DNA of 64,000 nt from Streptomyces liangshanensis (lineage in GTDB: Bacteria; Actinomycetota; Actinomycetes; Streptomycetales; Streptomycetaceae). The position numbers and the translations under genes were made by a program. The DNA lies in the NCBI RefSeq assembly GCF_011694815.1, contig NZ_CP050177.1, positions 1,178,001 through 1,242,000 of the forward strand. The letters run 5' to 3'. Under the pieces are notes generated by a model that was given only the letters and a program-made list of their open reading frames with translations, had not been told where the DNA came from and made no database searches. Below, piece after piece: positions 1 through 64,000 of the stretch. Position 1 is the stretch's first letter. Every line of letters begins with the position of its first letter.

Positions 1-2244
1 CGCCGCGCCGTCCCCGTCCCGCACGGAGGTGACCTCGTCGGCGTCCGTCAGGTCGGTGACGGTGTTGCGGTAGAACTCGTCGACGTCCCAGGCGTCCCAC
101 TGGTTGGGGAAGTCGGGGTGGATCTGGAGGAGGTTGGCGGCCTCGCCGGGGGCGACGGTCTCCCGCTCGGCGGCGATGTCGTACGCCGACACGACCAGTC
201 CGCGGCCGTCGACCACGACCTCCAGCAGCCCGTTGCCCAGGACGAACCCGCCGTCCTCGCGGGGCGACACCTCCACCTGGCCCGCTCCCCCGGCCGGCCC
301 GGCCGCGCCCGCCGGGACGCCGTGGCGCGGGTGGGGCGCGGAGTTGAAGACCAGGGCCGTCCCGCCGGAGGGGTCGCCGGCCAGGGCGCGCTGCGCGTCG
401 TCGATGATGCCGTCGAGCTCCGCGGCCAGCGCGGCGTAGGTCCTCTCGGCCTCGCGGTGCACCCAGGCGATGGAGGAGCCGGGCAGGATGTCGTGGAACT
501 GGTGGAGCAGCACGGTCTTCCAGATCCGGTCCAGCGCTTCGTACGGGTAGCTGTACGGAGCCCCGGCCGGCGACCCGGCCCGTACGGCGGCGGTGGCCGC
601 CCACAGCTCGGCCTCGCGCAGGAGGTGCTCGCTGCGCCGGTTGCCCTGCTTGGTCTTCGCCTGGCTGGTGAGGGTCGCGCGGTGCAGTTCCAGGTACAGC
701 TCACCGACCCACACGGGCGGGTTCGGGTATTCCGCCTCGGCCTTCTCGAAGAACGCGGCGGGGGACTCCCACTCGACGGTGGCGGAGCCCTCCAGGCTGC
801 GCATCCGCGCGGCCTTGCCGATCATCTCGCGCGTGGTGCCGCCGCCGCCGTCGCCCCAGCCGGTGGGGGCGAGGGAGTGCCGGGCGACGCCCTTCTCCTT
901 GAAGTTGCGGGCCGCGTGGGCGATCTGTTCGCCGGTCATCGAGCAGTTGTAGGAGTCGACGGGCGGGAAGTGCGTGAAGATCCGGGTGCCGTCGATGCCC
1001 TCCCAGTCGAAGGTGTGGTGGGGGAACTTGTTGATCGTGCTCCAGGAGATCTTCTGGGTGAGGAGCCACTTGGACCCGGCGGCCTTGATGATCTGGGGCA
1101 GTCCGGCCGCGAAGCCGAACGTGTCGGGCAGCCACGCCTCGTCGTTCTCGATGCCGAACTCGTCGAGGAAGAAGCGCTTGCCGTGCACGAACTGCCGGGC
1201 CATGGCCTCGGACCCGGGCATGTTCGTGTCGGACTCGACCCACATGCCGCCCGCGGGCACGAAGCGGCCCTCGGCGACGGCCTTCTTGACCTTGGCGTAG
1301 ACCTCGGGCCGGTGCTCCTTGATCCAGGCGAACTGCTGCGCCTGCGACATCGCGAAGACGAAGTCGGGCTCGTCCTCCAGCAGCGCGGTCATGTTCGCCG
1401 TGGTGCGGGCGACCTTGCGGACGGTCTCGCGCAGCGGCCACAGCCACGCGGAGTCGATGTGGGCGTGGCCGACGGCGCTGATGTGGTGGGCGGTCGCCGG
1501 GGCCGGGGTGGCCAGGACGTCGGCGAGCCGCTCGCGGGCGGCCGCGGCGGTGCCGTTGACGTCCTGGAGGTCGACGGCGTCCAGCGCGCGGCCGACGGCG
1601 CGCAGGATCTCCCAGCGGCGGGCGCCCTCGACGGGCAGCTCGGCCATCAGCTCCCCGAGCACCTCCAGGTCCAGGACGAGCTGCCACACGTTCTCGTCGA
1701 AGACGGCGAGGTCCATGCGGGCGAGGCGGTACTGCGGCTCCGTACCGGCCGTCTCCTTGTCGCCGAGGGTGGTGGGCACGAAGGGCTGGTAGTCGAGGAT
1801 GACCGGGTTGGAGGCCGCCTCGATGTGGAGCACCACCTCTTCGCCGCCCGCCACAGGGGCGCCGATCCGCACCCACTGGTTGCGCGGGTTGAGGCCCTTC
1901 ACGGGCGAGCCGTCGGGCCGGTAGACGAGGCCCTCGCACTGGAATCCGGGCATGTTCTCGTCGAAGCCGAGGTCGAGGATCGCCTCCACGGTCCGGCCCG
2001 CCCAGTGCTGGGGGACGGTGCCGGACACGCGGAACCAGCTGGTGGCCCAGGGCGCGCCCCACCGGTCGCCGACGGCGGCCGGCCTCGTCGGTCCCGCGAG
2101 CCCCTCCTCGACCGGCACCGGTTCGCCCGGCGCGTCCCAGACGGCGACCTCCAGCGGGGTCGATTCGGGGTAGACGGCAGGACGGATGCGCTCGTCGAGA
2201 ACGCGCTTGAGGCGTGCTTCGACCAGGCTGCGGTCGTCATGCAT
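1..2244 (-). CDS. Alpha-mannosidase, GH38 family (3' end outside window)
   Basis: Glycoside hydrolase family 38 enzyme that removes alpha-linked mannose. The product starts MHDDRSLVEARLK with no signal peptide, so it is inferred to be cytoplasmic. The metal-binding motif GHAHIDSAWLWPL and the nucleophile segment WLPDTFGFAAGLPQI are both present, followed by the helical middle domain and part of the C-terminal beta domain. The start is the ATG at 2244; an AGGAG lies about 10 bases upstream. The frame is open to the window edge, so the C-terminus is missing here. It lies 70 bases downstream of the GH85 gene on the same strand and is probably the last visible gene of the sugar-uptake operon. Context points to trimming of imported high-mannose glycans. 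Confidence 0.93.
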   Translation of the reverse strand, partial: MHDDRSLVEARLKRVLDERIRPAVYPESTPLEVAVWDAPGEPVPVEEGLAGPTRPAAVGDRWGAPWATSWFRVSGTVPQHWAGRTVEAILDLGFDENMPGFQCEGLVYRPDGSPVKGLNPRNQWVRIGAPVAGGEEVVLHIEAASNPVILDYQPFVPTTLGDKETAGTEPQYRLARMDLAVFDENVWQLVLDLEVLGELMAELPVEGARRWEILRAVGRALDAVDLQDVNGTAAAARERLADVLATPAPATAHHISAVGHAHIDSAWLWPLRETVRKVARTTANMTALLEDEPDFVFAMSQAQQFAWIKEHRPEVYAKVKKAVAEGRFVPAGGMWVESDTNMPGSEAMARQFVHGKRFFLDEFGIENDEAWLPDTFGFAAGLPQIIKAAGSKWLLTQKISWSTINKFPHHTFDWEGIDGTRIFTHFPPVDSYNCSMTGEQIAHAARNFKEKGVARHSLAPTGWGDGGGGTTREMIGKAARMRSLEGSATVEWESPAAFFEKAEAEYPNPPVWVGELYLELHRATLTSQAKTKQGNRRSEHLLREAELWAATAAVRAGSPAGAPYSYPYEALDRIWKTVLLHQFHDILPGSSIAWVHREAERTYAALAAELDGIIDDAQRALAGDPSGGTALVFNSAPHPRHGVPAGAAGPAGGAGQVEVSPREDGGFVLGNGLLEVVVDGRGLVVSAYDIAAERETVAPGEAANLLQIHPDFPNQWDAWDVDEFYRNTVTDLTDADEVTSVRDGDGAA

Positions 2245-2314
2245 GAGGGGAGGCTCCTGTAGGACGTGAGAGTGCGGGGTACGGACGTACGGGTACGGGT
2301 CGGACGGGTCGGGA

Positions 2315-4426
2315 CTACCAGGGGCGTTCCGTCCCGACAGCCGACGAGACCTGGTACGCCTCCGAAACACTACGCACCTCGAAACGGACCGCGCTCTCAC
2401 CCTGTTCCGCCTGGACAGCGGGGACATGGTAGGCGGTGCCCGGGGTCCCGCCCAAGAAGCGCCGGGAGCCGTCGGGCAGCACCCGGTGCAGCTCGTAGTG
2501 GCGGACCGCGCCCGGGGCCCGGTCCCAGGCGAGGCGGAAGGCGGTGCCGGTGGTGTCGGGCGCGGTGGAGGTGATGCGCGGGGCGGCCGGGGCGGCGGGC
2601 GCGGTCGTCGCGTTGTGGACCGAGAGCGCGCCGAGCCGGAAGCGTACGGACGTGGCGCCTGTGCCCGCCGTGAGGCGTAGGCCGAGGGCGTGGACGGTGC
2701 CCGAGGGCTGTCCGGCGAGCAGGCCGGACAGCCGCAGCGTGGCGGTGCTCCAGCCGGTGCCGGGCCGCAGTGTGCCGGCGGGCAGGTAGGTGTACGGGAC
2801 GGCCGCGCCGGGTGTCGCCGGCTCACGGGTGGCGACGGCCAGCTCCACGACCACGGGGCCGGCGTCCGCGCGGTAGGTGAGGTCCACGACCGTGTCGGCG
2901 GTGAGGGGCAGCCGGGTGCTGTAGAGGTCGACGGTGGCGGGCGCGGTGAGGGCGCCGTCCACCAGCAGGCTGCTGCCGCCGCGCCAGGCGTCGGCGAAGT
3001 CGAAGGTGACGGCCGGCCGGACGCCGGTGGTGCGCACGACCCAGCGGCGGTTGGGCAGCCGGTCCTGGAGGCCGAGGTGGTTCCAGGCCGTGGTGGAGGT
3101 GACCGTGCCGCGGTCGTACCAGCGCAGGCCGTGGCCGGTGTTGAAGGTCGACGCGAAGGGCAGGGCCCGTACGGTCGACCGGTCGGCGACGGTGACGGCG
3201 GGCGCCCGCCAGCTGCCCGCGGTGTCGGGGCTCGACGGGTCGAGGGACTGGCCCGTCCAGAAGCGGTCGTCGGCGGCGTGGAACTGGCCCGGGGTGCGGC
3301 CGGCCGGGAGCTGGTTGCGGGTCCACTCGGGGCGGTAGAAGCCGAGGGACACGACGTGCGGGCGGTCGAGGGGGACGATGGCGTTCCAGTTGACGGACCT
3401 GTTCCAGCCGCTCGCCTCGACGTCCACGCCGGCCCACAGTTCGTAGCGGTCGCGGCCGAGGTTCTGGGCGAGGGTGCCGGAGGAGGCGAGGGTGGCCGCG
3501 CTCCACCGGAAGTCCAGGAACATCGAGTCGCTGACCTTGCCGCTCGCGTCCTGGAAGAAGGTCTGGTTGGCGGAGTTGAGGGCGCCCTGCCAGGAGACGC
3601 CGCCGCCGGTGGTCATCGAGTCGTACCAGGTGACCTTGAGGCCCCTGGCCTGGCTGAGCGCGCGCAGCCGGCGCAGGAAGCCGTTCATGTCGGTGGCGAG
3701 GGCCGCGTTGCCGCCGCCGGTCTCGGCGTTGATGAACCACCCGTCGAAGCCGTACGCGACGGCCACCTCGACCAGCTTGTCGGCGAGCGGGTAGCCGCCC
3801 GCCGGGTCGCGCTGGACGAGGTCGCGGGTCCACTGGAGCTGGCCGCCGTAGGCGGCGGGCGGCAGGAAGACGTTGCCGAGGACGGGGACGCCGTTGCGGT
3901 GGGCGGCGTCCACGACGGGGGCGTTGGGGGCGAGGATCAGGCCCTCGCCGGAGGAGCCGCCCCAGAAGACCAGTTCGTCGATGTACTGCCAGTGGGCGAG
4001 GGCGTAGTAGTCGGCGGTGGCGGAGCCCTGGGAGGGGTTCTGGGCCGTGGGGCCGAAGGAGACGAGCGAGGAGACGCGGGCCTGGCCGGCGCGGGCGGTG
4101 GTGTTGACGGGCACGGGGGTGAAGCGCGGGGCGAGGGGGACGGACGCCCGGTTGAAGGCGAGGTCCGGGTCGTCGTCGGCGCGCCAGGTCTTCAGGCCGC
4201 GCCAGGTGATGCCGGCGCCGGGGGTCCCCGCGGGGAGGGAGTCCGGGTACCAGTAGGAGGCGTACGGGGCGTTCGCTGCCGCCGCCGCGGGGGTGGCCGC
4301 TTCGGGGGCCGCGCCGGTCGCCGCGGCGGCGGGGCCCGCGAGGGCGGTGGCGGCCGTGGCGGCGCCCGCGAGGACGACGGTACGGCGGGTGGGGCGGGTG
4401 GCTCTCGGTGTCTCCGACGGGTTCAC
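2315..4426 (-). CDS. Secreted endo-beta-N-acetylglucosaminidase, GH85
   Basis: GH85 enzymes cut the GlcNAc-GlcNAc bond in the chitobiose core of N-glycans, releasing the mannose-rich glycan. The catalytic segment GFDGWFINAET carries the Asn/Glu pair of the family (N233 and E235 from this start). The N-terminus has a twin-arginine signal (TRRTVVLAG, then an Ala-rich h-region), so the enzyme is predicted to be exported by Tat. A fibronectin-III-like domain occupies roughly the last 90 residues. I chose the GTG at 4426 because GGAGAG lies 7 bases upstream and the signal peptide then starts properly. An in-frame GTG at 4492 would add 22 residues before the signal and has no good ribosome site. 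Length is 703 residues. It follows the GH5 gene by about 80 bases. Confidence 0.9.
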   Translation of the reverse strand: MNPSETPRATRPTRRTVVLAGAATAATALAGPAAAATGAAPEAATPAAAAANAPYASYWYPDSLPAGTPGAGITWRGLKTWRADDDPDLAFNRASVPLAPRFTPVPVNTTARAGQARVSSLVSFGPTAQNPSQGSATADYYALAHWQYIDELVFWGGSSGEGLILAPNAPVVDAAHRNGVPVLGNVFLPPAAYGGQLQWTRDLVQRDPAGGYPLADKLVEVAVAYGFDGWFINAETGGGNAALATDMNGFLRRLRALSQARGLKVTWYDSMTTGGGVSWQGALNSANQTFFQDASGKVSDSMFLDFRWSAATLASSGTLAQNLGRDRYELWAGVDVEASGWNRSVNWNAIVPLDRPHVVSLGFYRPEWTRNQLPAGRTPGQFHAADDRFWTGQSLDPSSPDTAGSWRAPAVTVADRSTVRALPFASTFNTGHGLRWYDRGTVTSTTAWNHLGLQDRLPNRRWVVRTTGVRPAVTFDFADAWRGGSSLLVDGALTAPATVDLYSTRLPLTADTVVDLTYRADAGPVVVELAVATREPATPGAAVPYTYLPAGTLRPGTGWSTATLRLSGLLAGQPSGTVHALGLRLTAGTGATSVRFRLGALSVHNATTAPAAPAAPRITSTAPDTTGTAFRLAWDRAPGAVRHYELHRVLPDGSRRFLGGTPGTAYHVPAVQAEQGESAVRFEVRSVSEAYQVSSAVGTERPW

Positions 4427-4505
4427 TTGGCTCTCCGTATCGTTGGGGGGCGATTCCGGTGCTGAGCTGAACTGGTCAGTGCCGTAAGGCACTTGGGGGC
4501 GCCGT

Positions 4506-5777
4506 TCATCGGACGTCGTGCGGGCGGAGGACCTCGGTGATCCCTCGGGCCGCCAGATGCATCTTGTCCCTCGCGAGGCTCTCCAGAACCACCGCGGGCC
4601 GGTGACCTTCCTCCGTCAGCCGGGCGAAGGCCTCGAAGAACTCCCCGCCGGGCCCGCAGGTCGCGCGGCGCGGCGAGGTCGTGTCGTCGCCGGTGTCGAG
4701 GGCGAGGGCGGTGGTGCGGACGGCGGGCCGGTACTCCTGGCCGCGCCGTTCCCGTACGATCCGGGCGATCGTCTCCCCGGCGGGCTTCACCTTCCGGTCG
4801 TTGGTCAACAGACCGAGGCTGTATTCGAGTTCGGGGAAGTCGGCGAGGTCCCGGGACACGTCGTGGGAGCACCACCAGGTGACGCCCCAGACGTCCGCGC
4901 AGTCCAGCGCGTTGGCCACGGTGGCCTCGGTGAAGGCGGCGGCGTGCTCGGCGGGGATCAGCGGGGCGGGGGCGCCGACCTCCTGGAGCCAGACGGGCCG
5001 GTGCGGGTCGAGCGCCCAGGCCTTGGACAGCTCGATCAGGTACGCGGCGTGGTGCTCGGTGGCGCTGCCGGTCCGGCCGTGGCGCTGGGCGGTGCCGTTG
5101 AACACCCAGGAGTGCACGGCGGTGACGGCGCCGAGGCGGGCCGCGTGGGCGGGCGTGAAGGGGTGGTCGTCCACGTACCAGGCGGCGTCGTACTCGGCGT
5201 GGAGGTGGAGCTTGCCGGGGGCGCCCTCCTCGCACGCGTCGAGCAGCTGGGTCAGCCATGTGCCCGCCTGTTCGGGCGTGATGGGGTCCGGGTCGGGGTG
5301 CGGGGGTCCGGAGAACTGGTTGATCTCGTTGCCGATGGTCATGCCGATGAAGTTCGGCAGGCCGGCGAGCGCGGCGGCGAGTGTCCGCAGGTACGCGGCC
5401 TGTCCGGCGACCACGTCGGGGTCGGTGAAGAGGTTGCGCCGGTGCCAGGTCTGCGTCCAGGCGGGCAGGAAGTCGAAGCTGGACAGGTGCCCCTGGAGCC
5501 CGTCGACGTTGACGTCCAGGCCGCGTTCGGCGGCGGCCTCGGCGAGCTGGACGAGCTGCTCGACGGCACGGGGCCTGATCAGGGTGCGGTTGGGCTGGAA
5601 GAGCGGCCACAGCGGGAAGACCCGGATGTGGTCGAGTCCGAGTCCGGCGAGGGAGTCCAGGTCGGCCCGCACGGCGTCGAGGTCGAAGTCCAGCCAGTGG
5701 TGGAACCACCCCTGGCTGGGCGTGTAGTTGGCGCCGAAGCGCGGCACGGAAGGTCTCCTACGGGCAGAGGTGCTCAT
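4506..5777 (-). CDS. GH5 glycosidase, probable GH5_18-type beta-mannosidase
   Basis: TIM-barrel glycoside hydrolase of clan A, 423 residues, no signal peptide, so inferred cytoplasmic. The acid/base is E151 in MTIGNEINQF and the nucleophile E266 in WLQEVGAP. The segments RFGANYTPSQGWF, VFPLWPLFQPNRTLIRP and LQGHLSSFDFLPAW match my memory of the GH5_18 group, whose studied Bifidobacterium members split the Man-beta-1,4-GlcNAc disaccharide left after alpha-mannose trimming. I infer the same role from the GH85 and GH38 neighbours. A generic endo-mannanase is less likely because there is no export signal. It lies 91 bases after the permease gene and just before the GH85 gene. Subfamily assignment is from memory of motifs, not a search. 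Confidence 0.85.
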   Translation of the reverse strand: MSTSARRRPSVPRFGANYTPSQGWFHHWLDFDLDAVRADLDSLAGLGLDHIRVFPLWPLFQPNRTLIRPRAVEQLVQLAEAAAERGLDVNVDGLQGHLSSFDFLPAWTQTWHRRNLFTDPDVVAGQAAYLRTLAAALAGLPNFIGMTIGNEINQFSGPPHPDPDPITPEQAGTWLTQLLDACEEGAPGKLHLHAEYDAAWYVDDHPFTPAHAARLGAVTAVHSWVFNGTAQRHGRTGSATEHHAAYLIELSKAWALDPHRPVWLQEVGAPAPLIPAEHAAAFTEATVANALDCADVWGVTWWCSHDVSRDLADFPELEYSLGLLTNDRKVKPAGETIARIVRERRGQEYRPAVRTTALALDTGDDTTSPRRATCGPGGEFFEAFARLTEEGHRPAVVLESLARDKMHLAARGITEVLRPHDVR

Positions 5778-5868
5778 ACGGTGGACGGTTCCTGGTTCTC
5801 GGTCGGCCGGAGCCGGGCGGTCGGGGGGCCGGGACGGTCGGGGGAAGCCGGACGGGTGTGCGGGTCGG

Positions 5869-6729
5869 TCAGCCCTTGACGGCGCCTTCGCCGACGCCCC
5901 GGAAGAAGTACCGCTGGAGGCAGGCGAAGAGGGCGATCAGCGGGGCCACGGCGATGATCGTGCCCGCCGCGACGAGCCGTTCGTCGTTGGCGAAGGTGCC
6001 GTGGAGGTAGTTCAGCCCGATGGTGAGGGTGAACTTGTCCGGGTCGCTCAGCACGATGAGCGGCCAGAGGAAGTCGTCCCAGGCACCCATGAAGGCGAAG
6101 ATCGCGACGACGGCGAGAGTGCCCTTGACGGACGGCAGGGCGATCCTGAGGAACCGCTGCCACACGTTCGCGCCGTCCACGAAGGCCGCCTCCTCCACCT
6201 CCAGCGGGAGGTTGAGGAACGCGTTGCGCATCAGCAGGACGTTGATCGCGCTGATGGAGCCGGGCAGGAGCACCCCGATCAGGGTGTTGTTCAGCCCCAG
6301 CTCCCGCATGGTGGTGAACTGGGCGATGATCAGGCCCTCGACGGGGACGAGCATCGCGAGGATGAACGCCAGGGTCGCGGCCCGCCGCCCCCGGTAGCGC
6401 ATCCGGGCCAGCGCGTAGCCGGCCAGCGCGGCGCCGACGCAGTTGGTGACGACGTTGGCGGCGGCGACCTTGAGCGAGTTGAAGGCGTAGTCCCACACCG
6501 GGATGGTGTCGGCGACCCGGCCGTAGTTGCCCAGGGTCGGATCGCCCGGCAGGAACGACGGCGGGGAGCTGAAGATGTCCTCGTGCGGGCCCTTGAGCGA
6601 GGTGGACAGCTGCCAGAGGAACGGGCCCACCGTCAGCGCCAGTACGGCGATCAGCAGGACGTACCGCAGGACGAGCTGCCAGGGCGCGACGCGCCGCCCC
6701 TCGGCGTCGGTGACGGTCGGCGCGTTCAC
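5869..6729 (-). CDS. Sugar ABC transporter permease, MalG type
   Basis: Inner-membrane subunit of a carbohydrate ABC importer (CUT1 type), 286 residues. It has six predicted hydrophobic segments beginning VLRYVLLIAVLALTVGPFLW. The EAA loop that docks on the ATPase is visible as EAAFVDGANVWQRFLRIALP. The start is the GTG at 6729, preceded by AAGGAGG, and it overlaps the stop of the upstream permease in a GTGA junction, so the two are translationally coupled. No ATP-binding subunit is encoded nearby. Streptomyces CUT1 importers commonly share the MsiK ATPase encoded elsewhere, which I infer applies here. Confidence 0.93.
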   Translation of the reverse strand: MNAPTVTDAEGRRVAPWQLVLRYVLLIAVLALTVGPFLWQLSTSLKGPHEDIFSSPPSFLPGDPTLGNYGRVADTIPVWDYAFNSLKVAAANVVTNCVGAALAGYALARMRYRGRRAATLAFILAMLVPVEGLIIAQFTTMRELGLNNTLIGVLLPGSISAINVLLMRNAFLNLPLEVEEAAFVDGANVWQRFLRIALPSVKGTLAVVAIFAFMGAWDDFLWPLIVLSDPDKFTLTIGLNYLHGTFANDERLVAAGTIIAVAPLIALFACLQRYFFRGVGEGAVKG

Positions 6730-7664
6730 GCGTCCTCCTTGCGGTCGGCGCGGAGCACCAGCAGCATCAGGGCGACCACCACGACGAAGACGACGACGGA
6801 GAGGGCGGAGGCGTACCCGACCCGTCCGCTCAGGCCGGTGCCGACGCGCTGGACGAGCATCACGAGGGTGGTGTCCTCCCCGGCGGGGCCGCCGTTGGGG
6901 CCCGCCATCAGGTAGACCTCGGAGAAGACCTTGAAGGCGGCGACCGAGGAGAGGGCGGCCACGAGGACCATGGTGGAGCGGACCGCCGGGACGGTGACGG
7001 TGACGAACCGCCGTACGGCCCCCGCCCCGTCCACGGCCGCGGCCTCGTGCAGTTCGCGCGGCACGTTCGCCAGCGCGGCGAGATAGATGATCATGTAGTA
7101 GCCGAGGCCCTTCCAGACCGTGACGGCCATGGAGCTGACCAGCAGCAGCCACTGGTCGCTGAGGAAGCCCACCTTCCCGATCCCGACGGTCTCCAGCAGC
7201 GCGTTGATCAGGCCCCGGTCGTCGAGCATCCACACCCAGATCAGCCCGACGACGACGATCGAGGCGACGACCGGCGTGTAGAAGGCGGCGCGGAAGAAGG
7301 CGATGCCGGGGATGTGTCGCTGGACCAGCAGGGCCAGCAGCAGGGGCAGGATCACCAGCGCGGGGACGACGCCGAGGACGTACAGCGTGCTGTTGCGCAG
7401 GCCGATCCAGAACATGTCGTCGTGGAGCAGCTCGCGGAAGTTGGCGAGCCCGACGAAGTGTCCGGGCAGGAGCGTCCGCCGGTCCGTGAAGGAGTTGATC
7501 ACGGTGCTGACGAACGGGTAGAGGCTGAAGACGGCGACGATCAGCAGCCCGGGGGCGGCGAACAGCCAGGGGCTGTACGCCAGATGGCGCCGGATGCCGC
7601 GGGCGGCCCCGGGGGCGGGGCGGGCCGCCGCGGCGGCGGTGGGTGCGGTGGCGGGCACGGTCAT
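6726..7664 (-). CDS. Sugar ABC transporter permease, MalF type
   Basis: Partner permease of the CUT1 importer, 312 residues, about six membrane segments. The N-terminus is Ala/Pro-rich and cytoplasmic, followed by SPWLFAAPGLLIVAVFSLYPF. The EAA loop reads LHEAAAVDGAGAVRRFVTVTVP. The ATG at 7664 lies 11 bases after the binding-protein stop. The gene ends in the GTGA overlap with the MalG-type gene. Together with the lipoprotein it should move an oligosaccharide across the membrane. The GH5, GH85 and GH38 neighbours suggest an N-glycan-derived oligosaccharide. Confidence 0.93.
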   Translation of the reverse strand: MTVPATAPTAAAAARPAPGAARGIRRHLAYSPWLFAAPGLLIVAVFSLYPFVSTVINSFTDRRTLLPGHFVGLANFRELLHDDMFWIGLRNSTLYVLGVVPALVILPLLLALLVQRHIPGIAFFRAAFYTPVVASIVVVGLIWVWMLDDRGLINALLETVGIGKVGFLSDQWLLLVSSMAVTVWKGLGYYMIIYLAALANVPRELHEAAAVDGAGAVRRFVTVTVPAVRSTMVLVAALSSVAAFKVFSEVYLMAGPNGGPAGEDTTLVMLVQRVGTGLSGRVGYASALSVVVFVVVVALMLLVLRADRKEDA

Positions 7665-7675
7665 GGGGGCTCGGC

Positions 7676-8977
7676 TCAGCTCTGCTGGAGCAGGCGGTCG
7701 CACGCCTTGACGGCGTTGTCGAGTGCTTCCTTGGGACTCTGCTTGCCCTGGAGCGCCTTGGCCACCTCGTTGCCCAGCGCGGTCTTCATCTGGTCGCTGA
7801 ACTGGACCGGGGTGTAGTTGACCGCGTTCTTCAGGGACTTGGCGGCGGCTATCCGTACCCGCGTCTCGTCGGTGCCGTCCTCCTTGGTGAAGTACGGGTC
7901 GTCGAGGGATCCGGCGGTGCTCGGGAAGATGGCGACCTGCTTGGCGAACGCCATCTGCCGGGTCGCGTCCGTCACGAAGTGGCCGAACGCCACGGCCGCG
8001 GGCTTCCGCTTGCTCTGGGAGTTGACCATCACCCCCATGACGTACATGTTCACCTTGCCGGTGTTGGTGATCTGGTCGGTGATCCCGATGTTCTTGTAGA
8101 GGTTCGGCGCCTGCTTCTTGAAGTTGCCGAGGTCCAGGGCGCTGCCGGGGTTCATCGCCACCGACTCGGTGAGGAACTTGTGGCCCGCCGACTCGGGGGT
8201 GGCGGTGAGCGCCTGGGGGTCGAGCGCCTTGGCGTCGTACAACTCCTTGTAGCGGGTGAGGAGTTGTACGCCCTTGGCGTCGTTGAAGGCGAAGCCCGTA
8301 CCGGCCTTGTTGGTCAACTGCGCGCCGTAGCGGCCGAAGTCCTCGATGGTGGGCACGTTGGCGAGGGTCGCGATCTTCCCGCCGCTCTGCTTCGCGATCC
8401 GCAGTCCGGCGTCGAAGACCTGGTCGTACGTGGTCGGCGGCTTCTCGGGGTCGAGACCCGCGTCCTTGAAGAGGCGCTTGTTGTAGAAAAGCGGGCCGGT
8501 GTTCAGGTACCAGGGGAAGGCGTACGTCCCCTCGACGCCCGGCACCTGGTCGCCCGCCCAGGCGCCCGGCAGGTACTCCTTGCGGTACTGGGCCGCGGAC
8601 TTGTCGAGGTCCAGCGCGAGTCCGGCCTTCACCAGCGGGGCCAGCAGGTCCGGCGAGACGTTGACGACGTCGGGGAGCGTGCCGCCGGCGGCGTCGGCGC
8701 TGATCTTGTCGGCGTAGCCGTCGGCCGGCCGGTCGACCCACTTCACCTCCGTGCCCGGGTACTTCTTCTCGAAGTCGGCGATGACCCCGTTGAAGTAGTC
8801 CTTGAAGTTGGCCTGGAGGTTCCAGGTCTGGAAGGTGATCTTGCCTTCGATCTTGCCGGAGGCGTCGGAGGACGAGCCCGCGTCGGACCCTCCCCCGCAG
8901 GCGCTGAGGGGCAGGACGGTGGCGAGGACAACGGCGGCGGTGACGGTTCTGCGGGAGATGCGGCGGGCGATACGCAC
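7676..8977 (-). CDS. Extracellular sugar-binding lipoprotein of ABC importer
   Basis: Solute-binding protein of the CUT1 importer, 433 residues. It carries a lipoprotein signal: an Arg-rich start, a hydrophobic stretch and the lipobox LSAC, followed by a Gly/Ser/Asp linker, so it should be anchored on the outer face of the membrane. The body fits family 1 extracellular solute-binding proteins (FQTWNLQANFKDYF near the start, EKKYPGTEVKWVDRP). The start is the GTG at 8977 with AAAGGAG nine bases upstream; a longer frame to 9061 has no such site and would bury the signal peptide. It is the first gene of the operon and lies behind the promoter and operator region divergent from the LacI-type gene. 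Confidence 0.93.
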   Translation of the reverse strand: MRIARRISRRTVTAAVVLATVLPLSACGGGSDAGSSSDASGKIEGKITFQTWNLQANFKDYFNGVIADFEKKYPGTEVKWVDRPADGYADKISADAAGGTLPDVVNVSPDLLAPLVKAGLALDLDKSAAQYRKEYLPGAWAGDQVPGVEGTYAFPWYLNTGPLFYNKRLFKDAGLDPEKPPTTYDQVFDAGLRIAKQSGGKIATLANVPTIEDFGRYGAQLTNKAGTGFAFNDAKGVQLLTRYKELYDAKALDPQALTATPESAGHKFLTESVAMNPGSALDLGNFKKQAPNLYKNIGITDQITNTGKVNMYVMGVMVNSQSKRKPAAVAFGHFVTDATRQMAFAKQVAIFPSTAGSLDDPYFTKEDGTDETRVRIAAAKSLKNAVNYTPVQFSDQMKTALGNEVAKALQGKQSPKEALDNAVKACDRLLQQS

Positions 8978-9057
8978 GGTGAACGGCTCCTTTGCTCGGA
9001 CCAGGCGTGCGCGGGCGGGCCGGAGCTGAGGACATCCGGGCCGCCCGCGCCTCGCAG

Positions 9058-9086
9058 ACATTGCAATGCGCCGGGGGGAAAGTCAA
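9058..9086 (-). promoter_or_regulatory. Candidate promoter of the importer/glycosidase operon with palindrome over -10
   Basis: On the minus strand TTGACT (9086-9081) is followed after 17 bases by CAATGT (9063-9058). The perfect 10-base palindrome CATTGCAATG (9059-9068) covers the -10 box and is followed on the plus strand by CGC, giving the AATGCGC core also seen in the twin sites at 9188-9224. This layout suits repression by the divergent LacI-type protein. The -10 match is weak, so the promoter itself is a guess. Confidence 0.4.
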
Positions 9087-9187
9087 CAGATCGGTCACAG
9101 GGAATCCGTCCGGAAGCCGTGGATAAGTCAAAGGGCAGGCAATAATGCCAGCTCAGCGCGTTGTAACGACCGAATCACGATGAATCG

Positions 9188-9224
9188 CTAATGCGCTTTA
9201 GCCGATACGACTCAAGCGCATTAG
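9188..9224. promoter_or_regulatory. Twin inverted operator-like sites between lacI-type gene and importer operon
   Basis: CTAATGCGCTTTAG (9188-9201) and CTCAAGCGCATTAG (9211-9224) are inverted copies of each other with one mismatch in 14 bases, separated by 9 bases. Each is itself a near-palindrome centred on GCGC, the usual form of LacI/GalR-family operators. They lie in the 338-base divergent intergenic region (8978-9315), about 90 bases before the LacI-type start. I infer binding by that regulator; autoregulation would also fit. I see nothing else clear in the rest of this gap. Confidence 0.55.
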
Positions 9225-9315
9225 TGCGCGGGAGGACTTCGCTCGCCCACGGCGGCGGGAAGGCATACGATGCCGACGTCGTACATCGGGCGAAACGCGA
9301 GGATCGGGGCATCGG

Positions 9316-10401
9316 GTGGGAGCGAAGGGGACGTCGTCCGGAGGGGCCCCGCAGGCCAGGCGCGGCCCCGCCCGCCGTCCGACGATGAAGGACATCGCCC
9401 AGCGCGCGGGGGTGTCGGAGAGCGCCGTGTCCTTCGCGCTCAACGACCGGCCCGGCGTCTCGGAGGTCACCCGCGACCGGGTCAGGCGGGTCGCCGAGCA
9501 GTTGGGCTGGCGGCCCAGCACCGCCGCCCGCGCGCTGTCCGGGGAGGGGTCGGCCACGGTCGGCCTGGTGCTCGCCAGGCCGGCCGCGACCCTCGGGGTG
9601 GACTCGTTCTTCCTCCAGTTGATCTCCGGCATCCAGGAGGTGCTGGCGCGACGCCAACTCGGCCTGCTCTTCCAGGTGGTGGAGGACGTCGACGCCGAGT
9701 GCGCGGTCTACCGGCGGTGGTGGGCGGAGCACCGGGTCGACGGGGTGCTCGTCGTGGACCCGAGGACCGACGACCCCCGGCCCGACCTGCTGGACGAACT
9801 GGGCCTGCCCGGTGTGGTGATCGGCGCGCTGCCCGGCGACGACGCGGGCCCGCACCCCGGCCTCTCGCAGGTGCGGGCCGACGACACCGGGGCCATGGCG
9901 TCGATCGTGGGCCGGCTGCACGAGCTGGGGCACCGGCGGATCGTGCACATCGCGGGCCTGCCCTCCTTCGCCCATACCGAGCGCCGCATCGAGTCGCTGC
10001 GGATCGAGGCCGCGCGGCGCGGCCTCGACGGGGTCCGCTCGCTCACCACGGACTACTCCGACACCGAGGGCGCCGCGGTGACCCGCCGCGTCCTGGAGGG
10101 GGGCACCCCGCCGACCGCGCTGATCTACGACAACGACGTGATGGCCGCGGCCGGGGCGGCGGTCACGGCGGGCCTGGGCCTCTCCGTGCCGCGCGACGTC
10201 TCCGTCGTGTCGTGGGAGGACTCGGCGCTCTGCCGGCTCGTCCACCCCTGGCTGACCGCCCTCTCCCGGGACACGATCGCCTTCGGGCGGATCGCCGCGG
10301 GGGAGCTGGCCGCGCTGCTCGACGGGGGCGCGGCCCGCTCCGTACAGGTGCCGCTCCCCCGGTTGATCGAGCGCGAGAGCACGGGAGAAGCACGGAAGTA
10401 G
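9316..10401 (+). CDS. LacI-family transcriptional regulator
   Basis: LacI/GalR repressor, 361 residues. The N-terminal helix-turn-helix and hinge are clear: TMKDIAQRAGVSESAVSFALN, then TRDRVRRVAEQLGWRPSTAARALS. The rest is a periplasmic-binding-like sugar-sensing domain (GLVLARPAATLGVDSFF onwards). The GTG at 9316 is used here; the ATG at 9385 would start right at the helix-turn-helix (MKDIAQRAG) and cannot be excluded, since neither has a strong ribosome site. It is divergent from the importer and glycosidase operon and is its likely local repressor, releasing DNA when an imported mannose- or GlcNAc-containing sugar binds. The 3' end runs into an 11-base tandem repeat. Confidence 0.92.
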   Translation: MGAKGTSSGGAPQARRGPARRPTMKDIAQRAGVSESAVSFALNDRPGVSEVTRDRVRRVAEQLGWRPSTAARALSGEGSATVGLVLARPAATLGVDSFFLQLISGIQEVLARRQLGLLFQVVEDVDAECAVYRRWWAEHRVDGVLVVDPRTDDPRPDLLDELGLPGVVIGALPGDDAGPHPGLSQVRADDTGAMASIVGRLHELGHRRIVHIAGLPSFAHTERRIESLRIEAARRGLDGVRSLTTDYSDTEGAAVTRRVLEGGTPPTALIYDNDVMAAAGAAVTAGLGLSVPRDVSVVSWEDSALCRLVHPWLTALSRDTIAFGRIAAGELAALLDGGAARSVQVPLPRLIERESTGEARK

Positions 10402-10459
10402 GACGGAAGTAGCCCGGAAGCAGGGCGGAAGCAGACCGGAGGTAGGGCGGAGGTAAGGC
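10394..10459 (+). repeat. Six-copy 11-bp imperfect tandem repeat
   Basis: Six head-to-tail 11-base units, consensus GGAAGYAGGGC, start at 10394, 10405, 10416, 10427, 10438 and 10449. The first unit contains the lacI-type stop codon (10399-10401); the rest are intergenic. The later units drift to GGAGGTAGGGC and GGAGGTAAGGC. No function is evident. It could have arisen by replication slippage. Confidence 0.85.
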
Positions 10460-10485
10460 GGGTCGAATCGATGCTGTCGCGACCA

Positions 10486-10523
10486 TTGACACCCCAAGAG
10501 ATCAAGTGATCTATTCACTTCCA
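10486..10523 (+). promoter_or_regulatory. Leaderless promoter and operator-like palindrome of the GntR gene
   Basis: TTGACA (10486-10491), an 18-base spacer and TCTATT (10510-10515) place the transcript start at about the A of the ATG at 10523. No ribosome site is present, consistent with a leaderless mRNA. AAGTGA and TCACTT (10504-10509 and 10515-10520) form a perfect 6-base inverted repeat with a 5-base spacer over the -10 box. This is the usual place and shape for GntR autoregulation. Confidence 0.6.
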
Positions 10524-11212
10524 TGAGTCGCAGTGAGGTGTCACTGTCCGAGCATCTGGCGGACAGCATCGTTGAGATCATCCGAACCGAACGGCTGGTT
10601 CCCGGGGACGTCCTGGCGTCCTCCCGGGACCTGGCCCGACGGTTCGACGTCACCACGCCCACGGTCCGCGAGGCGTTGCGCAGGCTCGAGGCCACGGGCG
10701 TGGTGGAGTTCCGGCACGGCTCGGGTACGTACGTGGGTCCCGGCAGCGAGCGGCGGCTGCTCGCCAATCCCCATCTGCCGCGCAGCAGCCGCGAGTCGGT
10801 CCTCGAACTGGTCGAGGCACGGCTCGTGCTGGAGCCCGCCGTCGCGGCCGCGGCGGCGCGGGTCCGCGAGTCCGACGCGGTGGGCCGGCTGGAGGCGGCG
10901 GCGGTCAACGCCCTGCACCCGCCGGAGGATTCACCGCTCACGTCGACGCACTTCCACGTGGCCCTCGCCGCGGCCAGCGGCAACGCGCTGCTGCGGGAGG
11001 CCGTGGAGGCGCTGCTCCAGGTCAGGGCCAGGGAACAGGTCGAGATCCGGCACCGCTACAACGACCGGGCGCGGGACCACGCCGAGCACGTGGAGATCTT
11101 CGAGGCGGTACGGGACGGCGACGCGGACGCGGCCGAGCGGCTGACCCGGGACCACCTCGGGGCCATCCGCGAGGCCGTCCTCGCCGCCGACTTCCCGGGG
11201 GGCGAGCGATGA
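10523..11212 (+). CDS. GntR-family (FadR subfamily) regulator
   Basis: 229 residues. The N-terminal winged helix-turn-helix is LADSIVEIIRTERLVPGDVLAS with the recognition region TTPTVREALRRLEATGVVEFRHGSGTYV, typical of GntR proteins. The C-terminal all-helical FCD ligand domain carries candidate metal-binding residues in STHFHVALAAASGN and the later DHAEHVEIFEAVRDGDADAAERL segment. The ATG directly follows a promoter and palindrome, suggesting autoregulation and leaderless translation. It overlaps the creatininase-family gene in an ATGA junction, so the regulator and hydrolase are co-expressed and the hydrolase is the likely target. Confidence 0.92.
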   Translation: MSRSEVSLSEHLADSIVEIIRTERLVPGDVLASSRDLARRFDVTTPTVREALRRLEATGVVEFRHGSGTYVGPGSERRLLANPHLPRSSRESVLELVEARLVLEPAVAAAAARVRESDAVGRLEAAAVNALHPPEDSPLTSTHFHVALAAASGNALLREAVEALLQVRAREQVEIRHRYNDRARDHAEHVEIFEAVRDGDADAAERLTRDHLGAIREAVLAADFPGGER

Positions 11213-12015
11213 GCACCCACGCTCCGGCGTCACCCTCCCCGGCCGCGACCCGGCCGCCGCTGCGACTGGCGGAGATGACCACGATCGAGGCGGCCGCCGC
11301 CGTCACGGCGAGCCCGGTGGTGATCCTCCCGGCGGGCGCGTTCGAACAGCACGGCCCCGGCATGCCGTTGGCCACGGACACCATCCGGGCCGAGGGGGTC
11401 GCCGAGCGGGTGGCCGCCGGACTGGGCGGGCGCGTGGTGATCGGCCCGCCCGTACCGGTCGGGGTGTCCCCGCACCACCTCGCCTTCGCCGGCACGGTCA
11501 CACTGACCACCACCACCCTGGCGGCGGTGATCCGTGAGTACGTGGAGAGCCTCTACCGGCACGGCTGGCGCAAGATCCTCGTGGTGACCGGTCACGGCGG
11601 CAACAACGCCACCCTGACCACGGTGGCGCAGGACCTGCTCACCACCCACCCCGACCTCCAGTTCGCCTGGACGCCCGTCACCCCGCTGGCCTCCGACGTC
11701 GTGTCGGGAATGGGCGTCAGCGAGGTGCACGGGCACAGCGGGGAGGCGGAGACCGCCCAGATGCTGCACCTGGCACCGCACTTGGTGCACGGTGACCGGC
11801 TGGTCCCCGGGACGACGGCGACCGACCAGCTCGATCCGCTCTCCCGGCTCGCCCGGCACGGCAGCCACCCCGCGCTCGCCGTGCGCTACGACCGGCTCAG
11901 TGAGAACGGGGTGCTCGGCGACCCGCGGTCGGCGACCCCCGCGGACGGCGAGGCGATCGTGGACGCGGTCGTCGCCCGCGTGACCGCGTTCGTCAAGGAG
12001 TGGCTGGACGTCTGA
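11209..12015 (+). CDS. Creatininase-family hydrolase
   Basis: 268 residues, creatininase / creatinine amidohydrolase superfamily. These are metal-dependent amidases including creatininase, the MftE mycofactocin peptidase and FAPy hydrolase. Metal-ligand motifs are seen in FEQHGPGMPLATDTIRAE, VTGHGGNNATL and HGHSGEAETAQML. The substrate is unknown. No mycofactocin genes are nearby, so MftE is unlikely. The ATG overlaps the GntR stop by 4 bases. The start region is Ala/Pro-rich with no signal peptide, so it is cytoplasmic. Regulation by the upstream GntR protein is inferred from the coupling. Confidence 0.9.
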   Translation: MSTHAPASPSPAATRPPLRLAEMTTIEAAAAVTASPVVILPAGAFEQHGPGMPLATDTIRAEGVAERVAAGLGGRVVIGPPVPVGVSPHHLAFAGTVTLTTTTLAAVIREYVESLYRHGWRKILVVTGHGGNNATLTTVAQDLLTTHPDLQFAWTPVTPLASDVVSGMGVSEVHGHSGEAETAQMLHLAPHLVHGDRLVPGTTATDQLDPLSRLARHGSHPALAVRYDRLSENGVLGDPRSATPADGEAIVDAVVARVTAFVKEWLDV

Positions 12016-12100
12016 TCCCGTACCACTCGCCTCACCCGCGCCACCCATGACGGCGGGTGCGGTGCCGTAGCCCCGGCCTGCCCGGAGCACCGCGGCGGCA

Positions 12101-12228
12101 CCGCACGGCCCGCACCACCGCACGGCCCGTACCACCGCTCCACACGCACCACCGCTGTACGCACCACCGCTTGAGCCGCACCACACGCACCACCGCTTGA
12201 ACCGCACCACCGCTCACACGCACCACCC
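12101..12228. repeat. Degenerate CGCACCACCG repeat tract in a 359-bp intergenic gap
   Basis: About eight copies of a CGCACCAC(CG) motif with irregular spacing, often extended as CGCACCACCGCTTG, fill much of the gap 12016-12374 between the creatininase-family gene and the esterase gene. No open frame with sensible codon use is seen in it. It looks like a decayed minisatellite. The esterase ribosome site lies at the right end of the gap. Confidence 0.6.
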
Positions 12229-12374
12229 CGCCCGCCACGCCGGGCCCGCACTCCCCGTCACGCGTCCGCGCGTCCCCGTACGCACCCGCGTCCCCGCCCC
12301 GCCATGCCCGGGGCACCCCCTGCCCAGAACCCCACCGCCGTCCGCCCCCGGGCGTCCGGCAGAAGGAGCCTGCC

Positions 12375-13379
12375 ATGAGCAACGTCCAGAGAAGCAGAAG
12401 CGCCCTCTCCCTCCGGCGGCTGGTCACCGCCGCGTCCGGCCTCGCGCTGTGTCTCGCGGCGACCGCCACCACGGCGTCCGCCTCCGCGACCACCACCGCC
12501 GTACCGCAGAAGGCGCAGTCCAAGGCCGCCTGCCGGCTGCCCGCGCCCCAACTGCCCGGCACCAGCGCGGCGCACACGATCAACAGCGGCGGCCGCGAGC
12601 GCGCCTACCGGCTGCACCTGCCGGCCGACTACACGAAGAAGCGGGACTGGCCGGTCGTGATGGCCTTCCACGGACGCGGCAACACCGGTATCGGTACGGA
12701 GGAGTTCTCCAAGCTGTCGACCCTCCCGGCCGTCGTCGTCTACCCCGAGGGCGTCATCGGCACCGGCGACGGCGACCGGCAGGCCTGGCAGGGCGCGCCC
12801 TACGCGGCGGCCGGCGTCGACGACGTCGCGTTCACCGGCCACCTGCTCGACAAGCTCGAAGCCACCCTGTGCGTCGACGAACGGCGCGTGTACGCCACCG
12901 GCAAGTCCAACGGCGCCGGCTTCGTCAGTACGCTCCTCGCCTGCCGGATGGCCGACCGGATCGCCGCCGTGGCCCCCGTCGCCGCCGCGCTCTACCCGAC
13001 CGGTCAGCCGTGCCGCCCGTCCCGCCCGGTGCCCATGATCGAGTTCCACGGCACCGGCGACGTGACCATCCCGTACGCGGGTGACGCCGACCGCGGCCTG
13101 CCCGCGATCGACACCTGGGCGGCGGACTGGGCCGCCCGCAACGGCTGCCACACCCGGCCCCAGGTGCGGGTGACCGCGCCCGACATCACCACGACCCGCT
13201 GGAAGGGCTGCGACCGCGGCGCCGAGGTGCGGCACGTCGCCGTGACGGACGGCGGGCACACCTGGCCCGGCGCCGACAGCTACAGCGGCGGCGGCTACAC
13301 CACCCAGACCATCGAGGCGCACGACGTGCTGTGGGCGTTCCTGAAGGACTTCCGCACGCCCAAGCCGCGCACCCACTGA
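12375..13379 (+). CDS. Secreted CE1-type esterase (feruloyl esterase / PHB depolymerase-like)
   Basis: 334 residues, alpha/beta hydrolase of the LpqC/carbohydrate esterase 1 group. A Sec signal peptide is visible (RRLVTAASGLALCLAATATTASA). The oxyanion region is VVMAFHGRG, the nucleophile elbow is GKSNGAG, the acid is in FHGTGDVTIPY and the histidine in GGHTWPG. Six cysteines after the signal fit disulfides in an exported protein. Likely substrates are feruloyl or acetyl esters on plant polysaccharide, or polyhydroxyalkanoate; the sequence does not decide. AGAAGGAG lies upstream of the ATG. It is transcribed with the same orientation as the AbgT gene 99 bases downstream. Confidence 0.88.
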   Translation: MSNVQRSRSALSLRRLVTAASGLALCLAATATTASASATTTAVPQKAQSKAACRLPAPQLPGTSAAHTINSGGRERAYRLHLPADYTKKRDWPVVMAFHGRGNTGIGTEEFSKLSTLPAVVVYPEGVIGTGDGDRQAWQGAPYAAAGVDDVAFTGHLLDKLEATLCVDERRVYATGKSNGAGFVSTLLACRMADRIAAVAPVAAALYPTGQPCRPSRPVPMIEFHGTGDVTIPYAGDADRGLPAIDTWAADWAARNGCHTRPQVRVTAPDITTTRWKGCDRGAEVRHVAVTDGGHTWPGADSYSGGGYTTQTIEAHDVLWAFLKDFRTPKPRTH

Positions 13380-13478
13380 CCCCTCCCCCGTCCCACTGAG
13401 CCCCCACACCGCAGGTCCCCCGCCCCCCACCGCCGAGCCCACCGCCTACCCTCAGGTCCGAGCAAGGAGCCGCTCCCC

Positions 13479-15086
13479 ATGACCACACCGACCCCGCCCG
13501 CACCCCCCGGCAGATCGTCCCCGCCGACCGGCGACCCCGCGGACCCGCGCGGCGCGGCCGCCGCCGAGGGGGCGCAACTGCCCCGCATCGTCCGCGCGAT
13601 GGCGGTCATCGAACGGGCGGGCAACGCGCTGCCGCATCCGTTCTGGCTGTTCTGGATCCTCTCCGGCGTGCTCGCCGTCGTGAGCGCGTTCCTGGCCGCC
13701 GCCGACGTCTCCGTCGTCTCCCCGAGCGACCACAAGACGGTCGTCGTCCAGAACCTGCTGAGCGGTGACGGCCTGGCGATGGCCGTCTCCACCATGATCG
13801 AGAACTTCGCCACCTTCCCGCCGATGGCCACGATCGTCGTCGTCATCATGGGCGTCGCGGTGGCCGAGCGGACCGGCTTCCTCGCCGCGCTGATGCGGGT
13901 CAGCGTCTCGCGCGTGCCGGCCGCCTGGGTCGTGTTCGCCGTCGCCTTCGCCGGGACCGTGGCGCACGTCGCCTCGGCCGCCGCGTACATCATCCTCGTC
14001 CCCCTGGGCGGGCTGGCCTTCCGGGCCGTCGGGCGCTCCCCGATCCTCGGCATCGTCGTCGCCTACACGGCGATCGCGTCCGGCTACGACGCGAGTCCGG
14101 TGCCGACGCCCAACGACGCGATCTTCGCGGGCATCACCACCGCCGCCGCGAAGATCGTCGGCGGGGACGACGCGTACGTCTCGCCGCTGAGCAACTGGTT
14201 CTTCAACATCGCCTCGTCGCTGCTGCTGGCGGCCGTCATCACCCTCGTGGTGCGGTTCGTGCTGAGCAAGCGGCCGGACCTCGACGCCGACCCGGACGCC
14301 GAGCTGGAGGACCTGGGCGCGCTCACCCTCAGCCCGAAGGAGCGCTCCGCGCTGCGCGCCGCCGTGCTGACGCTGGTCGGCACGCTGGTCGTGCTCGTCG
14401 CGGTGATGGTCCCGGCGTCGTCCCCGCTGCGGGGCGAGGGCGGCAGCATCGTCGAGTCGCCGTTCCTGGACGGCATCGCGGCGGTGGTCGCGTTCGTCTT
14501 CGGCCTGGTGGGGATCGTGTACGGGTACCGCTCCGGGTCGATCACCTCGGCGGGCGACGTGCCGAAGCTGATGGGCCAGGGCATCAAGCAGATGGCGCCG
14601 GTGCTGGTGCTGTTCTTCGCGATCGCCCAGTTCCTCGCGTACTTCGACTGGACCCGGATCGGCGACGTGCTCGCCGTACGGGCGGCGGAGGCGCTGGAGC
14701 GCAGCGGGATGCCGATCGTGCTGGTGTTCCTGCTGATCCTGCTGCTGCTGACCCTCGTCAACGTGATGGTGACGAGCGGGTCCGCGATGTGGGCGCTGGC
14801 CGCGCCCGTCCTGGTGCCGATGCTGATGCTCGTCAGCGTCCCGGCCGAGACGACCCAGGCGCTGTTCCGGATCGCGGACTCCGGGTCGACCGCGATCACG
14901 CCGATGAGTCCGTACTTCCTGATGGCTCTCGGCTTCCTCCAGCGGTACCGCAAGAACGCCGGCATCGGCACGCTCGCGTCGTACACCCTGCCGCTGGCGG
15001 TCGCGATGACGGTGGCGTGGACCGCGCTGTTCCTGATCTGGTGGGCGGTCGGCATTCCGCTCGGACCGGGGGCGCCGGTGCGCTAG
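13479..15086 (+). CDS. AbgT-family transporter
   Basis: 535 residues, about 12 hydrophobic segments, AbgT family. Known members import p-aminobenzoyl-glutamate or export sulfonamides. Family-like features are the N-terminal ERAGNALPHPFWLFW, the hairpin region ASGYDASPVPTPNDAIFAGIT, and the C-terminal hairpin DSGSTAITPMSPYF. The N-terminus is a Pro-rich cytoplasmic tail. AAGGAG is nine bases before the ATG. It is followed by a very strong hairpin at 15144-15196. No aminobenzoyl-glutamate hydrolase gene is adjacent, so the substrate is open. Confidence 0.92.
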   Translation: MTTPTPPAPPGRSSPPTGDPADPRGAAAAEGAQLPRIVRAMAVIERAGNALPHPFWLFWILSGVLAVVSAFLAAADVSVVSPSDHKTVVVQNLLSGDGLAMAVSTMIENFATFPPMATIVVVIMGVAVAERTGFLAALMRVSVSRVPAAWVVFAVAFAGTVAHVASAAAYIILVPLGGLAFRAVGRSPILGIVVAYTAIASGYDASPVPTPNDAIFAGITTAAAKIVGGDDAYVSPLSNWFFNIASSLLLAAVITLVVRFVLSKRPDLDADPDAELEDLGALTLSPKERSALRAAVLTLVGTLVVLVAVMVPASSPLRGEGGSIVESPFLDGIAAVVAFVFGLVGIVYGYRSGSITSAGDVPKLMGQGIKQMAPVLVLFFAIAQFLAYFDWTRIGDVLAVRAAEALERSGMPIVLVFLLILLLLTLVNVMVTSGSAMWALAAPVLVPMLMLVSVPAETTQALFRIADSGSTAITPMSPYFLMALGFLQRYRKNAGIGTLASYTLPLAVAMTVAWTALFLIWWAVGIPLGPGAPVR

Positions 15087-15143
15087 GGACCCCAGGTGGC
15101 ACCGGGCCGGGGCGGCCCGTGTTGCGGCCGGATGAAATCACCG

Positions 15144-15196
15144 GCGAGCACCGGCCCCCGGCGGTGGGGATCCCACCGCCGGGGGCCGGTGCTCGC
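15144..15196 (+). terminator. 25-bp perfect hairpin downstream of AbgT gene
   Basis: 15144-15168 is perfectly complementary to 15172-15196 with the 3-base loop GAT. No T-run follows, as is common for Streptomyces terminators. It ends about 110 bases after the AbgT stop and 187 bases before the next start. I see no other feature in the 296-base gap 15087-15382. Confidence 0.8.
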
Positions 15197-15382
15197 GCCG
15201 CAGGTGGGAGGCGCGCCGGGCGCGGGGGCCGGGCGCGTACGGGGGCGGCGCGGCGCCCCGGGAGGGCGGTTGACGTGCCCGGACGCCGCTGCCACGCTCC
15301 GGGGCAGCGCCCCCCGCCGGGCCCGCTCCCCCGCTCCCTCGTGCCCCCACCTCCGCCCCGCCGTGACCTCCCAGGAGTGCCG

Positions 15383-16669
15383 ATGTCACCCGTACCGCCG
15401 ACCGAGACCGCGTACGACCGGCGGCGGCTGCGCCAGTGGCGTGACGGCGAGGCGGTGTCTCCCGGGGTGGAGCGGCGCGACCTGTTGAGGCTGCTCGCGG
15501 CGGCCTCGGTCGCGGGACCGGTGGCGGGATCCTTCCTCGCCGGTGCCGGGAGCGCGGCCGCCGCCACCGTGCCCGCCGCGCCGGGCGCCGCGCCCGGCAT
15601 CGTGAAGCCGCTGCCCACCGACGTGTTCACCGTCCGGGGCACCAACGCGGAGACCAACTTCGCGGCGCTGCGCTCCACCGGCCTGCACACTCCCGCGAGC
15701 CACTTCTTCGTCCGCAACCACACCGTGACGCCCCGGATCGCCGCCGAGGACTGGTCGTTGACGGTGTGGGGCAGCGGACTGCGCGGCCCCGCCGTCGAGT
15801 TCGGCTACGAGCAGTTGCGCGCGCTGCCGTCGGTGACCCGCACCGCGTTCGTCGAGTGCGCGGGGAACGGCCGCAGTTACTACACGACCCAGCAGCGGGA
15901 GACCGTGAGCGGTACGGCCTGGACGCTGGGCGCGATCGGCGTCGCCCGCTGGCGCGGCGTACGGCTCTCCGACGTCCTGCGGCGCGCGGGCATCACGTCC
16001 CGCGCGGTCGACGTCCTGCCGCGCGGCCTGGACGACGAGGTCGTCAGCGCCGGGGTGAACCTCGGCCGGGTCCGCCGGCCGCTGCCCGTCGCGAAGGCGC
16101 TGGACGACGTGCTGCTCGCGTACGAGATGAACGGCGAGCCGCTGCCGCCCGACCACGGCTTCCCCGTCCGGCTGGTCGTGCCGTCCTGGATCGGCGTGGC
16201 GAACATCAAGTGGCTCGGCGACATCGAGGTCAGCGACCAGCCGCTGTACAGCCCGTGGAACACGGACCTCTACCGGCTGTTCGGCCCCGCCTACCCGCCC
16301 GAGGGCAGCGCGCCGCTGACCCGGCAGACGCTCAAGAGCGCGTTCGAGCTGGCGCCGGGCGCGTCCGTGCCCGCGCACCGGCGGCAGGTGCTGACGGGCC
16401 GGTCCTGGTCGGGCGGCGCGCCCGTGCGCACGGTGGAGGTCAGCACCGACGGGGGCTCGACGTGGCGCCGCGCGCGGCTGCGGGACACACCCGAGCGGCA
16501 CAGCTGGGTCCGCTGGTCGGCGGAGTGGGTGCCGCGCGACCGGGGCCCCGCCGTGCTGCTCGCCCGCGCGACGGACCGCTCGGGCCGCACCCAGCCGGAC
16601 GTGGCGGTGCCGAACACGCAGGGCTATCTGTTCGACGCGGTGGTACGGCACGAGGTGACGGTCGTCTGA
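15383..16669 (+). CDS. Tat-exported sulfite-oxidase-like molybdopterin enzyme
   Basis: 428 residues. The N-terminus has a twin-arginine signal (RRDLLRLLAAASVAG) and then Ala-rich sequence. The central oxidoreductase molybdopterin-binding domain contains FVECAGNGRSYY; C159 is the expected Mo-ligating cysteine. GFPVRLVVPSWIGVANIKWLGDIEV is a typical cofactor-pocket segment. The C-terminal Mo-co dimerisation domain starts near TLKSAFELAPGA and contains VEVSTDGGSTW. It is predicted to work outside the membrane, oxidising sulfite or reducing a related substrate. No heme domain is present, and no partner membrane subunit is adjacent. CAGGAG precedes the ATG at 15383. Confidence 0.92.
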   Translation: MSPVPPTETAYDRRRLRQWRDGEAVSPGVERRDLLRLLAAASVAGPVAGSFLAGAGSAAAATVPAAPGAAPGIVKPLPTDVFTVRGTNAETNFAALRSTGLHTPASHFFVRNHTVTPRIAAEDWSLTVWGSGLRGPAVEFGYEQLRALPSVTRTAFVECAGNGRSYYTTQQRETVSGTAWTLGAIGVARWRGVRLSDVLRRAGITSRAVDVLPRGLDDEVVSAGVNLGRVRRPLPVAKALDDVLLAYEMNGEPLPPDHGFPVRLVVPSWIGVANIKWLGDIEVSDQPLYSPWNTDLYRLFGPAYPPEGSAPLTRQTLKSAFELAPGASVPAHRRQVLTGRSWSGGAPVRTVEVSTDGGSTWRRARLRDTPERHSWVRWSAEWVPRDRGPAVLLARATDRSGRTQPDVAVPNTQGYLFDAVVRHEVTVV

Positions 16670-16685
16670 GGGAGCGAGCGGGGCG

Positions 16686-16706
16686 CCGGTCCCCGTAGGG
16701 GGCCGG
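16686..16706. terminator. Bidirectional hairpin terminator
   Basis: CCGGTCCCC (16686-16694) and GGGGGCCGG (16698-16706) pair with one G-U and a 3-base loop. It lies between the convergent Mo-enzyme gene and the small leftward gene at 16748, and can serve both. Confidence 0.65.
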
Positions 16707-16747
16707 ACCCGTGCGGGAACGTACGGGCCCGGCCGCAACGCCGCGGT

Positions 16748-16936
16748 CTACGCGGGTGTGGTGCTCTCGTCGTGCCGGGTTTCCGCGGCCGCCTGGTCGG
16801 CGGGCGCGGTGGAGTCGGTCGCGGCCTGGGTCTGCGTCGTGGCCGGGGCCGGGCGGCGGCGGATCTCGGGGGCGTCGGCGCGAGCGGCCTCGGCGCGCAG
16901 CAGGGCGTTCAGGGCGGCGAAGGGGTCGATGGGCAT
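16748..16936 (-). CDS. Small hypothetical protein, 62 aa
   Basis: I do not recognise this protein. It begins MPIDPFAALNALLRAEAARA, a short amphipathic helix, then becomes Pro/Ala/Thr-rich and ends DESTTPA. GAGG lies a suitable distance before the ATG. It is 75 bases downstream of another small gene in the same orientation and the two may be an operon. The ordered N-terminus and disordered tail look like a real small protein rather than a random frame. No cysteines, no membrane segment. Confidence 0.5.
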   Translation of the reverse strand: MPIDPFAALNALLRAEAARADAPEIRRRPAPATTQTQAATDSTAPADQAAAETRHDESTTPA

Positions 16937-17011
16937 GGCGGTGTCCTCACGGTCGTGGGCGGTGCTGGGTCGACTGCTGCGGGGCGACGGGCACAGGGGT
17001 GCCCCCGCCTG

Positions 17012-17395
17012 TCAGCAGCGCAGCACGGCCCCCGAGGCGGCGGACGGCACGCGTGAGGTGTCCTGAGGGGTGAACGACCGGACGTACGGGGGCGGTTGCA
17101 CCGCCCGCCCGGTGACTCCCGCGCGGGGTACGGCGGGAGCGCCACCGGCTCGTACCGCCCGGCCCACGGCGGTCCGTTCGTTCTCGGCGGGGTCCTGCTG
17201 CCCCTCGCCCGCCGGTTCGGGCACGGCGGAGGCCGGCGGCCTGGGCTCCGCGGCCGAGGCGGGGTCGTGGCCGCTGTCCAGCGACATGCCGAGGAACGCG
17301 AGGAGGACCAGCAGCGTCATCAGTGCGATCCGGCGCGCGCGAGCGGCGCGGGCCGCCGCGACGGGGCGGTGGGTGACGGGCGCGGCACAGTACAT
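17012..17395 (-). CDS. Small single-pass membrane or secreted protein
   Basis: 127 residues, unrecognised. A basic Ala/Arg stretch (AAARAARARR) is followed by one hydrophobic segment IALMTLLVLLAFLGMSL and then a Pro/Ala-rich tail ending in VLRC with a terminal cysteine. This fits an N-in membrane anchor or an uncleaved signal. The start is the ATG at 17395, with AGGAGG seven bases upstream; a longer frame from 17419 lacks one. It precedes the 62-residue gene, so the two are probably co-transcribed. Confidence 0.6.
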   Translation of the reverse strand: MYCAAPVTHRPVAAARAARARRIALMTLLVLLAFLGMSLDSGHDPASAAEPRPPASAVPEPAGEGQQDPAENERTAVGRAVRAGGAPAVPRAGVTGRAVQPPPYVRSFTPQDTSRVPSAASGAVLRC

Positions 17396-17541
17396 GGCGG
17401 GACCTCCTGGACACGCCACCTCTGCCCGTCAGCGCCCGCGATCCCCCCTCCGCCGCCCCGGATTACCCCGTACGCCGACGCAAACCCCCTGTCCGAAGGA
17501 CATCCGCCACCCCCGTTCGAACCCGGACCCGTCCGGCGGCG

Positions 17542-19758
17542 TCAGCCGCTCTGCCGCCACGCCCCTTCCGGCGGGACGCCGTCCTGGGCCGGCCGGGGGT
17601 CCGCCGCCGCCGGGACGTCGTCGGCCGGCGCCTCCGCCTGCCGGGGTACGCCGCCCGCGGCCACCGCCGACAGCCCCACCGGCACCTGAGGCCCGCTGCC
17701 CTCGCGGAGCCAGCGGCGCAGCACCCGGTGGACCGCTTCCGCGCCGGCCAGCTCCGCCGGGTGCCCGGCCTCCGCCTCCGGGGAGTGCGGGATGTGCGGG
17801 ACCGGCGGGGACAGCACCAGCGGGGACAGCAGGAACGGGTACGACTGCTGGCCGCCGAGGCCGCCGTGCGAACCGATCTGTTCCTCGAAGGCGTGCACCC
17901 GCCCCGTCCCCGGGTCGAACGTCGAGTTCACCATGATGTCCGCGACGTGCGGGAACGTGTCGGTGCGCCGTACGGCGTCGGCCGCGCCGGCCCCCATCCC
18001 GGCCAGCGGCCCCTCCCCGTCGCGCAGTTCGGCGACCGGGACCTCCACCCCGCCCCGGCCGAGCACCACCGAGCCGTGCGCCTCGCCGCGTACCAGCAGG
18101 AAGCCGATCCCCGGATGGTCGGCGAGCGTCGGCAGCAGCGCGGGGTGGCGCGCGTCCATCTGTTCGCGGCTCATCCGGCCCGGCACGTCGGGGAAGGAGA
18201 TCAGCGCGAGGTTGCCCGACGCGAGGACGACGGGGTCGGAGCCCTGCGCGGGCTTGTCCTCCGCGCCGTCCCGTACCGGCCGGTGCAGCGCGTGCCGTAC
18301 CGCGTGCCGGGCCGCCGAGCGGGCCTCCGCGCCGCTCCTCGTCCGCTCGGCCCGGCGCGACACGGGCAGCCCGCACCCCGCCCTGACCAGGTCCTTGAGG
18401 GTGAGCCCGTAGAGGCCCTCGAAGGTCTCGCCGGGGCTCTGCCCGTGGTCGGAGAGCAGCACGATCCGGTACTCGCGCGGCGCGTGGTCCGCGACCTTCA
18501 CGAGCAGGCCGACCGAGCGGTCCAGGCGGGCGAGGACCTGCTGCGCGTCCCGGCTGTGCGGCCCGGAGTGGTGGGCCACCTCGTCGTACGCGACGAGGTC
18601 CGCGTACACCGCCGTGCGCCCCGCCAGCATGTCGCCGATGACCGCCGCGACGACGACGTCCCGTTCGAGGACGGTCGCGAACGCCCTGATGAACGGGTAG
18701 AGGCCGCCCCGGCTCACGCGGGGCCGGTCGCCCCGGGCCCGCGCGCGCAGCGACTGTCCCGTCTCGCGGGCGACCTCCGCGGCGAAGGAGACGACCGTGC
18801 GGACCGCGTTGGCCGGGTCGCTGAAGTAGGCGAAGTACCCGGCGCGCGAGCGGTTGGACCGGCCGCGCCGGGCCGCGATGGAGAGTACGAAGGCGAGTTC
18901 GTCGGCGCCGCCGCTGAACAGGTTGCCGCGGCTGGCGCCGTCGAGGGTGAGCAGCCCGCCGTCGCCGGTGCGTTCGATGGCGCGGCGCTGGAGTTCGGCG
19001 GCGCTCGCGGGCCGGTTGCTGACCATGGTCCTGCCGCTGTCCTTCTCGTACCAGCGGAAGGCGGGGACGTCGTGGTTCGAGCCGTGCAGGATGCCCAGTT
19101 GGCTGGCGCCGGTCTGGCTGGACCAGTCGGTGCGCCAGCGGGTGAGCCGGTGGGTCGGGGTGTCACCGAGCCACGCGGCGACGTTCGGCATCACGCCGTT
19201 GGCGAGGGCGTCCAGCAGGACCTGGTGGCCCACGCCGTCGAGTTGGAGGAAGACGGTGCCGGGCGGGCCGCCCATGCCGCCGTCCTCGCCGCTCCGGCGC
19301 CGGCGCCGGTCGGCCAGCCGGGAGAGCCGGCGCCGGTACGCGTCGTCGTCGCCGACCGCGAGCGCGGTGGAGGTGGCGGAGGCGACCGCCGACATCACGG
19401 CGGCGACCACCACCGCCGTCTCCGGGTTGGCGGCGCCCCGGCCGTCGGGGATGAGCCAGAGGGCGATGAGCAGCAGCGAACCGTTGAGGAAGAACACGAG
19501 GGCGCCGAGGACCAGCGCGGGCACCAGCAGCAGGGCCCGTACCAGCAGCGGCCAGACCAGCGCGCTGAGCAGGCCGAACGCACCCGCGCCCCAGCCGGCC
19601 GTGACGGCCGTCCTGGTGATGGTGTCCCCGTCGTCCGACTGGAGCTGGAAGTCGGGCAGGATGCCGGCGAGCGCCAGCAGCGTCAGGCTGGACACCAGCC
19701 ACACGATGATCACCCGGAGTACGGCCCTGCCTGTCGTACGCCATCGCCCGCGCAGCAC
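17542..19758 (-). CDS. Membrane protein with holin-like domain fused to alkaline-phosphatase-fold phosphodiesterase
   Basis: 738 residues. The first about 130 residues hold four hydrophobic segments resembling the phage_holin_4_2 / DUF superfamily. A basic linker (RRRLSRLADRRRRRSG) then leads to a domain of the type I phosphodiesterase / nucleotide pyrophosphatase class. FLQLDGVGHQVL is the metal-binding Asp region, NHDVPAF lies near the expected nucleophile area, YADLVAYDEVAHHSGP and VLLSDHGQSPG supply the downstream metal ligands. The C-terminus is Pro-rich. The catalytic domain is probably cytoplasmic unless the topology inverts. The start is the GTG at 19758 with GGAG six to seven bases upstream; a GTG at 19770 has no usable site. 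The substrate is unknown. Confidence 0.82.
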   Translation of the reverse strand: MLRGRWRTTGRAVLRVIIVWLVSSLTLLALAGILPDFQLQSDDGDTITRTAVTAGWGAGAFGLLSALVWPLLVRALLLVPALVLGALVFFLNGSLLLIALWLIPDGRGAANPETAVVVAAVMSAVASATSTALAVGDDDAYRRRLSRLADRRRRRSGEDGGMGGPPGTVFLQLDGVGHQVLLDALANGVMPNVAAWLGDTPTHRLTRWRTDWSSQTGASQLGILHGSNHDVPAFRWYEKDSGRTMVSNRPASAAELQRRAIERTGDGGLLTLDGASRGNLFSGGADELAFVLSIAARRGRSNRSRAGYFAYFSDPANAVRTVVSFAAEVARETGQSLRARARGDRPRVSRGGLYPFIRAFATVLERDVVVAAVIGDMLAGRTAVYADLVAYDEVAHHSGPHSRDAQQVLARLDRSVGLLVKVADHAPREYRIVLLSDHGQSPGETFEGLYGLTLKDLVRAGCGLPVSRRAERTRSGAEARSAARHAVRHALHRPVRDGAEDKPAQGSDPVVLASGNLALISFPDVPGRMSREQMDARHPALLPTLADHPGIGFLLVRGEAHGSVVLGRGGVEVPVAELRDGEGPLAGMGAGAADAVRRTDTFPHVADIMVNSTFDPGTGRVHAFEEQIGSHGGLGGQQSYPFLLSPLVLSPPVPHIPHSPEAEAGHPAELAGAEAVHRVLRRWLREGSGPQVPVGLSAVAAGGVPRQAEAPADDVPAAADPRPAQDGVPPEGAWRQSG

Positions 19759-19870
19759 GTCGTTCTCCACCTCATGGTCCGGGCCCGCTTCCGCTCAGGG
19801 GCTCGGCCCCAGCGTGACACAGGGCGGCGCGGAGGCGGGGGCCGTGCGGGTCGGCGGCCGTCCCGGCGGG

Positions 19871-20356
19871 TCAGCAGCCGTCGTACCCGGCGGTGGGCAT
19901 GGAGAGCCTGCGGTGGACGTCGGCCTTCATCGCCGCGTCGTACGACGGTTCGTCCAGGCCGACCGTCTCCAGCCGTACGCCCCGGCGCGCGCACTCGGCG
20001 GAGAAGGCGGGGGCGGAGGTGAACGCCCGGTCGAGCACCCGTTCGTTGGGGGCGACGAACACGTCGAGCAGGCCGGCCTCGACGTCGACCCACAGCCCGT
20101 GGTGGTCGGTGCGCAGCCCGTAGAGGAGGAGTTGGCGGGTGACGACGTACCCCTGGTCGGCCGCCCAGCGCGCGCACATCGCCTGCTGGCCGCGGGTGTC
20201 CACGAGGAAGGGGGTGCGGTCGAGTTCCTCCAGGGGGGTCAGGCTGGCGATCACGCCGACCCGTACCGCGCCCGTACCGGCTGTCCCGCCTGTACCGGCT
20301 GTGCCGCCCGTAGCCGCTGTCCCGCCCGTCCCGACTGCCCTGTCCGCCTCGGCCAT
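19871..20356 (-). CDS. Hypothetical protein with Gly-Thr repeat and weak resolvase-like fold signal
   Basis: 161 residues. After MAEADRAV comes a Gly/Thr/Ala repeat (GTGGTAATGGTAGTGG) coded by about four 18-base units (roughly 20268-20340), then VRVGVIASLTPLEELDR. The body (RGQQAMCARWAADQGYVV ... VDVEAGLLDVFVAPNERVLDRAF) loosely recalls the N-terminal catalytic domain of serine recombinases, with the Q...A..G and late D-R elements, but I do not see a convincing catalytic serine. It may be a degenerate or repurposed relative. It ends in a cysteine. The ATG at 20356 follows AAGGGGTGGGG. Confidence 0.6.
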   Translation of the reverse strand: MAEADRAVGTGGTAATGGTAGTGGTAGTGAVRVGVIASLTPLEELDRTPFLVDTRGQQAMCARWAADQGYVVTRQLLLYGLRTDHHGLWVDVEAGLLDVFVAPNERVLDRAFTSAPAFSAECARRGVRLETVGLDEPSYDAAMKADVHRRLSMPTAGYDGC

Positions 20357-20595
20357 GTCGTGTCCCCACCCCTTGTCCGGACGGCAGACCTTACCGCGCC
20401 CGCCCCGCCCGAGGGAGGCGTGAACCGGGCACGGGGGCGCGCGATCCGCGCCACCGGGGGCGCGCGGGGAGGGCACCCGGGAGGGGCCGGCGCCGGGTTC
20501 GCGGGCCCGTCCCGGGGTACCCCCCGTACGCTGAGTGCGGAGATCGTGCCCGGGGCGGGCTCACCGGCGCCCGGGCGGACGGAGTTGAGGTCGGG

Positions 20596-21387
20596 TTGGG
20601 AACTGTCATCACCTGGTGGGGTCACGCCACCTGCACGGTCGAGGACTCCGGGGTACGGGTGCTGACGGACCCCCTCTTCGTCCGCAGGCTCGCCCACCTG
20701 CGCCGCCGGCTGGGCGCCGTCCCCACCCCCGAGGCCGCGATCGCGGACGCCGTGCTCGTCTCGCACCTGCACTCCGACCACCTCCACCCCCGGTCGCTGG
20801 CCAAGCTGGCGCCCGGGACCCGGCTGATCGTGCCGCGCGGCGCCGAGCGGTCCGTCCCGGCGCTCCGGCGGCTCGACGCCCGCCGGAACCGCGCCGGGCT
20901 ACGGATCACGGAGGTCGGTGTCGGCGACGAGGTGGAGATCGGGGCGCTGCGGGTCAGGGCCGTGCCCGCGCGCCACGACGGGCGGCGGCTGCCGGTCGGG
21001 CCGCAGCGCTCGCCCGCCCTCGGCTATGTGATCAGCGGTGAGTCGCGGACGTACTTCGCCGGGGACACCGGCCTCTTCGACACGATGGCGGACACGGTGG
21101 GCCCGGTGGACGTGGCGCTGCTGCCGGTCGGCGGCTGGGGCCCGCACCTGGGTCCCGAGCACCTGGACGCCGCGCGGGCGGCCGAGGCGCTGGCGGAGCT
21201 GTCGCCCGCCGCCGCCGTACCGGTGCACTACGGCACGTACTGGCCGATCGGGCTGGACGGGGTGCGGCCCCACGAGTTCTTCTCGCCGGGCGAGGACTTC
21301 GTACGCCACGCGGCGCGGCTCGCTCCCAAGGTCGCCGTGCACCTGCTGCGGCACGGCGAGAGCGTCCGGCCGGAGGCGCGCCGGTGA
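20596..21387 (+). CDS. Metallo-beta-lactamase-fold hydrolase
   Basis: 263 residues. It has the metal-binding HLHSDHLHP motif (HxHxDH), a later VPARH, TYFAGDTGLF and VPVHYGTYWP, all in order for the UlaG / L-ascorbate-lactonase-like branch of the superfamily. The substrate cannot be named. The start is TTG at 20596 (LGTVITWWGHATCT), the only choice that keeps the first strand, with TTGAGG upstream. Its stop overlaps the DedA start, so the two form an operon. A second protein of this fold lies convergent at 22099-23136. Confidence 0.88.
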   Translation: MGTVITWWGHATCTVEDSGVRVLTDPLFVRRLAHLRRRLGAVPTPEAAIADAVLVSHLHSDHLHPRSLAKLAPGTRLIVPRGAERSVPALRRLDARRNRAGLRITEVGVGDEVEIGALRVRAVPARHDGRRLPVGPQRSPALGYVISGESRTYFAGDTGLFDTMADTVGPVDVALLPVGGWGPHLGPEHLDAARAAEALAELSPAAAVPVHYGTYWPIGLDGVRPHEFFSPGEDFVRHAARLAPKVAVHLLRHGESVRPEARR

Positions 21388-22067
21388 TAGATCAGCTCAT
21401 GAGCCAGCTGCCCACGGAGTCGACCCAGCAGGCCGTCGGCTACCCGTCGGTGTTCCTGCTGGTGACGCTGGGCGCCCTGGTGCCGGTGGTGCCGACGGGC
21501 GCCGTGGTGAGTTCGGCGGCGGTGGTGGCGTTCCACCAGACGGCGCCGCTCTCGATGCTCTACGTCTTCCTGGTGGCGTCGTTCGGCGCGTTCCTCGGTG
21601 ACATGGCCCTGTACTGGCTGGGCCGGCGCGGCGTCGGGTCGAAGAACGGCTCGCGCTGGCTGGCGAAGATAAAGGACCACGCCCCGCCGGACCGGCTGGA
21701 GCAGGCGCAGGAGAAGTTGCGGGAGCACGGGGTGACGGTGCTCGTGCTGTCCCGGCTGGTGCCGGCCGGGCGGATCCCGGTCATGCTGGCGTGCCTGCTC
21801 GCGGAGTGGCCCTCGCGGCGGTTCGCGCGGGGGGACGTGCCGGCCTGCCTGGCCTGGGCGGCGACGTACCAGCTGATCGGCATCCTCGGCGGTTCGCTCT
21901 TCGCCGAGCCGTGGCAGGGGGTGCTGGCGGCGGTGGTCCTCACGGTGGTGGTGGCCGCGGCTCCGGCGCTGTGGCACCGGGTACGGGGAGCGGGCGGCGG
22001 CCGGGGCGCGCCGGACGGCGGCGCTCCGGGACACGGCACGCCCGGCTCCGGGGGTCAGGAGACGTGA
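21384..22067 (+). CDS. DedA-family membrane protein
   Basis: 227 residues, DedA/VTT (SNARE-associated) domain with four to five membrane segments. The family core is seen in ASFGAFLGDMALYWLGRRGVG and the conserved arginine segment SRLVPAGRIPVMLACLLAEW. DedA proteins act as phospholipid flippases and affect envelope integrity. The GTG at 21384 overlaps the preceding stop in a GTGA. The C-terminus is a Gly-rich tail, part of which comes from a local duplication (see the 22050-22119 repeat). Confidence 0.9.
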   Translation: MIDQLMSQLPTESTQQAVGYPSVFLLVTLGALVPVVPTGAVVSSAAVVAFHQTAPLSMLYVFLVASFGAFLGDMALYWLGRRGVGSKNGSRWLAKIKDHAPPDRLEQAQEKLREHGVTVLVLSRLVPAGRIPVMLACLLAEWPSRRFARGDVPACLAWAATYQLIGILGGSLFAEPWQGVLAAVVLTVVVAAAPALWHRVRGAGGGRGAPDGGAPGHGTPGSGGQET

Positions 22068-22119
22068 CGGCCTCAGGGGGTCCGGAGGCCTGACGGCCTC
22101 AGGGGGTCAGGAGACGTGA
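22050..22119. repeat. Direct repeat at the convergent gene ends
   Basis: An 18-base unit beginning GGGGGTCAGGAG occurs at 22050-22067 and again at 22102-22119, with a further copied GACGGCCTCAGGGGG between. The first copy encodes the DedA C-terminus and stop; the second encodes the C-terminus of the leftward hydrolase. A short local duplication therefore shaped both protein ends. Confidence 0.8.
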
Positions 22120-23136
22120 GGCGCCGACCGGGAGGTCCCAGAGCTGGGAGCGCGGCCGGCCGGTGTTCTCCCAGGCGGCCCTGACCCGGGTGAGGGGTTC
22201 GAGGACCGGTTCGGCGGAGAGGACGAACGTCGCCCAGTGCATCGGTGCCATGTTCCGGGCGCCGAGGTCCTGGCAGGCCCGGACGGCCTCCTCCGGGTCG
22301 GTGTGCACGTCGCGCAGCCACCAGCGCGGGGCGTAGGCCCCGATGGGGAGCAGCGCGAGGTCGATGCCGGGATGGCGGCGGCCGATCTCGCCGAACCAGT
22401 GGCCGTACCCGGTGTCCCCCGCGAAGTACACCCGCTGCCCGTGGCCGTCGCTGAGCACCCAGCCGCCCCACAGCGTCCGGCAGGTGTCGGTGAGGGTCCG
22501 CCGGGACCAGTGGTGGGCCGGTACGAAGTCGAAGCGCACGGACCTGCCGTCGGCGCCCGGCAGTTCGGCGGCCTCCCACCAGTCCAGCTCGGTGACCCGG
22601 CTGAACCCGCGCCGCCGGCACCAGGCGGCGAGGCCGGCGGGGACGAAGAGCGGGGTGGTGCGGGGCAGCCGCTTGAGGGTGGGGGCGTCCAGGTGGTCGT
22701 AGTGGTTGTGGCTGATGACCACGGCGTCGACCGGGGGCAGATCGTCCCAGCGCACGCCGACGGGGGTGATCCTGGCCGGGGTGCCGAGGATGCGGCGGGA
22801 CCAGACGGGGTCGGTGAGGACGGTGAGGCCGCCGATGCGCACCACCCAGCTGGCGTGGCCCGCCCAGGTGACGGCGACGGTGGCGGTGTCGACGGACGGC
22901 AGCGGGCCGGGGGCGAACGGCAGCAGGGGGACGTCCCGCAGGCCGTCCGCGCCGGGGCGCGCCGCCCCCTCCCGGGCGAGCCGGGTCACGGCCCGTACGC
23001 CGGGGAGGGGTGCGGTCAGCCGGCCCGCGAAGGACTTGGGCCACCTGCGGAGTTCACCGAGCGGGCGCGGCGGTCCGGCGGCGCGTGACGAGGGGCCGCG
23101 GTGGCTCTGTCCGTCCCGTTTCGTCTCTTCCGTCAC
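22099..23136 (-). CDS. Metallo-beta-lactamase-fold hydrolase, NAPE-PLD-like
   Basis: 345 residues. A basic N-terminal extension precedes VTWAGHASWVVRIGGLTVLTDPVWS. The metal motif is HNHYDHLD, followed by VPAHHWS, VYFAGDTGYG and APMHWATF. This order matches the N-acyl-phosphatidylethanolamine phospholipase D-like branch. In bacteria the physiological substrate is mostly unknown. The start is the GTG at 23136, with CGGAG six bases upstream. It is convergent with the DedA gene, whose family also concerns phospholipids. Confidence 0.88.
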   Translation of the reverse strand: MTEETKRDGQSHRGPSSRAAGPPRPLGELRRWPKSFAGRLTAPLPGVRAVTRLAREGAARPGADGLRDVPLLPFAPGPLPSVDTATVAVTWAGHASWVVRIGGLTVLTDPVWSRRILGTPARITPVGVRWDDLPPVDAVVISHNHYDHLDAPTLKRLPRTTPLFVPAGLAAWCRRRGFSRVTELDWWEAAELPGADGRSVRFDFVPAHHWSRRTLTDTCRTLWGGWVLSDGHGQRVYFAGDTGYGHWFGEIGRRHPGIDLALLPIGAYAPRWWLRDVHTDPEEAVRACQDLGARNMAPMHWATFVLSAEPVLEPLTRVRAAWENTGRPRSQLWDLPVGASRLLTP

Positions 23137-23192
23137 TGGGGCTCCGTTCCACACGGTCGTCTCGGCGCGGTTGTCCTGAGCGGTGCTCTTCG

Positions 23193-23303
23193 GTGGTCGT
23201 CCTGGCGGGGTCGCGGTGGTGCGTGGTCGTCCTGGCGGTCGTCGTCGGGCGTGGTCGTCGTCGGGCGGGGTCGTCGTCGGGCGTGGTCGTCCTGGCGGGG
23301 GCA
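23193..23303. repeat. GTCGTC-rich minisatellite between two leftward genes
   Basis: About six irregular copies of GTGGTCGTC followed by CTGGCGG or GTCGGGC. It fills most of the 191-base gap upstream of the hydrolase gene that starts at 23136. No open frame or promoter can be made out within it. Confidence 0.65.
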
Positions 23304-23327
23304 GCGGCGCGGGGCGTGCGCGGGCGG

Positions 23328-24632
23328 TCAGGGCGGGGCGGCCCGGGCCGGTCCTCCGAGGGCGGCGCCGAGACGGTCGAGTGCCCGCGCGACGTGGGGC
23401 AGCGCGAGGGGGTCCGGCGCGGCGAGGGATGCGGTGCGCTGCTCCGGGGTCGCCCCGAGCAGGGGGCCCGTCGACAGGCGGACGCGCAGGGTGTCCGGTG
23501 CCTCGCCGAACCGGTGGCCGCCGGGGACGGGCGTGCCCAGCCGGCGGCTCAGGTGGTCCTCCAGCTCCAGGGAGTCGGTCACGCCCAGCGCGGCCAGGCG
23601 TCCCCGCAGCGGGCCCAGGTCGGCGTAGAGGTGCCGGCCCGCCTCGGGCGGCAGGGACAGCGCGCCGCACGCGAGCACCACCCGGTGCGCGGCGACCGCC
23701 ACGCGCGCGTGCAGGGCGGTGGCGGTACGGACGCGGTCCGCGACGGGCCCCGGCTCGCCGAGCGCGTGGGCCGCCGCGGCGCCGACGGGCCCGGCGACGA
23801 GGGCGCCGAGCGCGGTGAGGAGGTCGAGGGTGTCGGTGCGACGGGCGGCGCCCGCCGCCGTGGCGGGGAAGCGCGCGACGGCGGCCGGCCAGGCCGCGGG
23901 CAGGAGGGCGCCGACGGTGTCGTACAGGACGGTGACCTGGTCGGGCCAGCGCTCGGCGGGGCTGAACAGGACCGTCCCGTGCGGTGCGTGGAGGGTGTCG
24001 CACCAGGTCTCGTCGCTGACGACGTGCAGGCCCTCGGCGATCGCCGCCTCGCACGCCTCGCCGACCGCTTCGGGCGCCGCGACGGTGCCGGTCGGGTCGT
24101 CGGCGGGCGACAGCAGCAGGACGCGCGGGTCGCCGCCCTCGGCCCGTACCCGGCGCACGGTCTCCAGCAGGGCGAACGGATCCGGTACGCCGCCGCACTC
24201 GGCCGGGGTTGGTACGGAGTACGCGGCCCGGCCGAGGAGCCGGACCTGCGGGATCCACCAGGCGGGGCACGGGCGCGGCATCAGGACGTCACCGCCGAGC
24301 GCGGCGAGCAGCGCGAGCAGCAGCGGGGGCGCGCCGGGCGCGGCGACGACGTCCTCGGCGGCGACGGCCGCCCCGCGCCGCGCCCAGTAGCCGCGCGCGG
24401 CCTCGCGCAGGGCCGCGCCGCCGCCGGGCGGTTCCGGTGAGGTCCGGTCGGCGGCCGCGGCGCAAACCCGCGCGAGGTCGGGCAGGACGGGCAGGCCTGC
24501 CTCGGGCGCGGAGGGGCCGAAGCGGACGGGGCCGCGGCCCCGGGCCGGGTGGCCCCCGGCGGCCGGGCGGGCGGGCGCGTGATCGCCGGTGCCGCGTCCG
24601 GAGGTCCGGCCGCCGGGCGTCGTCCGCCGCAT
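23328..24632 (-). CDS. Aminotransferase-fold protein lacking any lysine (probable pseudoenzyme)
   Basis: 434 residues with the outline of a class I/II fold-type I aminotransferase. LSPADDPTGTVAAP (178-182 in place of NPTG), VVSDETW (206-210, PLP aspartate region) and the C-terminal VRLSTGPLLG with its arginine are recognisable. At the site of the PLP lysine the sequence reads YDTVGALL (237-244), and the whole protein contains no lysine at all. A normal internal aldimine is therefore impossible. Function may be structural, regulatory or PLP-independent. The start is the ATG at 24632 behind GGAAGGGGG. It is divergent from the PAP2-kinase fusion with a 165-base shared intergenic region. Confidence 0.8.
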   Translation of the reverse strand: MRRTTPGGRTSGRGTGDHAPARPAAGGHPARGRGPVRFGPSAPEAGLPVLPDLARVCAAAADRTSPEPPGGGAALREAARGYWARRGAAVAAEDVVAAPGAPPLLLALLAALGGDVLMPRPCPAWWIPQVRLLGRAAYSVPTPAECGGVPDPFALLETVRRVRAEGGDPRVLLLSPADDPTGTVAAPEAVGEACEAAIAEGLHVVSDETWCDTLHAPHGTVLFSPAERWPDQVTVLYDTVGALLPAAWPAAVARFPATAAGAARRTDTLDLLTALGALVAGPVGAAAAHALGEPGPVADRVRTATALHARVAVAAHRVVLACGALSLPPEAGRHLYADLGPLRGRLAALGVTDSLELEDHLSRRLGTPVPGGHRFGEAPDTLRVRLSTGPLLGATPEQRTASLAAPDPLALPHVARALDRLGAALGGPARAAPP

Positions 24633-24797
24633 GTCGCCCCCTTCCACGGTCGCCGGGCGTGCGGGCCGGCCCGACGTGACGTACGGACCCACTGCCCTTT
24701 ATACGGAGATTTGCCCCCGGGTGCCCCTTGGGTTCCGCCGCCGCCCGGATGCCGTACCGCCTGCTTGGGTGCCCGGTCCTCGGGGTACCCGCGTGGC

Positions 24798-26309
24798 ATG
24801 TCAGACACCTCAGCGCGCTTCCGTCAGGCAACCCCGGGCGCCAGAGCCCGGATCTCGGGCCTCCTGGAGGCCTGGGACAAGCAGGTCTTCGACTCCGTCG
24901 CGACCCGGCACTGGCCTGGGGCGGGCCCGGTGCTCCCCCGGCTCAGCCAGGCCGCCAACCACGGCCTGCTGTGGTTCGGCGCGGCCGCCGGGATCGCCGC
25001 CGTGGGGCACGGACCACGCTCCCGGCGGGCCGCCGTGCGGGGCATCGCGTCGCTGGGCCTCGCCTCGGCCGCCATCAATACGGTGGGCAAGCGGGCCGTG
25101 CGCAGGCGGCGGCCGCTGCTCGACGCCGTGCCGGCGATACGGCAGCTGAAGCGGCAGCCGTTCACCACTTCCTTCCCGTCCGGGCACGCGGCCTCGGCCG
25201 CCGCCTTCGCGACGGGGGTGGCGCTGGAGTCGAAGGGGTGGGGCGCGGTGGTGATCCCGGTCGCGGCGGCCGTGGCCCTCTCGCGGGTCTACACCGGCGT
25301 GCACCATCCGAGCGACGTGCTGGTGGGCGCGGCGCTCGGGGTCGGGGCCGCCTACGCGATACGGGGTGTCGTGCCGACCCGCGACCAGTTGCCGCTGCCG
25401 GGCCGGCCGTACACGGAAGCGCCCGCGCTGCCGGGCGGCGAGGACCTGGTCGTGGTGGTGAACCGCGCGTCCGGCACCTCCGAGACCGCCCTCCTGGTAC
25501 GGGACGCGCTGCCGTTCGCCGAGGTGGTGGAGTGCGAGCCCGGGGACGTCGAGGACGAGTTGGAGAAGGCGGCGGGGCGCTGCCGCGCGCTGGGCGTCGT
25601 GGGCGGCGACGGGACGATCAACCGGGCGGCGGTCGCCGCCGCGCGGCACGGTCTGCCGCTGGCCGTCTTCCCCGGCGGCACGCTCAACCACTTCGCGTAC
25701 GACCTGGGCGTGGAGGACGTGCACGCCACGGTACGGGCGCTGGCGGAGGGCGACGCCGTACGGGTGGACCTGGGGCGCTTCACCCCGGGCCCCGAGGGAC
25801 CCGGGTCGGTGGGGCACTTCGTCAACACGTTCAGCCTGGGCGTCTACCCGGAGCTGGTGCGGGTGCGGGAGCACTGGTCGCCCCGGATCGGCGGCTGGCC
25901 CGCGGGGGTGCTCGCGGCGGTCAAGGTGCTGCGGGCCGAGCACCAGTTGCACGCCACGTTCGACGGGCGGCGGCGCTCGCTGTGGCTGCTGTTCGCGGGC
26001 AACGGCATGTACCAGCGCATGGGGCCGACCCCCGGGCGGCGGCGCGATCTCGCCGACGGCCTGCTGGACGTACGGATCGTGCACGGCGGGCGCTTCCCGA
26101 GCCTGCGCCTGCTGGCCGCCGCGGCGGCGGGGCCGCTGAGCCGCTCGCCCGTCCACGCGGCGGAGCGGATGCGGCGGCTGCGGATCACGGACGTCGCGCC
26201 CGGGACCATGCTCGCCTTCGACGGCGAGGTCGCCCCGGCGCCGGGCGAGTTGACCGTGGACAAGGACGTCGAGGCGCTGACGGTGTACCGGCCGAAGGCG
26301 GTGTTCTAG
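24798..26309 (+). CDS. PAP2 phosphatase fused to diacylglycerol-kinase domain
   Basis: 503 residues. The N-terminal PAP2 phosphatase carries all three motifs: K98...R105-P106, PSGH at 127-130, and SRVYTGVHHPSD at 162-173, set among short hydrophobic helices. From about residue 215 there is a DAGK/sphingosine-kinase catalytic domain with VVNRASGT, GVVGGDGTIN and FPGGTLNHFA. One protein can therefore in principle dephosphorylate a phosphatidate-like lipid and phosphorylate a diacylglycerol-like lipid. Such fusions are known in actinobacteria, but the substrate is not settled. The ATG at 24798 has only a weak ribosome site. Confidence 0.9.
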   Translation: MSDTSARFRQATPGARARISGLLEAWDKQVFDSVATRHWPGAGPVLPRLSQAANHGLLWFGAAAGIAAVGHGPRSRRAAVRGIASLGLASAAINTVGKRAVRRRRPLLDAVPAIRQLKRQPFTTSFPSGHAASAAAFATGVALESKGWGAVVIPVAAAVALSRVYTGVHHPSDVLVGAALGVGAAYAIRGVVPTRDQLPLPGRPYTEAPALPGGEDLVVVVNRASGTSETALLVRDALPFAEVVECEPGDVEDELEKAAGRCRALGVVGGDGTINRAAVAAARHGLPLAVFPGGTLNHFAYDLGVEDVHATVRALAEGDAVRVDLGRFTPGPEGPGSVGHFVNTFSLGVYPELVRVREHWSPRIGGWPAGVLAAVKVLRAEHQLHATFDGRRRSLWLLFAGNGMYQRMGPTPGRRRDLADGLLDVRIVHGGRFPSLRLLAAAAAGPLSRSPVHAAERMRRLRITDVAPGTMLAFDGEVAPAPGELTVDKDVEALTVYRPKAVF

Positions 26310-26352
26310 GGCGCGTGGTGCCCGTACCGCACAAGCCCCGTATCCATATAAC

Positions 26353-26366
26353 GAGATGGGTATCTC
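26353..26366. promoter_or_regulatory. Short inverted repeat before methyltransferase gene
   Basis: GAGAT and ATCTC flank a GGGT loop, just after TATAAC (26347-26352), which could be a -10 box. This AT-richer stretch stands out in the 114-base gap. It could be an operator; there is no direct evidence for a ligand or regulator. Confidence 0.3.
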
Positions 26367-26423
26367 ACTCCTCGACATACCGGCGTACCGTGACCGTACC
26401 GTTCACGAGTAGGGAGACCGGCC

Positions 26424-27233
26424 ATGCCGAAGGAGACCGCCGTCTACACCCACGGGCACCACGAGTCGGTGCTGCGCTCGCACCGCTGGCGGACCGCCGC
26501 CAACTCCGCCGCGTACCTCCTCCCCGAACTGCGGCCCGGCCAGGACCTGCTGGACGTGGGCTGCGGGCCGGGGACCATCACCGCGGACCTGGCCGCGCTC
26601 ATCGCGCCGGGCACGGTGACGGCCGTCGACGCCGCGCCGGACGTCCTCGACGCGGCGGCGGACAGCGTGCGGGCGCGCGGCGTGGACAACGTCCGCTTCG
26701 CGGTCGCCGACGTCCACGCCCTGGACTTCCCGGACGACTCGTTCGACGTCGTCCACGCCCATCAGGTGCTCCAGCACGTCGGCGATCCGGTGGCGGCGCT
26801 GCGGGAGATGCGGCGGGTGTGCCGGCCCGGCGGGGTCGTGGCGGCGCGGGACGCGGACTACGGCGCGTTCACCTGGTTCCCCGAGGTGCCGGTGCTGGAC
26901 GCGTGGCAGGACGTCTACCGCACGGTGGCCCGGGCCAACGGCGGGGAGCCGGACGCGGGGCGGCGGCTGGTGTCGTGGGCCCGCGCGGCGGGGTTCACCG
27001 ACGTCACCGCGAGCGCCACGACGTGGTGCTTCGCCGCACCGGAGGACCGGGCGTGGTGGAGCGGGCTCTGGGCGGACCGTACGGTCGCGTCGGGGTACGC
27101 GGCCCTCGCGGTCGACGGCGGTCACGCGACGCGCGAACGCCTCGCGGAGTTCGGCGAGGCGTGGCGGAGCTGGGGGGCGCGGGAGGACGGGTGGTTCATG
27201 GTCCCGCACGGCGAGATCCTGTGCCGCGCGTGA
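26424..27233 (+). CDS. SAM-dependent methyltransferase (UbiE-like)
   Basis: 269 residues, class I methyltransferase. Motif I is LLDVGCGPGTIT, motif II VTAVDAAPDVLDAA, and FDVVHAHQVLQHVGDP is the post-motif region. The N-terminal YTHGHHESVLRSHRWRT is typical of the group annotated as UbiE/COQ5-like. The methyl acceptor is unknown; no quinone or natural-product gene is adjacent. AGGGAG precedes the ATG. Confidence 0.9.
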   Translation: MPKETAVYTHGHHESVLRSHRWRTAANSAAYLLPELRPGQDLLDVGCGPGTITADLAALIAPGTVTAVDAAPDVLDAAADSVRARGVDNVRFAVADVHALDFPDDSFDVVHAHQVLQHVGDPVAALREMRRVCRPGGVVAARDADYGAFTWFPEVPVLDAWQDVYRTVARANGGEPDAGRRLVSWARAAGFTDVTASATTWCFAAPEDRAWWSGLWADRTVASGYAALAVDGGHATRERLAEFGEAWRSWGAREDGWFMVPHGEILCRA

Positions 27234-27304
27234 CGTGCCGCGTGTGAGTGCGGTCGGCGATGCGGGTGAGTCCGGTTGCCGTGTCGCCGGGGGTCACCGC
27301 CAAC

Positions 27305-27318
27305 TAGGCTGACCGGTA
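27305..27318 (+). promoter_or_regulatory. -10 box of leaderless VOC gene
   Basis: TAGGCT (27305-27310) lies seven bases before the ATG at 27318, with no ribosome site between. This is the TANNNT-to-start spacing of leaderless actinobacterial transcripts. Confidence 0.55.
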
Positions 27319-27668
27319 TGGAAATCCTGGGAACCACGTTGCGCATCTGCGTCGACGACCTGGAGACCTCGGTGACGTTCTACGAACACCTCACCGGAAG
27401 CCGCGCGCTCCGCTTCGAGCGCGACGGGGTCTCGGTCGCGGCCGTCGGCTGCTTCCTCCTGATGAGCGGTCCACCGGCGGAGATCGACATCCTGCGCAAG
27501 GTGACGGCGACGATCGCGGTGAAGGACCTCGACGAGGCGGTGATCCGGCTCACCGGGGTCGGCGCGAAGGTCCTGGTGGGCCCGGTGCCGACCCCCGTGG
27601 GCCGTAACCTCATCGCCGCGCATCCGGACGGCTCGGTCTTCGAGTACGTGGACCGCCGGGCGGTCTGA
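27318..27668 (+). CDS. VOC-family (glyoxalase-like) protein
   Basis: 116 residues, one vicinal-oxygen-chelate domain of two beta-alpha-beta-beta-beta halves. The first half is MEILGTTLRICVDDLETSVTFYEHLTGS, the second runs from ATIAVKDLDEAVIRL to the ending HPDGSVFEYVD, the usual terminal strand. Such proteins are glyoxalases, dioxygenases or antibiotic-binding resistance proteins; nothing here selects one. The start at 27318 fits the upstream TAGGCT box and the normal domain start; an earlier in-frame start at 27276 is unlikely. Confidence 0.88.
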   Translation: MEILGTTLRICVDDLETSVTFYEHLTGSRALRFERDGVSVAAVGCFLLMSGPPAEIDILRKVTATIAVKDLDEAVIRLTGVGAKVLVGPVPTPVGRNLIAAHPDGSVFEYVDRRAV

Positions 27669-27697
27669 CCGCCCGGCCCGGTCCCCGTCGCGACCCC

Positions 27698-29686
27698 CTA
27701 CGGGCGCATCCGGTACTCGTACGCGTCCGGCAGGGGGTCGTCCGTCAGCTCCGCCCACAGGTCGTTGAGCGTCTCGGCGCCCTCCCGGAGGTCCGCGACC
27801 TCGAACCCCGCGTCGAAGAGGGCGCGGGCCTCCGCCTTCCGCCCCTCGGCGGCCAGCAGCCGGGCCTCCGCCAGGACGAAGGCGCCGCGCTCCCGCACGG
27901 CCCGCGGCAGCCGGTCCTGTACGGCGCGGGCCTCGGCGGTACGGCCGGCCGCCAGCAGCGCCGCGACCGCCTCGCGGCCCAGCGCCGCGCACACCGCCGT
28001 CCGGGCCTCGTCACCCCCGTCCCCACCGTCCCCGGCGTCCGCCGCGCGTTCCGCGCACAGGGCGCCGAAGGCCTCCTCGTACCGGTCGGCCGCCCGCTCC
28101 CGGTGGCCGCCGAGCCGGTCGGCGACGGCCAGGCAGCGCAGCAACGGCCAGCGCGAGGAGGCCGGTTCGAGCCCGCGCTCCCAACTGCGCACGGCCTGGG
28201 CCAGATCGCCCGCGTGCCACTGCGCCACCCCGAGGTGGTACTCGGTGTGCGGGTCGGCCGGGGCGGTCTCCAGCATGTCCCGCCAGTGCCGCGCGACCAG
28301 GGTGGGCCCCGGCGCCGCGTCCCCGTCCGGCGCCGGCAGCGCCCCGTTGGTCAGCAACTCCACCCAGGGCGCCTGCTCCTCGCCGAGCGTGTCCTCGTCG
28401 AAGGGCGTGCCCGGCAGCTTGTGTCCCGCCCGCAGCACCTCCAGCGCCCCCCACCCGGACCCGGTGGCCAGCCGCTCCCCCGGCCGTACGTCCGCGCAGG
28501 ACAGCCACGCCTCGTACGCGGCGTCGACGTCGGCGCGCGGCAGGGCCGCCTCCAGCCGGTCCGTGACCTCCGCGCGGGCCGCGCCCCAGTCGGCGCCGTG
28601 CACCGCCCCGGGGTCGGCGGCGAGCGGTCCGTACGCCTCCAGCCAGCTGAACTCCCCGCCGCCTTCGAGCGGTACGTGCTCCAGCTGCGTCCTGGCCAGG
28701 CCCGCCTGGATCTCCGCGTACCCGGGCGTGCCCGGCTCGGTGAGCCACCGCTGCCAGCGCCGGCCGCCCCGGCCCGCGCCCCACACGAAGAGCTTGCGGC
28801 CGCGCAGCGCGTCGGTCGACGTCTGGACGAGTCCCTGCCCGGCGCCGTCGAGGGAGGCGATCCATTTCCGTTCCCCGGCGGGCACCTCGTAGAAGTAGTC
28901 GGCCGGGAAGACGCTGCGCGGCGGGTACGTGACGTCGTTGCCGGCGACCTCGGGCACCGGGACGCGGCGCAGGTCGCGTTCGTACCCGAAGTGCCACGCC
29001 TCCGTCGCCGGGGCCAGGACGCGGGTGCGCTCGTCCTCCTCGACGGCGATGTTGGACCACCAGTAGACGGGCGCGGTCCGCTCGTGCGGATTGCGGATCC
29101 GTACCCCGACGTAGAGGAAGTCGGAGTCCTCGGGCAGCCACAGGTCCACCTGGAACGGCAGGTCGCGCAGCCGCTCCCACTCCCAGAGCCGCAGCATCTC
29201 GCCGCCGTCGGGGGCGGGCACGACGGCGGCGTGCACCGGGGCGCAGGAGAGGGTGGTGTGGCCGGTGGCGCCGATGTTCCACTCGATGCCGCCGGAGAAC
29301 CAGGCGCCGTTGAGCGCGAAGCACGCGGGCTGCAACACCGGGTTGCGGTAGACCAGTTCACGGCCCGTCGGCTTGTGGTGGAGCGAGTGGACCCGCCCGC
29401 CGAGACCGGGCAGGACGGTGACGCGCAGCCGGTCGTTCTCCAGGACGAGGGCGTCGAGGTCGGCGGGGGTCCGCTCGCGCCCGTACCCGTCGAGGATCCG
29501 GACGGGGAGGACGGTGCGCAGGGGCGCGTACCCGACCTGGCGGGCCATGTCCCGGGGCATGCCGCGTCTCGCGCGTTCGTCGACCGTGTGGGTCTCGTCC
29601 GGCGCGCTCAGCGCGGGCAGCGGGTTCTCCGGCCCCAACGGGGCGGCGGGCAGGGTCAGTACGGCACGTCGCACGCTCGTGGCCAC
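27698..29686 (-). CDS. DUF5107 / TPR-type protein
   Basis: 662 residues. The N-terminal two thirds resemble the DUF5107 domain, a galactose-mutarotase-like beta-sandwich (LENDRLRVTVLPGLGGRVHSLHHKPTGRELVYRNPV, WNIGATGHTT). The C-terminal third is helical with TPR-like repeats (YHLGVAQWHAGDLAQAVRSWERGLE, AADRYEEAFGALC). Such proteins are often found with glycosidases and may bind or remodel sugars. No signal peptide is seen. The GTG at 29686 follows GAGG by seven bases; a frame open to 29815 adds implausible sequence. Confidence 0.85.
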   Translation of the reverse strand: MATSVRRAVLTLPAAPLGPENPLPALSAPDETHTVDERARRGMPRDMARQVGYAPLRTVLPVRILDGYGRERTPADLDALVLENDRLRVTVLPGLGGRVHSLHHKPTGRELVYRNPVLQPACFALNGAWFSGGIEWNIGATGHTTLSCAPVHAAVVPAPDGGEMLRLWEWERLRDLPFQVDLWLPEDSDFLYVGVRIRNPHERTAPVYWWSNIAVEEDERTRVLAPATEAWHFGYERDLRRVPVPEVAGNDVTYPPRSVFPADYFYEVPAGERKWIASLDGAGQGLVQTSTDALRGRKLFVWGAGRGGRRWQRWLTEPGTPGYAEIQAGLARTQLEHVPLEGGGEFSWLEAYGPLAADPGAVHGADWGAARAEVTDRLEAALPRADVDAAYEAWLSCADVRPGERLATGSGWGALEVLRAGHKLPGTPFDEDTLGEEQAPWVELLTNGALPAPDGDAAPGPTLVARHWRDMLETAPADPHTEYHLGVAQWHAGDLAQAVRSWERGLEPASSRWPLLRCLAVADRLGGHRERAADRYEEAFGALCAERAADAGDGGDGGDEARTAVCAALGREAVAALLAAGRTAEARAVQDRLPRAVRERGAFVLAEARLLAAEGRKAEARALFDAGFEVADLREGAETLNDLWAELTDDPLPDAYEYRMRP

Positions 29687-29879
29687 GGCAACCTCGCTTC
29701 GTCCGGGGGCCGCGCGCTCTTCCGTGCCGGGCCCGATGACCATGGAACACGCTCGGTGGCCCGCTGACCAGGTGTCGACACGTACGGAGGACGCGCCGCG
29801 CCCCTCGCGGCTCACACCGGGGCGGGTACGGGCCCCTCGGCCCCGTCGTCCCCGGCGTCCCGTCGTCCCCGGCGTCGCC

Positions 29880-30791
29880 CTACTCGCCCTCGTCCCCCTC
29901 GTCGCGGAACGCCCCGACGACCAGGTCCGCGAGCAGCGCGCCGGCCGTTCCCTCCGGGTCGAGGTCCGGGTCGTAGATCGTGACGTTGAGGCCCACGCAG
30001 TGCTCGGAGCGGACCAGCGTCCGCAGGAGCACGGCGAGTTCGCCGGGCAGCAGGCCGCCGGGGTCGGGGCTGTCGACGGCGGACATCACAGTCGGGTCGA
30101 GGACGTCCGCGTCCAGGTGGACCCAGAAGCCGTCGGTGACCGGGGTCTCCAGGGTGCTCAGGACCGCCTCCGCGAGGGCGGCGGCGCCCCACTCGCGCAG
30201 CTCGCCGACGGTCACGGTGGGGATCCGGAGGCGGGCCAGCTCGTCGCGGTCGTCGTCGTAGTCCCTGATCCCGAAGAGCCGTACGTCCTCGTCCCGCAGG
30301 TAGGGCCGCAGCCCTTCCAGGTCGGTGAGGTCCCGCTGGCCGCGTCCGGTGCTCAGCGCCAGCTCCTCGCCGCCCGCCGCGCCGACGGACGAGGAGTTGC
30401 CCGGGTGCCGGAAGTCCGCCGAGCCGTCGATCGCGGCGAGCGCGTACCGGCCAAGCCTGCGCAGCGCCAGCGCGGCGCCGAGCTGGATCGAGCAGTCGCC
30501 GCCGAGGACGACCGGGAAGTCCCCGGCGCGGACGTGGTGTTCGATCCGGTCGGCGAGGCGCGGGGTGTACGCGGCGATCGCGGCGGCGTTGAAGACCCCG
30601 TCGCCCTCCCGCCATTCGCCCCGGTCGTAGCGCGGCGGTACGACGACCCCGCCCTCGAACGCCCCGAGCCGCTGGACGATCCGCTGCTCGCGCAGGGCCC
30701 CGGCGAGCTTGTAGCAGCCGGGGACGGTGCCGGGCGCGGGCGGGCGCAGGCCCAGGTTGGAAGGGGCGTCGACGACCACGATATTCCGCAT
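29880..30791 (-). CDS. Arginase-fold protein with replaced metal-ligand histidines
   Basis: 303 residues, ureohydrolase fold. The expected motifs are present but altered: GGDCS (C100 where arginase has His), DGSADF (D122, S124, D126, Ser where arginase has the second His) and HLDADVLDP (D227, D229 kept). The aspartates that bridge the metals remain, but both histidine ligands are gone, so metal use and activity are uncertain. It may be a hydrolase with another metal or a pseudoenzyme. The start is the ATG at 30791 behind GGAGG; ATGs further upstream have none. It is divergent from a DUF6204 gene. Confidence 0.85.
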   Translation of the reverse strand: MRNIVVVDAPSNLGLRPPAPGTVPGCYKLAGALREQRIVQRLGAFEGGVVVPPRYDRGEWREGDGVFNAAAIAAYTPRLADRIEHHVRAGDFPVVLGGDCSIQLGAALALRRLGRYALAAIDGSADFRHPGNSSSVGAAGGEELALSTGRGQRDLTDLEGLRPYLRDEDVRLFGIRDYDDDRDELARLRIPTVTVGELREWGAAALAEAVLSTLETPVTDGFWVHLDADVLDPTVMSAVDSPDPGGLLPGELAVLLRTLVRSEHCVGLNVTIYDPDLDPEGTAGALLADLVVGAFRDEGDEGE

Positions 30792-30871
30792 GCGGGTCAT
30801 CCTCCGCGTCGTAAGGTGCGGCTTCAAGGGTGACGAAGAGAAGACCGGACGACGAGAGGACAGGCGGCACC

Positions 30872-31207
30872 ATGGCGACGCAGCACACCTACCGGGTGAT
30901 CGTGCGAGGGGTGTGGGACGGGCTGACGGACGAGGCGCGGACCCGGCTGCTCGCGGAGGTGGCCGACCACGGCCTGGACCAACTGCGCTTCACCCCGGAG
31001 GGCGCCCTCTCCTACGACCGCGCCCTCAAGCGCTTCACGTACCGCTTCGTGGTCCTCTCCGACGCCGAGGACGGCGAGGAGATGGCCGTGGCCCTCGCGG
31101 AGGACCGCGCGGAGACGGCCCTGCGGGCGCTCGGGTGCGGCCACCGCGACCTGCGCTCGACGGCCACCGACATGGACGCGATGAAGATCAACAGAAAGGG
31201 CCGCTGA
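30872..31207 (+). CDS. DUF6204-family protein
   Basis: 111 residues, small cytoplasmic protein matching my memory of DUF6204 (TYRVIVRGVWDGLTDEARTRLLAE, FTPEGALSYD, FTYRFVVLSD). Function is unknown. The start is taken at the ATG 30872, where the family begins; a GTG at 30830 would add 14 basic residues. It lies opposite to the arginase-fold gene. Confidence 0.8.
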   Translation: MATQHTYRVIVRGVWDGLTDEARTRLLAEVADHGLDQLRFTPEGALSYDRALKRFTYRFVVLSDAEDGEEMAVALAEDRAETALRALGCGHRDLRSTATDMDAMKINRKGR

Positions 31208-31240
31208 CGGCACGGCGGGCCGCGCCGCGGCGGCGGCGCG

Positions 31241-31456
31241 TCAGCTCTGCGGGGTGGTGTCGCCCGTCTGCCCGGCGTCGTCGGTCGCGCCCGCCTTCTC
31301 GCGCATCTTGCGCACCAGCTCCGCCTTCTGGTCGGCGGCGCCCTGGCGGTCGAGGTTGCGGTGCGGGCCATTGTTCTGCCGTTCGGTGCGGGACAGCCGC
31401 TTGCGCTGGCCGCCGCCCATGCCGACGGGGTTGTTGATGTTCTTGCTCACGGTCAC
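31241..31456 (-). CDS. DUF6243-family small protein
   Basis: 71 residues, very basic and polar: NPVGMGGGQRKRLSRTERQN, then DRQGAADQKAELVRKMREKAG. This matches the small streptomycete family DUF6243, of unknown function. The GTG at 31456 overlaps the stop of the acetyltransferase gene (GTGA), and AGGAG is upstream. No membrane segment or cysteine. Confidence 0.85.
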   Translation of the reverse strand: MTVSKNINNPVGMGGGQRKRLSRTERQNNGPHRNLDRQGAADQKAELVRKMREKAGATDDAGQTGDTTPQS

Positions 31457-32028
31457 GGGGTCTCCTGGTCATGGGTGTGGTGCTCTGCGGACTCTGCGGA
31501 CTCTGCGGTGATCGCCCAGCGTTCGTGGTCGCGCCATGCCCCGTCGATGTGGAGGAAGTCCGGGGAGAAGCCCTCCAGGCGGAAGCCCGCGCGCCGTACG
31601 AGAGCGAGGGAAGCTGCGTTCGCCGGCTGGATGTTGGCCTCCAGCCGGTGCAGGCGCATGGGGCCGAAGGCGTGCCGGATCACCTGGCCCAGCCCCTCGG
31701 AGAGCAGGCCGCGGCCGGCCGCGTGGGCGAAGGCGCCGTAGCCGAGGGCCCCGCTCAGGAACGCCCCCTGCACGATGTTGTTGATGTTGATGAAGCCCGC
31801 GATGCGGTGGTCGTCCCACGTCCTGACGAGGAATCCCGTGCGGGTGGGGTCCTCGACGAGGCGGCGCGCGTACGGCGTGTAGTCCTCGGGGGTGGTGGGC
31901 GGGAAGAGCCAGGGGTGGTGCAGTTCCCGGCTCTCCCGGGCGAGCGCGGTGAACTCCTCGGAGTCCTCCTGGCGGTACGGGCTCAGGTAGGTGCGGGGGC
32001 CTTCGGCCAGGTCGGAGCTCTCGGGCAT
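31453..32028 (-). CDS. GNAT-family N-acetyltransferase, RimJ/RimL-like
   Basis: 191 residues. The GNAT core includes IAGFININNIVQGAFLSGALGYGAF, the acetyl-CoA loop region AAGRGLLSEGLGQVIRHAF, and LHRLEANIQPANAASLALVRRAGFRLEG, typical of the RimJ/L branch that acetylates protein N-termini or small molecules. The C-terminus contains AESAESAEHH, coded by three copies of the 9-mer ACTCTGCGG as read on the plus strand. It overlaps the DUF6243 gene by 4 bases. A TAGGCT box six bases from the ATG suggests leaderless translation. Confidence 0.9.
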   Translation of the reverse strand: MPESSDLAEGPRTYLSPYRQEDSEEFTALARESRELHHPWLFPPTTPEDYTPYARRLVEDPTRTGFLVRTWDDHRIAGFININNIVQGAFLSGALGYGAFAHAAGRGLLSEGLGQVIRHAFGPMRLHRLEANIQPANAASLALVRRAGFRLEGFSPDFLHIDGAWRDHERWAITAESAESAEHHTHDQETP

Positions 32029-32034
32029 CCGCTC

Positions 32035-32040
32035 AGCCTA
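32035..32040 (-). promoter_or_regulatory. -10 box of leaderless GNAT gene
   Basis: TAGGCT on the minus strand (32040-32035) with six bases to the ATG at 32028 and no ribosome site. Same hexamer as before the VOC gene at 27318. Confidence 0.5.
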
Positions 32041-32082
32041 CTGCCGCCCCGGGGCGGCCCGCTCCGCCCGTACCCCCGCTCC

Positions 32083-33018
32083 TCACACCAGCGCCGGTAC
32101 GTCCAGGGTCAGCGTCCCGCGCTCCGCGTCGAGCGTCGCCGGCACCCCCAGGGGCACCGTGAGGTTCGTCGGGCCGTGGCCGAAGCCCATCTCCTCCGCG
32201 ACCGGGACGCCGAGCCCGCCCAGCCGGTCCCGCAGCACCGCCCGCACCTCGTCGTACGGGCCGCACTCCGCCCAGGAGCCGAGGCCGATCCCCGCCACCC
32301 CGTCCAGCGCCCCGGAGCGCAGCAGCTGGGTGAGAATCCGGTCCAGGCGGTACGGCTCCTCGCCGGTGTCCTCGATCAGCAGCAGCCCGCCGGCCGCCGA
32401 GCGCCGCGCGTACGGCGTGCCGAGGTCGGCCGCGAGCAGGCTGACACAGCCGCCGAGGGTGACGCCCCCCGCCCGGCCGGGGACGAGCGCCCCGGCCGCG
32501 GGCCCGCCGCCGAGGGTCATCACCGACTCGGGCTCGAAGAGCGTGGCCCGCAGCGACTCCTGGGTGTCCGGGTCCTTGAGGAAGGTCGCGGCGGCCACCA
32601 TCGGGCCGTGCAGCGTGGCCAGGCCCATCCGTACGGCGAAGGCCTCGTGCAGCGCGGTGATGTCGCTGTAGCCGACGAAGACCTTGGGGCCGGCGGCGCG
32701 CAGGGCGGTCCAGTCGAGCAGGTCCACCATGCGCTGGACGCCGTACCCGCCGCGCGCGCAGAGCACCGCGGACACCGACGGGTCGCACCACGCGTCCTGG
32801 AAGTCGCGGGCGCGGTCGTCGTCCGTGCCCGCGAGGTACCGGAACCCGTCGTGCCGGTCGAGGACGTGGGGCGAGACGACCGGGTCGAGGTCCCAGCCGC
32901 GCAGCAGGTCGAGGCCCGCCTCCAGCCGTTCTGCGGGCAGGGGGCCGCTGGGCGCCACGACAGCGACCTTCGCGCCGGGGCGCAGCCGTGCGGGACGGGT
33001 CAGGGGGGTGGCGTTCAC
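32083..33018 (-). CDS. S66 LD-carboxypeptidase / MccF-like peptidase
   Basis: 311 residues, serine peptidase family S66. Members cleave the L-D bond of murein tetrapeptides or self-immunity substrates such as microcin C. The nucleophile is in VFVGYSDITALH, preceded by CARGGYGVQRM; the acid and base regions are LLIEDTGEEPYRLDR and GFGHGPTN. No signal peptide, so cytoplasmic, fitting peptide recycling. The GTG at 33018 overlaps the S9 stop by 4 bases (GTGA). It is the last gene of the five-gene receptor-peptidase operon. Confidence 0.92.
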   Translation of the reverse strand: MNATPLTRPARLRPGAKVAVVAPSGPLPAERLEAGLDLLRGWDLDPVVSPHVLDRHDGFRYLAGTDDDRARDFQDAWCDPSVSAVLCARGGYGVQRMVDLLDWTALRAAGPKVFVGYSDITALHEAFAVRMGLATLHGPMVAAATFLKDPDTQESLRATLFEPESVMTLGGGPAAGALVPGRAGGVTLGGCVSLLAADLGTPYARRSAAGGLLLIEDTGEEPYRLDRILTQLLRSGALDGVAGIGLGSWAECGPYDEVRAVLRDRLGGLGVPVAEEMGFGHGPTNLTVPLGVPATLDAERGTLTLDVPALV

Positions 33019-35066
33019 CGGGTGAGCTCCAGCTTCGGGACGTCGGGCCTGGCGAACCCGAACGTCTGTGCGTACAGGGACAGTTCGGCCTCCAGCGCGG
33101 TGACCATCGTGGCCGCCTTGCGGAAGCCGTGGCCCTCGCCCTCGAAGGTGAGGTAGGCGTGCGGGATGCCGCGCCCGGCCATGCGGGCGAGGAACCTCTC
33201 GCACTGCGCGGGCGGGCAGATGACGTCATCGAGTCCCTGGAGCAGGAGGAACGGCGCGTGGATCCGGTCGACCTGGTTGACGGGCGAGCGGTCGCGGTAG
33301 CGGTCGGGTACCTCGGAGCGGGGCCCGATCAGGGATTCCAGGTACTGGGACTCGAAGTCGTGCGTCCCGTCGGCGGCCCAGCCCTCCAGGTCGAGGATGG
33401 GGTAGCTGATGGTGCCGCAGCCGTAGACGCCGGTGGTGGCGAGGGAGGCCGCCGCGGTCCAGCCGCCGGCGCTGCCGCCCCGTACCGCCAGCCGCGCGCC
33501 GTCGGCGGTGCCCTCGGCGGCCAGCGCCCTGGCGACGGCCGCGCAGTCCTCGACGTCGACCACGCCCCACTGCTCGCGCAGCCGGTCCCGGTACTCCCTG
33601 CCGTATCCGGTGGACCCGCCGTAGTTGACCTCCACGACGCCGATGCCCCGCGTGGTGAAGTAGGCGATCTCCAGGTCGAGGACGAGCGGGACCCGGCTGG
33701 TGGGGCCGCCGTGCGCCCACACCACGTAGGGTGGCAGCTCGCCGTCGGGCGCCGCCGTGTCGGGGCTGTACGGCGGGTAGACGTGGGCGTGGACGTCGCG
33801 GCCGCCCGGTCCGGCGAAGGTGCGGATCCGCGGCTCGGGGTAGTACGCGGGGTCCACGGCGTCCCGGTGCGCCGCGCCGACCACGCGGGCGCGGCCGGTG
33901 GCGGTGTCGAGTTCGACGATCTCGTACCCGGAGCGGGGTCCTGCGGCGACGCCGAACACCCGGTCGCCGTGGACGGCGAGGTCGGCGGCCCATTCGGTCC
34001 ACGGCCCCGCCATGTCGACGATGTCGCCGGTCTCCGGGTCCAGTATCCCCAGCGCGTTGGCGCCCTTTCCGTGGATGACCGCGATCATGCCGTTGTCGAG
34101 GGGGTGGAACCAGCGGAGGCCGATCTTCCAGAGCGGTCCGCCGAACTCCTCGCGGCGGCCGGGGCACAGCGGGGTGGCCGCCGGGCGGGTGGCGGCCACC
34201 CCGCCGCCCGGCGCGGGGACGGGGCCGGTCAGCGCGGTGTCGAGGTCGAGGCGCTGGATCTCCCACCAGTTGCCGATGTCCGAGACGAGGAGCAGGGCGC
34301 CGTCCGGGGACCAGTCGACCTGGGCGACCGATTCGCCGACCCCTCCGGCGACGGTCCTGACGCCGGTGAAGGGGCCGGTCGGGCCGGCGTCGGCGGGGGC
34401 CACCGCGCCGAGCCGTACGACCGTGCCGTCCCAGGGCATCCGGGGGTGGTCCCAGGCGATCCAGGCGGCGTGGGCGCCGTCGGGCGAGAGCCGGGGTCCG
34501 GTGACGAAGCGGTGGCTGTCGTCGGACAGTTCCCGTACGGCGGTACGGTCCCCGGCGGCGGAGCCGTCGAGCGGGACGGCGGCGATCACCCGCCGTACGT
34601 CGGTGGGGGCCTCGCCGGTGAACTCCTCCAGGACGCACCAGACCTCGCCGCGCTCCGCCTCGATCCGCGGGTCCGCCCAGCGCAGGCCGCCGCCGGTGGC
34701 GGAGAGCGGGGTGAGGGGCCTCGGTTCACCGCCGGCGTCCGGCTCGTACGCGTACAGCCGCTGGTCCGGGAAGTGGACGAAGACGATCAGCGGTCCGGCG
34801 CCGGGGCGTTCGGCGCCGGCCCAGGGGACCCCGCCGTACTCGATGACCCGGCTGCGGACGTTCCACGGCGGGGGCAGCACGGACTCCTCGCGGCCGTCGG
34901 GGTACCGGCGCACGAGCGCGCGCCGGCCGTCCTCGGCGGGCCGCGGCGCGGTCCACCACAGCTCGCCGCCGACCGTCCCGACGTACTCGGGGCGGCCGTC
35001 GTGCGAGGCGGCGAGGGTGGCGTCGATCGGTGACGGCCACGTTCCGTAGGCCCCCTTGGGCACCAT
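33015..35066 (-). CDS. S9-family prolyl-oligopeptidase-like peptidase
   Basis: 683 residues. An N-terminal seven-bladed propeller (repeats around SPDGAHAAWIAWDHPRMPW and WSPDGALLLVSD) is followed by an alpha/beta-hydrolase domain. The nucleophile is the serine of RGGSAGGWTAA, the Asp lies in LQGLDDVICPP and the His in EGEGHGF. This architecture suits acylaminoacyl- or dipeptidyl-peptidases acting on short peptides. No signal peptide. The start is the ATG at 35066 with GAGGAG upstream; TTG at 35072 is too close to that site. It lies 35 bases after the M20 gene and overlaps the S66 gene. Confidence 0.93.
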   Translation of the reverse strand: MVPKGAYGTWPSPIDATLAASHDGRPEYVGTVGGELWWTAPRPAEDGRRALVRRYPDGREESVLPPPWNVRSRVIEYGGVPWAGAERPGAGPLIVFVHFPDQRLYAYEPDAGGEPRPLTPLSATGGGLRWADPRIEAERGEVWCVLEEFTGEAPTDVRRVIAAVPLDGSAAGDRTAVRELSDDSHRFVTGPRLSPDGAHAAWIAWDHPRMPWDGTVVRLGAVAPADAGPTGPFTGVRTVAGGVGESVAQVDWSPDGALLLVSDIGNWWEIQRLDLDTALTGPVPAPGGGVAATRPAATPLCPGRREEFGGPLWKIGLRWFHPLDNGMIAVIHGKGANALGILDPETGDIVDMAGPWTEWAADLAVHGDRVFGVAAGPRSGYEIVELDTATGRARVVGAAHRDAVDPAYYPEPRIRTFAGPGGRDVHAHVYPPYSPDTAAPDGELPPYVVWAHGGPTSRVPLVLDLEIAYFTTRGIGVVEVNYGGSTGYGREYRDRLREQWGVVDVEDCAAVARALAAEGTADGARLAVRGGSAGGWTAAASLATTGVYGCGTISYPILDLEGWAADGTHDFESQYLESLIGPRSEVPDRYRDRSPVNQVDRIHAPFLLLQGLDDVICPPAQCERFLARMAGRGIPHAYLTFEGEGHGFRKAATMVTALEAELSLYAQTFGFARPDVPKLELTR

Positions 35067-35101
35067 GGACAACTCTCCTCAACGGACCGAAGGTGGGGTC
35101 C

Positions 35102-36466
35102 CTAGGCGGACTGAAGGTAGTGGTCGAGGACGCGGACGCCGAAGTGGAGCGCCGGGACGGGGACCCGCTCGTCGACGCCGTGGAAGAGCGCCTGGTAGTC
35201 GAAGCCGGGCGGCAGCTTCAGGGGCGAGAAGCCGTAGCCGGTGATGCCGAGGCGGGAGAACTGCTTGGCGTCCGTGCCGCCCGACATGCAGTACGGCACG
35301 ACGTGGCCGGCCGGGTCGAACCGCTCGACGGCCGCCCGCATCCTGGCGAACGCCGTGGAGTCCACGGGGGCCTGGAGGGCGGTCTCCCGGTGGTGGAACT
35401 CCCACTCGACGTCGGGTCCGGTGAGCAGGTCCAGGGTGGCGCTGAACTCCTCCTCGCCGCCGGGCACCATGCGCCCGTCGACCAGCGCGGTGGCCTGTCC
35501 GGGGATCACGTTGACCTTGTAACCGGCCTCCAGGACCGTCGGGTTGGCGCTGTTGCGGAGCGTCGGCTCGACCAGCGCGGCGGCCGGGCCGAGCTTGCCG
35601 AGGAGGTCGTCGGGGTCGAAGCCGGGGGCGTCGACGTCGGTCTCCACGCCGTGGAGCAGGGCCAGTTCGCGCAGGGCGGCCCGGACGGTCGGGGTGAGCC
35701 GCACCGGCCACTCGTGCTCGCCGATCCTGGCGATGGCGGCGGCGAGCCTGCTGACGGCGTTGGCGCGGTTGACCTTGGAGCCGTGGCCCGCCTTGCCGTG
35801 GGCGGTGAGCTTGAGCCATCCCGTGCCGCGTTCGCCGGCGGCGATGGGGTAGAGCGCGAGGCCGGGGCCCGCGTGGAAGGTGAAGGCCCCGGACTCGCCG
35901 ATGGCCTCCGTACAGCCCTCGAAGAGCTCCGGGTGGTGGTCGGCGAGGAAGCCGGAGCCGTCGACGGCGCTGGCCTCCTCGTCGGCGGTGTAGGCGATCA
36001 CGATGTCGCGGCGCGGCCGGACGCCGGACCTGGCCCAGGCGCGGACGACGGAGAGCACCATCGCGTCCATGTTCTTCATGTCGATCGCGCCCCGGCCCCA
36101 GACGACGTCGTCCCTGACCTCCCCGGAGAACGGGTGGACGGTCCAGTCGGCGGGTTCGGCGGGCACCACGTCCAGGTGTCCGTGGACGAGGAGGGCCTCG
36201 GCCGAGGGGTCCGTGCCCTCGATCCTGGCGACGACGTTGGTGCGGCCCGGGGTCCGTTCGAGGAGTGTCGGTTCGAGCCCCGCGTCGGCGAGCCGCTCGG
36301 CGACGTACTCGGCCGCCGGGCGCTCGCGGCAGTCGCCGCTCCCCCGGTTGGTGGTGTCGATGCGGATCAGGTCGGAGGTGAAGGTGACCACCTCGTCCAG
36401 CGCCGCGGCGTCGAGTGCGCCGCTCGTGCCGCTGGGCGTCGTGTCGCTGGGCGTCATGTCAGCCAT
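35102..36466 (-). CDS. M20-family metallopeptidase
   Basis: 454 residues, M20/M25/M40 family, which includes dipeptidases and carboxypeptidases using two zinc ions. Metal and catalytic motifs are VHGHLDVVPA, GRGAIDMKN, YTADEEAS and the C-terminal FHGVDERVPV. The lid domain includes GKAGHGSKV. It is predicted to be cytoplasmic. Its ATG lies inside the end of the M55 gene (8-base overlap), so translation is coupled. Confidence 0.93.
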   Translation of the reverse strand: MADMTPSDTTPSGTSGALDAAALDEVVTFTSDLIRIDTTNRGSGDCRERPAAEYVAERLADAGLEPTLLERTPGRTNVVARIEGTDPSAEALLVHGHLDVVPAEPADWTVHPFSGEVRDDVVWGRGAIDMKNMDAMVLSVVRAWARSGVRPRRDIVIAYTADEEASAVDGSGFLADHHPELFEGCTEAIGESGAFTFHAGPGLALYPIAAGERGTGWLKLTAHGKAGHGSKVNRANAVSRLAAAIARIGEHEWPVRLTPTVRAALRELALLHGVETDVDAPGFDPDDLLGKLGPAAALVEPTLRNSANPTVLEAGYKVNVIPGQATALVDGRMVPGGEEEFSATLDLLTGPDVEWEFHHRETALQAPVDSTAFARMRAAVERFDPAGHVVPYCMSGGTDAKQFSRLGITGYGFSPLKLPPGFDYQALFHGVDERVPVPALHFGVRVLDHYLQSA

Positions 36467-37295
36467 ACTGCTCCTCCACCGCGGCCGAGACGATCGTGGT
36501 GACCGCCTTGAAGGTGCGAATGCCGTCGTACATCGTCCCGCTGGTGTACACGACGCGGCGCTCGCCGGTGGCGGCGACCCCCGGTACGACGGTGGCGGCC
36601 GAGGCGAGATGGGCGGCGTCGAACTCCACCTCGACGGTGAAGGGGCCGGCCGGGGCCGGTTCGTACCGTACGGCCAGTGCGGTGGCCTCCTTCGCGGCGG
36701 CGCGGATGTCGGCGGCGGTACGGGCCGGGGTACGGCACACCGCCGCGTACCGCGAGACGTGGTCCTTCACCGCGACCTTGCGGGCCGCCGGCGCGTAGCC
36801 CTCGGCGTCCGCGCAGGTCAGGTCGTCGCCGGTGACGAGGATCACGGGGACGCCGTGCTCGGCGACGACGGCCGCGTTCAGCACCCCCTCGCTGGCGCGG
36901 GTGCCGTTCAGCCATACGCCGGTGATCGAGTTGGCGAGGTAGGTGTGGGCGAGGACCCCTTCCGTACCCGCGCCGGTGTGGTAGCCGACGAACGCGATGC
37001 CGTCGACGTCGCCGTGCTGCACGCCTTCGACCATGGAGAGTGCCTTGTGACGTCCTGTCAGCAGCCGCACGCGCTCGTCCAGCCGCTCCAGGAGGAGGTT
37101 GCGCATGGTCCAGTGCGCCTCGTTGACGAGGACGTCGTCGGCGCCGCCGTCGAGGAAGCCGAGCACGGCGGCGTTCACGTCGGAGGTGAACAGGGCGCGG
37201 CAGCGCTCCCACTGCGGCGTTCCCGGCAGGACGTCGGCCGGCCAGGTCACGCCGGTCGCGCCCTCCATGTCGGCGCTGATGAGGATCTTTACCAT
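36459..37295 (-). CDS. M55-family D-aminopeptidase (DppA-like)
   Basis: 278 residues. M55 enzymes remove D-amino acids from the N-terminus of short peptides. ISADMEG (D9, E11) begins the dinuclear zinc site. Further ligands are in VNEAHWTMRN, VGYHTGAG and RASEGVLNAAV. Typical DppA-type proteins have NDxH; here it is NEAH. The gene starts 9 bases after the TetR stop and overlaps the M20 gene. Its substrates could be D-Ala peptides from peptidoglycan. Confidence 0.92.
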   Translation of the reverse strand: MVKILISADMEGATGVTWPADVLPGTPQWERCRALFTSDVNAAVLGFLDGGADDVLVNEAHWTMRNLLLERLDERVRLLTGRHKALSMVEGVQHGDVDGIAFVGYHTGAGTEGVLAHTYLANSITGVWLNGTRASEGVLNAAVVAEHGVPVILVTGDDLTCADAEGYAPAARKVAVKDHVSRYAAVCRTPARTAADIRAAAKEATALAVRYEPAPAGPFTVEVEFDAAHLASAATVVPGVAATGERRVVYTSGTMYDGIRTFKAVTTIVSAAVEEQYG

Positions 37296-37304
37296 GCGCC
37301 AGTC

Positions 37305-37946
37305 CTACCCCAGGTCGGCCGTGACGGCGCAGGGGCGTACCCGGTCCAGCACTCCGGCGGCGTCGGGATGCGCCTGGAGGCCGGTCAGCAGCAGCAGCCA
37401 CAGGTCGCGGAGCCGGTCCTCGATGTACTCCCGGCCGTCCAGCGCGTCGGACACGGTGTGCAGGCCGAAGAAGGCGTAGACGACGCCGTGTGCGGCCACG
37501 CCGGGGTCGAGGGCCGGGTTGAGCTCCCCGCCGGCCCTGGCCTGTTCGAGGAGCGTGGTGACGGTGGCGAGCCAGCCGACGAACGGGGCGGGCAGCGGGG
37601 CGTCGATCCCGGCGCGTTCGGCCCAGAGGCGGGCGCCGGCCCGGACGACGACGTCGTCGCGGAACGCCTTCGCCACGTCGAAGCTCAGTCCGACGAGCCG
37701 TTCCAGGGCCGGGCGGTCGGCGGTGAGGTGGTCGCCGACCAGCTCGGGCCAGGTCGCGAAATGCGCCTCCACGACCGCGAGGGCGAGTTTCTCCTTGCTG
37801 ACGTAATGGAAGTAGATGGCCCCGCTGGTACGGCCGGACGCCGCGCTGATGTCGCTGATACTGGTGCCGGCGTATCCCCGCTCGTCGAACAGGCGTGCTG
37901 CCGCTTCCAGAAGAAACCTACGCGTGTTTTTCGCCCTAGCCTGCAC
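37305..37946 (-). CDS. TetR-family regulator of the gamma-butyrolactone receptor type (ArpA/ScbR-like)
   Basis: 213 residues. The helix-turn-helix is FLLEAAARLFDERGYAGTSISDISAASGRTSGAIYFHYVSKEKLALAVVEAH. The ligand domain shows the receptor pattern RLWAERAGIDAPLPAPFVGWLATVTTLLEQARAGGEL and GVVYAFFGLHTVSDALDGR. Such proteins repress targets until a gamma-butyrolactone or related signal binds. The GTG at 37946 follows CGGAG by five bases; upstream GTG 37952 or an ATG near 37979 are alternatives. It is divergent from the AfsA-like gene and 9 bases before the M55 gene, so it should be co-transcribed with four peptidases. Confidence 0.88.
   Translation of the reverse strand: MQARAKNTRRFLLEAAARLFDERGYAGTSISDISAASGRTSGAIYFHYVSKEKLALAVVEAHFATWPELVGDHLTADRPALERLVGLSFDVAKAFRDDVVVRAGARLWAERAGIDAPLPAPFVGWLATVTTLLEQARAGGELNPALDPGVAAHGVVYAFFGLHTVSDALDGREYIEDRLRDLWLLLLTGLQAHPDAAGVLDRVRPCAVTADLG
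37914..37931. promoter_or_regulatory. Candidate receptor-binding palindrome inside TetR 5' end
   Basis: An 18-base AT-flanked near-palindrome centred on ACGCGT, with AAA and TTT at its outer ends, lies in the first codons of the receptor gene. Autoregulatory elements for butyrolactone receptors are AT-rich at the ends in this way, but this is a weak match. ACAT and ATGT flanking 6 bases at 37976-37989 is an alternative. Confidence 0.25.
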
Positions 37947-38057
37947 GTGCACTCCGAGTCCCGATTCCGCTGCTGACATCACGCAATGTAGTGCTTTCCG
38001 CCAATGCCCCGACAAGGCTGGCGTGCAGATCCCGGGAAATTGGGATTGTTTTATTTC

Positions 38058-39047
38058 ATGATGGATTTGTTCGATGAACTCGGCGGTGACACCGGCCCGC
38101 TGAGCTGGTCGCGCACCGTCCCCCGTGAGACGGTCCACCGGGCGTCGGTGGCGGAGGTGCTCCTGACCGACGTACGGCGGGTGGGGGACGGCCGCTTCGA
38201 GGCCGCCGCGTGCTGGCCCCGGTCCCATCCGACCTTCCCCCGGGGCGGCGGCACGGACCTCCACAGCCCCCTGATGATCGTGGAGACCCTGCGGCAGCTC
38301 GGGATCTACCTGCCCCTGCGCCACTACGGCGTCGCGGCGGACGCCCGGCTGCTGATCACCGACCTCTTCTTCCGGCTGGACCCGGCGGCCGAGCCCCGGG
38401 CCGCCTTCGGCGCCACCGAGGTCACCTGCCTGGCCACGGTCGGCGGGGTGCGGCGGGGGCCGGACGGGGCGGTGACGGGACTGCGCCTGGAGGTGGAGTT
38501 CCTGGCCGGCGGGCGGGCGTTCGCCCTGGCCGGCGGGGGTGCGCGCTTCCTCGACGCGGGGCAGTACGCGGCGGTACGGGCGGACCGCGCCGGGGCCGTC
38601 GCACCGGGGGCGGCGGGGGCCGGGCGGCGCCGCCCGGACGCCGGGACGGTGGGGGCGCACGCCCCGCACGACGTCGTGGTCGCGCACGGCGCGGGGGCGG
38701 ACGGGGCGGGGCCGGACGGGGCGGGCACGGGGCCGGACGGGGCCGGCGGGCCGCGTCCGCACGACGTCCTACTGGTGGAGCCCGCCGACCCCCGGCATCC
38801 GTTCTTCTTCGACCACGCGTCCGACCACGTGCCCGGCATGGTCCTGCTGGAGGCGGCGCGGCAGGCGGCCGCGCGGCAGAGCGGCGGAACGTTGCTTCGC
38901 CCTACCGCCGGACGGCTGAAAGCCGCGCGATTCACCGAATTCGATCCGCCCGCGCGCATTCTCTGCGTGCCACACCACTCGACCTGCGTCTTCCGGGTCC
39001 TGCAAGGGGGCGAACAGAAAGCATTCGGCACCCTGCACTACCGGTGA
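38058..39047 (+). CDS. AfsA-like signal (gamma-butyrolactone / furan) synthase
   Basis: 329 residues with two AfsA hotdog domains. Domain one has VHRASVAEVLLTDVRRVGDGRF, SHPTFPRGGGTDLHSPLMIVETLRQ. Domain two has PHDVLLVEPADPRHPFFFDHASDHVPGMVLLEAARQ, a clear AfsA signature. AfsA-type enzymes condense a beta-ketoacyl chain with dihydroxyacetone phosphate, the first step to A-factor-like butyrolactones or methylenomycin furans. The linker between domains is an unusual Gly/Ala/Asp/Pro repeat of about 40 residues. ATG at 38058 or 38061; no strong ribosome site. It is divergent from the receptor gene. Confidence 0.9.
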   Translation: MMDLFDELGGDTGPLSWSRTVPRETVHRASVAEVLLTDVRRVGDGRFEAAACWPRSHPTFPRGGGTDLHSPLMIVETLRQLGIYLPLRHYGVAADARLLITDLFFRLDPAAEPRAAFGATEVTCLATVGGVRRGPDGAVTGLRLEVEFLAGGRAFALAGGGARFLDAGQYAAVRADRAGAVAPGAAGAGRRRPDAGTVGAHAPHDVVVAHGAGADGAGPDGAGTGPDGAGGPRPHDVLLVEPADPRHPFFFDHASDHVPGMVLLEAARQAAARQSGGTLLRPTAGRLKAARFTEFDPPARILCVPHHSTCVFRVLQGGEQKAFGTLHYR

Positions 39048-39073
39048 GCACCCCCGTGACGATCCGTGCCTCC

Positions 39074-39103
39074 TTGACTACGCCGAGTCGCCGTCCTTAG
39101 CGT
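39074..39103 (+). promoter_or_regulatory. Candidate promoter of HAD phosphatase gene
   Basis: TTGACT (39074-39079), 18-base spacer, TAGCGT (39098-39103). Transcription would start near 39110, about 100 bases before the ATG at 39209. This suggests the phosphatase gene has its own promoter as well as possible read-through from the AfsA-like gene. Confidence 0.5.
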
Positions 39104-39208
39104 AGCGATCGTTATGTTTTCGGCGGGCGCCGGATGAACACACTCCGCGCGCCCGCCACTCAAGGCCGCCCACGCAGGCGCCACTCCCCCGAACGGACAA
39201 GAAATCGA

Positions 39209-39916
39209 ATGACGGCTTCTCGCATCCTTTCCTGGACCCCCGCGGCGATTGTCTTCGACTGCGACGGCACCCTGATGGACACCGAACGGCATTGGCAGGA
39301 CGCGCGTGACCTCGTCCTCGACGGGTACGGATTCGCTCCCGCGCCGGGATTCGCGGAACGCGCCAAAGGCCTGCACTACACCGAGTGCGGCACCCTCATG
39401 GCGGTGGAGTCCGGCCGCCCCGACCTGGCCGAGGACATGACGTCCCAGCTGCTCACCGAGTTCCGGACCCTCGTCGCCGAGGAGCCCATGACCATGCCCG
39501 GCGCCCGGGAACTGGTCCACGACGTACGGCGGTTCGCACCGCTCGCCGTCGCCAGCAACTGCCCGGCCGAGGTGGTCGAGTCCTGCCTCGACACGGCGGG
39601 GCTGCTGGAGTGCTTCGACCACATCGTGGTCCCCGACGACACCATCAGGCCCAAGCCGCACCCGGACGTCTACCTCACGGCCGCCCGGCTGTGCGGGGTC
39701 GACCCGGCCGACACCCTGGCCGTCGAGGACTCGCACTGCGGCGTCCAGGCGGCCGTGGGGGCCGGCATGCGGGTCCTGGGCGCGGGCTCCTGGCCGAGCC
39801 CGGAGACCGTGGCCCTGGTGGACCTGTGGGTCCGCGCCCTGGACAACCCCGAGGTCCGCCTGTGGGCCTGCGACCGCGTCCCGAGCCAGACGACCGGGAA
39901 CGTCCCGGCCACGTAG
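39209..39916 (+). CDS. HAD-superfamily phosphatase, likely signal-biosynthesis phosphatase
   Basis: 235 residues. Motif I is FDCDGTLMDT (D17, D19), motif II serine in VASNCPAE, motif III lysine in RPKPHPDVY, motif IV in VEDSHCG: all intact. This is the beta-phosphoglucomutase-like subgroup with a helical cap. AfsA-type pathways give phosphorylated intermediates that need a phosphatase. HAD proteins such as MmfP of the methylenomycin furan pathway sit beside AfsA homologues, so this role is inferred. The start at 39209 gives the normal family N-terminus; ATG at 39134 adds 25 unlikely residues. Confidence 0.85.
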   Translation: MTASRILSWTPAAIVFDCDGTLMDTERHWQDARDLVLDGYGFAPAPGFAERAKGLHYTECGTLMAVESGRPDLAEDMTSQLLTEFRTLVAEEPMTMPGARELVHDVRRFAPLAVASNCPAEVVESCLDTAGLLECFDHIVVPDDTIRPKPHPDVYLTAARLCGVDPADTLAVEDSHCGVQAAVGAGMRVLGAGSWPSPETVALVDLWVRALDNPEVRLWACDRVPSQTTGNVPAT

Positions 39917-40026
39917 CACCCCGTTCCGGGCCAGGTGCGGGACCGCAAGGGAGCCAGCCCCGCACGGCCTGCCGGAACGACCGCGACACCCGTCACCGCC
40001 TGGCCGTCAGCACCGCTGCGTGGCCG

Positions 40027-40389
40027 TCAGCACGGGTCGCCGGGTGGGCACTCACCGTCCAGGTTCAGGAAGATCAGAAGAAGAAGAGCGATCACCGCCA
40101 GGGACACCGCGCCCATGACGGCGAAGCGGCGGGCACCCGGCCGACGCCCGGCGAGGGCCACGACGAGTCCGGCGACAGGAGCGACGAACGCGCCACCGAG
40201 GGCCGTCGCCGACAACGCCCACGTGAGCCCGGTCTCCCACGAGGTCCGGTCCGACGGATCGGTCAGCGAGAACCAGAACGCGGCGGGCGACGCCATCCAC
40301 CACACGGACAGGCCGGTGATCACCCGGTCGACACGGGTCGGGGCGGGAGGCGGCGCGCCGGTGACCGGGGTGGCACTGTCGGAAGACAT
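40027..40389 (-). CDS. Small three-helix membrane protein
   Basis: 120 residues, unrecognised. Three hydrophobic segments: VITGLSVWWMASPAAFWFSL, TWALSATALGGAFVAPVAGLV and FAVMGAVSLAVIALLLLIFL. The N-terminal tail is Pro/Thr-rich. It ends DGECPPGDPC with two cysteines. The ATG at 40389 is six bases from a TACGAT box, so it is probably leaderless. No partner gene is obvious. Confidence 0.7.
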   Translation of the reverse strand: MSSDSATPVTGAPPPAPTRVDRVITGLSVWWMASPAAFWFSLTDPSDRTSWETGLTWALSATALGGAFVAPVAGLVVALAGRRPGARRFAVMGAVSLAVIALLLLIFLNLDGECPPGDPC

Positions 40390-40395
40390 GCGCGA

Positions 40396-40401
40396 ATCGT
40401 A
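40396..40401 (-). promoter_or_regulatory. -10 box of leaderless membrane-protein gene
   Basis: TACGAT on the minus strand (40401-40396), six bases before the ATG at 40389. No ribosome site intervenes. Confidence 0.5.
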
Positions 40402-40478
40402 CCGAGCGCCGCGGCCGGTTCGCGAAGATCATCCGGACCCAAGTGCCGTGAGATCCAGGAGCGTTGGTCCCGACACCC

Positions 40479-41156
40479 CTACCGCGCCACCGCCGTGGGT
40501 TCCGCCAGGTGGGGGGCGAGGGACGTGACGCTCTCCGCGGACGACGAGAACAGCAGGGCGATGCCCACCGCGCCCGGGTCCGGGACGCCCGAGGCCCGTT
40601 CGCCCACGTAGCTGGCGCGGCCCCGGCGGGCGCGCAGGCCCGCGGTGTTCCGTACGCCCTCCCAGGAGGCGAGGGCGGCGCGCGCCAGGGCCACCCGCGG
40701 GTCCCCCTTCCGGTCGCACGACCGCAGGGCGCCGCAGGCCGGTGCCAGCGCGTCGACCAGCGTCTTGTCGCCCGGGGCCGCCTCGCCGACCCGCCGGATC
40801 GCGGACAGGCCGCCGCCCGCCCCGGCCGCGAGCGCGCTCACGGTCAGCTCGGCGCCCGCGTCCGCCGCGGCCACCGCCAACTCGTGGAAGAGCAGCCCGA
40901 ACAGCGGTCCGCTCGTCCCTCCCACCTCGTCGAGGAAGGCCGTGGCGGCGGCGCGCAGGGGGGCCGCCGGGTCCGAGGGGCCGGTGGGCGGGTCGCCGAG
41001 GAAGCGGAGGGTGGCGTCCAGGCCGGCCGTGAGGTTGGTGCCGAAGTCGCCGTCGCCGGCGGCCTGGTCGAGTGCGGTCAGCTCGGTCTCGGTGGCGGAG
41101 ACGGACGCCGCGAAGCGCCGCATCCAGCCGTCGGTGAACATTCCGTCCACGTACAT
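40479..41156 (-). CDS. dhaL: Dihydroxyacetone kinase subunit DhaL
   Basis: 225 residues, the nucleotide-binding subunit of phosphotransferase-dependent dihydroxyacetone kinase. ALDQAAGDGDFGTNL holds the aspartates that bind the Mg-ADP. GGTSGPLFGLLF and GDKTLVDALAPA are further family motifs. It follows the DhaK gene by 62 bases. The phosphoryl donor subunit DhaM is not in this window. Confidence 0.93.
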   Translation of the reverse strand: MYVDGMFTDGWMRRFAASVSATETELTALDQAAGDGDFGTNLTAGLDATLRFLGDPPTGPSDPAAPLRAAATAFLDEVGGTSGPLFGLLFHELAVAAADAGAELTVSALAAGAGGGLSAIRRVGEAAPGDKTLVDALAPACGALRSCDRKGDPRVALARAALASWEGVRNTAGLRARRGRASYVGERASGVPDPGAVGIALLFSSSAESVTSLAPHLAEPTAVAR

Positions 41157-41218
41157 GGCGTCCTGCCTCTCTACGGGCCGGCGGCGCCGCCGGCCGGGTC
41201 GACGGGCGATCCGGCGGC

Positions 41219-42217
41219 TCAGCGGGGCCAGGCGGCGGTACGGGCCGGGGCGTCGAAGAGCTTGACCGTCTCGGCGTCCGAGACCATCAGGGACAGCGAG
41301 AAGCCCCGCATGTCCAGCGCGGTGACCAAGTCGCCCACGAGCACCCGCTCGGTGGTGATGCCGCGCGCGTCGAGCACCCGGGCCGCGTCCTCCAGCACCC
41401 CGTACAGCTCCAGTCGGGTGAGGGAGCCGAGCCCGTTGACGAGGAGGATCACGGAGGCCCCCTTGCCGAGCCCCAGGGAGCGTTCCAGCGCGCCCGCCAT
41501 CTCCCCGACCAGCTCACGGACCGGCCGCCGCGGGACCGTGTGGTCCGCGCGCTCGCCGTGGATCCCGACGCCGTACTCCATTCGGTCGAACGGCAGCTCG
41601 AAGGCGGGCAGGCCCGTGGTGGGCGCGGTGTGCGCCGCGGAGGCCACGGCGAGGCTCCGGCAGCGGGACACCAGGTCCGTCCCGAGGTCCGTCAGGTCGC
41701 GCAGTCCCAGCCCGGTGTCGGCGGCGGCCCCGAGGACCTTCTCGACCAGTACGGTGGCGCCCGTGCCGCGGCGGCCCGCCGCGATCTCCTCGGACTCCGA
41801 CGCGAGGTCGTCGTCGATCAGCACCCGGGAGCAGGCGATGCCCTCGTGGACGAGGCGCTCCGCCGCGATGCCGAAGTTGATGCGGTCGCCGGTGTAGTTC
41901 TTCACCAGATGGAGTACGCCGTCCTCGCGGGCGACCGCCCGGGACGCCGTGAAGACCTGGCGGTTGTGCGGCGAGGCGAAGACCCGGCCGGGACAGGCCG
42001 CGTCGAGCATCCCCAGGCCGACGAATCCCGTGTGCAGGGGCTCGTGCCCCGAGCCGCCGCCGGACACCAGGCCCACCCGCCTGGCGGGTGACGTGTGCAG
42101 CGCCCGGACGAAGCCCTGTTCGACGTCGTGCGCCACCAGGTCGGCGTGGGCCCGCGCGAAGCCGGCCAGCGCGTCGGCGACCAAAGAATCCGAAGTGTTC
42201 CCGAAGTACAAGGCCAT
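41219..42217 (-). CDS. dhaK: Dihydroxyacetone kinase subunit DhaK
   Basis: 332 residues, the substrate-binding subunit. VSGGGSGHEPLHTGFVG, VFASPHN, VKNYTGDRINFG and the covalent substrate histidine in EYGVGIHGERADH are all present. It binds dihydroxyacetone through a hemiaminal to that histidine; DhaL then transfers phosphate. The ATG at 42217 is preceded by GGGGAG. The product, dihydroxyacetone phosphate, is also the substrate of AfsA-type enzymes such as the one at 38058; this link is only suggestive. Confidence 0.94.
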   Translation of the reverse strand: MALYFGNTSDSLVADALAGFARAHADLVAHDVEQGFVRALHTSPARRVGLVSGGGSGHEPLHTGFVGLGMLDAACPGRVFASPHNRQVFTASRAVAREDGVLHLVKNYTGDRINFGIAAERLVHEGIACSRVLIDDDLASESEEIAAGRRGTGATVLVEKVLGAAADTGLGLRDLTDLGTDLVSRCRSLAVASAAHTAPTTGLPAFELPFDRMEYGVGIHGERADHTVPRRPVRELVGEMAGALERSLGLGKGASVILLVNGLGSLTRLELYGVLEDAARVLDARGITTERVLVGDLVTALDMRGFSLSLMVSDAETVKLFDAPARTAAWPR

Positions 42218-42376
42218 GTGGGCTCCCCAGAAATCACCCGCCGCTGGCGGACCACCGGAACGCCATCGTGTGCCACGACACGCCGGGCGGCAACTCACAC
42301 GGGCCCGGCAGCCGAAGCACACTCACCGCGCGTGAGCGCCCCCCGCACGCCCTCCCGACCCCGGTCACGCCGTGTC

Positions 42377-42419
42377 CCCGCCCCCGTTCGCACCACTCGG
42401 GTTGCGAAACGGGGGCGGG
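42377..42419 (-). terminator. GC-rich hairpin downstream of methyltransferase gene
   Basis: 42377-42392 pairs with 42403-42419 (one bulged base) around a 10-base loop. It lies 33 bases beyond the stop of the leftward methyltransferase gene, and also shields the DhaK promoter region. CGCTCACT repeats adjoin it at about 42420-42457. Confidence 0.7.
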
Positions 42420-42452
42420 CCCGCTCACTCCCGCCCGCTCACTGGCGCCCGC

Positions 42453-43166
42453 TCACTCCGGCGCTAGCACGAACCAGCGCGCCGGCAGGTCGATCCTCGT
42501 CCCGTCCGGCAGGTGCTCCGTCTGCGGGAGCGCGGTGTCGCCGGAGTCCAGGATGGTCAGGCCGGCGGCCCGCAGCAGCTCGGGCACCTCCTCGTCGGCG
42601 GCCCCGGCCGGCCTCAGCCCGTGGTCGAAGACCCGCTGGAGCTTCGCGGGCGTGCCCGCCGCCACGGCCTGCTGGAACACCGCCTTGGAGGCGGAGGTCA
42701 GTTCCACGACGAACGCCCGCCCGCGGGCCCCGAGGAGCCGCGCGACCGCCCCGGCGACCGCGGCCCGGTCCTGGGGCTCGCTCTGGTGGATGACGGCGCG
42801 CATGTAGACGTTGGTGTCGCCGAGTCGCTCCCCGAGGGCCGCCACGGCGTCCGCGTCGACCAGGTTGAGCTGTTCGTACGTGGCGGCCTTCGCGGTGTCC
42901 GCGCGCCGCGCGTGCTCGACGGCCGCCAGCGACAGGTCAACCCCGACGGCGCGCGCGAAGAGCGTCGCCAGGTAGCGCGTCTGGGTGCCGCTGCCGCAGC
43001 CGAGGTCGACCACGGGCAGTGACACGTCGGCGTACGGCAGCAGCAGCTCGCTGTGCGGTACGGAGCTGAGGGAGGCGTCGGAGTCCCAGATGGCCTCCCC
43101 CGGGGCGTCGGAGGTCTCCCGCCAGTACCCTTCCCACGCGTCCCGGTAGCGCTGCGACACATCCAT
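42453..43166 (-). CDS. SAM-dependent methyltransferase
   Basis: 237 residues, class I fold. Motif I is PVVDLGCGSGTQTRYLA, followed by AVGVDLSLAAVEHARR. The N-terminal YRDAWEGYWRETSDAPGEAIWDSD resembles methyltransferases of natural-product tailoring type. The acceptor is unknown and no biosynthetic genes adjoin. It is transcribed leftward between the PP2C regulator gene and dhaK. Confidence 0.88.
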   Translation of the reverse strand: MDVSQRYRDAWEGYWRETSDAPGEAIWDSDASLSSVPHSELLLPYADVSLPVVDLGCGSGTQTRYLATLFARAVGVDLSLAAVEHARRADTAKAATYEQLNLVDADAVAALGERLGDTNVYMRAVIHQSEPQDRAAVAGAVARLLGARGRAFVVELTSASKAVFQQAVAAGTPAKLQRVFDHGLRPAGAADEEVPELLRAAGLTILDSGDTALPQTEHLPDGTRIDLPARWFVLAPE

Positions 43167-43272
43167 GTGCGTCTCCCCAAGTCCGGCCGTCAGAAGCAGA
43201 GTTCAGAAGCAGAGTGTGCAGGTCCGGACTACCGGTCCGACCCCGCGCCCGGCAAGGGGTCGGGACCGTCTT

Positions 43273-45789
43273 TCACCGGGCCGCCCCGCGCGCCCGCCCC
43301 TTCCGGCCGAGGGCCTGCTCGAACCACACCGTCTTGCCGTGCGGGGTGCTGCTCGTCCCCCACTCCCGGGCGAGCGCGCTCACCACGCGTAATCCGCGCC
43401 CGAACTCGTCCTCGCGGCCCGCGCTCAGCAGCGTCGCGGGGGCCGGCTCGTCGTCCTGGACCTCGCACAGCAGGGCGTCGGTGCGCACCAGCCGCAGCCC
43501 AACGTGGTGGGAGCGCGCGTGATGGACGGCGTTGGTGACCAGCTCACTGACCATCAGTTCGGCGGTCTCCACGGCCTCCGGCAGGCCCCAGTCGAGCAGC
43601 CGCCCCTGCACGAGGCGCCTGGCACGTGCCACCTCCCGTGGATCGAGGGCCAGTTGCCATTCGGCGACGTCCCCGTCCGGGATCCCGTTCAGCCGGGCCA
43701 TCAGGAGCGCCACGTCGTCCTTGCGGCCGCCCCGGGTGTTCAGCGCGCGGATGATCGTGTCGCAGGCGTCGTTCATCGACGCGGCGGGATGGGCGGCGGA
43801 CTCGCAGAGCGCGGCCAGGCCGTCCCCGATGTCCGCGCCGCGTACCTCCACCAGGCCGTCGGTGCACAGCACCAGCCGGTCGCCGGGCGCGACGCGGACG
43901 ACCGCCGTCTCGAAGGCCACCCCGCCGACCCCGACGGGCGCGCCGGTCGGCAGGTCGAGCACCTCGGCCCGGCCGTCGGCGGCCCGGACCAGGACGGGCG
44001 GGATGTGCCCGGCGTTGGCGATCTGGAGCTCGGAGTGGATCGGGTCGTACACCGCGTACAGGCAGGTCGCGAGGTAGTTCTCGCCGAGCCGCTGCGCCAG
44101 GTCGTCGAGATTGCGCAGGAGTTGGGCGGGCGGCATCTCCATCGTCGCCATCGTCTGCACGGCGGTGCGCAGTTGGCCCATCATCGCGGCGGACCGCAGC
44201 CCGTGGCCCATCACGTCGCCGACGACCAGCGCCGTACGGGACCCGGGCAGTTTCACGGCGTCGAACCAGTCGCCGCCGACCCGGCCGAGACGGGTGCCGG
44301 GCAGGTAGCGGGTGGCGGTGTCGCAGCCCGCCATCCGCGGGGCGACCGTCGGCAGCATGCTGTCCTGGAGGGTCTCGGCGACGTTCTCCTGGTACGTGTA
44401 CATGCGGGCGTTGTCGAGGACGAGGCCCGCCCGGGCGGCCAGTTCGGCGCCGGTCGTCCGGTCCATGTCGTCGAACGGCTCCCGCTCGGGGCGGCGCATC
44501 AGGACCATGAAGCCGAGCACGACGTCACGCGCCTTGAGCGGCACCAGCAGCATGGACCGGTTGTTGATGAGCGGGCGCAGGTCGCGCTTCTCGAACTCGC
44601 CGGAGATGCGGTCGCCGTCCTCCTCGCTGAGCGTCGGGATGAGGACCGGCTCGCCGGTGACCATGCACTGGAAGAACGGGGTGTGCTCGGGGAACGAGAT
44701 GGCCTCGCCGATCGGCACGGTGTCGTCCCAGCGGCCCGGTTCGTCGTTGTGCTCGACCCAGACCCGGTGCCAGACGGTGGTGACGTCGGGCGGTCCGTCC
44801 GGGAACCCCTCCCCCGCGAGCACGGCGGCCCGCAGGTGGGTCCCTGCGAAGTCGGTGAAGCGCGGGACGGCGGCGCTGGTGACCTCGCGGATGGTGCGCT
44901 CCAGGTCGAGGGAGGAGCCGATCCGGCCGCTCACCTCGTTCAGGAACTCCAGGCTCTCGCGCACCGCGGCGTATTCGAGGTCGAGTTCGGGGCGCGGCGC
45001 CCCGCGCCTGCTCCCGCCGTCCTCGCCGACGACGCTGAGCCTGCTCCGCCGGGCGGCGACCCGGCGCGGCACGCCCCAGTCGGGGGTGACGGGGACCCGG
45101 TCGTGGTGGCTGAACTCCAGCACGGGGTAGCCCAGTTCGAGCACCTGCGAGACGATGCGGCCGGATTCGGCGGGGCTCATGTTCGGCAGGATGTCCGGCA
45201 GCCGCCTGGCGAGCGCCTCGGCGTCCGGGAAGTCCGTGTGCAGGGCGAAGCCCGGCGCTATCCGCTGGACGTCGGCGGGGCCGGCCTCCCGGCCGCCGTT
45301 GCCGTTGCCGTTGTTGTCGTTGTTGTCGTCGTCGTAGCTGCCCTCGGCGCCGGCGCGGAACTGGGCGGCGTCGGCGGCGAGGACGAGATGGCGGCCGGGC
45401 CCGGGACCGACCAGCGGGTAGGCCCACCACAGCACGTCGAGCCGCTCGCGCCCGTCCTCGGAGAGCGTCGCGCGCCCCGACGTCGGGTACGAGCCGCGCG
45501 TGTGCAGGTCGGGCCCCAGTTCGTCGTGTCCGTCGAACGTCGCGCGGCTCTCACCGCCGTCCCCGTGCGCGAGACCCGGCTCGTCGGCGGCGAGTGCGCC
45601 GGCCACCGGCATCAGATCGCTGGCGGACCGGCCCACGGCCTCGTCCTTGGAATGGCCGAAAAGCCGCCCCGCACCGGACGACCAGTGCGACACCAGGCCG
45701 TCACGGTCCACGACGACCACGGCGAGCGGAATCCGGCCTGCCGTTGCGAGCGGCTGTTGCGGCGGCCCCGGCGGAACACCACTGTCCAT
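43273..45789 (-). CDS. PAS-GAF-PP2C (SpoIIE) phosphatase with C-terminal anti-sigma-type ATPase domain
   Basis: 838 residues. A PAS domain near residues 15-75 (VVVVDRDGLVSHWSSGAGRLFG), a polar Asp/Asn/Gly linker (about 150-168), a GAF domain (about 280-475), a SpoIIE PP2C phosphatase (about 490-700; GRVGGDWFDAVKLPG, VGDVMGHG, GRKDDVALLMARL) and a HATPase_c domain (about 720-830; ELVTNAVHHARS, DEFGRGLRVV). This suits partner-switching control of a sigma factor: dephosphorylation of an anti-sigma antagonist plus anti-sigma kinase activity in one soluble protein. Signals would enter through PAS and GAF. A 17-base palindrome lies about 120 bases upstream. Confidence 0.93.
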   Translation of the reverse strand: MDSGVPPGPPQQPLATAGRIPLAVVVVDRDGLVSHWSSGAGRLFGHSKDEAVGRSASDLMPVAGALAADEPGLAHGDGGESRATFDGHDELGPDLHTRGSYPTSGRATLSEDGRERLDVLWWAYPLVGPGPGRHLVLAADAAQFRAGAEGSYDDDNNDNNGNGNGGREAGPADVQRIAPGFALHTDFPDAEALARRLPDILPNMSPAESGRIVSQVLELGYPVLEFSHHDRVPVTPDWGVPRRVAARRSRLSVVGEDGGSRRGAPRPELDLEYAAVRESLEFLNEVSGRIGSSLDLERTIREVTSAAVPRFTDFAGTHLRAAVLAGEGFPDGPPDVTTVWHRVWVEHNDEPGRWDDTVPIGEAISFPEHTPFFQCMVTGEPVLIPTLSEEDGDRISGEFEKRDLRPLINNRSMLLVPLKARDVVLGFMVLMRRPEREPFDDMDRTTGAELAARAGLVLDNARMYTYQENVAETLQDSMLPTVAPRMAGCDTATRYLPGTRLGRVGGDWFDAVKLPGSRTALVVGDVMGHGLRSAAMMGQLRTAVQTMATMEMPPAQLLRNLDDLAQRLGENYLATCLYAVYDPIHSELQIANAGHIPPVLVRAADGRAEVLDLPTGAPVGVGGVAFETAVVRVAPGDRLVLCTDGLVEVRGADIGDGLAALCESAAHPAASMNDACDTIIRALNTRGGRKDDVALLMARLNGIPDGDVAEWQLALDPREVARARRLVQGRLLDWGLPEAVETAELMVSELVTNAVHHARSHHVGLRLVRTDALLCEVQDDEPAPATLLSAGREDEFGRGLRVVSALAREWGTSSTPHGKTVWFEQALGRKGRARGAAR

Positions 45790-45910
45790 GGCTGGAAGGC
45801 TCCTTCCCTGCCGCCAGGATCTGCGGCTCCGCCCACCACGGTACGGCCCCGCACACGGGATGCGCCGGGCAATGAACTAATAGGTGGTGCGCCCGCGCAC
45901 GCCGTGGAAT

Positions 45911-45927
45911 TGACTGAAATTCAGTCA
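45911..45927. promoter_or_regulatory. 17-bp palindrome TGACTGAAATTCAGTCA
   Basis: Perfect 8-base arms around a single central A. It stands out as AT-rich and has the shape of a TetR-family operator, like those often found by MFS exporters. It lies upstream of the PP2C regulator gene and 31 bases beyond the MFS stop, so if it controls a gene in this window it would be the PP2C gene. No TetR gene is adjacent. Confidence 0.5.
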
Positions 45928-45957
45928 GTCTTTCAACGGTCTTCCCCGGGGCCCGTC

Positions 45958-48393
45958 TCAGTCCTCGTGGCCCAGTTGGAGGTCGCGTTCGGTGCGCCCG
46001 CCGCCCGCGACCTGGAGCACGGTGGCGACCGGCGGATAACCCGCCGCGATCACCGTGTACTCGCCCGACGAGAGGTCCACGAAGCGGAACATTCCGTCGG
46101 CGCCGGTGGTGAGGGTGTCGACCACGTTGCCCGCCGCGTCGAGCAGCGTGACGCGGGCGTCCTCGACCGGACGGCCGCCCCCGGCCCGTACCGTACCGCG
46201 CAGCACCGCCCCGCCCGCCAGCTCGATGTCCTGCCGGGTCTCGCGGGAGGACTGCACACTGACCGGGAGCGCGGCCGGGCGGAAGGCGGGGGCGCTCGCG
46301 GCGAGTGTGTACTCCCCCGCCACCAGTTCGCCGATGACGTAGGCGCCCTCGCGCCCGCTGCGGGTGGACGCCACGACGTCGCCCCGTACGTCGGTGAGGG
46401 TCACGGCGGCGTCCCGCACCGGGGTGCCGTCCGCGGTGACGACCGCGCCGGCGAGGCGGCCGGCGCCGCCGAGGACCACGTCCAGCTCGACGGGGCGTTC
46501 GCCGACGGTGACGGTGACGGCCTGCGGCTGGTGGCCGCCGGCCGCGGCGATCATCACGTACGAGCCGGCGCCGGGCACGCTCAGCGCGTACCGCCCGTCC
46601 TCGCCGCTGGCCCCGCGCCCGATCTGTTGTCCCTGGACGTCGATGAGGGTGAGCGCGGCCCGGGGGACCGTACTGCCGTCGTAGTGCTGCACGGTGCCGC
46701 AGACGGCCACTCCCGAGACGTACGGGGACGGCGCGGCGAGCGGGGCGCCGTTCGCGGCGGCGCGCGCGGTGGGGACGGCGGAGGTCTCGGCGGCGGGGGC
46801 GTTGTGGGACACCAGCGGTTTCTCCTTGAGGAAGAAGGCGAGCACCGTGCCGAGGACGAGCACCGGCACGAGGTAGAGGAAGATCCGCGGCATCGCGTCG
46901 GCGTACGCCTGGATGTAGTGGTCCCGCGTCGCCGGCGGCAGCGCGTGGACCATCTGCGGGGTGATCGCGTGCGGGTTCGGCAGTCCGGCGCCCGCCGGGA
47001 TCCGGTCGGCGAGCGCGTCGGTGAGCCGGTTGGCGAAGAGCGTGCCGAAGACGGCGGCGCCGACGCTGCCGCCGATCTGCCGGAAGTAGTTGTTGGCGCT
47101 GGTGGCGGTGCCGAGGTCGGAGGGCGGCACCGCGTTCTGCACGGCCAGGATGAGGACGGGCATCACCAGCCCGATGCCGAGGCCCAACACCGCCTGGGCG
47201 ATGCCGCATTCGAGCCGGGAGGTGTCGGCCTCCAGCCGGGACAGCAGCCACATGCCGACGACCGAGATCGCGCCGCCGAGCAGCGGGTAGACCCGGTAGC
47301 GGCCGGTACGGCTGATGAGTTGCCCCGAGACGACGGAGGCGACGACGATGCCGCCCATCATCGGCAGCATCAGCAGTCCCGACTCGGTGGCGCTGGCGCC
47401 GTCGACCATCTGGAGGAAGGTCGGCAGGTAGCTGGCGGCGCCGAACAGCGCCACCCCGACCACCGCGCCGATCAGGCCGGTGAGGTTGAAGACGGAGTCG
47501 CGGAACAGCCGCAGCGGGATGATCGGTTCGGACGCGCGGCGCTCGACGAGCAGGAAGAGCGCGGCCGTTCCGACCGCGCCGGCGGCGAGTCCGACGATGA
47601 CGCGGGAGCCCCACGCGTACTCCGTGCCGCCCCAACTGGTCAGCAGGACCAGGCAGGTCGAGGCGGCGGCGAGCATCAGCGCGCCGAGGATGTCGAGCCG
47701 GCCCCGGGTGGTGGGCTTGGGGAGCTTGAGGACGACGGACACCACGGCGAGGGTGACCAGGCCGAAGGGCACGTTGAAGTAGAAGCACCAGCGCCAGGAC
47801 GCGTGGTCGGTGAAGAAGCCGCCGAGCAGCGGTCCCGCCACCGACGCGAGGCCGAACGCGCCGCCGATCAGCCCCATGAACCGGCCGCGCTGCCGGGGCG
47901 GCACGATGTCGGCGATGATCGCCTGGACACCGATCATCAGGCCGCCCGCGCCGATGCCCTGGACGGCCCGGAAGGCGATCAGCTCGTTCATCGTGCGCGA
48001 CCAGCCGGCCAGGGCCGAGCCGATGACGAACACGACGATCGCGAACTGGAAGACGCCCTTGCGGCCGAAGAGGTCGCCGAGCTTGCCGTAGATCGGCAGG
48101 CCGATCGTGGAGGTCAGCAGGTACGCGGTGATCGCCCAGGACATCCGCTCCAGGCCGTGGAGTTCCCCCACGATCTTGGGCAGGGCGGTCGCCACGATCA
48201 TCTGTTCCAGCGCGGCGAGCAGCAGGGCGAGCATCAGCCCGAAGAAGACGAGCCGGACCCGGCGGGGGCTCAGCGGCTCGGCCGGCGGCGCGCCGCCGGT
48301 GGCGGGGCCCGGGGGCGGCGGGCCGCCCGCCGCCCGGTCCCGGGCGGGCGCGGTGGCCTGCCCCGCGTCCTTCACCAGCGTGATCCCGCCCAC
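45958..48393 (-). CDS. MFS (DHA2, 14-TM) exporter with C-terminal carboxypeptidase-regulatory-like domains
   Basis: 811 residues. Residues about 50-570 form a 14-segment drug:H+ antiporter of the EmrB/QacA type (LAALEQMIVATALPKIVGEL, the motif A loop YGKLGDLFGRKGVF, motif C region GGAFGLASVAGPLLGG). After the last membrane segment come three tandem beta-sandwich repeats of the CarboxypepD_reg / CnaB type (GTVQHYDGSTVPRAALTLIDVQG, GAVVTADGTPVRDAAVTLTDVRG, GTVRAGGGRPVEDARVTLLDAAG). The start is the GTG at 48393 with GGGGAG seven bases before; an upstream frame to 48591 adds 66 Pro-rich residues. Substrate unknown. Confidence 0.9.
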   Translation of the reverse strand: MGGITLVKDAGQATAPARDRAAGGPPPPGPATGGAPPAEPLSPRRVRLVFFGLMLALLLAALEQMIVATALPKIVGELHGLERMSWAITAYLLTSTIGLPIYGKLGDLFGRKGVFQFAIVVFVIGSALAGWSRTMNELIAFRAVQGIGAGGLMIGVQAIIADIVPPRQRGRFMGLIGGAFGLASVAGPLLGGFFTDHASWRWCFYFNVPFGLVTLAVVSVVLKLPKPTTRGRLDILGALMLAAASTCLVLLTSWGGTEYAWGSRVIVGLAAGAVGTAALFLLVERRASEPIIPLRLFRDSVFNLTGLIGAVVGVALFGAASYLPTFLQMVDGASATESGLLMLPMMGGIVVASVVSGQLISRTGRYRVYPLLGGAISVVGMWLLSRLEADTSRLECGIAQAVLGLGIGLVMPVLILAVQNAVPPSDLGTATSANNYFRQIGGSVGAAVFGTLFANRLTDALADRIPAGAGLPNPHAITPQMVHALPPATRDHYIQAYADAMPRIFLYLVPVLVLGTVLAFFLKEKPLVSHNAPAAETSAVPTARAAANGAPLAAPSPYVSGVAVCGTVQHYDGSTVPRAALTLIDVQGQQIGRGASGEDGRYALSVPGAGSYVMIAAAGGHQPQAVTVTVGERPVELDVVLGGAGRLAGAVVTADGTPVRDAAVTLTDVRGDVVASTRSGREGAYVIGELVAGEYTLAASAPAFRPAALPVSVQSSRETRQDIELAGGAVLRGTVRAGGGRPVEDARVTLLDAAGNVVDTLTTGADGMFRFVDLSSGEYTVIAAGYPPVATVLQVAGGGRTERDLQLGHED

Positions 48394-48601
48394 GTACTGC
48401 TCCCCTCGTCGCACCTGCGCGGCGTCATTCTTCGCATTGCTCGCCAACCAGGAGCAAGCGGGAATCGCCGGGCCGAAGGGGCTTGGGACGAGGGCGGGTT
48501 GGGGGGAAAGGGGCGCACCGGGGCGCTCATCAGGGGCTTTCCCGTGAGGCGTCGCGCGGGGCGCGGGCAACGGCGTCGCGGGGAAATCCACTCGAACCGG
48601 T

Positions 48602-48625
48602 GACCCCGGGGCGGCCCCCGGGGTC
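48602..48625 (-). terminator. Hairpin terminator after SRPBCC gene
   Basis: GACCCCGGGG and CCCCGGGGTC form a perfect 10-base stem with a CGGC loop, 34 bases beyond the stop of the leftward gene ending at 48660. Confidence 0.7.
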
Positions 48626-48659
48626 GGGCGGTTCAGGCCGTTCAGGCCTTTCGGGCGGC

Positions 48660-49103
48660 CTACTTCTCGGTCTCGGCCGCGAGCTTGGCCAGGATCTCGT
48701 CGTAGATCCGGCCGAGGCCCTTGGGGGCGAAGGTCCGCTCGAAGAAGCCGCCGATGCCGCCGGCGCCGTCCCAGACAGTGGTGACGACGGCCTTGGAGCT
48801 GCCCTCGCCGGCCGGGGTGACGGTCCAGGTGGTGACCATCGAGGAGTTCCGGTCCTTCTCCACGAGCCGGCCGTCGCTGGGCTCGGTCACCTCCAGCAGG
48901 CAGTCGCGGACGCGCTTGCTGGTGGCCTGGAGCTTCCAGTGGACGAGGGTGCCCTCGCCGTCGCCGCCCTCCCTCACCTCGTACTCGCTGAAGTGCGCGG
49001 GCAGGAGCTTCGCCCGGGTGTCCTGGTAATCGGCCAGCGCGTCGAACACCGTGTCCGCTTTCGCCGCGATGATCCGCTCCGTCGTGGCCTCGACCTGCGC
49101 CAT
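48660..49103 (-). CDS. SRPBCC (START-like) family protein
   Basis: 147 residues, helix-grip fold. MAQVEATTERIIAAKADTVFDALADYQDTRAKLLPAHF is the standard polyketide-cyclase/dehydrase-type N-terminus, and GGFFERTFAPKGLGRIYDEILAKLAA is the long C-terminal helix over the cavity. Such proteins bind hydrophobic ligands; function unknown. The start is the ATG at 49103 after GGAGGAA. It is divergent from the radical SAM gene. Confidence 0.9.
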   Translation of the reverse strand: MAQVEATTERIIAAKADTVFDALADYQDTRAKLLPAHFSEYEVREGGDGEGTLVHWKLQATSKRVRDCLLEVTEPSDGRLVEKDRNSSMVTTWTVTPAGEGSSKAVVTTVWDGAGGIGGFFERTFAPKGLGRIYDEILAKLAAETEK

Positions 49104-49212
49104 GGCGCTTCCTCCAGCACTCGGTTCTCGGTTGGGGTGCGGCCAGCCAACCACCCTCCGGTACACCCGCCCAAATCCGGGATCGATTCGACCATCCGTT
49201 CGACTATCGAGC

Positions 49213-49224
49213 GAACACGTGTTC
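49213..49224. promoter_or_regulatory. SOS (LexA) box-like palindrome before radical SAM gene
   Basis: GAACACGTGTTC is a perfect 12-base palindrome in the GAAC-N4-GTTC form of actinobacterial LexA boxes. It is followed at once by TATTGT (49225-49230), a good -10 box. The gene start is at 49259 with GAGGAGG between. Binding here would block the promoter, as expected for SOS control. Confidence 0.6.
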
Positions 49225-49258
49225 TATTGTGGAGACAGCACTACCGAGGAGGTACTCC

Positions 49259-50320
49259 ATGCGCTGGGACAATCTGGCCGAGGGGCCGTCCACCGCACGG
49301 CCCGCCGGGGACATCGCGCTCTTCGGTACGGACGCGGTCACCACCCGCACCTTCGACACCCCCGAGTTCCGCGGCATCACCTTCCACGAGGTCCGCGCGC
49401 GCTCGATCGTGAACCGGGTCCCGGGAGCTTCCCGCATGCCGTTCGAGTGGACGGTGAACCCGTACCGGGGCTGCACACACGCCTGCGTCTACTGCTTCGC
49501 CCGCAAGACCCACAGCTATCTGGACCTCGACACCGGCCTGGGCTTCGACTCCCAGATCGTCGTCAAGATCAACGCCCCGGAGCTGGTACGGCGCAAGCTG
49601 GCCTCACGCCAGTGGCAGGGCGCCCACATCGCGATGGGCACGAACGTCGACTGCTACCAGCGGGCGGAGGGCCGCTACCGGCTGATGCCCGGGATCATCA
49701 CGGCCCTGAGTGAGCGGGCCAACCCCTTCTCCATCCTCACCAAGGGGACGCTGATCCTCCGCGACCTGGACCTGCTGCGCGAGGCGGCCTCGGTCACCGA
49801 TGTCGGCGTCTCGGTCTCGGTGGGCTTCACCGACCAGGAGCTGTGGCGCACGGTCGAACCGGGCACCCCCTCCCCGGAGCGGCGGCTCGACGTCGTACGG
49901 GCCATGACGGACGCCGGGATCGGCTGCGGGGTGCTGATGGCTCCGGTGATCCCGTTCCTGGGCGACAGCCCCGAGCAGCTCCGTTCGACGGTACGGGCGA
50001 TAGCGGCGTCCGGGGCGACCTCGGTGACCCCGCTGGTGCTGCACCTGCGGCCGGGGGCGCGCGAGTGGTTCATGGAGTGGCTGGGGCAGCACCACCCGCA
50101 GCTGGTGGGGCGGTACGAGCGGATGTACGCGGAGGGCGCGTACGCCCCGAAGTGGTACCAGCGGCGGATCACGCGCCAGGTCCACGAGTTGGCCGACTCG
50201 TTCGGCATCGGCCCCCGGGGCGCGGCCACGTCGATGGGGCTGACCAGGCCGGGCAACCACCGGGGGGCCGCGCCGCTGCCGGACCCGGAGCCGGAAGGCA
50301 CCCAGCTGACGCTGCTGTGA
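49259..50320 (+). CDS. Rv2578c-type radical SAM protein
   Basis: 353 residues. The radical SAM cluster motif is CTHACVYC in NPYRGCTHACVYCFAR. Downstream are VVKINAPELVRRKL, IAMGTNVDCYQRAEG and ILTKGTLILRD. This matches the actinobacterial Rv2578c family and is distantly like SplB spore photoproduct lyases. The reaction is unknown. The SOS-like box and the SplB-like features suggest a link to DNA damage. GAGGAGG precedes the ATG at 49259; an in-frame start at 49229 would lie inside the promoter. Confidence 0.92.
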   Translation: MRWDNLAEGPSTARPAGDIALFGTDAVTTRTFDTPEFRGITFHEVRARSIVNRVPGASRMPFEWTVNPYRGCTHACVYCFARKTHSYLDLDTGLGFDSQIVVKINAPELVRRKLASRQWQGAHIAMGTNVDCYQRAEGRYRLMPGIITALSERANPFSILTKGTLILRDLDLLREAASVTDVGVSVSVGFTDQELWRTVEPGTPSPERRLDVVRAMTDAGIGCGVLMAPVIPFLGDSPEQLRSTVRAIAASGATSVTPLVLHLRPGAREWFMEWLGQHHPQLVGRYERMYAEGAYAPKWYQRRITRQVHELADSFGIGPRGAATSMGLTRPGNHRGAAPLPDPEPEGTQLTLL

Positions 50321-50478
50321 GGGGACTCGCGCCCCGCCCGTGCGGGCCGTACCCCCTACCCGTCATACCTGGGAGCCACCCGCGAGGTGAGCTCCCCGGC
50401 GGGACGCGAACGACACGGTGTGATCCCTAACTTCGGTACCGGAAGCACGACACCACCCGGTACGGAAGGTCCTCTCCC

Positions 50479-51522
50479 ATGGCGTCACGGCCCCGCACAG
50501 GCCTCTCCCCGCGCACGCTCCGCACCCTGCTCGCCGCGCTCGTCACCGCCTCGGTGGCGGTGCCGGTGTCGGGCGCGGCCCGCCCGGCGGCCGTCCCCGC
50601 GCCCGTCCCGGCCGCCCTCGCACCGCTGCGGGGCCACCTGACGCCCGCCGCCCTGGACGCGCGGTACGCCGTCAACCGGGCCGGGATCCGGGCCGCCGGG
50701 CGCGTGGCGGCCGGTCACGGCGATCACGTACGGGCCAGGGCGCTGCGTGTCCTGGCGGACCCCGCGCGGCACTTCCTCTCGTTCGACGGCCGCGACGGCG
50801 GCCGTACCGCCGAGGTGTACGGCGACCTCGCCCACGCCCGGCGGATCGCGGTGCTGGTGCCCGGCTCGGACACCGGCCTCGACCACTACGCGCGCTTCGG
50901 GGCCGGGGCGGCGGCGCTCCGGGCGGAGATGGGCGCGGGGGCCGCCGTGATCGCCTGGCTCGGCTACCGGACCCCGGCCACGGTGAGCACCGCCGTACTG
51001 ACCACCGGCCGGGCCGACGAAGCGGCGCCCGGGCTGCGGTCGTTCGTCGGCGCGCTGGCCGCCGCCGCGCCCGCCGCGCGGCTGTCGCTGCTCTGCCATT
51101 CGTACGGCTCGGTCGTCTGCGCCCGCGCCGCGCCGGGCCTGCCGGTCGCCGACCTGGTGCTGTACGGGAGCCCCGGCACCGGCGTCGACCGGGCCGCCGC
51201 GCTGCGCACCCGGGCCACCGTCTGGGCGGGGCGGGGTTCCGCCGACCACATCGACCTGGTGCCCCACGGGCGGCTCCGACTGCCGTGCGTGACGGTCGGG
51301 TTCGGCGGGGATCCGGTGTCGGAGGCGTTCGGCGCCCGGGTGTTCGACGCGGGCGGGGCGGCCCACAGCGGCTATCTGCGGCCGGGGTCGGTGTCGCTGC
51401 GGAACCTGGCCCGGATAGCCGCCGGGCGGACGGCGGCGGACGCGTCCGGGGGGTCGGCGGCGGACGGCCCCGGGCGAACGACCGCGGCCGCGACCCACGC
51501 CGGGGAGGCCGGGCGTGCGTGA
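50479..51522 (+). CDS. Secreted alpha/beta hydrolase (DUF1023 type)
   Basis: 347 residues. A signal peptide is present (RTLRTLLAALVTASVAVPVSGAA). The body matches DUF1023 alpha/beta hydrolases: AVLVPGSDTGLDHY, the elbow LLCHSYGSVVCA with the nucleophile serine, and LVLYGSPGTGVD. It ends in a low-complexity Ala/Gly/Thr tail of about 40 residues. The substrate is unknown. It overlaps the acyltransferase gene by 8 bases, so the two are probably translated together. Confidence 0.87.
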   Translation: MASRPRTGLSPRTLRTLLAALVTASVAVPVSGAARPAAVPAPVPAALAPLRGHLTPAALDARYAVNRAGIRAAGRVAAGHGDHVRARALRVLADPARHFLSFDGRDGGRTAEVYGDLAHARRIAVLVPGSDTGLDHYARFGAGAAALRAEMGAGAAVIAWLGYRTPATVSTAVLTTGRADEAAPGLRSFVGALAAAAPAARLSLLCHSYGSVVCARAAPGLPVADLVLYGSPGTGVDRAAALRTRATVWAGRGSADHIDLVPHGRLRLPCVTVGFGGDPVSEAFGARVFDAGGAAHSGYLRPGSVSLRNLARIAAGRTAADASGGSAADGPGRTTAAATHAGEAGRA

Positions 51523-52681
51523 CCTCGTGCGGCGGATCGAGGCCGCCACCCCGCCCGGCCGTGACCGGGCCACCGACGCCCTGCGCGCGCTCGCCATCCT
51601 CGGTGTGGTGCTCGGCCACTGGCTGGTGACCGCCCTGGTCACCGACAGCGGTACGGTGCGCGCCGCGAGCCCGCTGCGGGACATGCCCCGACTGGCCCCG
51701 GTCTCCTGGCTGTTCCAGACCCTCGCGGTCTTCTTCGTCGTCTGCGGCCGGGTGGCCGCGCCGGGTTACGCGTCGGCGCGCGCCCGGGGCACCACGTACG
51801 GGCAGTGGCTCGGCGCCAGGACCGCGCGGCTGTGGCGGCCGGTGACCGCCGTGCTGGGGGTGTGGACGGTGGCGGCGGCCGTGATGCTGGTCTCCGGGGT
51901 GAGCCCGCCGACCGTGTACGCGCTGCTGCGACTGGTGCTGTCCCCGCTGTGGTTCCTGCTGGTCCTGATGGCGTTGACGGCGGCGACCCCGCTGGTCGCG
52001 CGGCTGCACCCGCTGTGGCCGCTCGCCGTGGTCCTGCACGTCGACCTGGTCCGGTTCGCGCTCGGCGGGCCCGCGTGGCTCGGCTGGGTCAACCTGCCGG
52101 CGGCCTGGCTCGTCCCGTACTGCCTGGGCGCGGCCTGGTCCCGCGGCGAGCTGAACGGCCGCGTGGCCGCGCGGGTGCTGCTGGTGGGCGGTTGCGCGGC
52201 GACCGCGCTGCTCGTCCTGTGCGCCGGCTACCCGGCGTCCATGGTCGGTGTGCCGGGCGCCCCGGTCTCGAACCTCGACCCGCCGACCCTGGCGGCCGTG
52301 ACCTTCGGGCTCGCGCAGTGCGGGGCGGCCCTGCTCCTCCTGGACCCGCTGCGGCGGGCGTGCGCGCGGCCGGCGCTCTGGGCGGCGGTGGCACTGGCCA
52401 ATCTCTCCGCGATGACGCTGTTCCTGTGGCACCAGACGGCGCTGCTGGCCGTCACCGCGACCGGTCTGCTCGCGGGCCGCCCGCTGCCCGGCCTGCACAC
52501 CGTGCCGGACGGTCCCGGCTGGGTACTGGCGCGGCTCGCGTGGCTCCCGGTGTTCGCGGCGGCGCTGCTGGTCTGTTGGATGGCGTTCCGCGGCCATGAA
52601 CAGCGGGCGCGCGGCCGGACGGAAGTCGTCCGCGGGGGACGACGGGCCACCCGCCACCGGGCGGAGGCCGGACATGTCTAG
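51515..52681 (+). CDS. Acyltransferase-3-family membrane protein
   Basis: 388 residues, about ten membrane segments. The N-terminus RATDALRALAILGVVLGHWLVTALV has the family histidine, and later LSPLWFLLVLMALTA and LFLWHQTALLAV are typical of acyltransferase 3. Such proteins move acyl groups to extracellular sugars, lipids or peptidoglycan. The GTG at 51515 is inside the end of the hydrolase gene. Its stop overlaps the start of the histidine kinase gene. Confidence 0.87.
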   Translation: MRDLVRRIEAATPPGRDRATDALRALAILGVVLGHWLVTALVTDSGTVRAASPLRDMPRLAPVSWLFQTLAVFFVVCGRVAAPGYASARARGTTYGQWLGARTARLWRPVTAVLGVWTVAAAVMLVSGVSPPTVYALLRLVLSPLWFLLVLMALTAATPLVARLHPLWPLAVVLHVDLVRFALGGPAWLGWVNLPAAWLVPYCLGAAWSRGELNGRVAARVLLVGGCAATALLVLCAGYPASMVGVPGAPVSNLDPPTLAAVTFGLAQCGAALLLLDPLRRACARPALWAAVALANLSAMTLFLWHQTALLAVTATGLLAGRPLPGLHTVPDGPGWVLARLAWLPVFAAALLVCWMAFRGHEQRARGRTEVVRGGRRATRHRAEAGHV

Positions 52682-54014
52682 GGAGAGGACACCCATGGGA
52701 TCCGGGGGAAGAACGCCCGTGGGGCGGCTGGGGGCGGCGCTGCGCGCGGTCCCGCGTCACCTTCGTGAAGACCTCCTGGGGGCGCGGGCGTTCGCTCCCG
52801 GGCCGGGGGCGGAGCGGCCCGGGTGGCGGGACTGGCAGCCGGTGGTCGTGCTCGTGACGGTGATCTGCGCGGTGTTCGTCGGCGCGATGGGGGTCGAAGG
52901 CCTCATCTGGGGGTCGGGGCTCGACCCGGCGTACGGCACGCTCCTCGGCGTGCTCCAGGGGGCGGCGCTGGTGGCCGCCGTGTTCCGGCCCGTACCGGCG
53001 TGGTGGGTGGTGACGCTGGTCATGGTCGTCGTCGCGCTCACCACGGAGTCGGGCCTGGGCCGGGACGGGCTGTACCCCTGGACCGGGGAGGGGATGGCCC
53101 TCCAGGCCGGGGTGCTGTTCCTGCTGGCGCTGCGGTTGCGGCCCCGGGTCGCGTGCGAGGCGCTGGCGGTCAGCCTTCTGGCGGGCGCGGGCTGCGGGCT
53201 GTTCGTCAGCACGGCGCACAACGGGGACGTGACGCGGGCCGCCGCGGTCCTGACCGTCGCGGTGGTGGTGGGCGCCGCGCTGCGGGGCGGCCGGGTGGCC
53301 CGTACCGAACTGGTCGTCCAGGCCGGCCTCACCGCCGACGAACGGGCCCGGCGCACGCTCCTGGAGGAGCGCAACCGGATCGCGCGCGAGCTGCACGACG
53401 TGGTGGCCCATCACATGTCGGTCATCTCCATCCAGGCGCAGGTCGCGCCGCACCTGGTCGACCACCCGTCCGAGGAGCTGCGGGAGAACCTCGCCGGCAT
53501 TCGGGCGAACGCGGTCGACGCGCTCACCGAACTGCGCCGGGTGCTGGGCGTGCTGCGCTCCGAGGACACGCTGTCGGAGCGTGCGCGGCACGCGCCGCAG
53601 CCCACGCTGGACCGGCTGGAGGAGCTGATCGGTACGGTACGGAGGGCCGGGCTCGCGGTCACGACGGCGATCACCGGCGAACGGCGGCGGCTGGCCCCCG
53701 GGGTCGGCCTCTCGGCGTACCGGATCGTGCAGGAGGCGCTGAGCAACGCGATGCGGCACGCGCCGGGGGCGGGGGTGCGGGTGGAGATCGGGTACCTGCC
53801 GTCCTGCGTCGTGGTGCGGGTCGTGAACGGCGCTCCCGCGCGGGCCGCCGCGCCGCCGGCCACGGACGCGGGGCACGGGCTGCTGGGGATGCGGGAGCGC
53901 ACTGCGATGCTGGGCGGTGAACTGGTCACCGGGGCGACGCCGGCCGGCGGGTACGAGGTGACGGCGACGCTGCCGACGGAGGAGCCCGCGATCCGCACGG
54001 AGGAAACCACATGA
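52674..54014 (+). CDS. Sensor histidine kinase, NarL/DesK type
   Basis: 446 residues. About five hydrophobic segments in residues 55-215, then a HisKA_3 dimerisation domain with RNRIARELHDVVAHHMSVISIQAQ (phospho-acceptor histidine in ELHD), and a HATPase_c domain (VQEALSNAMRHAPGAG, GHGLLGMRER). The signal is unknown; the short loops suggest a membrane or envelope cue. ATG at 52674 has GGAGG upstream; ATG at 52695 is also possible. It overlaps the acyltransferase stop and is coupled to the response regulator by ATGA. Confidence 0.92.
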   Translation: MSRERTPMGSGGRTPVGRLGAALRAVPRHLREDLLGARAFAPGPGAERPGWRDWQPVVVLVTVICAVFVGAMGVEGLIWGSGLDPAYGTLLGVLQGAALVAAVFRPVPAWWVVTLVMVVVALTTESGLGRDGLYPWTGEGMALQAGVLFLLALRLRPRVACEALAVSLLAGAGCGLFVSTAHNGDVTRAAAVLTVAVVVGAALRGGRVARTELVVQAGLTADERARRTLLEERNRIARELHDVVAHHMSVISIQAQVAPHLVDHPSEELRENLAGIRANAVDALTELRRVLGVLRSEDTLSERARHAPQPTLDRLEELIGTVRRAGLAVTTAITGERRRLAPGVGLSAYRIVQEALSNAMRHAPGAGVRVEIGYLPSCVVVRVVNGAPARAAAPPATDAGHGLLGMRERTAMLGGELVTGATPAGGYEVTATLPTEEPAIRTEETT

Positions 54015-54706
54015 CATCACCACCGGCCGCGCCGGCGCCCATCCGCGTGCTCGTCGCGGACGACCAGGTCATGGTGCGTCAGGGCTTCACCGTGCTGCTG
54101 AACGCCGAGGACGGGATCGAGGTCGTGGGCCAGGCGGTGGACGGTCTCGACGCGCTGGCGAAGGTCGCCGAACTCGACCCGGACGTCGTCCTGATGGACA
54201 TCCGGATGCCGGAACTGGGCGGCATAGAGGCGACCCGCCGCCTCACCGGCCCGGGCGGGCCGCCGCACGTGAAGGTGCTCGTCCTCACCACCTTCGACCT
54301 GGACGAGTACGTGTACGAGGCGCTGCGCGCGGGCGCGTCCGGGTTCCTCCTCAAGGACGCGTCGGCGGAGGAACTGGCACGGGCGGTACGGGTGGTGGCG
54401 GCCGGGGACGCGCTGCTCGCGCCGAACATCACCAAGCGGCTGATCGCCGAGTTCTCCCGGGTGACGGCGGCCCCGCGCGCGCCGCGCGGGGACCGGGTCG
54501 GCGCCCTGACGGAGCGGGAGACGGAGGTGCTGTCGCTGATCGCGCAGGGCCTGTCGAACGCGGAGATCGCGACGCGGCTCGTCGTGGCGGAGCAGACGGT
54601 GAAGACCCATGTGGGCCGGATCCTGGTCAAGTTGGGCCTGCGGGACCGGACGCAGGCGGCGGTGTTCGCGTACGAGACGGGTGTGGTGCGGCCGACCGGC
54701 TACTGA
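54011..54706 (+). CDS. LuxR/NarL-type response regulator
   Basis: 231 residues. The receiver domain has VLVADDQVMVRQGF, the phospho-acceptor aspartate in PDVVLMDIRMPELGG, TTFDLDEYVYEAL and LLKDAS. The C-terminal LuxR helix-turn-helix is LTERETEVLSLIAQGLSNAEIATRLVVAEQTVKTHV. It is the cognate partner of the preceding kinase (4-base overlap) and likely controls the hydrolase and acyltransferase genes in the same unit. Confidence 0.95.
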   Translation: MTSPPAAPAPIRVLVADDQVMVRQGFTVLLNAEDGIEVVGQAVDGLDALAKVAELDPDVVLMDIRMPELGGIEATRRLTGPGGPPHVKVLVLTTFDLDEYVYEALRAGASGFLLKDASAEELARAVRVVAAGDALLAPNITKRLIAEFSRVTAAPRAPRGDRVGALTERETEVLSLIAQGLSNAEIATRLVVAEQTVKTHVGRILVKLGLRDRTQAAVFAYETGVVRPTGY

Positions 54707-54722
54707 GCGGGGGGTGGTGGGA

Positions 54723-54735
54723 AACAATGGCCCCA
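54723..54735 (+). promoter_or_regulatory. -10-like box of leaderless RidA gene
   Basis: AACAAT (54723-54728) is six bases before the ATG at 54735 and no ribosome site is present. The first base of the hexamer is not consensus. Confidence 0.4.
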
Positions 54736-55178
54736 TGACTCCCGAAGCCCCCCTCACCCCCACGACACACCTCACCCACGTCACCGCCCCCGACGGGGTC
54801 GCCCCCGGCAACGGCTACAGCCACGTCGTCTGGGGCACCGGCCGCTTCGTCGCGGTCTCCGGCCAGTGCGCGTTCGACGAGGCCGGCGGGATCGTGGGCG
54901 TGGGCGACGCGGCGGCCCAGGCGCGCCAGGTGTTCGAGAACCTGCGCCGCTGCCTGGCGGCGGCGGGCGCCACGTTCGACGACGTCGTGAAGCTGACGTT
55001 CTTCGTGACGGACGTGGCCCACCTGCCGGCGGTCCGCGAGGCCCGCGACGCGGTGATCGCCCCGGAACGCCCCCCGGCCAGCTCGGCGTTCCAGGTCGCG
55101 GCCCTGATCCGCCCCGAACTCCTGGTGGAGATCGAGGCATTCGCCATCGTCCCCACCCCGGCGGACACCCCCCGGTAA
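54735..55178 (+). CDS. RidA/YjgF-family protein
   Basis: 147 residues. FVAVSGQCAFDEAGGIVGVGDAAAQARQVFENLRRCLAAAGATFDDVVKLTFFVTD is the RidA core, and PPASSAFQVAALIRPELLVEIEAFAIV has the late family signature. RidA proteins hydrolyse reactive enamines and imines from PLP enzymes; the conserved arginine that marks true RidA lies in LIRPELLVEIEA. It is probably leaderless and separate from the two-component operon. Confidence 0.92.
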   Translation: MTPEAPLTPTTHLTHVTAPDGVAPGNGYSHVVWGTGRFVAVSGQCAFDEAGGIVGVGDAAAQARQVFENLRRCLAAAGATFDDVVKLTFFVTDVAHLPAVREARDAVIAPERPPASSAFQVAALIRPELLVEIEAFAIVPTPADTPR

Positions 55179-55219
55179 CCGCCACGGTCCGAGCGAGGAC
55201 GAACGCCGACCGCGAGCGG

Positions 55220-55795
55220 CTACGGCAGGGACGTCAGCGCCGCCGTGGCCGCCGCCGTCAGGCGGGGGTGGGTGCGAGCCGCTTCCAGGGAGGGGCGGGC
55301 TCGGGGGTCGGCCAGGCGGTGCAGGCCCTCTACGCAGGCCAGGGCCACCCGCCAGTGCGGGTCGTCCGGGGCGGACAGCCGTTCCAGGGTGGCGATCAGC
55401 ACGGGTACGGACTCGGGGGCGTCCAGCTCCGTGAGGAGGCGTACGGGGTGCAGGGCGTACGCGGTGCGCAGCGTGTTCGTCGCCAGGGCCGCCGCCGCGC
55501 GGGCCGTGCGCGGGTCGGCCAGCCGCGCCAGCGCGTACGACGCGCTCACGCAGCGCTCCGGATCGCGGTGGTTGAGCAGCAGCACCAGCGCCTCGAACGC
55601 CCGCCGGTCTCCCCCGCACCCCAGCCGGAACGCGGCGATCTCCCGCGCCCACAGCGGCCGTTCGCGCTCCACGAGCACCCCGGCCAGCTCCTCGTGGTCC
55701 CCGGTGGTCAGGAGCCGCTCGCACGCGGCGGACCCACCGGACTCGTCCCGCACCCGGTCCGCGAGCGAGCGGAAGTCCTCATCCATGGCGCTCAT
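55220..55795 (-). CDS. HEAT-repeat protein
   Basis: 191 residues made of short helical pairs (RPLWAREIAAFRLGCGGDRRAFEALVLLLNHRDPERCVSASYALARLADPRTARAA), a HEAT/PBS-lyase-like alpha-solenoid. It is probably a binding scaffold; no enzyme residues are seen. Start ATG 55795 (MSAMDEDF) or 55786. A TATCCT box (55812-55807 on the minus strand) lies just upstream, giving a very short leader. Confidence 0.8.
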   Translation of the reverse strand: MSAMDEDFRSLADRVRDESGGSAACERLLTTGDHEELAGVLVERERPLWAREIAAFRLGCGGDRRAFEALVLLLNHRDPERCVSASYALARLADPRTARAAAALATNTLRTAYALHPVRLLTELDAPESVPVLIATLERLSAPDDPHWRVALACVEGLHRLADPRARPSLEAARTHPRLTAAATAALTSLP

Positions 55796-55862
55796 CCATG
55801 ACGAAGAGGATAGGTCCTGAAGGCCCGCCCGGATCCGGTCCCCGCCCAGGTCTGGCGCGCTC

Positions 55863-55879
55863 GTTACCCGTCGGTTAAC
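55863..55879. promoter_or_regulatory. Operator-like inverted repeat before dehydrogenase gene
   Basis: GTTACCCGTCGGTTAAC is a palindrome with one mismatched pair. It lies 227 bases before the dehydrogenase ATG and 68 bases before the HEAT-repeat gene, in the 310-base gap 55796-56105. It could be a TetR site for the regulator at 57983 or another protein. The rest of the gap shows only GC-rich leader sequence and the ribosome site. Confidence 0.35.
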
Positions 55880-56105
55880 CTCAGATGAGCGGGAAACCCC
55901 CGCGACTCGCGTGGCCTGGTGACGCAGCCATCGCGAGTGCTGTCGGTTCCAGACACGGCGCGGCTCCGGAACAGAGCCCGCCGCCCCTCTCCGCGACCCG
56001 CATCCGCCGCGCGCGCCGCAGCGCGTCGGCCCCCGGCGGCCACCGAGCACCTGTACGTGCCGTGCCGCCACCCCAGTCGTCACCCCTTTCCCCTTGGAGT
56101 CCCTC

Positions 56106-57920
56106 ATGGACATCCCCTCGGACACCCCGACGCCCCTGCCCCGCCCCCTCCTCCCCACCGTCGCCGTGGTCGGCCTCGGCACCATGGGCACCGGCATCGC
56201 CGAGACCCTCGCCCGGGCCGGCCGCGAGGTGATCGGCATCGACATCAGCGACGCGGCGGCCGGCCGGGCCGTGGCCGCGATCGAGGCGTCCACCGCGCGG
56301 GCCGTGGAGCGCGGCCGCCTCACGGACGAGGAGCGGCGCACGGTCCTCGCGCGCCTGCGCACCTTCTCCGACCTGCGCGCCGCCGCCGACGCCGCGCTCG
56401 TCATCGAGGTCGTGCCGGAGTCGTACGAGACCAAGCGGCAGGTGATCCGGGAGCTGGACGGGATCGTCACTCCCGGCACGATCCTCGCGACGGGCACGAA
56501 CGCGCTGTCGGTGACACGCCTCGCCGCCGACTCCGCGCACCCGGAGCGCGTCCTCGGCCTGCACTTCTTCAACCCGGCGCCCGCGATGAAGCTGGTCGAG
56601 GTGGTGTCCTCGGTCCTCACCTCGCCCCGAGCGGTCGAGGCGGTCACCGCCCTCGCCCGCGACCTGGGCAAGGAGCCCGTCGCCGTGGGCGACCGCCCCG
56701 GCTTCGTCGCGGACGGCCTCCTCTTCGGCTACCTCAACCAGGCCGCCGCGATGTACGAGTCGGGCTACGCCTCCCGCGCCGACATCGACGCGGCCATGCG
56801 GCTGGGCTGCGGCCTGCCGATGGGCCCGCTCGCCCTGCTCGACCTGATCGGGATCGACACCGCGCGCACGGTCCTGGAGGCGATGTACAGCGCGTCCCAC
56901 GACCGGCTGCACGCGCCCGCCCCCGTCCTCGGCCAGCTCGGCGCGGCGGGCCTGACGGGGCGCAAGGCGGGCCGCGGCTTCTACACGTACGCGGAGCCGG
57001 GCAGCGCCACGGCCGTCCCCGACGCCCTCACCCCGGCGGACGGCCCGGGCCCGGTCGCGGGCCGGGCCGTCGGGTCCGTCGGCGTCGCGGGCTCCGGCAC
57101 GATGGCGAGCGGGATCGCGGAGGTCTTCGCGAAGGCCGGGTACGACGTCGTCCTGGCGGCCAGGAGCACCGAGAAGGCACGGGGTGCCAAGGACCGGGTC
57201 GCCGCGTCCCTGGCCCGCTCGGTCGCCAAGGGGCGGCTGACGGAGGAGGCGCGCGGGGAGGCCCTGGCGCGGATCCGCCCGGCCGGCACGCTCGACGCGT
57301 TCTCCGGGGTGGACCTCGCGGTCGAGGCCGTCGCCGAGGACCTGGAGGTGAAGCGGCAGCTCTTCGGCGTGCTCGACAAGGTCTGCCGCCCCGGCGCGGT
57401 CCTCGCCACGACCACCTCCTCGCTGCCGGTCATCGCCTGCGCCCGGGCGACCTCGCGCCCCCAGGACGTCGTCGGGCTGCACTTCTTCAACCCGGCGCCC
57501 GCGATGAAGCTGGTCGAGGTGGTCCGTACCGTCCTGACGGCCGACGACGTCCGCGCCACCGCCCATGAGGTGTGCGCGCGGCTGCGCAAGCACCCGGTGG
57601 ACTGCGGCGACCGGGCCGGCTTCATCGTGAACGCCCTGCTGTTCCCGTACCTGAACAACGCCGTGAAGATGGTCCAGGAGCACTACGCGACCCCCGACGA
57701 CATCGACACGGCGATGAAGCTCGGCGGGGGCTACCCGATGGGGCCCTTCGAGCTGCTGGACGTGGTCGGTCTCGACGTCTCGCTGGCGATCGAGCGGGTG
57801 CTGCACCGGGAGTTCCGCGATCCGGGCCTGGCTCCCGCGCCCCTGCTGGAGCACCTGGTGGCGGCCGGCTGCCTGGGCCGCAAGTCGGGCCGCGGCTTCC
57901 GCGCGCACGCCGCGCGCTGA
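56106..57920 (+). CDS. Tandem 3-hydroxyacyl-CoA dehydrogenase (3-hydroxybutyryl-CoA dehydrogenase)
   Basis: 604 residues formed by two full 3HCDH units in tandem. Each has a Rossmann start (VAVVGLGTMGTGIAETLARAG; VGVAGSGTMASGIAEVFAKAG), the shared HFFNPAPAMKLVEVV, and a C-terminal domain (GLPMGPLALLDLIG; GYPMGPFELLDVVG). The second Rossmann keeps GxGxxxxG in altered form. NAD-dependent oxidation of 3-hydroxybutyryl-CoA, or the reverse reduction of acetoacetyl-CoA, would feed crotonyl-CoA to Ccr encoded downstream. The ATG at 56106 follows GGAG. Followed by a TetR gene after a hairpin. Confidence 0.93.
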   Translation: MDIPSDTPTPLPRPLLPTVAVVGLGTMGTGIAETLARAGREVIGIDISDAAAGRAVAAIEASTARAVERGRLTDEERRTVLARLRTFSDLRAAADAALVIEVVPESYETKRQVIRELDGIVTPGTILATGTNALSVTRLAADSAHPERVLGLHFFNPAPAMKLVEVVSSVLTSPRAVEAVTALARDLGKEPVAVGDRPGFVADGLLFGYLNQAAAMYESGYASRADIDAAMRLGCGLPMGPLALLDLIGIDTARTVLEAMYSASHDRLHAPAPVLGQLGAAGLTGRKAGRGFYTYAEPGSATAVPDALTPADGPGPVAGRAVGSVGVAGSGTMASGIAEVFAKAGYDVVLAARSTEKARGAKDRVAASLARSVAKGRLTEEARGEALARIRPAGTLDAFSGVDLAVEAVAEDLEVKRQLFGVLDKVCRPGAVLATTTSSLPVIACARATSRPQDVVGLHFFNPAPAMKLVEVVRTVLTADDVRATAHEVCARLRKHPVDCGDRAGFIVNALLFPYLNNAVKMVQEHYATPDDIDTAMKLGGGYPMGPFELLDVVGLDVSLAIERVLHREFRDPGLAPAPLLEHLVAAGCLGRKSGRGFRAHAAR

Positions 57921-57934
57921 CCCGGAGCGGCGGG

Positions 57935-57952
57935 GCGCGCCCGCGGGCGCGC
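57935..57952 (+). terminator. GC palindrome terminator after dehydrogenase gene
   Basis: An 18-base perfect palindrome (8-base stem, GC loop) 14 bases after the stop, with a C-run but no T-run. It sits just before the TetR promoter. Confidence 0.6.
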
Positions 57953-57970
57953 TCCCCCGCGTCGATGCAG

Positions 57971-57983
57971 TACGTTCACCTCA
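57971..57983 (+). promoter_or_regulatory. -10 box of leaderless TetR gene
   Basis: TACGTT (57971-57976) with six bases (CACCTC) to the ATG at 57983, no ribosome site. Confidence 0.55.
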
Positions 57984-58795
57984 TGTCGCCGTCCGCCGAG
58001 TCGTCCCGTAAGAACCCCAGGTCCGACGCTCCCGAGAGCGCCTCAGGGACCAAGGCGGCCGCGCAGCGGCTGAAGATGCGCCGCGAGCTGGCCGCCGCGG
58101 CCATGGAGCTGTTCGCGACCAAGGGGTACGAGGCGACGACGGTCGACGAGATCGCCGCCGCGGCCGGGGTGGCGCGCAGGACCTTCTTCCGGCACTTCCG
58201 GTCCAAGGAAGAGGCGATCTTCCCCGACCACGACGACACGCTCGTGCGGGCCGAGGCGGTCCTGAACGCGGCGCCGTCCCACGAGCACCCGCTCGACACG
58301 GTCTGCCGGGGCATCAAGGAAGTCATGCGGATGTACGCGGCGTCGCCCGCGGTCTCCGTGGAGCGCTACCGCCTCACCCGCGAGGTGCCGACCCTGCGGG
58401 AGCGGGAGATCGCCTCGGTGGCCCGCTACGAGCGGCTGTTCACGCGCTACCTGCTGGGTCACTTCGACGAGCTGGACCACACCGACGGCAACGACGACCC
58501 GCTGCTGGCGGAGGTGGCCGCGTCGGCGGTCGTCACCGCCCACAACCACGTGCTGCGGCGGTGGCTGCGGGCCGGCGGCCAGGGCGACGTGGAGGCGCAG
58601 CTCGACCACGCCTTCGCGATCGTCCGCGACACGTTCGGCCCGGGCATCGGCGCGGGCCTGTCGATGGGCGGCAGGACCGACCGCCCGGCGGTCACGGCCC
58701 GTGCCGGCGGGGACGTCCTGGTGACGGTGGCGCACACCGACGCGCCGCTGGACGAGGTCATGCGGACGATCAAGCGGGCACTGAAGGACGCGTAG
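57983..58795 (+). CDS. TetR-family regulator of the ethylmalonyl-CoA locus
   Basis: 270 residues. The helix-turn-helix is RRELAAAAMELFATKGYEATTVDEIAAAAGVARRTFFRHFRSKEEAIFPDHD. The ligand domain is long, with an MTIKRALKDA-like basic end (VMRTIKRALKDA). It lies between the dehydrogenase gene and ccr in the same orientation, the arrangement I recall from the S. coelicolor ccr region. It is the likely controller of ccr through the inverted repeat at 58946-58975; whether it represses or activates is unknown. Confidence 0.9.
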   Translation: MSPSAESSRKNPRSDAPESASGTKAAAQRLKMRRELAAAAMELFATKGYEATTVDEIAAAAGVARRTFFRHFRSKEEAIFPDHDDTLVRAEAVLNAAPSHEHPLDTVCRGIKEVMRMYAASPAVSVERYRLTREVPTLREREIASVARYERLFTRYLLGHFDELDHTDGNDDPLLAEVAASAVVTAHNHVLRRWLRAGGQGDVEAQLDHAFAIVRDTFGPGIGAGLSMGGRTDRPAVTARAGGDVLVTVAHTDAPLDEVMRTIKRALKDA

Positions 58796-58802
58796 CCGAG
58801 CG

Positions 58803-58822
58803 GGCGCCCCGTCGCGGGCGCC
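58803..58822 (+). terminator. Hairpin after TetR gene
   Basis: GGCGCCC and GGGCGCC pair across a 6-base loop, just after the TetR stop, separating it from the ccr promoter. Confidence 0.55.
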
Positions 58823-58945
58823 GCCGCCCGAAGGACCGTCCCCGCCACACGTTCGACCGCACATTCCCCTCACCCGGCTGATATTCACCGCATTCCGGGC
58901 GGTAGGTATGGCTCATGCGTGCCATGAGACCGACAGATGAGAGAA

Positions 58946-58993
58946 ACACCTGGCACCCAGTGCCTTGCCAGGTGTCACACCGTGCCATACGTT
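58946..58993 (+). promoter_or_regulatory. ccr operon promoter with inverted repeat over the -35 box
   Basis: TTGCCA (58965-58970), 17-base spacer, TACGTT (58988-58993). ACACCTGGCA (58946-58955) and TGCCAGGTGT (58966-58975) are perfect 10-base arms with a 10-base spacer. The right arm overlaps the -35 box, so a bound regulator would affect polymerase access. A nested GGCAC/GTGCC pair lies at the inner end. Confidence 0.6.
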
Positions 58994-58999
58994 GAAGGT

Positions 59000-59216
59000 G
59001 TCCGGCTGTTCCCGCAAGCCTTCTCGCTTGTGCGCCCGGACGCCTGCGTCACAGGCACCCCGCGCCCACCCGGCGCCGCTCAGCAGCACCCGCCACGTCC
59101 GGGGTCACACTCCGGCCGGCGGCGCGCCACCTCTGGAGCCGACGCCCCACCTCCACCCCAGACCGCCGCACGCGGCCCCGCACCTCACCACCCCCAGCTT
59201 CGCCGGAGGCACCACC
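59000..59216 (+). other. Long untranslated leader of the ccr operon
   Basis: If transcription starts near 59000, the leader is about 217 bases. It is C-rich and contains only the CGGAGG ribosome site near the end. I found no B12-box or other riboswitch core by eye and no open frame of note. This completes the 421-base gap 58796-59216. Confidence 0.4.
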
Positions 59217-60593
59217 GTGAAGGACATCCTGGACGCGATCCAGTCGCCGGACTCCACGCCCGCCGACTTCGCCGCACTGCCCCTCCCGGACTCGTACCGT
59301 GCCGTGACCGTGCACAAGGACGAGACGGAGATGTTCGCCGGCCTTCCCACCGCCGAGAAGGACCCGCGCGAGTCCCTGCACGTCGACGACGTTCCCGTGC
59401 CCGAACTCGGCCCCGGCGAGGCCCTCGTGGCCGTCATGGCCAGCTCGGTCAACTACAACTCCGTCTGGACCTCGATCTTCGAGCCGATGGCCACCTTCGG
59501 GTTCCTGGAGCGGTACGGACGGCTCAGCGACCTCGCCCGCCGCCACGACCTGCCGTACCACGTCATCGGCTCCGACCTGGCGGGCGTCGTGCTGCGCACC
59601 GGACCCGGCGTCAACTCCTGGCGCCCGGGCGACGAGGTGGTGGCCCACTGCCTCTCCGTCGAGCTGGAGAGCTCGGACGGGCACAACGACACCATGCTCG
59701 ACCCCGAGCAGCGGATCTGGGGCTTCGAGACCAACTTCGGGGGCCTCGCCGAGATCGCGCTCGTCAAGTCCAACCAGCTGATGCCGAAGCCGCAGCACCT
59801 CAGCTGGGAGGAGGCGGCGGCGCCCGGACTCGTCAACTCCACCGCGTACCGCCAGCTCGTCTCGCGCAACGGCGCGGGCATGAAGCAGGGCGACAACGTG
59901 CTGATCTGGGGGGCGAGCGGCGGACTCGGCTCGTACGCCACCCAGTTCGCCCTGGCCGGCGGCGCCACCCCGATCTGTGTGGTCTCCAGCGACCGGAAGG
60001 CCGAGCTGTGCCGGCGGATGGGCGCCGAGGCGATCATCGACCGCTCCGCCGAGGGCTACACGTTCTGGACGGACGAGCACCACCAGGACCCCCGCGAGTG
60101 GAAGCGGTTCGGCAAGCGCATCCGCGAACTGACCGGCGGCGAGGACGTGGACATCGTCTTCGAGCACCCGGGGCGCGAGACGTTCGGCGCGAGTGTCTAC
60201 GTCACCCGCAAGGGCGGCACGATCGTCACCTGCGCCTCCACCTCGGGCTTCACCCACGAGTACGACAACCGGTACCTGTGGATGTCGCTCAAGCGGATCG
60301 TCGGCTCGCACTTCGCCAACTACCGCGAGGCGTGGGAGGCCAACCGGCTGGTCGCCAAGGGGAGGATCCACCCCACGCTGTCGAAGGTGTACGCCCTGGA
60401 GGACACCGGCCAGGCCGCGTACGACGTCCACCGCAACCGTCACCAGGGCAAGGTCGGCGTGCTGGCCCTCGCCCCCGCCGAAGGCCTCGGGGTGCGCGAC
60501 GAGGAGCTGCGCGCCCGCCACCTCGACGCGATCAACCTGTTCCGCGACGACGCGCGGGCGCAGCCGCTCGCCGCGCACGGCGGGGTCCACTGA
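59217..60593 (+). CDS. ccr: Crotonyl-CoA carboxylase/reductase
   Basis: 458 residues. Ccr reduces crotonyl-CoA with NADPH while adding CO2 to give ethylmalonyl-CoA, in the acetate-assimilating ethylmalonyl-CoA pathway and as a polyketide extender source. Seen: KDILDAIQSPDSTPADFAALPLPDSYRAVTVHKDETEMF at the start, SSVNYNSVW, HVIGSDLAGVVLR, GFETNFGG (CO2-site Phe/Glu), WGASGGLGSYATQFA (NADPH loop) and GSHFANY (CO2-site His). Very close to streptomycete Ccr throughout. The GTG at 59217 has CGGAGG seven bases upstream. One base separates it from meaA. Confidence 0.97.
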   Translation: MKDILDAIQSPDSTPADFAALPLPDSYRAVTVHKDETEMFAGLPTAEKDPRESLHVDDVPVPELGPGEALVAVMASSVNYNSVWTSIFEPMATFGFLERYGRLSDLARRHDLPYHVIGSDLAGVVLRTGPGVNSWRPGDEVVAHCLSVELESSDGHNDTMLDPEQRIWGFETNFGGLAEIALVKSNQLMPKPQHLSWEEAAAPGLVNSTAYRQLVSRNGAGMKQGDNVLIWGASGGLGSYATQFALAGGATPICVVSSDRKAELCRRMGAEAIIDRSAEGYTFWTDEHHQDPREWKRFGKRIRELTGGEDVDIVFEHPGRETFGASVYVTRKGGTIVTCASTSGFTHEYDNRYLWMSLKRIVGSHFANYREAWEANRLVAKGRIHPTLSKVYALEDTGQAAYDVHRNRHQGKVGVLALAPAEGLGVRDEELRARHLDAINLFRDDARAQPLAAHGGVH

Positions 60594-60594
60594 C

Positions 60595-62625
60595 ATGGCG
60601 CGGCGCCCGAAGGACCGGCCCTGGCTCATGCGGACATACGCGGGGCACTCCACGGCCGAGGCGTCCAACGCGCTCTACCGCCGCAACCTCGCGAAGGGGC
60701 AGACGGGCCTCTCCGTCGCGTTCGACCTGCCCACCCAGACCGGCTACGACCCCGACCACGTCCTGGCGCGCGGCGAGGTGGGCCGGGTCGGGGTGCCCGT
60801 CTCGCACCTGGGCGACATGCGGCGGCTGTTCGAGGGCATCCCCCTGGAGCGCACGAACACCTCGATGACCATCAACGCCACCGCCATGTGGCTGCTGGCG
60901 CTCTACCAGGTGGTCGCCGAGGAGCAGGGCGCGGACGTCTCGCTGCTCCAGGGGACGACGCAGAACGACATCGTCAAGGAGTACCTCTCGCGCGGGACGC
61001 ACGTCTTCCCGCCCGTGCCGAGCCTGCGCCTGACGACCGACATGATCACGTACACGGTCCACCACCTCCCCCGGTGGAACCCGATCAACATCTGCAGCTA
61101 CCACCTCCAGGAGGCCGGGGCCACCCCCGTCCAGGAGATCGCCTACGCGATGTCCACCGCGATCGCCGTGCTGGACGCGGTGTTCGCGTCGGGGCGGGTC
61201 CCCGACGCCCGCAGGGGCGAGGTGGTCGCCCGCATCTCCTTCTTCGTGAACGCGGGCGTCCGCTTCGTCGAGGAGATGTGCAAGATGCGGGCCTTCTCGC
61301 GCATCTGGGACCGGGTCACCCGGGAGCGGTACGGGATCGAGGACGGCCGGCAGCGGCGCTTCCGCTACGGCGTGCAGGTCAACTCCCTCGGGCTGACCGA
61401 GGCGCAGCCGGAGAACAACGTCCAGCGGATCGTCCTGGAGATGCTGGCCGTCACGCTCTCCAAGGACGCGCGGGCCCGCGCCGTACAGCTGCCCGCCTGG
61501 AACGAGGCGCTGGGGCTGCCCCGGCCCTGGGACCAGCAGTGGTCGCTGCGCATCCAGCAGGTCCTGGCGGACGAGTCGGACCTGCTGGAGTACCCCGACC
61601 TGTTCGAGGGCTCGCACGTGGTGGAGGCCGAGGTGGCGTCCCTGGTGGCGGAGAGCCTCGCCGAGATGGACCGGATCGAGGCGATGGGCGGCGCGATGGC
61701 GGCCGTGGAGTCCGGCTACCTCAAGTCGGAGCTGGTCTCCTCGCACGCGGCCCGGCGCGCGCGGATCGAGTCGGGCGAGGAGCGGATCGTCGGGGTCAAC
61801 TGCTACGAGTCGACGGAGCCGAGCCCGCTCACCGCCGACCTGGACACGGCGGTCATGACGGTCGACCCGGCGAACGAGGCGCGCGTGGCGGCGTCGCTGC
61901 GGGCCTGGCGGGAGGCGCGGGACGAGGAGCGGGCGACGGCCGCGGTCGCCGCGCTGGTCTCGGCCGCCGCCGGCACCGGCAACCTGATGGAGGCGACGGT
62001 GGCGTGCGCGCGTGCCGGGGTGACGACCGGCGAGTGGTCGGAGGCGCTGCGGGGCGTGTTCGGCGAGTTCCGCGCCCCGACCGGGGTGGGCGGCGCGCCG
62101 GTCGCGGGGGGCGCCGAGGAGGGCACCCCGCTGGCCGCCGTGCGCGCCAAGGTGTCCCGTACGGCCGCGGAACTGGGCTCGGGGCGGCTGCGGCTGCTGG
62201 TGGGCAAGCCGGGCCTGGACGGCCACTCCAACGGCGCCGAGCAGATCGCCGTACGCGCGCGGGACGCCGGCTTCGAGGTGGTCTACCAGGGCATCCGGCT
62301 GACCCCCGAGCAGATCGTGGACGCCGCGCTCGCCGAGGACGTGCACTGCGTGGGGCTGTCGATCCTGTCCGGCTCGCACGCGGCGCTGGTGCCCGACGTG
62401 CTCGTACGGCTGCGCGAGGCGGGCGCCGGGGACATCCCCGTCGTCGTCGGCGGGATCATCCCGGGCGCCGACGCGGCCGCGCTGAGGGCGGCCGGGGTGG
62501 CCGCCGTCTTCACCCCGAAGGACTTCGGGATCACCCGGATCATCGGCCGTATCGTCGACGAGATCCGCACGGCGAACAAGCTCGACCCGCTCGACCCGTC
62601 CGACCCCTTGGAGGTCTCCGCATGA
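60595..62625 (+). CDS. meaA: Ethylmalonyl-CoA mutase (MeaA), B12-dependent
   Basis: 676 residues. It rearranges ethylmalonyl-CoA to methylsuccinyl-CoA with adenosylcobalamin. The catalytic TIM barrel carries FDLPTQTGYDPDH, TNTSMTINATAMWLLALY and NNVQRIVLEMLAV. The C-terminal B12 domain has GKPGLDGHSNGAEQIAVRARDAG (base-off DxHxxG histidine) and GLSILSGSHAALVP, GGIIPGAD. The ATG at 60595 is one base after the ccr stop, and its own stop overlaps the lyase start (ATGA). Confidence 0.96.
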   Translation: MARRPKDRPWLMRTYAGHSTAEASNALYRRNLAKGQTGLSVAFDLPTQTGYDPDHVLARGEVGRVGVPVSHLGDMRRLFEGIPLERTNTSMTINATAMWLLALYQVVAEEQGADVSLLQGTTQNDIVKEYLSRGTHVFPPVPSLRLTTDMITYTVHHLPRWNPINICSYHLQEAGATPVQEIAYAMSTAIAVLDAVFASGRVPDARRGEVVARISFFVNAGVRFVEEMCKMRAFSRIWDRVTRERYGIEDGRQRRFRYGVQVNSLGLTEAQPENNVQRIVLEMLAVTLSKDARARAVQLPAWNEALGLPRPWDQQWSLRIQQVLADESDLLEYPDLFEGSHVVEAEVASLVAESLAEMDRIEAMGGAMAAVESGYLKSELVSSHAARRARIESGEERIVGVNCYESTEPSPLTADLDTAVMTVDPANEARVAASLRAWREARDEERATAAVAALVSAAAGTGNLMEATVACARAGVTTGEWSEALRGVFGEFRAPTGVGGAPVAGGAEEGTPLAAVRAKVSRTAAELGSGRLRLLVGKPGLDGHSNGAEQIAVRARDAGFEVVYQGIRLTPEQIVDAALAEDVHCVGLSILSGSHAALVPDVLVRLREAGAGDIPVVVGGIIPGADAAALRAAGVAAVFTPKDFGITRIIGRIVDEIRTANKLDPLDPSDPLEVSA

Positions 62626-63611
62626 CAGCCCCAGCGATCCCCCCGACCGAGGTCCCCGTGAACCGGCTGCGCCCGCGCCGCTCGTGCCTCGCCGTACCGG
62701 GCTCGAACCCGCGGTTCCTGGAGAAGGCCCAGGGGCTGCCCGCCGACCAGGTCTTCCTGGACCTGGAGGACGCGTGCGCGCCGCTCGCCAAGGAGGGCGC
62801 CCGGCACACCATCGTCGACGCGCTCAACAAGGGCGACTGGACGGGCAAGATCCGGGTGGTCCGGGTCAACGACTGGACGACGCACTGGACGTACCGCGAC
62901 GTCGTCACGGTCGTCGAGGGCGCGGGCCACAACCTCGACTGCCTGATGCTGCCGAAGGTCCAGGACGCGCAGCAGATCGTCGCCCTCGACCTGCTGCTCA
63001 CCCAGATCGAGAAGACGATGGGCTTCGAGGTCGGGAGGATCGGCATCGAGGCACAGATCGAGAACGCCAAGGGCCTGGTGAACGTGGACGCGATCGCCGC
63101 GGCCTCGCCCCGCCTGGAGACCATCGTCTTCGGCCCGGCCGACTTCATGGCGTCGATCAGCATGAAGACGCTGGTGGTCGGGCAACAGCCGCCCGGCTAC
63201 GGCGCGGACGCGTACCACTACATCCTGATGCGCATCCTGATGGCGGCCCGTACCCACGATCTCCAGGCGATCGACGGACCGTACCTCCAGATCCGTGACG
63301 TGGACGCGTTCCGCGAGGTGGCGGGGCGCGCCGCCGCGCTCGGCTACGACGGCAAGTGGGTGCTGCACCCGGGCCAGATCGACGCGGCCAACGAGATCTT
63401 CTCGCCCGCGCAGGAGGACTTCGACCACGCCGAACTGATCCTGGACGCGTACGACTACTACACGTCGGAGGCGGGTGGCAAGAAGGGCTCCGCGATGCTC
63501 GGCGACGAGATGATCGACGAGGCGAGCCGCAAGATGGCCCTGGTGATCGCGGGCAAGGGGCGGGCGGCCGGGATGCGCCGTACCACCGCGTTCGAGATCC
63601 CGGAGGCGTGA
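62622..63611 (+). CDS. CoA-ester lyase, beta-methylmalyl-CoA / malyl-CoA lyase type
   Basis: 329 residues, HpcH/HpaI-CitE aldolase family. In this pathway the enzyme splits beta-methylmalyl-CoA to glyoxylate and propionyl-CoA. The N-terminal RRSCLAVPGSNPRFLEKA, metal site VFLDLEDACAPLAKEGAR, IGIEAQIENAKGLVNVDAIAAAS and GPADFMASI are all typical. GKWVLHPGQIDAANEIF is the late substrate-binding motif. The 4-base overlap with meaA shows tight coupling. Start ATG 62622. Confidence 0.94.
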   Translation: MTAPAIPPTEVPVNRLRPRRSCLAVPGSNPRFLEKAQGLPADQVFLDLEDACAPLAKEGARHTIVDALNKGDWTGKIRVVRVNDWTTHWTYRDVVTVVEGAGHNLDCLMLPKVQDAQQIVALDLLLTQIEKTMGFEVGRIGIEAQIENAKGLVNVDAIAAASPRLETIVFGPADFMASISMKTLVVGQQPPGYGADAYHYILMRILMAARTHDLQAIDGPYLQIRDVDAFREVAGRAAALGYDGKWVLHPGQIDAANEIFSPAQEDFDHAELILDAYDYYTSEAGGKKGSAMLGDEMIDEASRKMALVIAGKGRAAGMRRTTAFEIPEA

Positions 63612-63614
63612 ACG

Positions 63615-64000
63615 ATGCGGTTCGGACGCACCTTTGAGGAGTTCGAGGTCGGCGCCGTCTACAAGCACTGGCCGGGCAAGACGGTCACCGAGTACGACGA
63701 CCATCTCTTCTGCCTGCTCACCATGAACCACCATCCGCTGCACCTGGACGCCAACTACGCCGGGAAGACCACGGACTTCGGGAAGAACGTCGTGGTGGGG
63801 AACTACGTCTACTCGCTGCTGCTGGGGATGTCGGTGCCCGACGTCTCGGGGAAGGCGATCGCCAACCTGGAGGTCGAGTCGCTGCGGCACGTGGCCCCGA
63901 CCTTCCACGGCGACACGCTGTACGGCGAGACGACGGTGCTGGCCACCACACCGTCCCGGTCGAAGAGCGACCGCGGGGTCGTGTACGTGGAGACGAAGGG
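63615..64000 (+). CDS. MaoC-family hydratase, probable mesaconyl-CoA hydratase (3' end outside window)
   Basis: Partial, 128 residues visible. MRFGRTFEEFEVGAVYKHWPGKTVTEYDDHLFCLLTMNHHPLHLDANYA is a MaoC hotdog start, with the hydratase Asp/His region in TEYDDHLF and NHHPLHLD. GKNVVVGNYVYSLLLGMSVPDVSG and RHVAPTFHGDTLYGETTVL continue the fold. In this operon it should hydrate mesaconyl-CoA to beta-methylmalyl-CoA for the preceding lyase. GGAGG lies 8 bases before the ATG, three bases after the lyase stop. Confidence 0.93.
   Translation, partial: MRFGRTFEEFEVGAVYKHWPGKTVTEYDDHLFCLLTMNHHPLHLDANYAGKTTDFGKNVVVGNYVYSLLLGMSVPDVSGKAIANLEVESLRHVAPTFHGDTLYGETTVLATTPSRSKSDRGVVYVETK

Follow-up and report, generated by a model that had tools for sequence, protein, structure and literature searches.

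How would a soil streptomycete take apart the N-glycans on glycoproteins of other organisms, and which steps would it perform outside the cell and which inside? The locus at one end of our window (the whole stretch of DNA analysed, 64,000 nucleotides from Streptomyces liangshanensis) raises this question: an endo-glycosidase, an importer, an alpha-mannosidase and a beta-mannosidase all lie within one unit with conserved candidate operator sites. The seven parts that the original prediction had claimed, namely a LacI regulator, a binding lipoprotein, two permeases, GH5, GH85 and GH38, were all found in place (7/7). Judging from sequence, we consider it very probable (roughly 0.87) that this is a LacI-switched N-glycan utilisation locus, in which GH85 would cut outside the cell, the product would be imported and digestion would be completed inside.

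Genes of the unit and their predicted roles

The LacI-family gene (9316..10401, or 9385..10401 from the start at MKDIAQRAG, plus strand; PF00356 E 3e-14, PF13377 E 3e-30) is divergent from a minus-strand unit whose intergenic gaps range from -4 to 91 bases. This unit begins with a sugar-binding lipoprotein (SBP, 7676..8977; PF01547 E 3e-41; lipobox LSAC read by eye), followed by permease A of the MalF/UgpA type (6726..7664; PF00528 E 4e-10; UgpA model PRK10561 E 6e-30, under the model cut-off) and permease B of the MalG/UgpE type (5869..6729; PF00528 E 6e-19; UgpE model PRK10973 E 6e-28, under the model cut-off), whose genes overlap by 4 bases. Next come GH5 (4506..5777), GH85 with a GTG start (2315..4426; PF03644 E 4e-82, PF21910) and GH38 (1..2244; PF01074 E 4e-93), all on the same strand. 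GH38 runs past the window edge; we joined the window part to the adjoining genome DNA and read the frame whole, which placed its stop at genome position 1177191, 810 bases beyond the window, and gave a protein of 1017 aa. A sigma-factor-like gene (by eye) on the opposite strand is the next after GH38, and the unit thus ends with GH38. A scan of the window region yielded no sigma-70-like promoter and two terminator-like sites, both on the plus strand and within chance in number.

The original prediction depended on GH5 lying outside the mannanase and cellulase subfamilies, and it does: a full-length match to ScGH5_18 (PDB 7lr7, E 5e-218 across residues 11-422; 7lr8, E 4e-217) places it in GH5_18. 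It also matches BlGH5_18 and BlMan5B (E 4e-112 or better), compared with merely E 9e-22 over residues 14-192 for the endo-mannanase 7bob; a Pfam search with the protein returned zero matches. Both catalytic glutamates are present, E151 (GNEINQ) and E266 (LQEVGAP), and the position of E151 is Ala in chain 7lr8. Passages of PMC6160142 give E140 and E259 as the catalytic residues of CaMan5_18, and describe the Cutibacterium acnes GH5_18 as converting Man-GlcNAc to Man and GlcNAc within 1 h while being inactive on mannan and glucomannan. We assign the GH5 here to subfamily 18, as an N-glycan-core beta-mannosidase with predicted activity on Man-beta-1,4-GlcNAc, and, having no signal peptide, as a putative cytoplasmic enzyme.

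GH85 carries a twin-arginine leader, RPTRRTVVLAGAATAATALAGPAAAA, read by eye, and would be exported via the Tat pathway. Genes in relatives were mapped with tblastn at a cut-off of E 1e-8, and in the loci that we named (the best 80 of 522) 41 of 43 GH85 proteins passed the twin-arginine pattern, with one of 44, in pieces of 300 aa or less, left out. The nearest solved relatives are 2vtf and 3fha (E about 1e-112), which we take to be Endo-A, an enzyme specific for high-mannose glycans. The catalytic pair N233/E235, in the motif DGWFINAE, aligns to 3fha chain positions 171 and 173, presumably the catalytic residues of that chain. GH85 is the sole ENGase recognised in the genome by these searches. 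A second ENGase was sought and rejected: Endo H was absent at E 1e-20, and of seven GH18 matches six were chitinase-like by eye and one fell under the Pfam cut-off. In an NCBIfam scan of four of the seven, the Endo H model, which has its cut-off at 300, matched two at only 24-25 bits. The original claim that only GH85 has a signal peptide stood in that GH85 is the sole exported enzyme, but the SBP also carries an export signal, that of a lipoprotein.

GH38 is nearest to 7ufr, 7ufs, 7uft and 7ufu (7ufs E 7e-249 across residues 11-1016), which may be the GH38 enzymes of Bifidobacterium longum; Ams1 chains come next, and we assign the protein to the Ams1 group. Its window part holds PF01074, PF09261 and PF07748, and its N-terminus, read by eye, has no signal peptide, in keeping with a predicted cytoplasmic location. 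The genome gave no GH125 match. It counts against the model that the single GH38 of the unit would have to cut alpha-1,2, alpha-1,3 and alpha-1,6 bonds and so remove every alpha-mannose. GH38 paralogues elsewhere (a tandem pair near 1.38 Mb and a single gene near 7.21 Mb) were rejected as regulon members, since with up to one mismatch allowed the operator described below is confined to the locus.

The best solved relative of the SBP reaches merely E 1e-24, too distant for its ligand to be predicted. The locus has no ATPase gene; a UgpC/MsiK-type ATPase is encoded elsewhere in the genome (4411893-4413008), the only one of 143 matches to exceed the NF008653 cut-off of 432 bits, with a score of 474. 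In streptomycetes, MsiK serves several importers.

Taken as a pathway, these parts suggest that an inducer derived from the glycan would lift the LacI repressor off its two operator sites. Following the GH85 cut, Man(n)GlcNAc would be taken up by the lipoprotein, the two permeases and the shared ATPase encoded elsewhere. In the cytoplasm, GH38 would take off the alpha-mannoses, leaving Man-beta-1,4-GlcNAc, which GH5_18 would cleave to mannose and GlcNAc. Here we infer every substrate, the SBP ligand and the flux; the imported glycan would be high-mannose, not hybrid or trimmed complex. The order that had been proposed, with GH85 outside, then import, then breakdown inside, fits the GH5_18 identity, the catalytic residues, the export signals and the variants found in relatives.

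A candidate paired operator and the variants of relatives

Two candidate operator sites lie in the gap between LacI and SBP: CTAAAGCGCATTAG at 9188..9201 (genome 1187188-1187201, minus strand) and CTCAAGCGCATTAG at 9211..9224 (genome 1187211-1187224, plus strand). The 14-bp site occurs twice in this gap in 44/44 close orthologues, with 0 matches across the surrounding 763 kb. At up to one mismatch it is found nowhere else in the own genome, and at two mismatches a single further match appears, at 4.09 Mb. When up to two mismatches were allowed, a reversed control pattern gave four matches in the same genome, and an isolated site found with that tolerance therefore carries little weight. These counts point to an operator pair that belongs to this unit alone; LacI would bind it, and repression is the direction of regulation that we propose.

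Endo H genes were rejected as members of this regulon within Streptomyces, with a good operator site at none of nine Endo H loci: eight of eight scanned with 1.5 kb flanks had no site, and at the ninth the upstream match was never better than 6 mismatches. Unlinked GH85 genes of the genus likewise had no site at the three with upstream DNA; the match of a fourth starts 21 bases from a contig end and falls outside this count. The main text of a LacI regulon survey (PMC4052901) contains "Streptomyces" and "mannosidase" zero times and "Streptomycetaceae" twice, and one passage concerns the SCO5692 regulon.

Across 61 genomes of the genus, the own included, 27 carry both GH85 and GH5_18, one GH85 alone, eight GH5_18 alone and 25 neither (Fisher p 3e-9, kinship ignored). 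These counts rest on GH85 matches at E 8e-60 or better, with the weak match of one genome dropped, and GH5 matches at E 8e-130 or better, with eight weaker ones of the genus dropped. GH5_18 lies within 5 kb of GH85 in 22 of the 27 other GH85-bearing genomes; in four it does not, and one is cut by a contig end. The synteny check across Streptomyces that the original prediction called for came out in its favour, with the unit kept as a block in the order LacI-SBP-permA-permB-GH5-(GH85)-GH38 in 41 of 60 uncut named loci (best 80 of 522). Another four of these 60 carry an additional GH38 or a GH85 that is split, and 59 of the 60 have a relative of LacI no more than 9 kb from GH5_18. GH85 is an optional part of the unit. 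Of the named loci (again the best 80 of 522), 45 are uncut and carry all other parts, and 20 of these 45 show no GH85 within 9 kb, a point against the model. A further point against it is that Endo H is also absent from seven of the eight genus genomes with GH5_18 but without GH85, and four of these seven have a less similar GH5_18.

In a sister genus, GH85 was absent from 5/5 loci inspected and Endo H was found elsewhere in 10/10 genomes, in five of the ten as a copy with a locus-type operator. Operator matches in these ten genomes fell at the locus or at Endo H and in no third kind of place; the pattern was picked once some of these sites were known, and the fair part of this result is the absence of other matches. 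The five Endo H sites belong to related genes and amount to about one event, and of nine matches at the locus, five lie in mapped gaps and four were assigned to it solely because they lie about 3.4 kb from GH5_18. In three streptomycete loci, among them those of Streptomyces sp. CB01635 and S. antnestii, GH85 has no signal peptide (one of these proteins has the motif DGYFINHE) and lies beside an Opp/Dpp-type importer and GH29, an arrangement that suggests import first and cutting later. These loci offer a natural test of the order proposed for our locus: in all three found without a signal peptide on GH85, the type of importer differs as well.

Together, these variants may reflect a single LacI-type N-glycan regulon of actinobacteria in which the cutting step can pass to another enzyme, another gene position or another cell compartment, a generalisation for which we see even odds. 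The step would be taken by an exported GH85 in the locus in Streptomyces, by an operator-tied, unlinked, exported Endo H in the sister genus, and, in a few streptomycetes, by a cytoplasmic GH85 accompanied by a fucosidase and by an Opp/Dpp-type importer that would take up whole glycopeptides. The variants make the pathway order testable: the import-first form predicts uptake of glycopeptides, and the shared operator predicts co-induction with the importer of Endo H, a widely used deglycosylation enzyme. Besides, LacI and its operator might be put to use for sensing fragments of N-glycans.

Other substrates and other purposes

The nearest competitor keeps the same pathway and changes its natural substrate, mainly to the trimmed or paucimannose core (Man3-5GlcNAc2) of plant, insect and fungal glycoproteins, with two GH92 enzymes trimming beforehand. 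The genome does have two GH92 genes, one with an N-terminal signal sequence (by eye), and in favour of this reading there is also the single GH38 of the unit, with no GH125 match in the genome. Yet the GH92 genes are 0.25 and 0.47 Mb distant, with the operator at up to one mismatch confined to the locus, and the presumed Endo-A, with its high-mannose specificity, is the nearest solved GH85. We regard this substrate as rather unlikely.

Far less plausible is a locus for beta-mannan or beta-manno-oligosaccharides with GH5 as its key enzyme, even though loci for plant oligosaccharides commonly have an importer, a LacI regulator and a GH5 beta-mannosidase. According to a section of PMC6160142, the GH5_18 of C. 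acnes slowly shortens manno-oligosaccharides from mannotriose up to mannohexaose, whereas GH85 members characterised so far act on N-glycans only, as stated in part of PMC10154615. Beta-mannan would give neither GH85 nor an alpha-mannosidase a role, and the GH5 falls in GH5_18, outside the mannanase subfamilies. Equally improbable is that the unit serves turnover of the cell's own mannosylated glycoproteins or envelope remodelling, not feeding: GH85 requires chitobiose at the core of its substrate, a structure that O-mannosylation in streptomycetes is not known to produce, and the GH5_18 of our locus lacks a signal peptide and lies together with importer genes. What speaks for this purpose comes from Actinoplanes: according to the relevant passages of PMC12691653, GimA and GimB, which share a GH5 clade with BlGH5_18 and BlMan5B, act on the matrix of the sporangium, and none of seven polysaccharides yielded a product with GimA. 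Utilisation of imported N-glycans remains our preferred reading.

Relation to known N-glycan systems

This type of locus is already described in the literature, and ours is one more example. Higgins et al. in 2021 reportedly described GH5_18 enzymes from actinobacteria of the gut and of soil whose loci also contain genes for import and for N-glycan breakdown. The nearest solved relative of our GH5 is the ScGH5_18 chain. The literature searched contained no counterpart to the paired operator, to the operator at Endo H or to the import-first variant. The own operator pair and the variants in relatives are new support for the step order.

In the B. longum locus, too, GH85 is the cutter and digestion is cytoplasmic. 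Its high-mannose locus resembles ours in having GH38 in the operon and in that the GH18/GH85 step comes without prior trimming, and differs in its three GH38 and one GH125, against one GH38 and no GH125 match here (PMC10154615, in part). B. longum also has a GH5_18 that splits Man-GlcNAc (PMC12691653, in part), the activity predicted for the GH5_18 of our locus. As a passage of PMC9599254 has it, a cluster for complex N-glycans in B. longum subsp. infantis may be under the control of the NagR paralogue NglR, in place of the LacI protein found here. The locus of C. acnes 266 shares the GH38-GH5_18 pair and ABC sugar transport genes with ours, but has GH18 and GH20 where our unit has GH85 and no GH20 (excerpts of PMC6160142).

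Homology to Ams1 links the GH38 here with the eukaryotic cytosolic pathway for free glycans. That pathway uses the GH85 ENGase and then the GH38 enzymes Man2C1/Ams1, the same families in the same order. In the streptomycete, by comparison, an export step and an importer would divide the steps, and GH5_18 would stand in for the lysosomal beta-mannosidase.

The gene unit and its enzymes

The window spans bases 1178001-1242000 of a single-contig genome of 7,716,784 bases. Near its start lies a compact minus-strand unit with intergenic gaps of -4 to 91 bases, in which Pfam and PDB searches identified a sugar-binding lipoprotein (SBP, 8977-7676), permease A (7664-6726), permease B (6729-5869), GH85 (4426-2315) and GH38, which starts at 2244 and ends beyond the window at genome position 1177191 (1017 aa at full length). 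The GH5 gene (5777-4506) was recognized by the PDB search and had no Pfam match. A LacI-family gene, found by Pfam (9316 or 9385 to 10401), is divergent from the unit. Since the neighbor past GH38 is on the opposite strand, we place the end of the unit at GH38. No ATPase gene was found within the unit; a genome search with the UgpC model gave 143 matches, one above the cut-off, at 4.41 Mb, which would fit the shared MsiK of streptomycetes. Adjoining the locus, a GntR/FCD regulator overlaps a creatininase-family gene (10523-12015), and a creatininase-like neighbor was seen again, by eye, in locus L138.

The original prediction would have failed with a GH5 of a mannanase or cellulase subfamily, and it gave a signal peptide to GH85 alone; the GH5 falls in GH5_18, and GH85 is the only exported enzyme, the SBP having a lipoprotein export signal of its own. 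GH5 matched ScGH5_18 (7lr7) near full length in the PDB search (E 5e-218), as against E 9e-22 for an endo-mannanase, over residues 14-192 only. Both catalytic glutamates are kept, and the nearest counterpart among the relatives listed is that of Streptomyces sp. SID3212 (93% identity). Read by eye, GH85 carries a twin-arginine leader, which is absent from GH5 and GH38. The closest solved relatives of GH85 are 2vtf/3fha, which we take to be Endo-A, and its catalytic Asn and Glu align; GH38 is closest to chains 7ufr/7ufs/7uft/7ufu, followed by Ams1 (PDB search). The genome had no GH125 match and encodes two GH92 genes and three GH38 paralogues besides that of the unit. The GH5_18 of C. acnes is reported to turn Man-GlcNAc into Man and GlcNAc within 1 h and to leave mannan and glucomannan untouched (PMC6160142). 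Locus L010 (8298-14538; genome about 1.377-1.384 Mb) holds a tandem pair of GH38 genes, and one of the pair shares 77% identity with the window GH38; a 2-hydroxyacid dehydrogenase gene accompanies them, and the operator site described below is absent.

Conservation of the unit

Across 100 genomes (our own and 99 relatives), counting weak matches, 32 had GH85 and 57 had GH5_18. With strong matches only, 61 Streptomyces genomes comprised 27 with both, one with GH85 alone, eight with GH5_18 alone and 25 with neither (Fisher p 3e-9, kinship ignored). GH5_18 lay within 5 kb in 22 of 27 other GH85-bearing Streptomyces genomes and not in four; one was cut. Among the named loci (the best 80 of 522 GH5_18 loci, 60 of them uncut), the full order LacI-SBP-permA-permB-GH5-GH85-GH38 recurred in 21/60, and the same order without GH85 in 20/60 more. 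A further 4/60 kept the order with an additional GH38 or with GH85 split, 10/60 had a LacI-GH5-GH85 form and 5/60 had other forms. GH85 is thus a module that may be present or absent, while the rest of the unit is fixed. In genome G036, a stretch of 57 GH85 residues survives at the normal position, and in G030 GH85 is in pieces, with an in-frame stop.

Two further arrangements were observed. Locus L158 (701-5269) carries, between LacI and SBP, a second GH38 of another group (a frame of 1522 aa with an NPCBM-associated domain), and weak GH38 matches occur at the corresponding position in other loci. Loci L115-L118 and L120 of other streptomycetes hold a GH5_18 of a second type (about 55% identity) near an SBP/permease set of 33-51% identity, with neither GH85 nor GH38 matched nearby at E 1e-8.

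A putative operator, also found at Endo H

The LacI-SBP gap contains two copies (9188-9201 and 9211-9224) of the near-palindrome CTMAAGCGCWTKAG. Of the named loci (the best 80 of 522), 44 combine an SBP with a LacI of 75% identity or higher; all 44 have two copies, spaced by 24 bases in 37/44. At up to two mismatches, 88 sites fell in 18 kb of gap versus 0 in the surrounding 763 kb. In our own genome, sites with at most one mismatch were confined to the gap; two mismatches added one site, at 4.09 Mb. Because the reversed control pattern gave 4 matches at up to two mismatches, it is pairing and conservation that count. The LacI regulator appears private to the unit. Where LacI was less than 75% identical, the same narrow pattern found a site in 7/28 loci, and some of the rest (L189, L197) had drifted forms.

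In a sister genus (g3), the ten genomes all carry both GH5_18 and an Endo H gene; GH85 occurs elsewhere in 2/10, at about 29-33% identity. The five loci inspected (L106-L110) keep LacI-SBP-perm-perm-GH5-GH38 together and lack GH85, and in their gaps TTGACA..CATAGT is followed by CTAGAGCGGTTTAG. Upstream of Endo H (up to 900 bases, up to 3 mismatches), the palindrome was matched in 12/15 loci, compared with 31/1,985 random window draws; some of these draws probably overlap the true operator. These sites include CTTGAGCGSTTTAT and CTGAATCGGTTTAT, the latter preceded by a similar promoter, TTGACA..CATATT, in two upstream sequences examined. Across the ten genomes, about 104 Mb in all, CTWGAGCGSTTTAK occurred 14 times and the reversed control 0 times: nine at the GH5_18 locus (none there in G072, 77% complete), five upstream of Endo H, 215-239 bases before the domain match, and none elsewhere. 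The five, at unlinked Endo H genes (G062:C1:3031478, G065:C7:407503, G067:C62:1693, G070:C49:4729, G073:C101:33922), fall in exactly those genomes with two Endo H copies. As the pattern was fitted after both kinds of site were known, and the Endo H genes are relatives of one another, the putative operator common to the GH5_18 locus and Endo H makes one strong case, not five.

Streptomyces Endo H loci had a good operator site in 0/9. Endo H was also absent from seven of the eight Streptomyces genomes with GH5_18 and no GH85 (G003, G007, G008, G009, G014, G028 and G045, by strong matches; the assemblies of G008, G014 and G028 are split into many contigs). Their GH5_18 may serve glycans cut by others, or by another releasing enzyme.

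A possible import-first variant and known systems

In three loci, namely L189 (585-12306, Streptomyces sp. CB01635), L197 (693-12267, S. antnestii) and L271 (7985-18171, genome G319), GH85 lacks a signal peptide from its likeliest start, SBP_bac_5 and a DppB-like permease mark the importer beside LacI as Opp/Dpp type, and a GH29 fucosidase is nearby (genes named by Pfam for L189 and by similarity for L197 and L271). Operators of the same class are kept in all three; GH5_18 adjoins GH85 in two, and L271 has no GH5_18 match. The twin-arginine pattern was passed by 41/43 GH85 proteins of the named loci (best 80 of 522), the exceptions being L189 and L197. The closest mapped GH85 relatives, in L272 and L273, have the leader; L272 has the usual SBP-permease set, and L273 is cut by a contig end. 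Relatives at E 1e-60 occurred in 12/295 sampled Streptomyces genomes, four of them with at least 63% identity (G200, G319, G125, G302), of which G200, whose GH85 is 100% identical to that of L189, and G319 are signal-less. It is possible that these loci import whole glycopeptides before cutting. The compartment of the cutter and the importer type switch together in these few loci, matching what the originally predicted order of cutting outside, import and digestion would lead one to expect.

Higgins et al. reportedly described loci of this kind earlier. The open-licence literature searched yielded no account of the operator pair, its occurrence at Endo H or the proposed import-first variant. 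Another paper cites Higgins et al. for BlGH5_18 (PMC12691653). The B. longum locus (PMC10154615) and the C. acnes locus (PMC6160142) provide close parallels, and the window locus is a new member of this kind.
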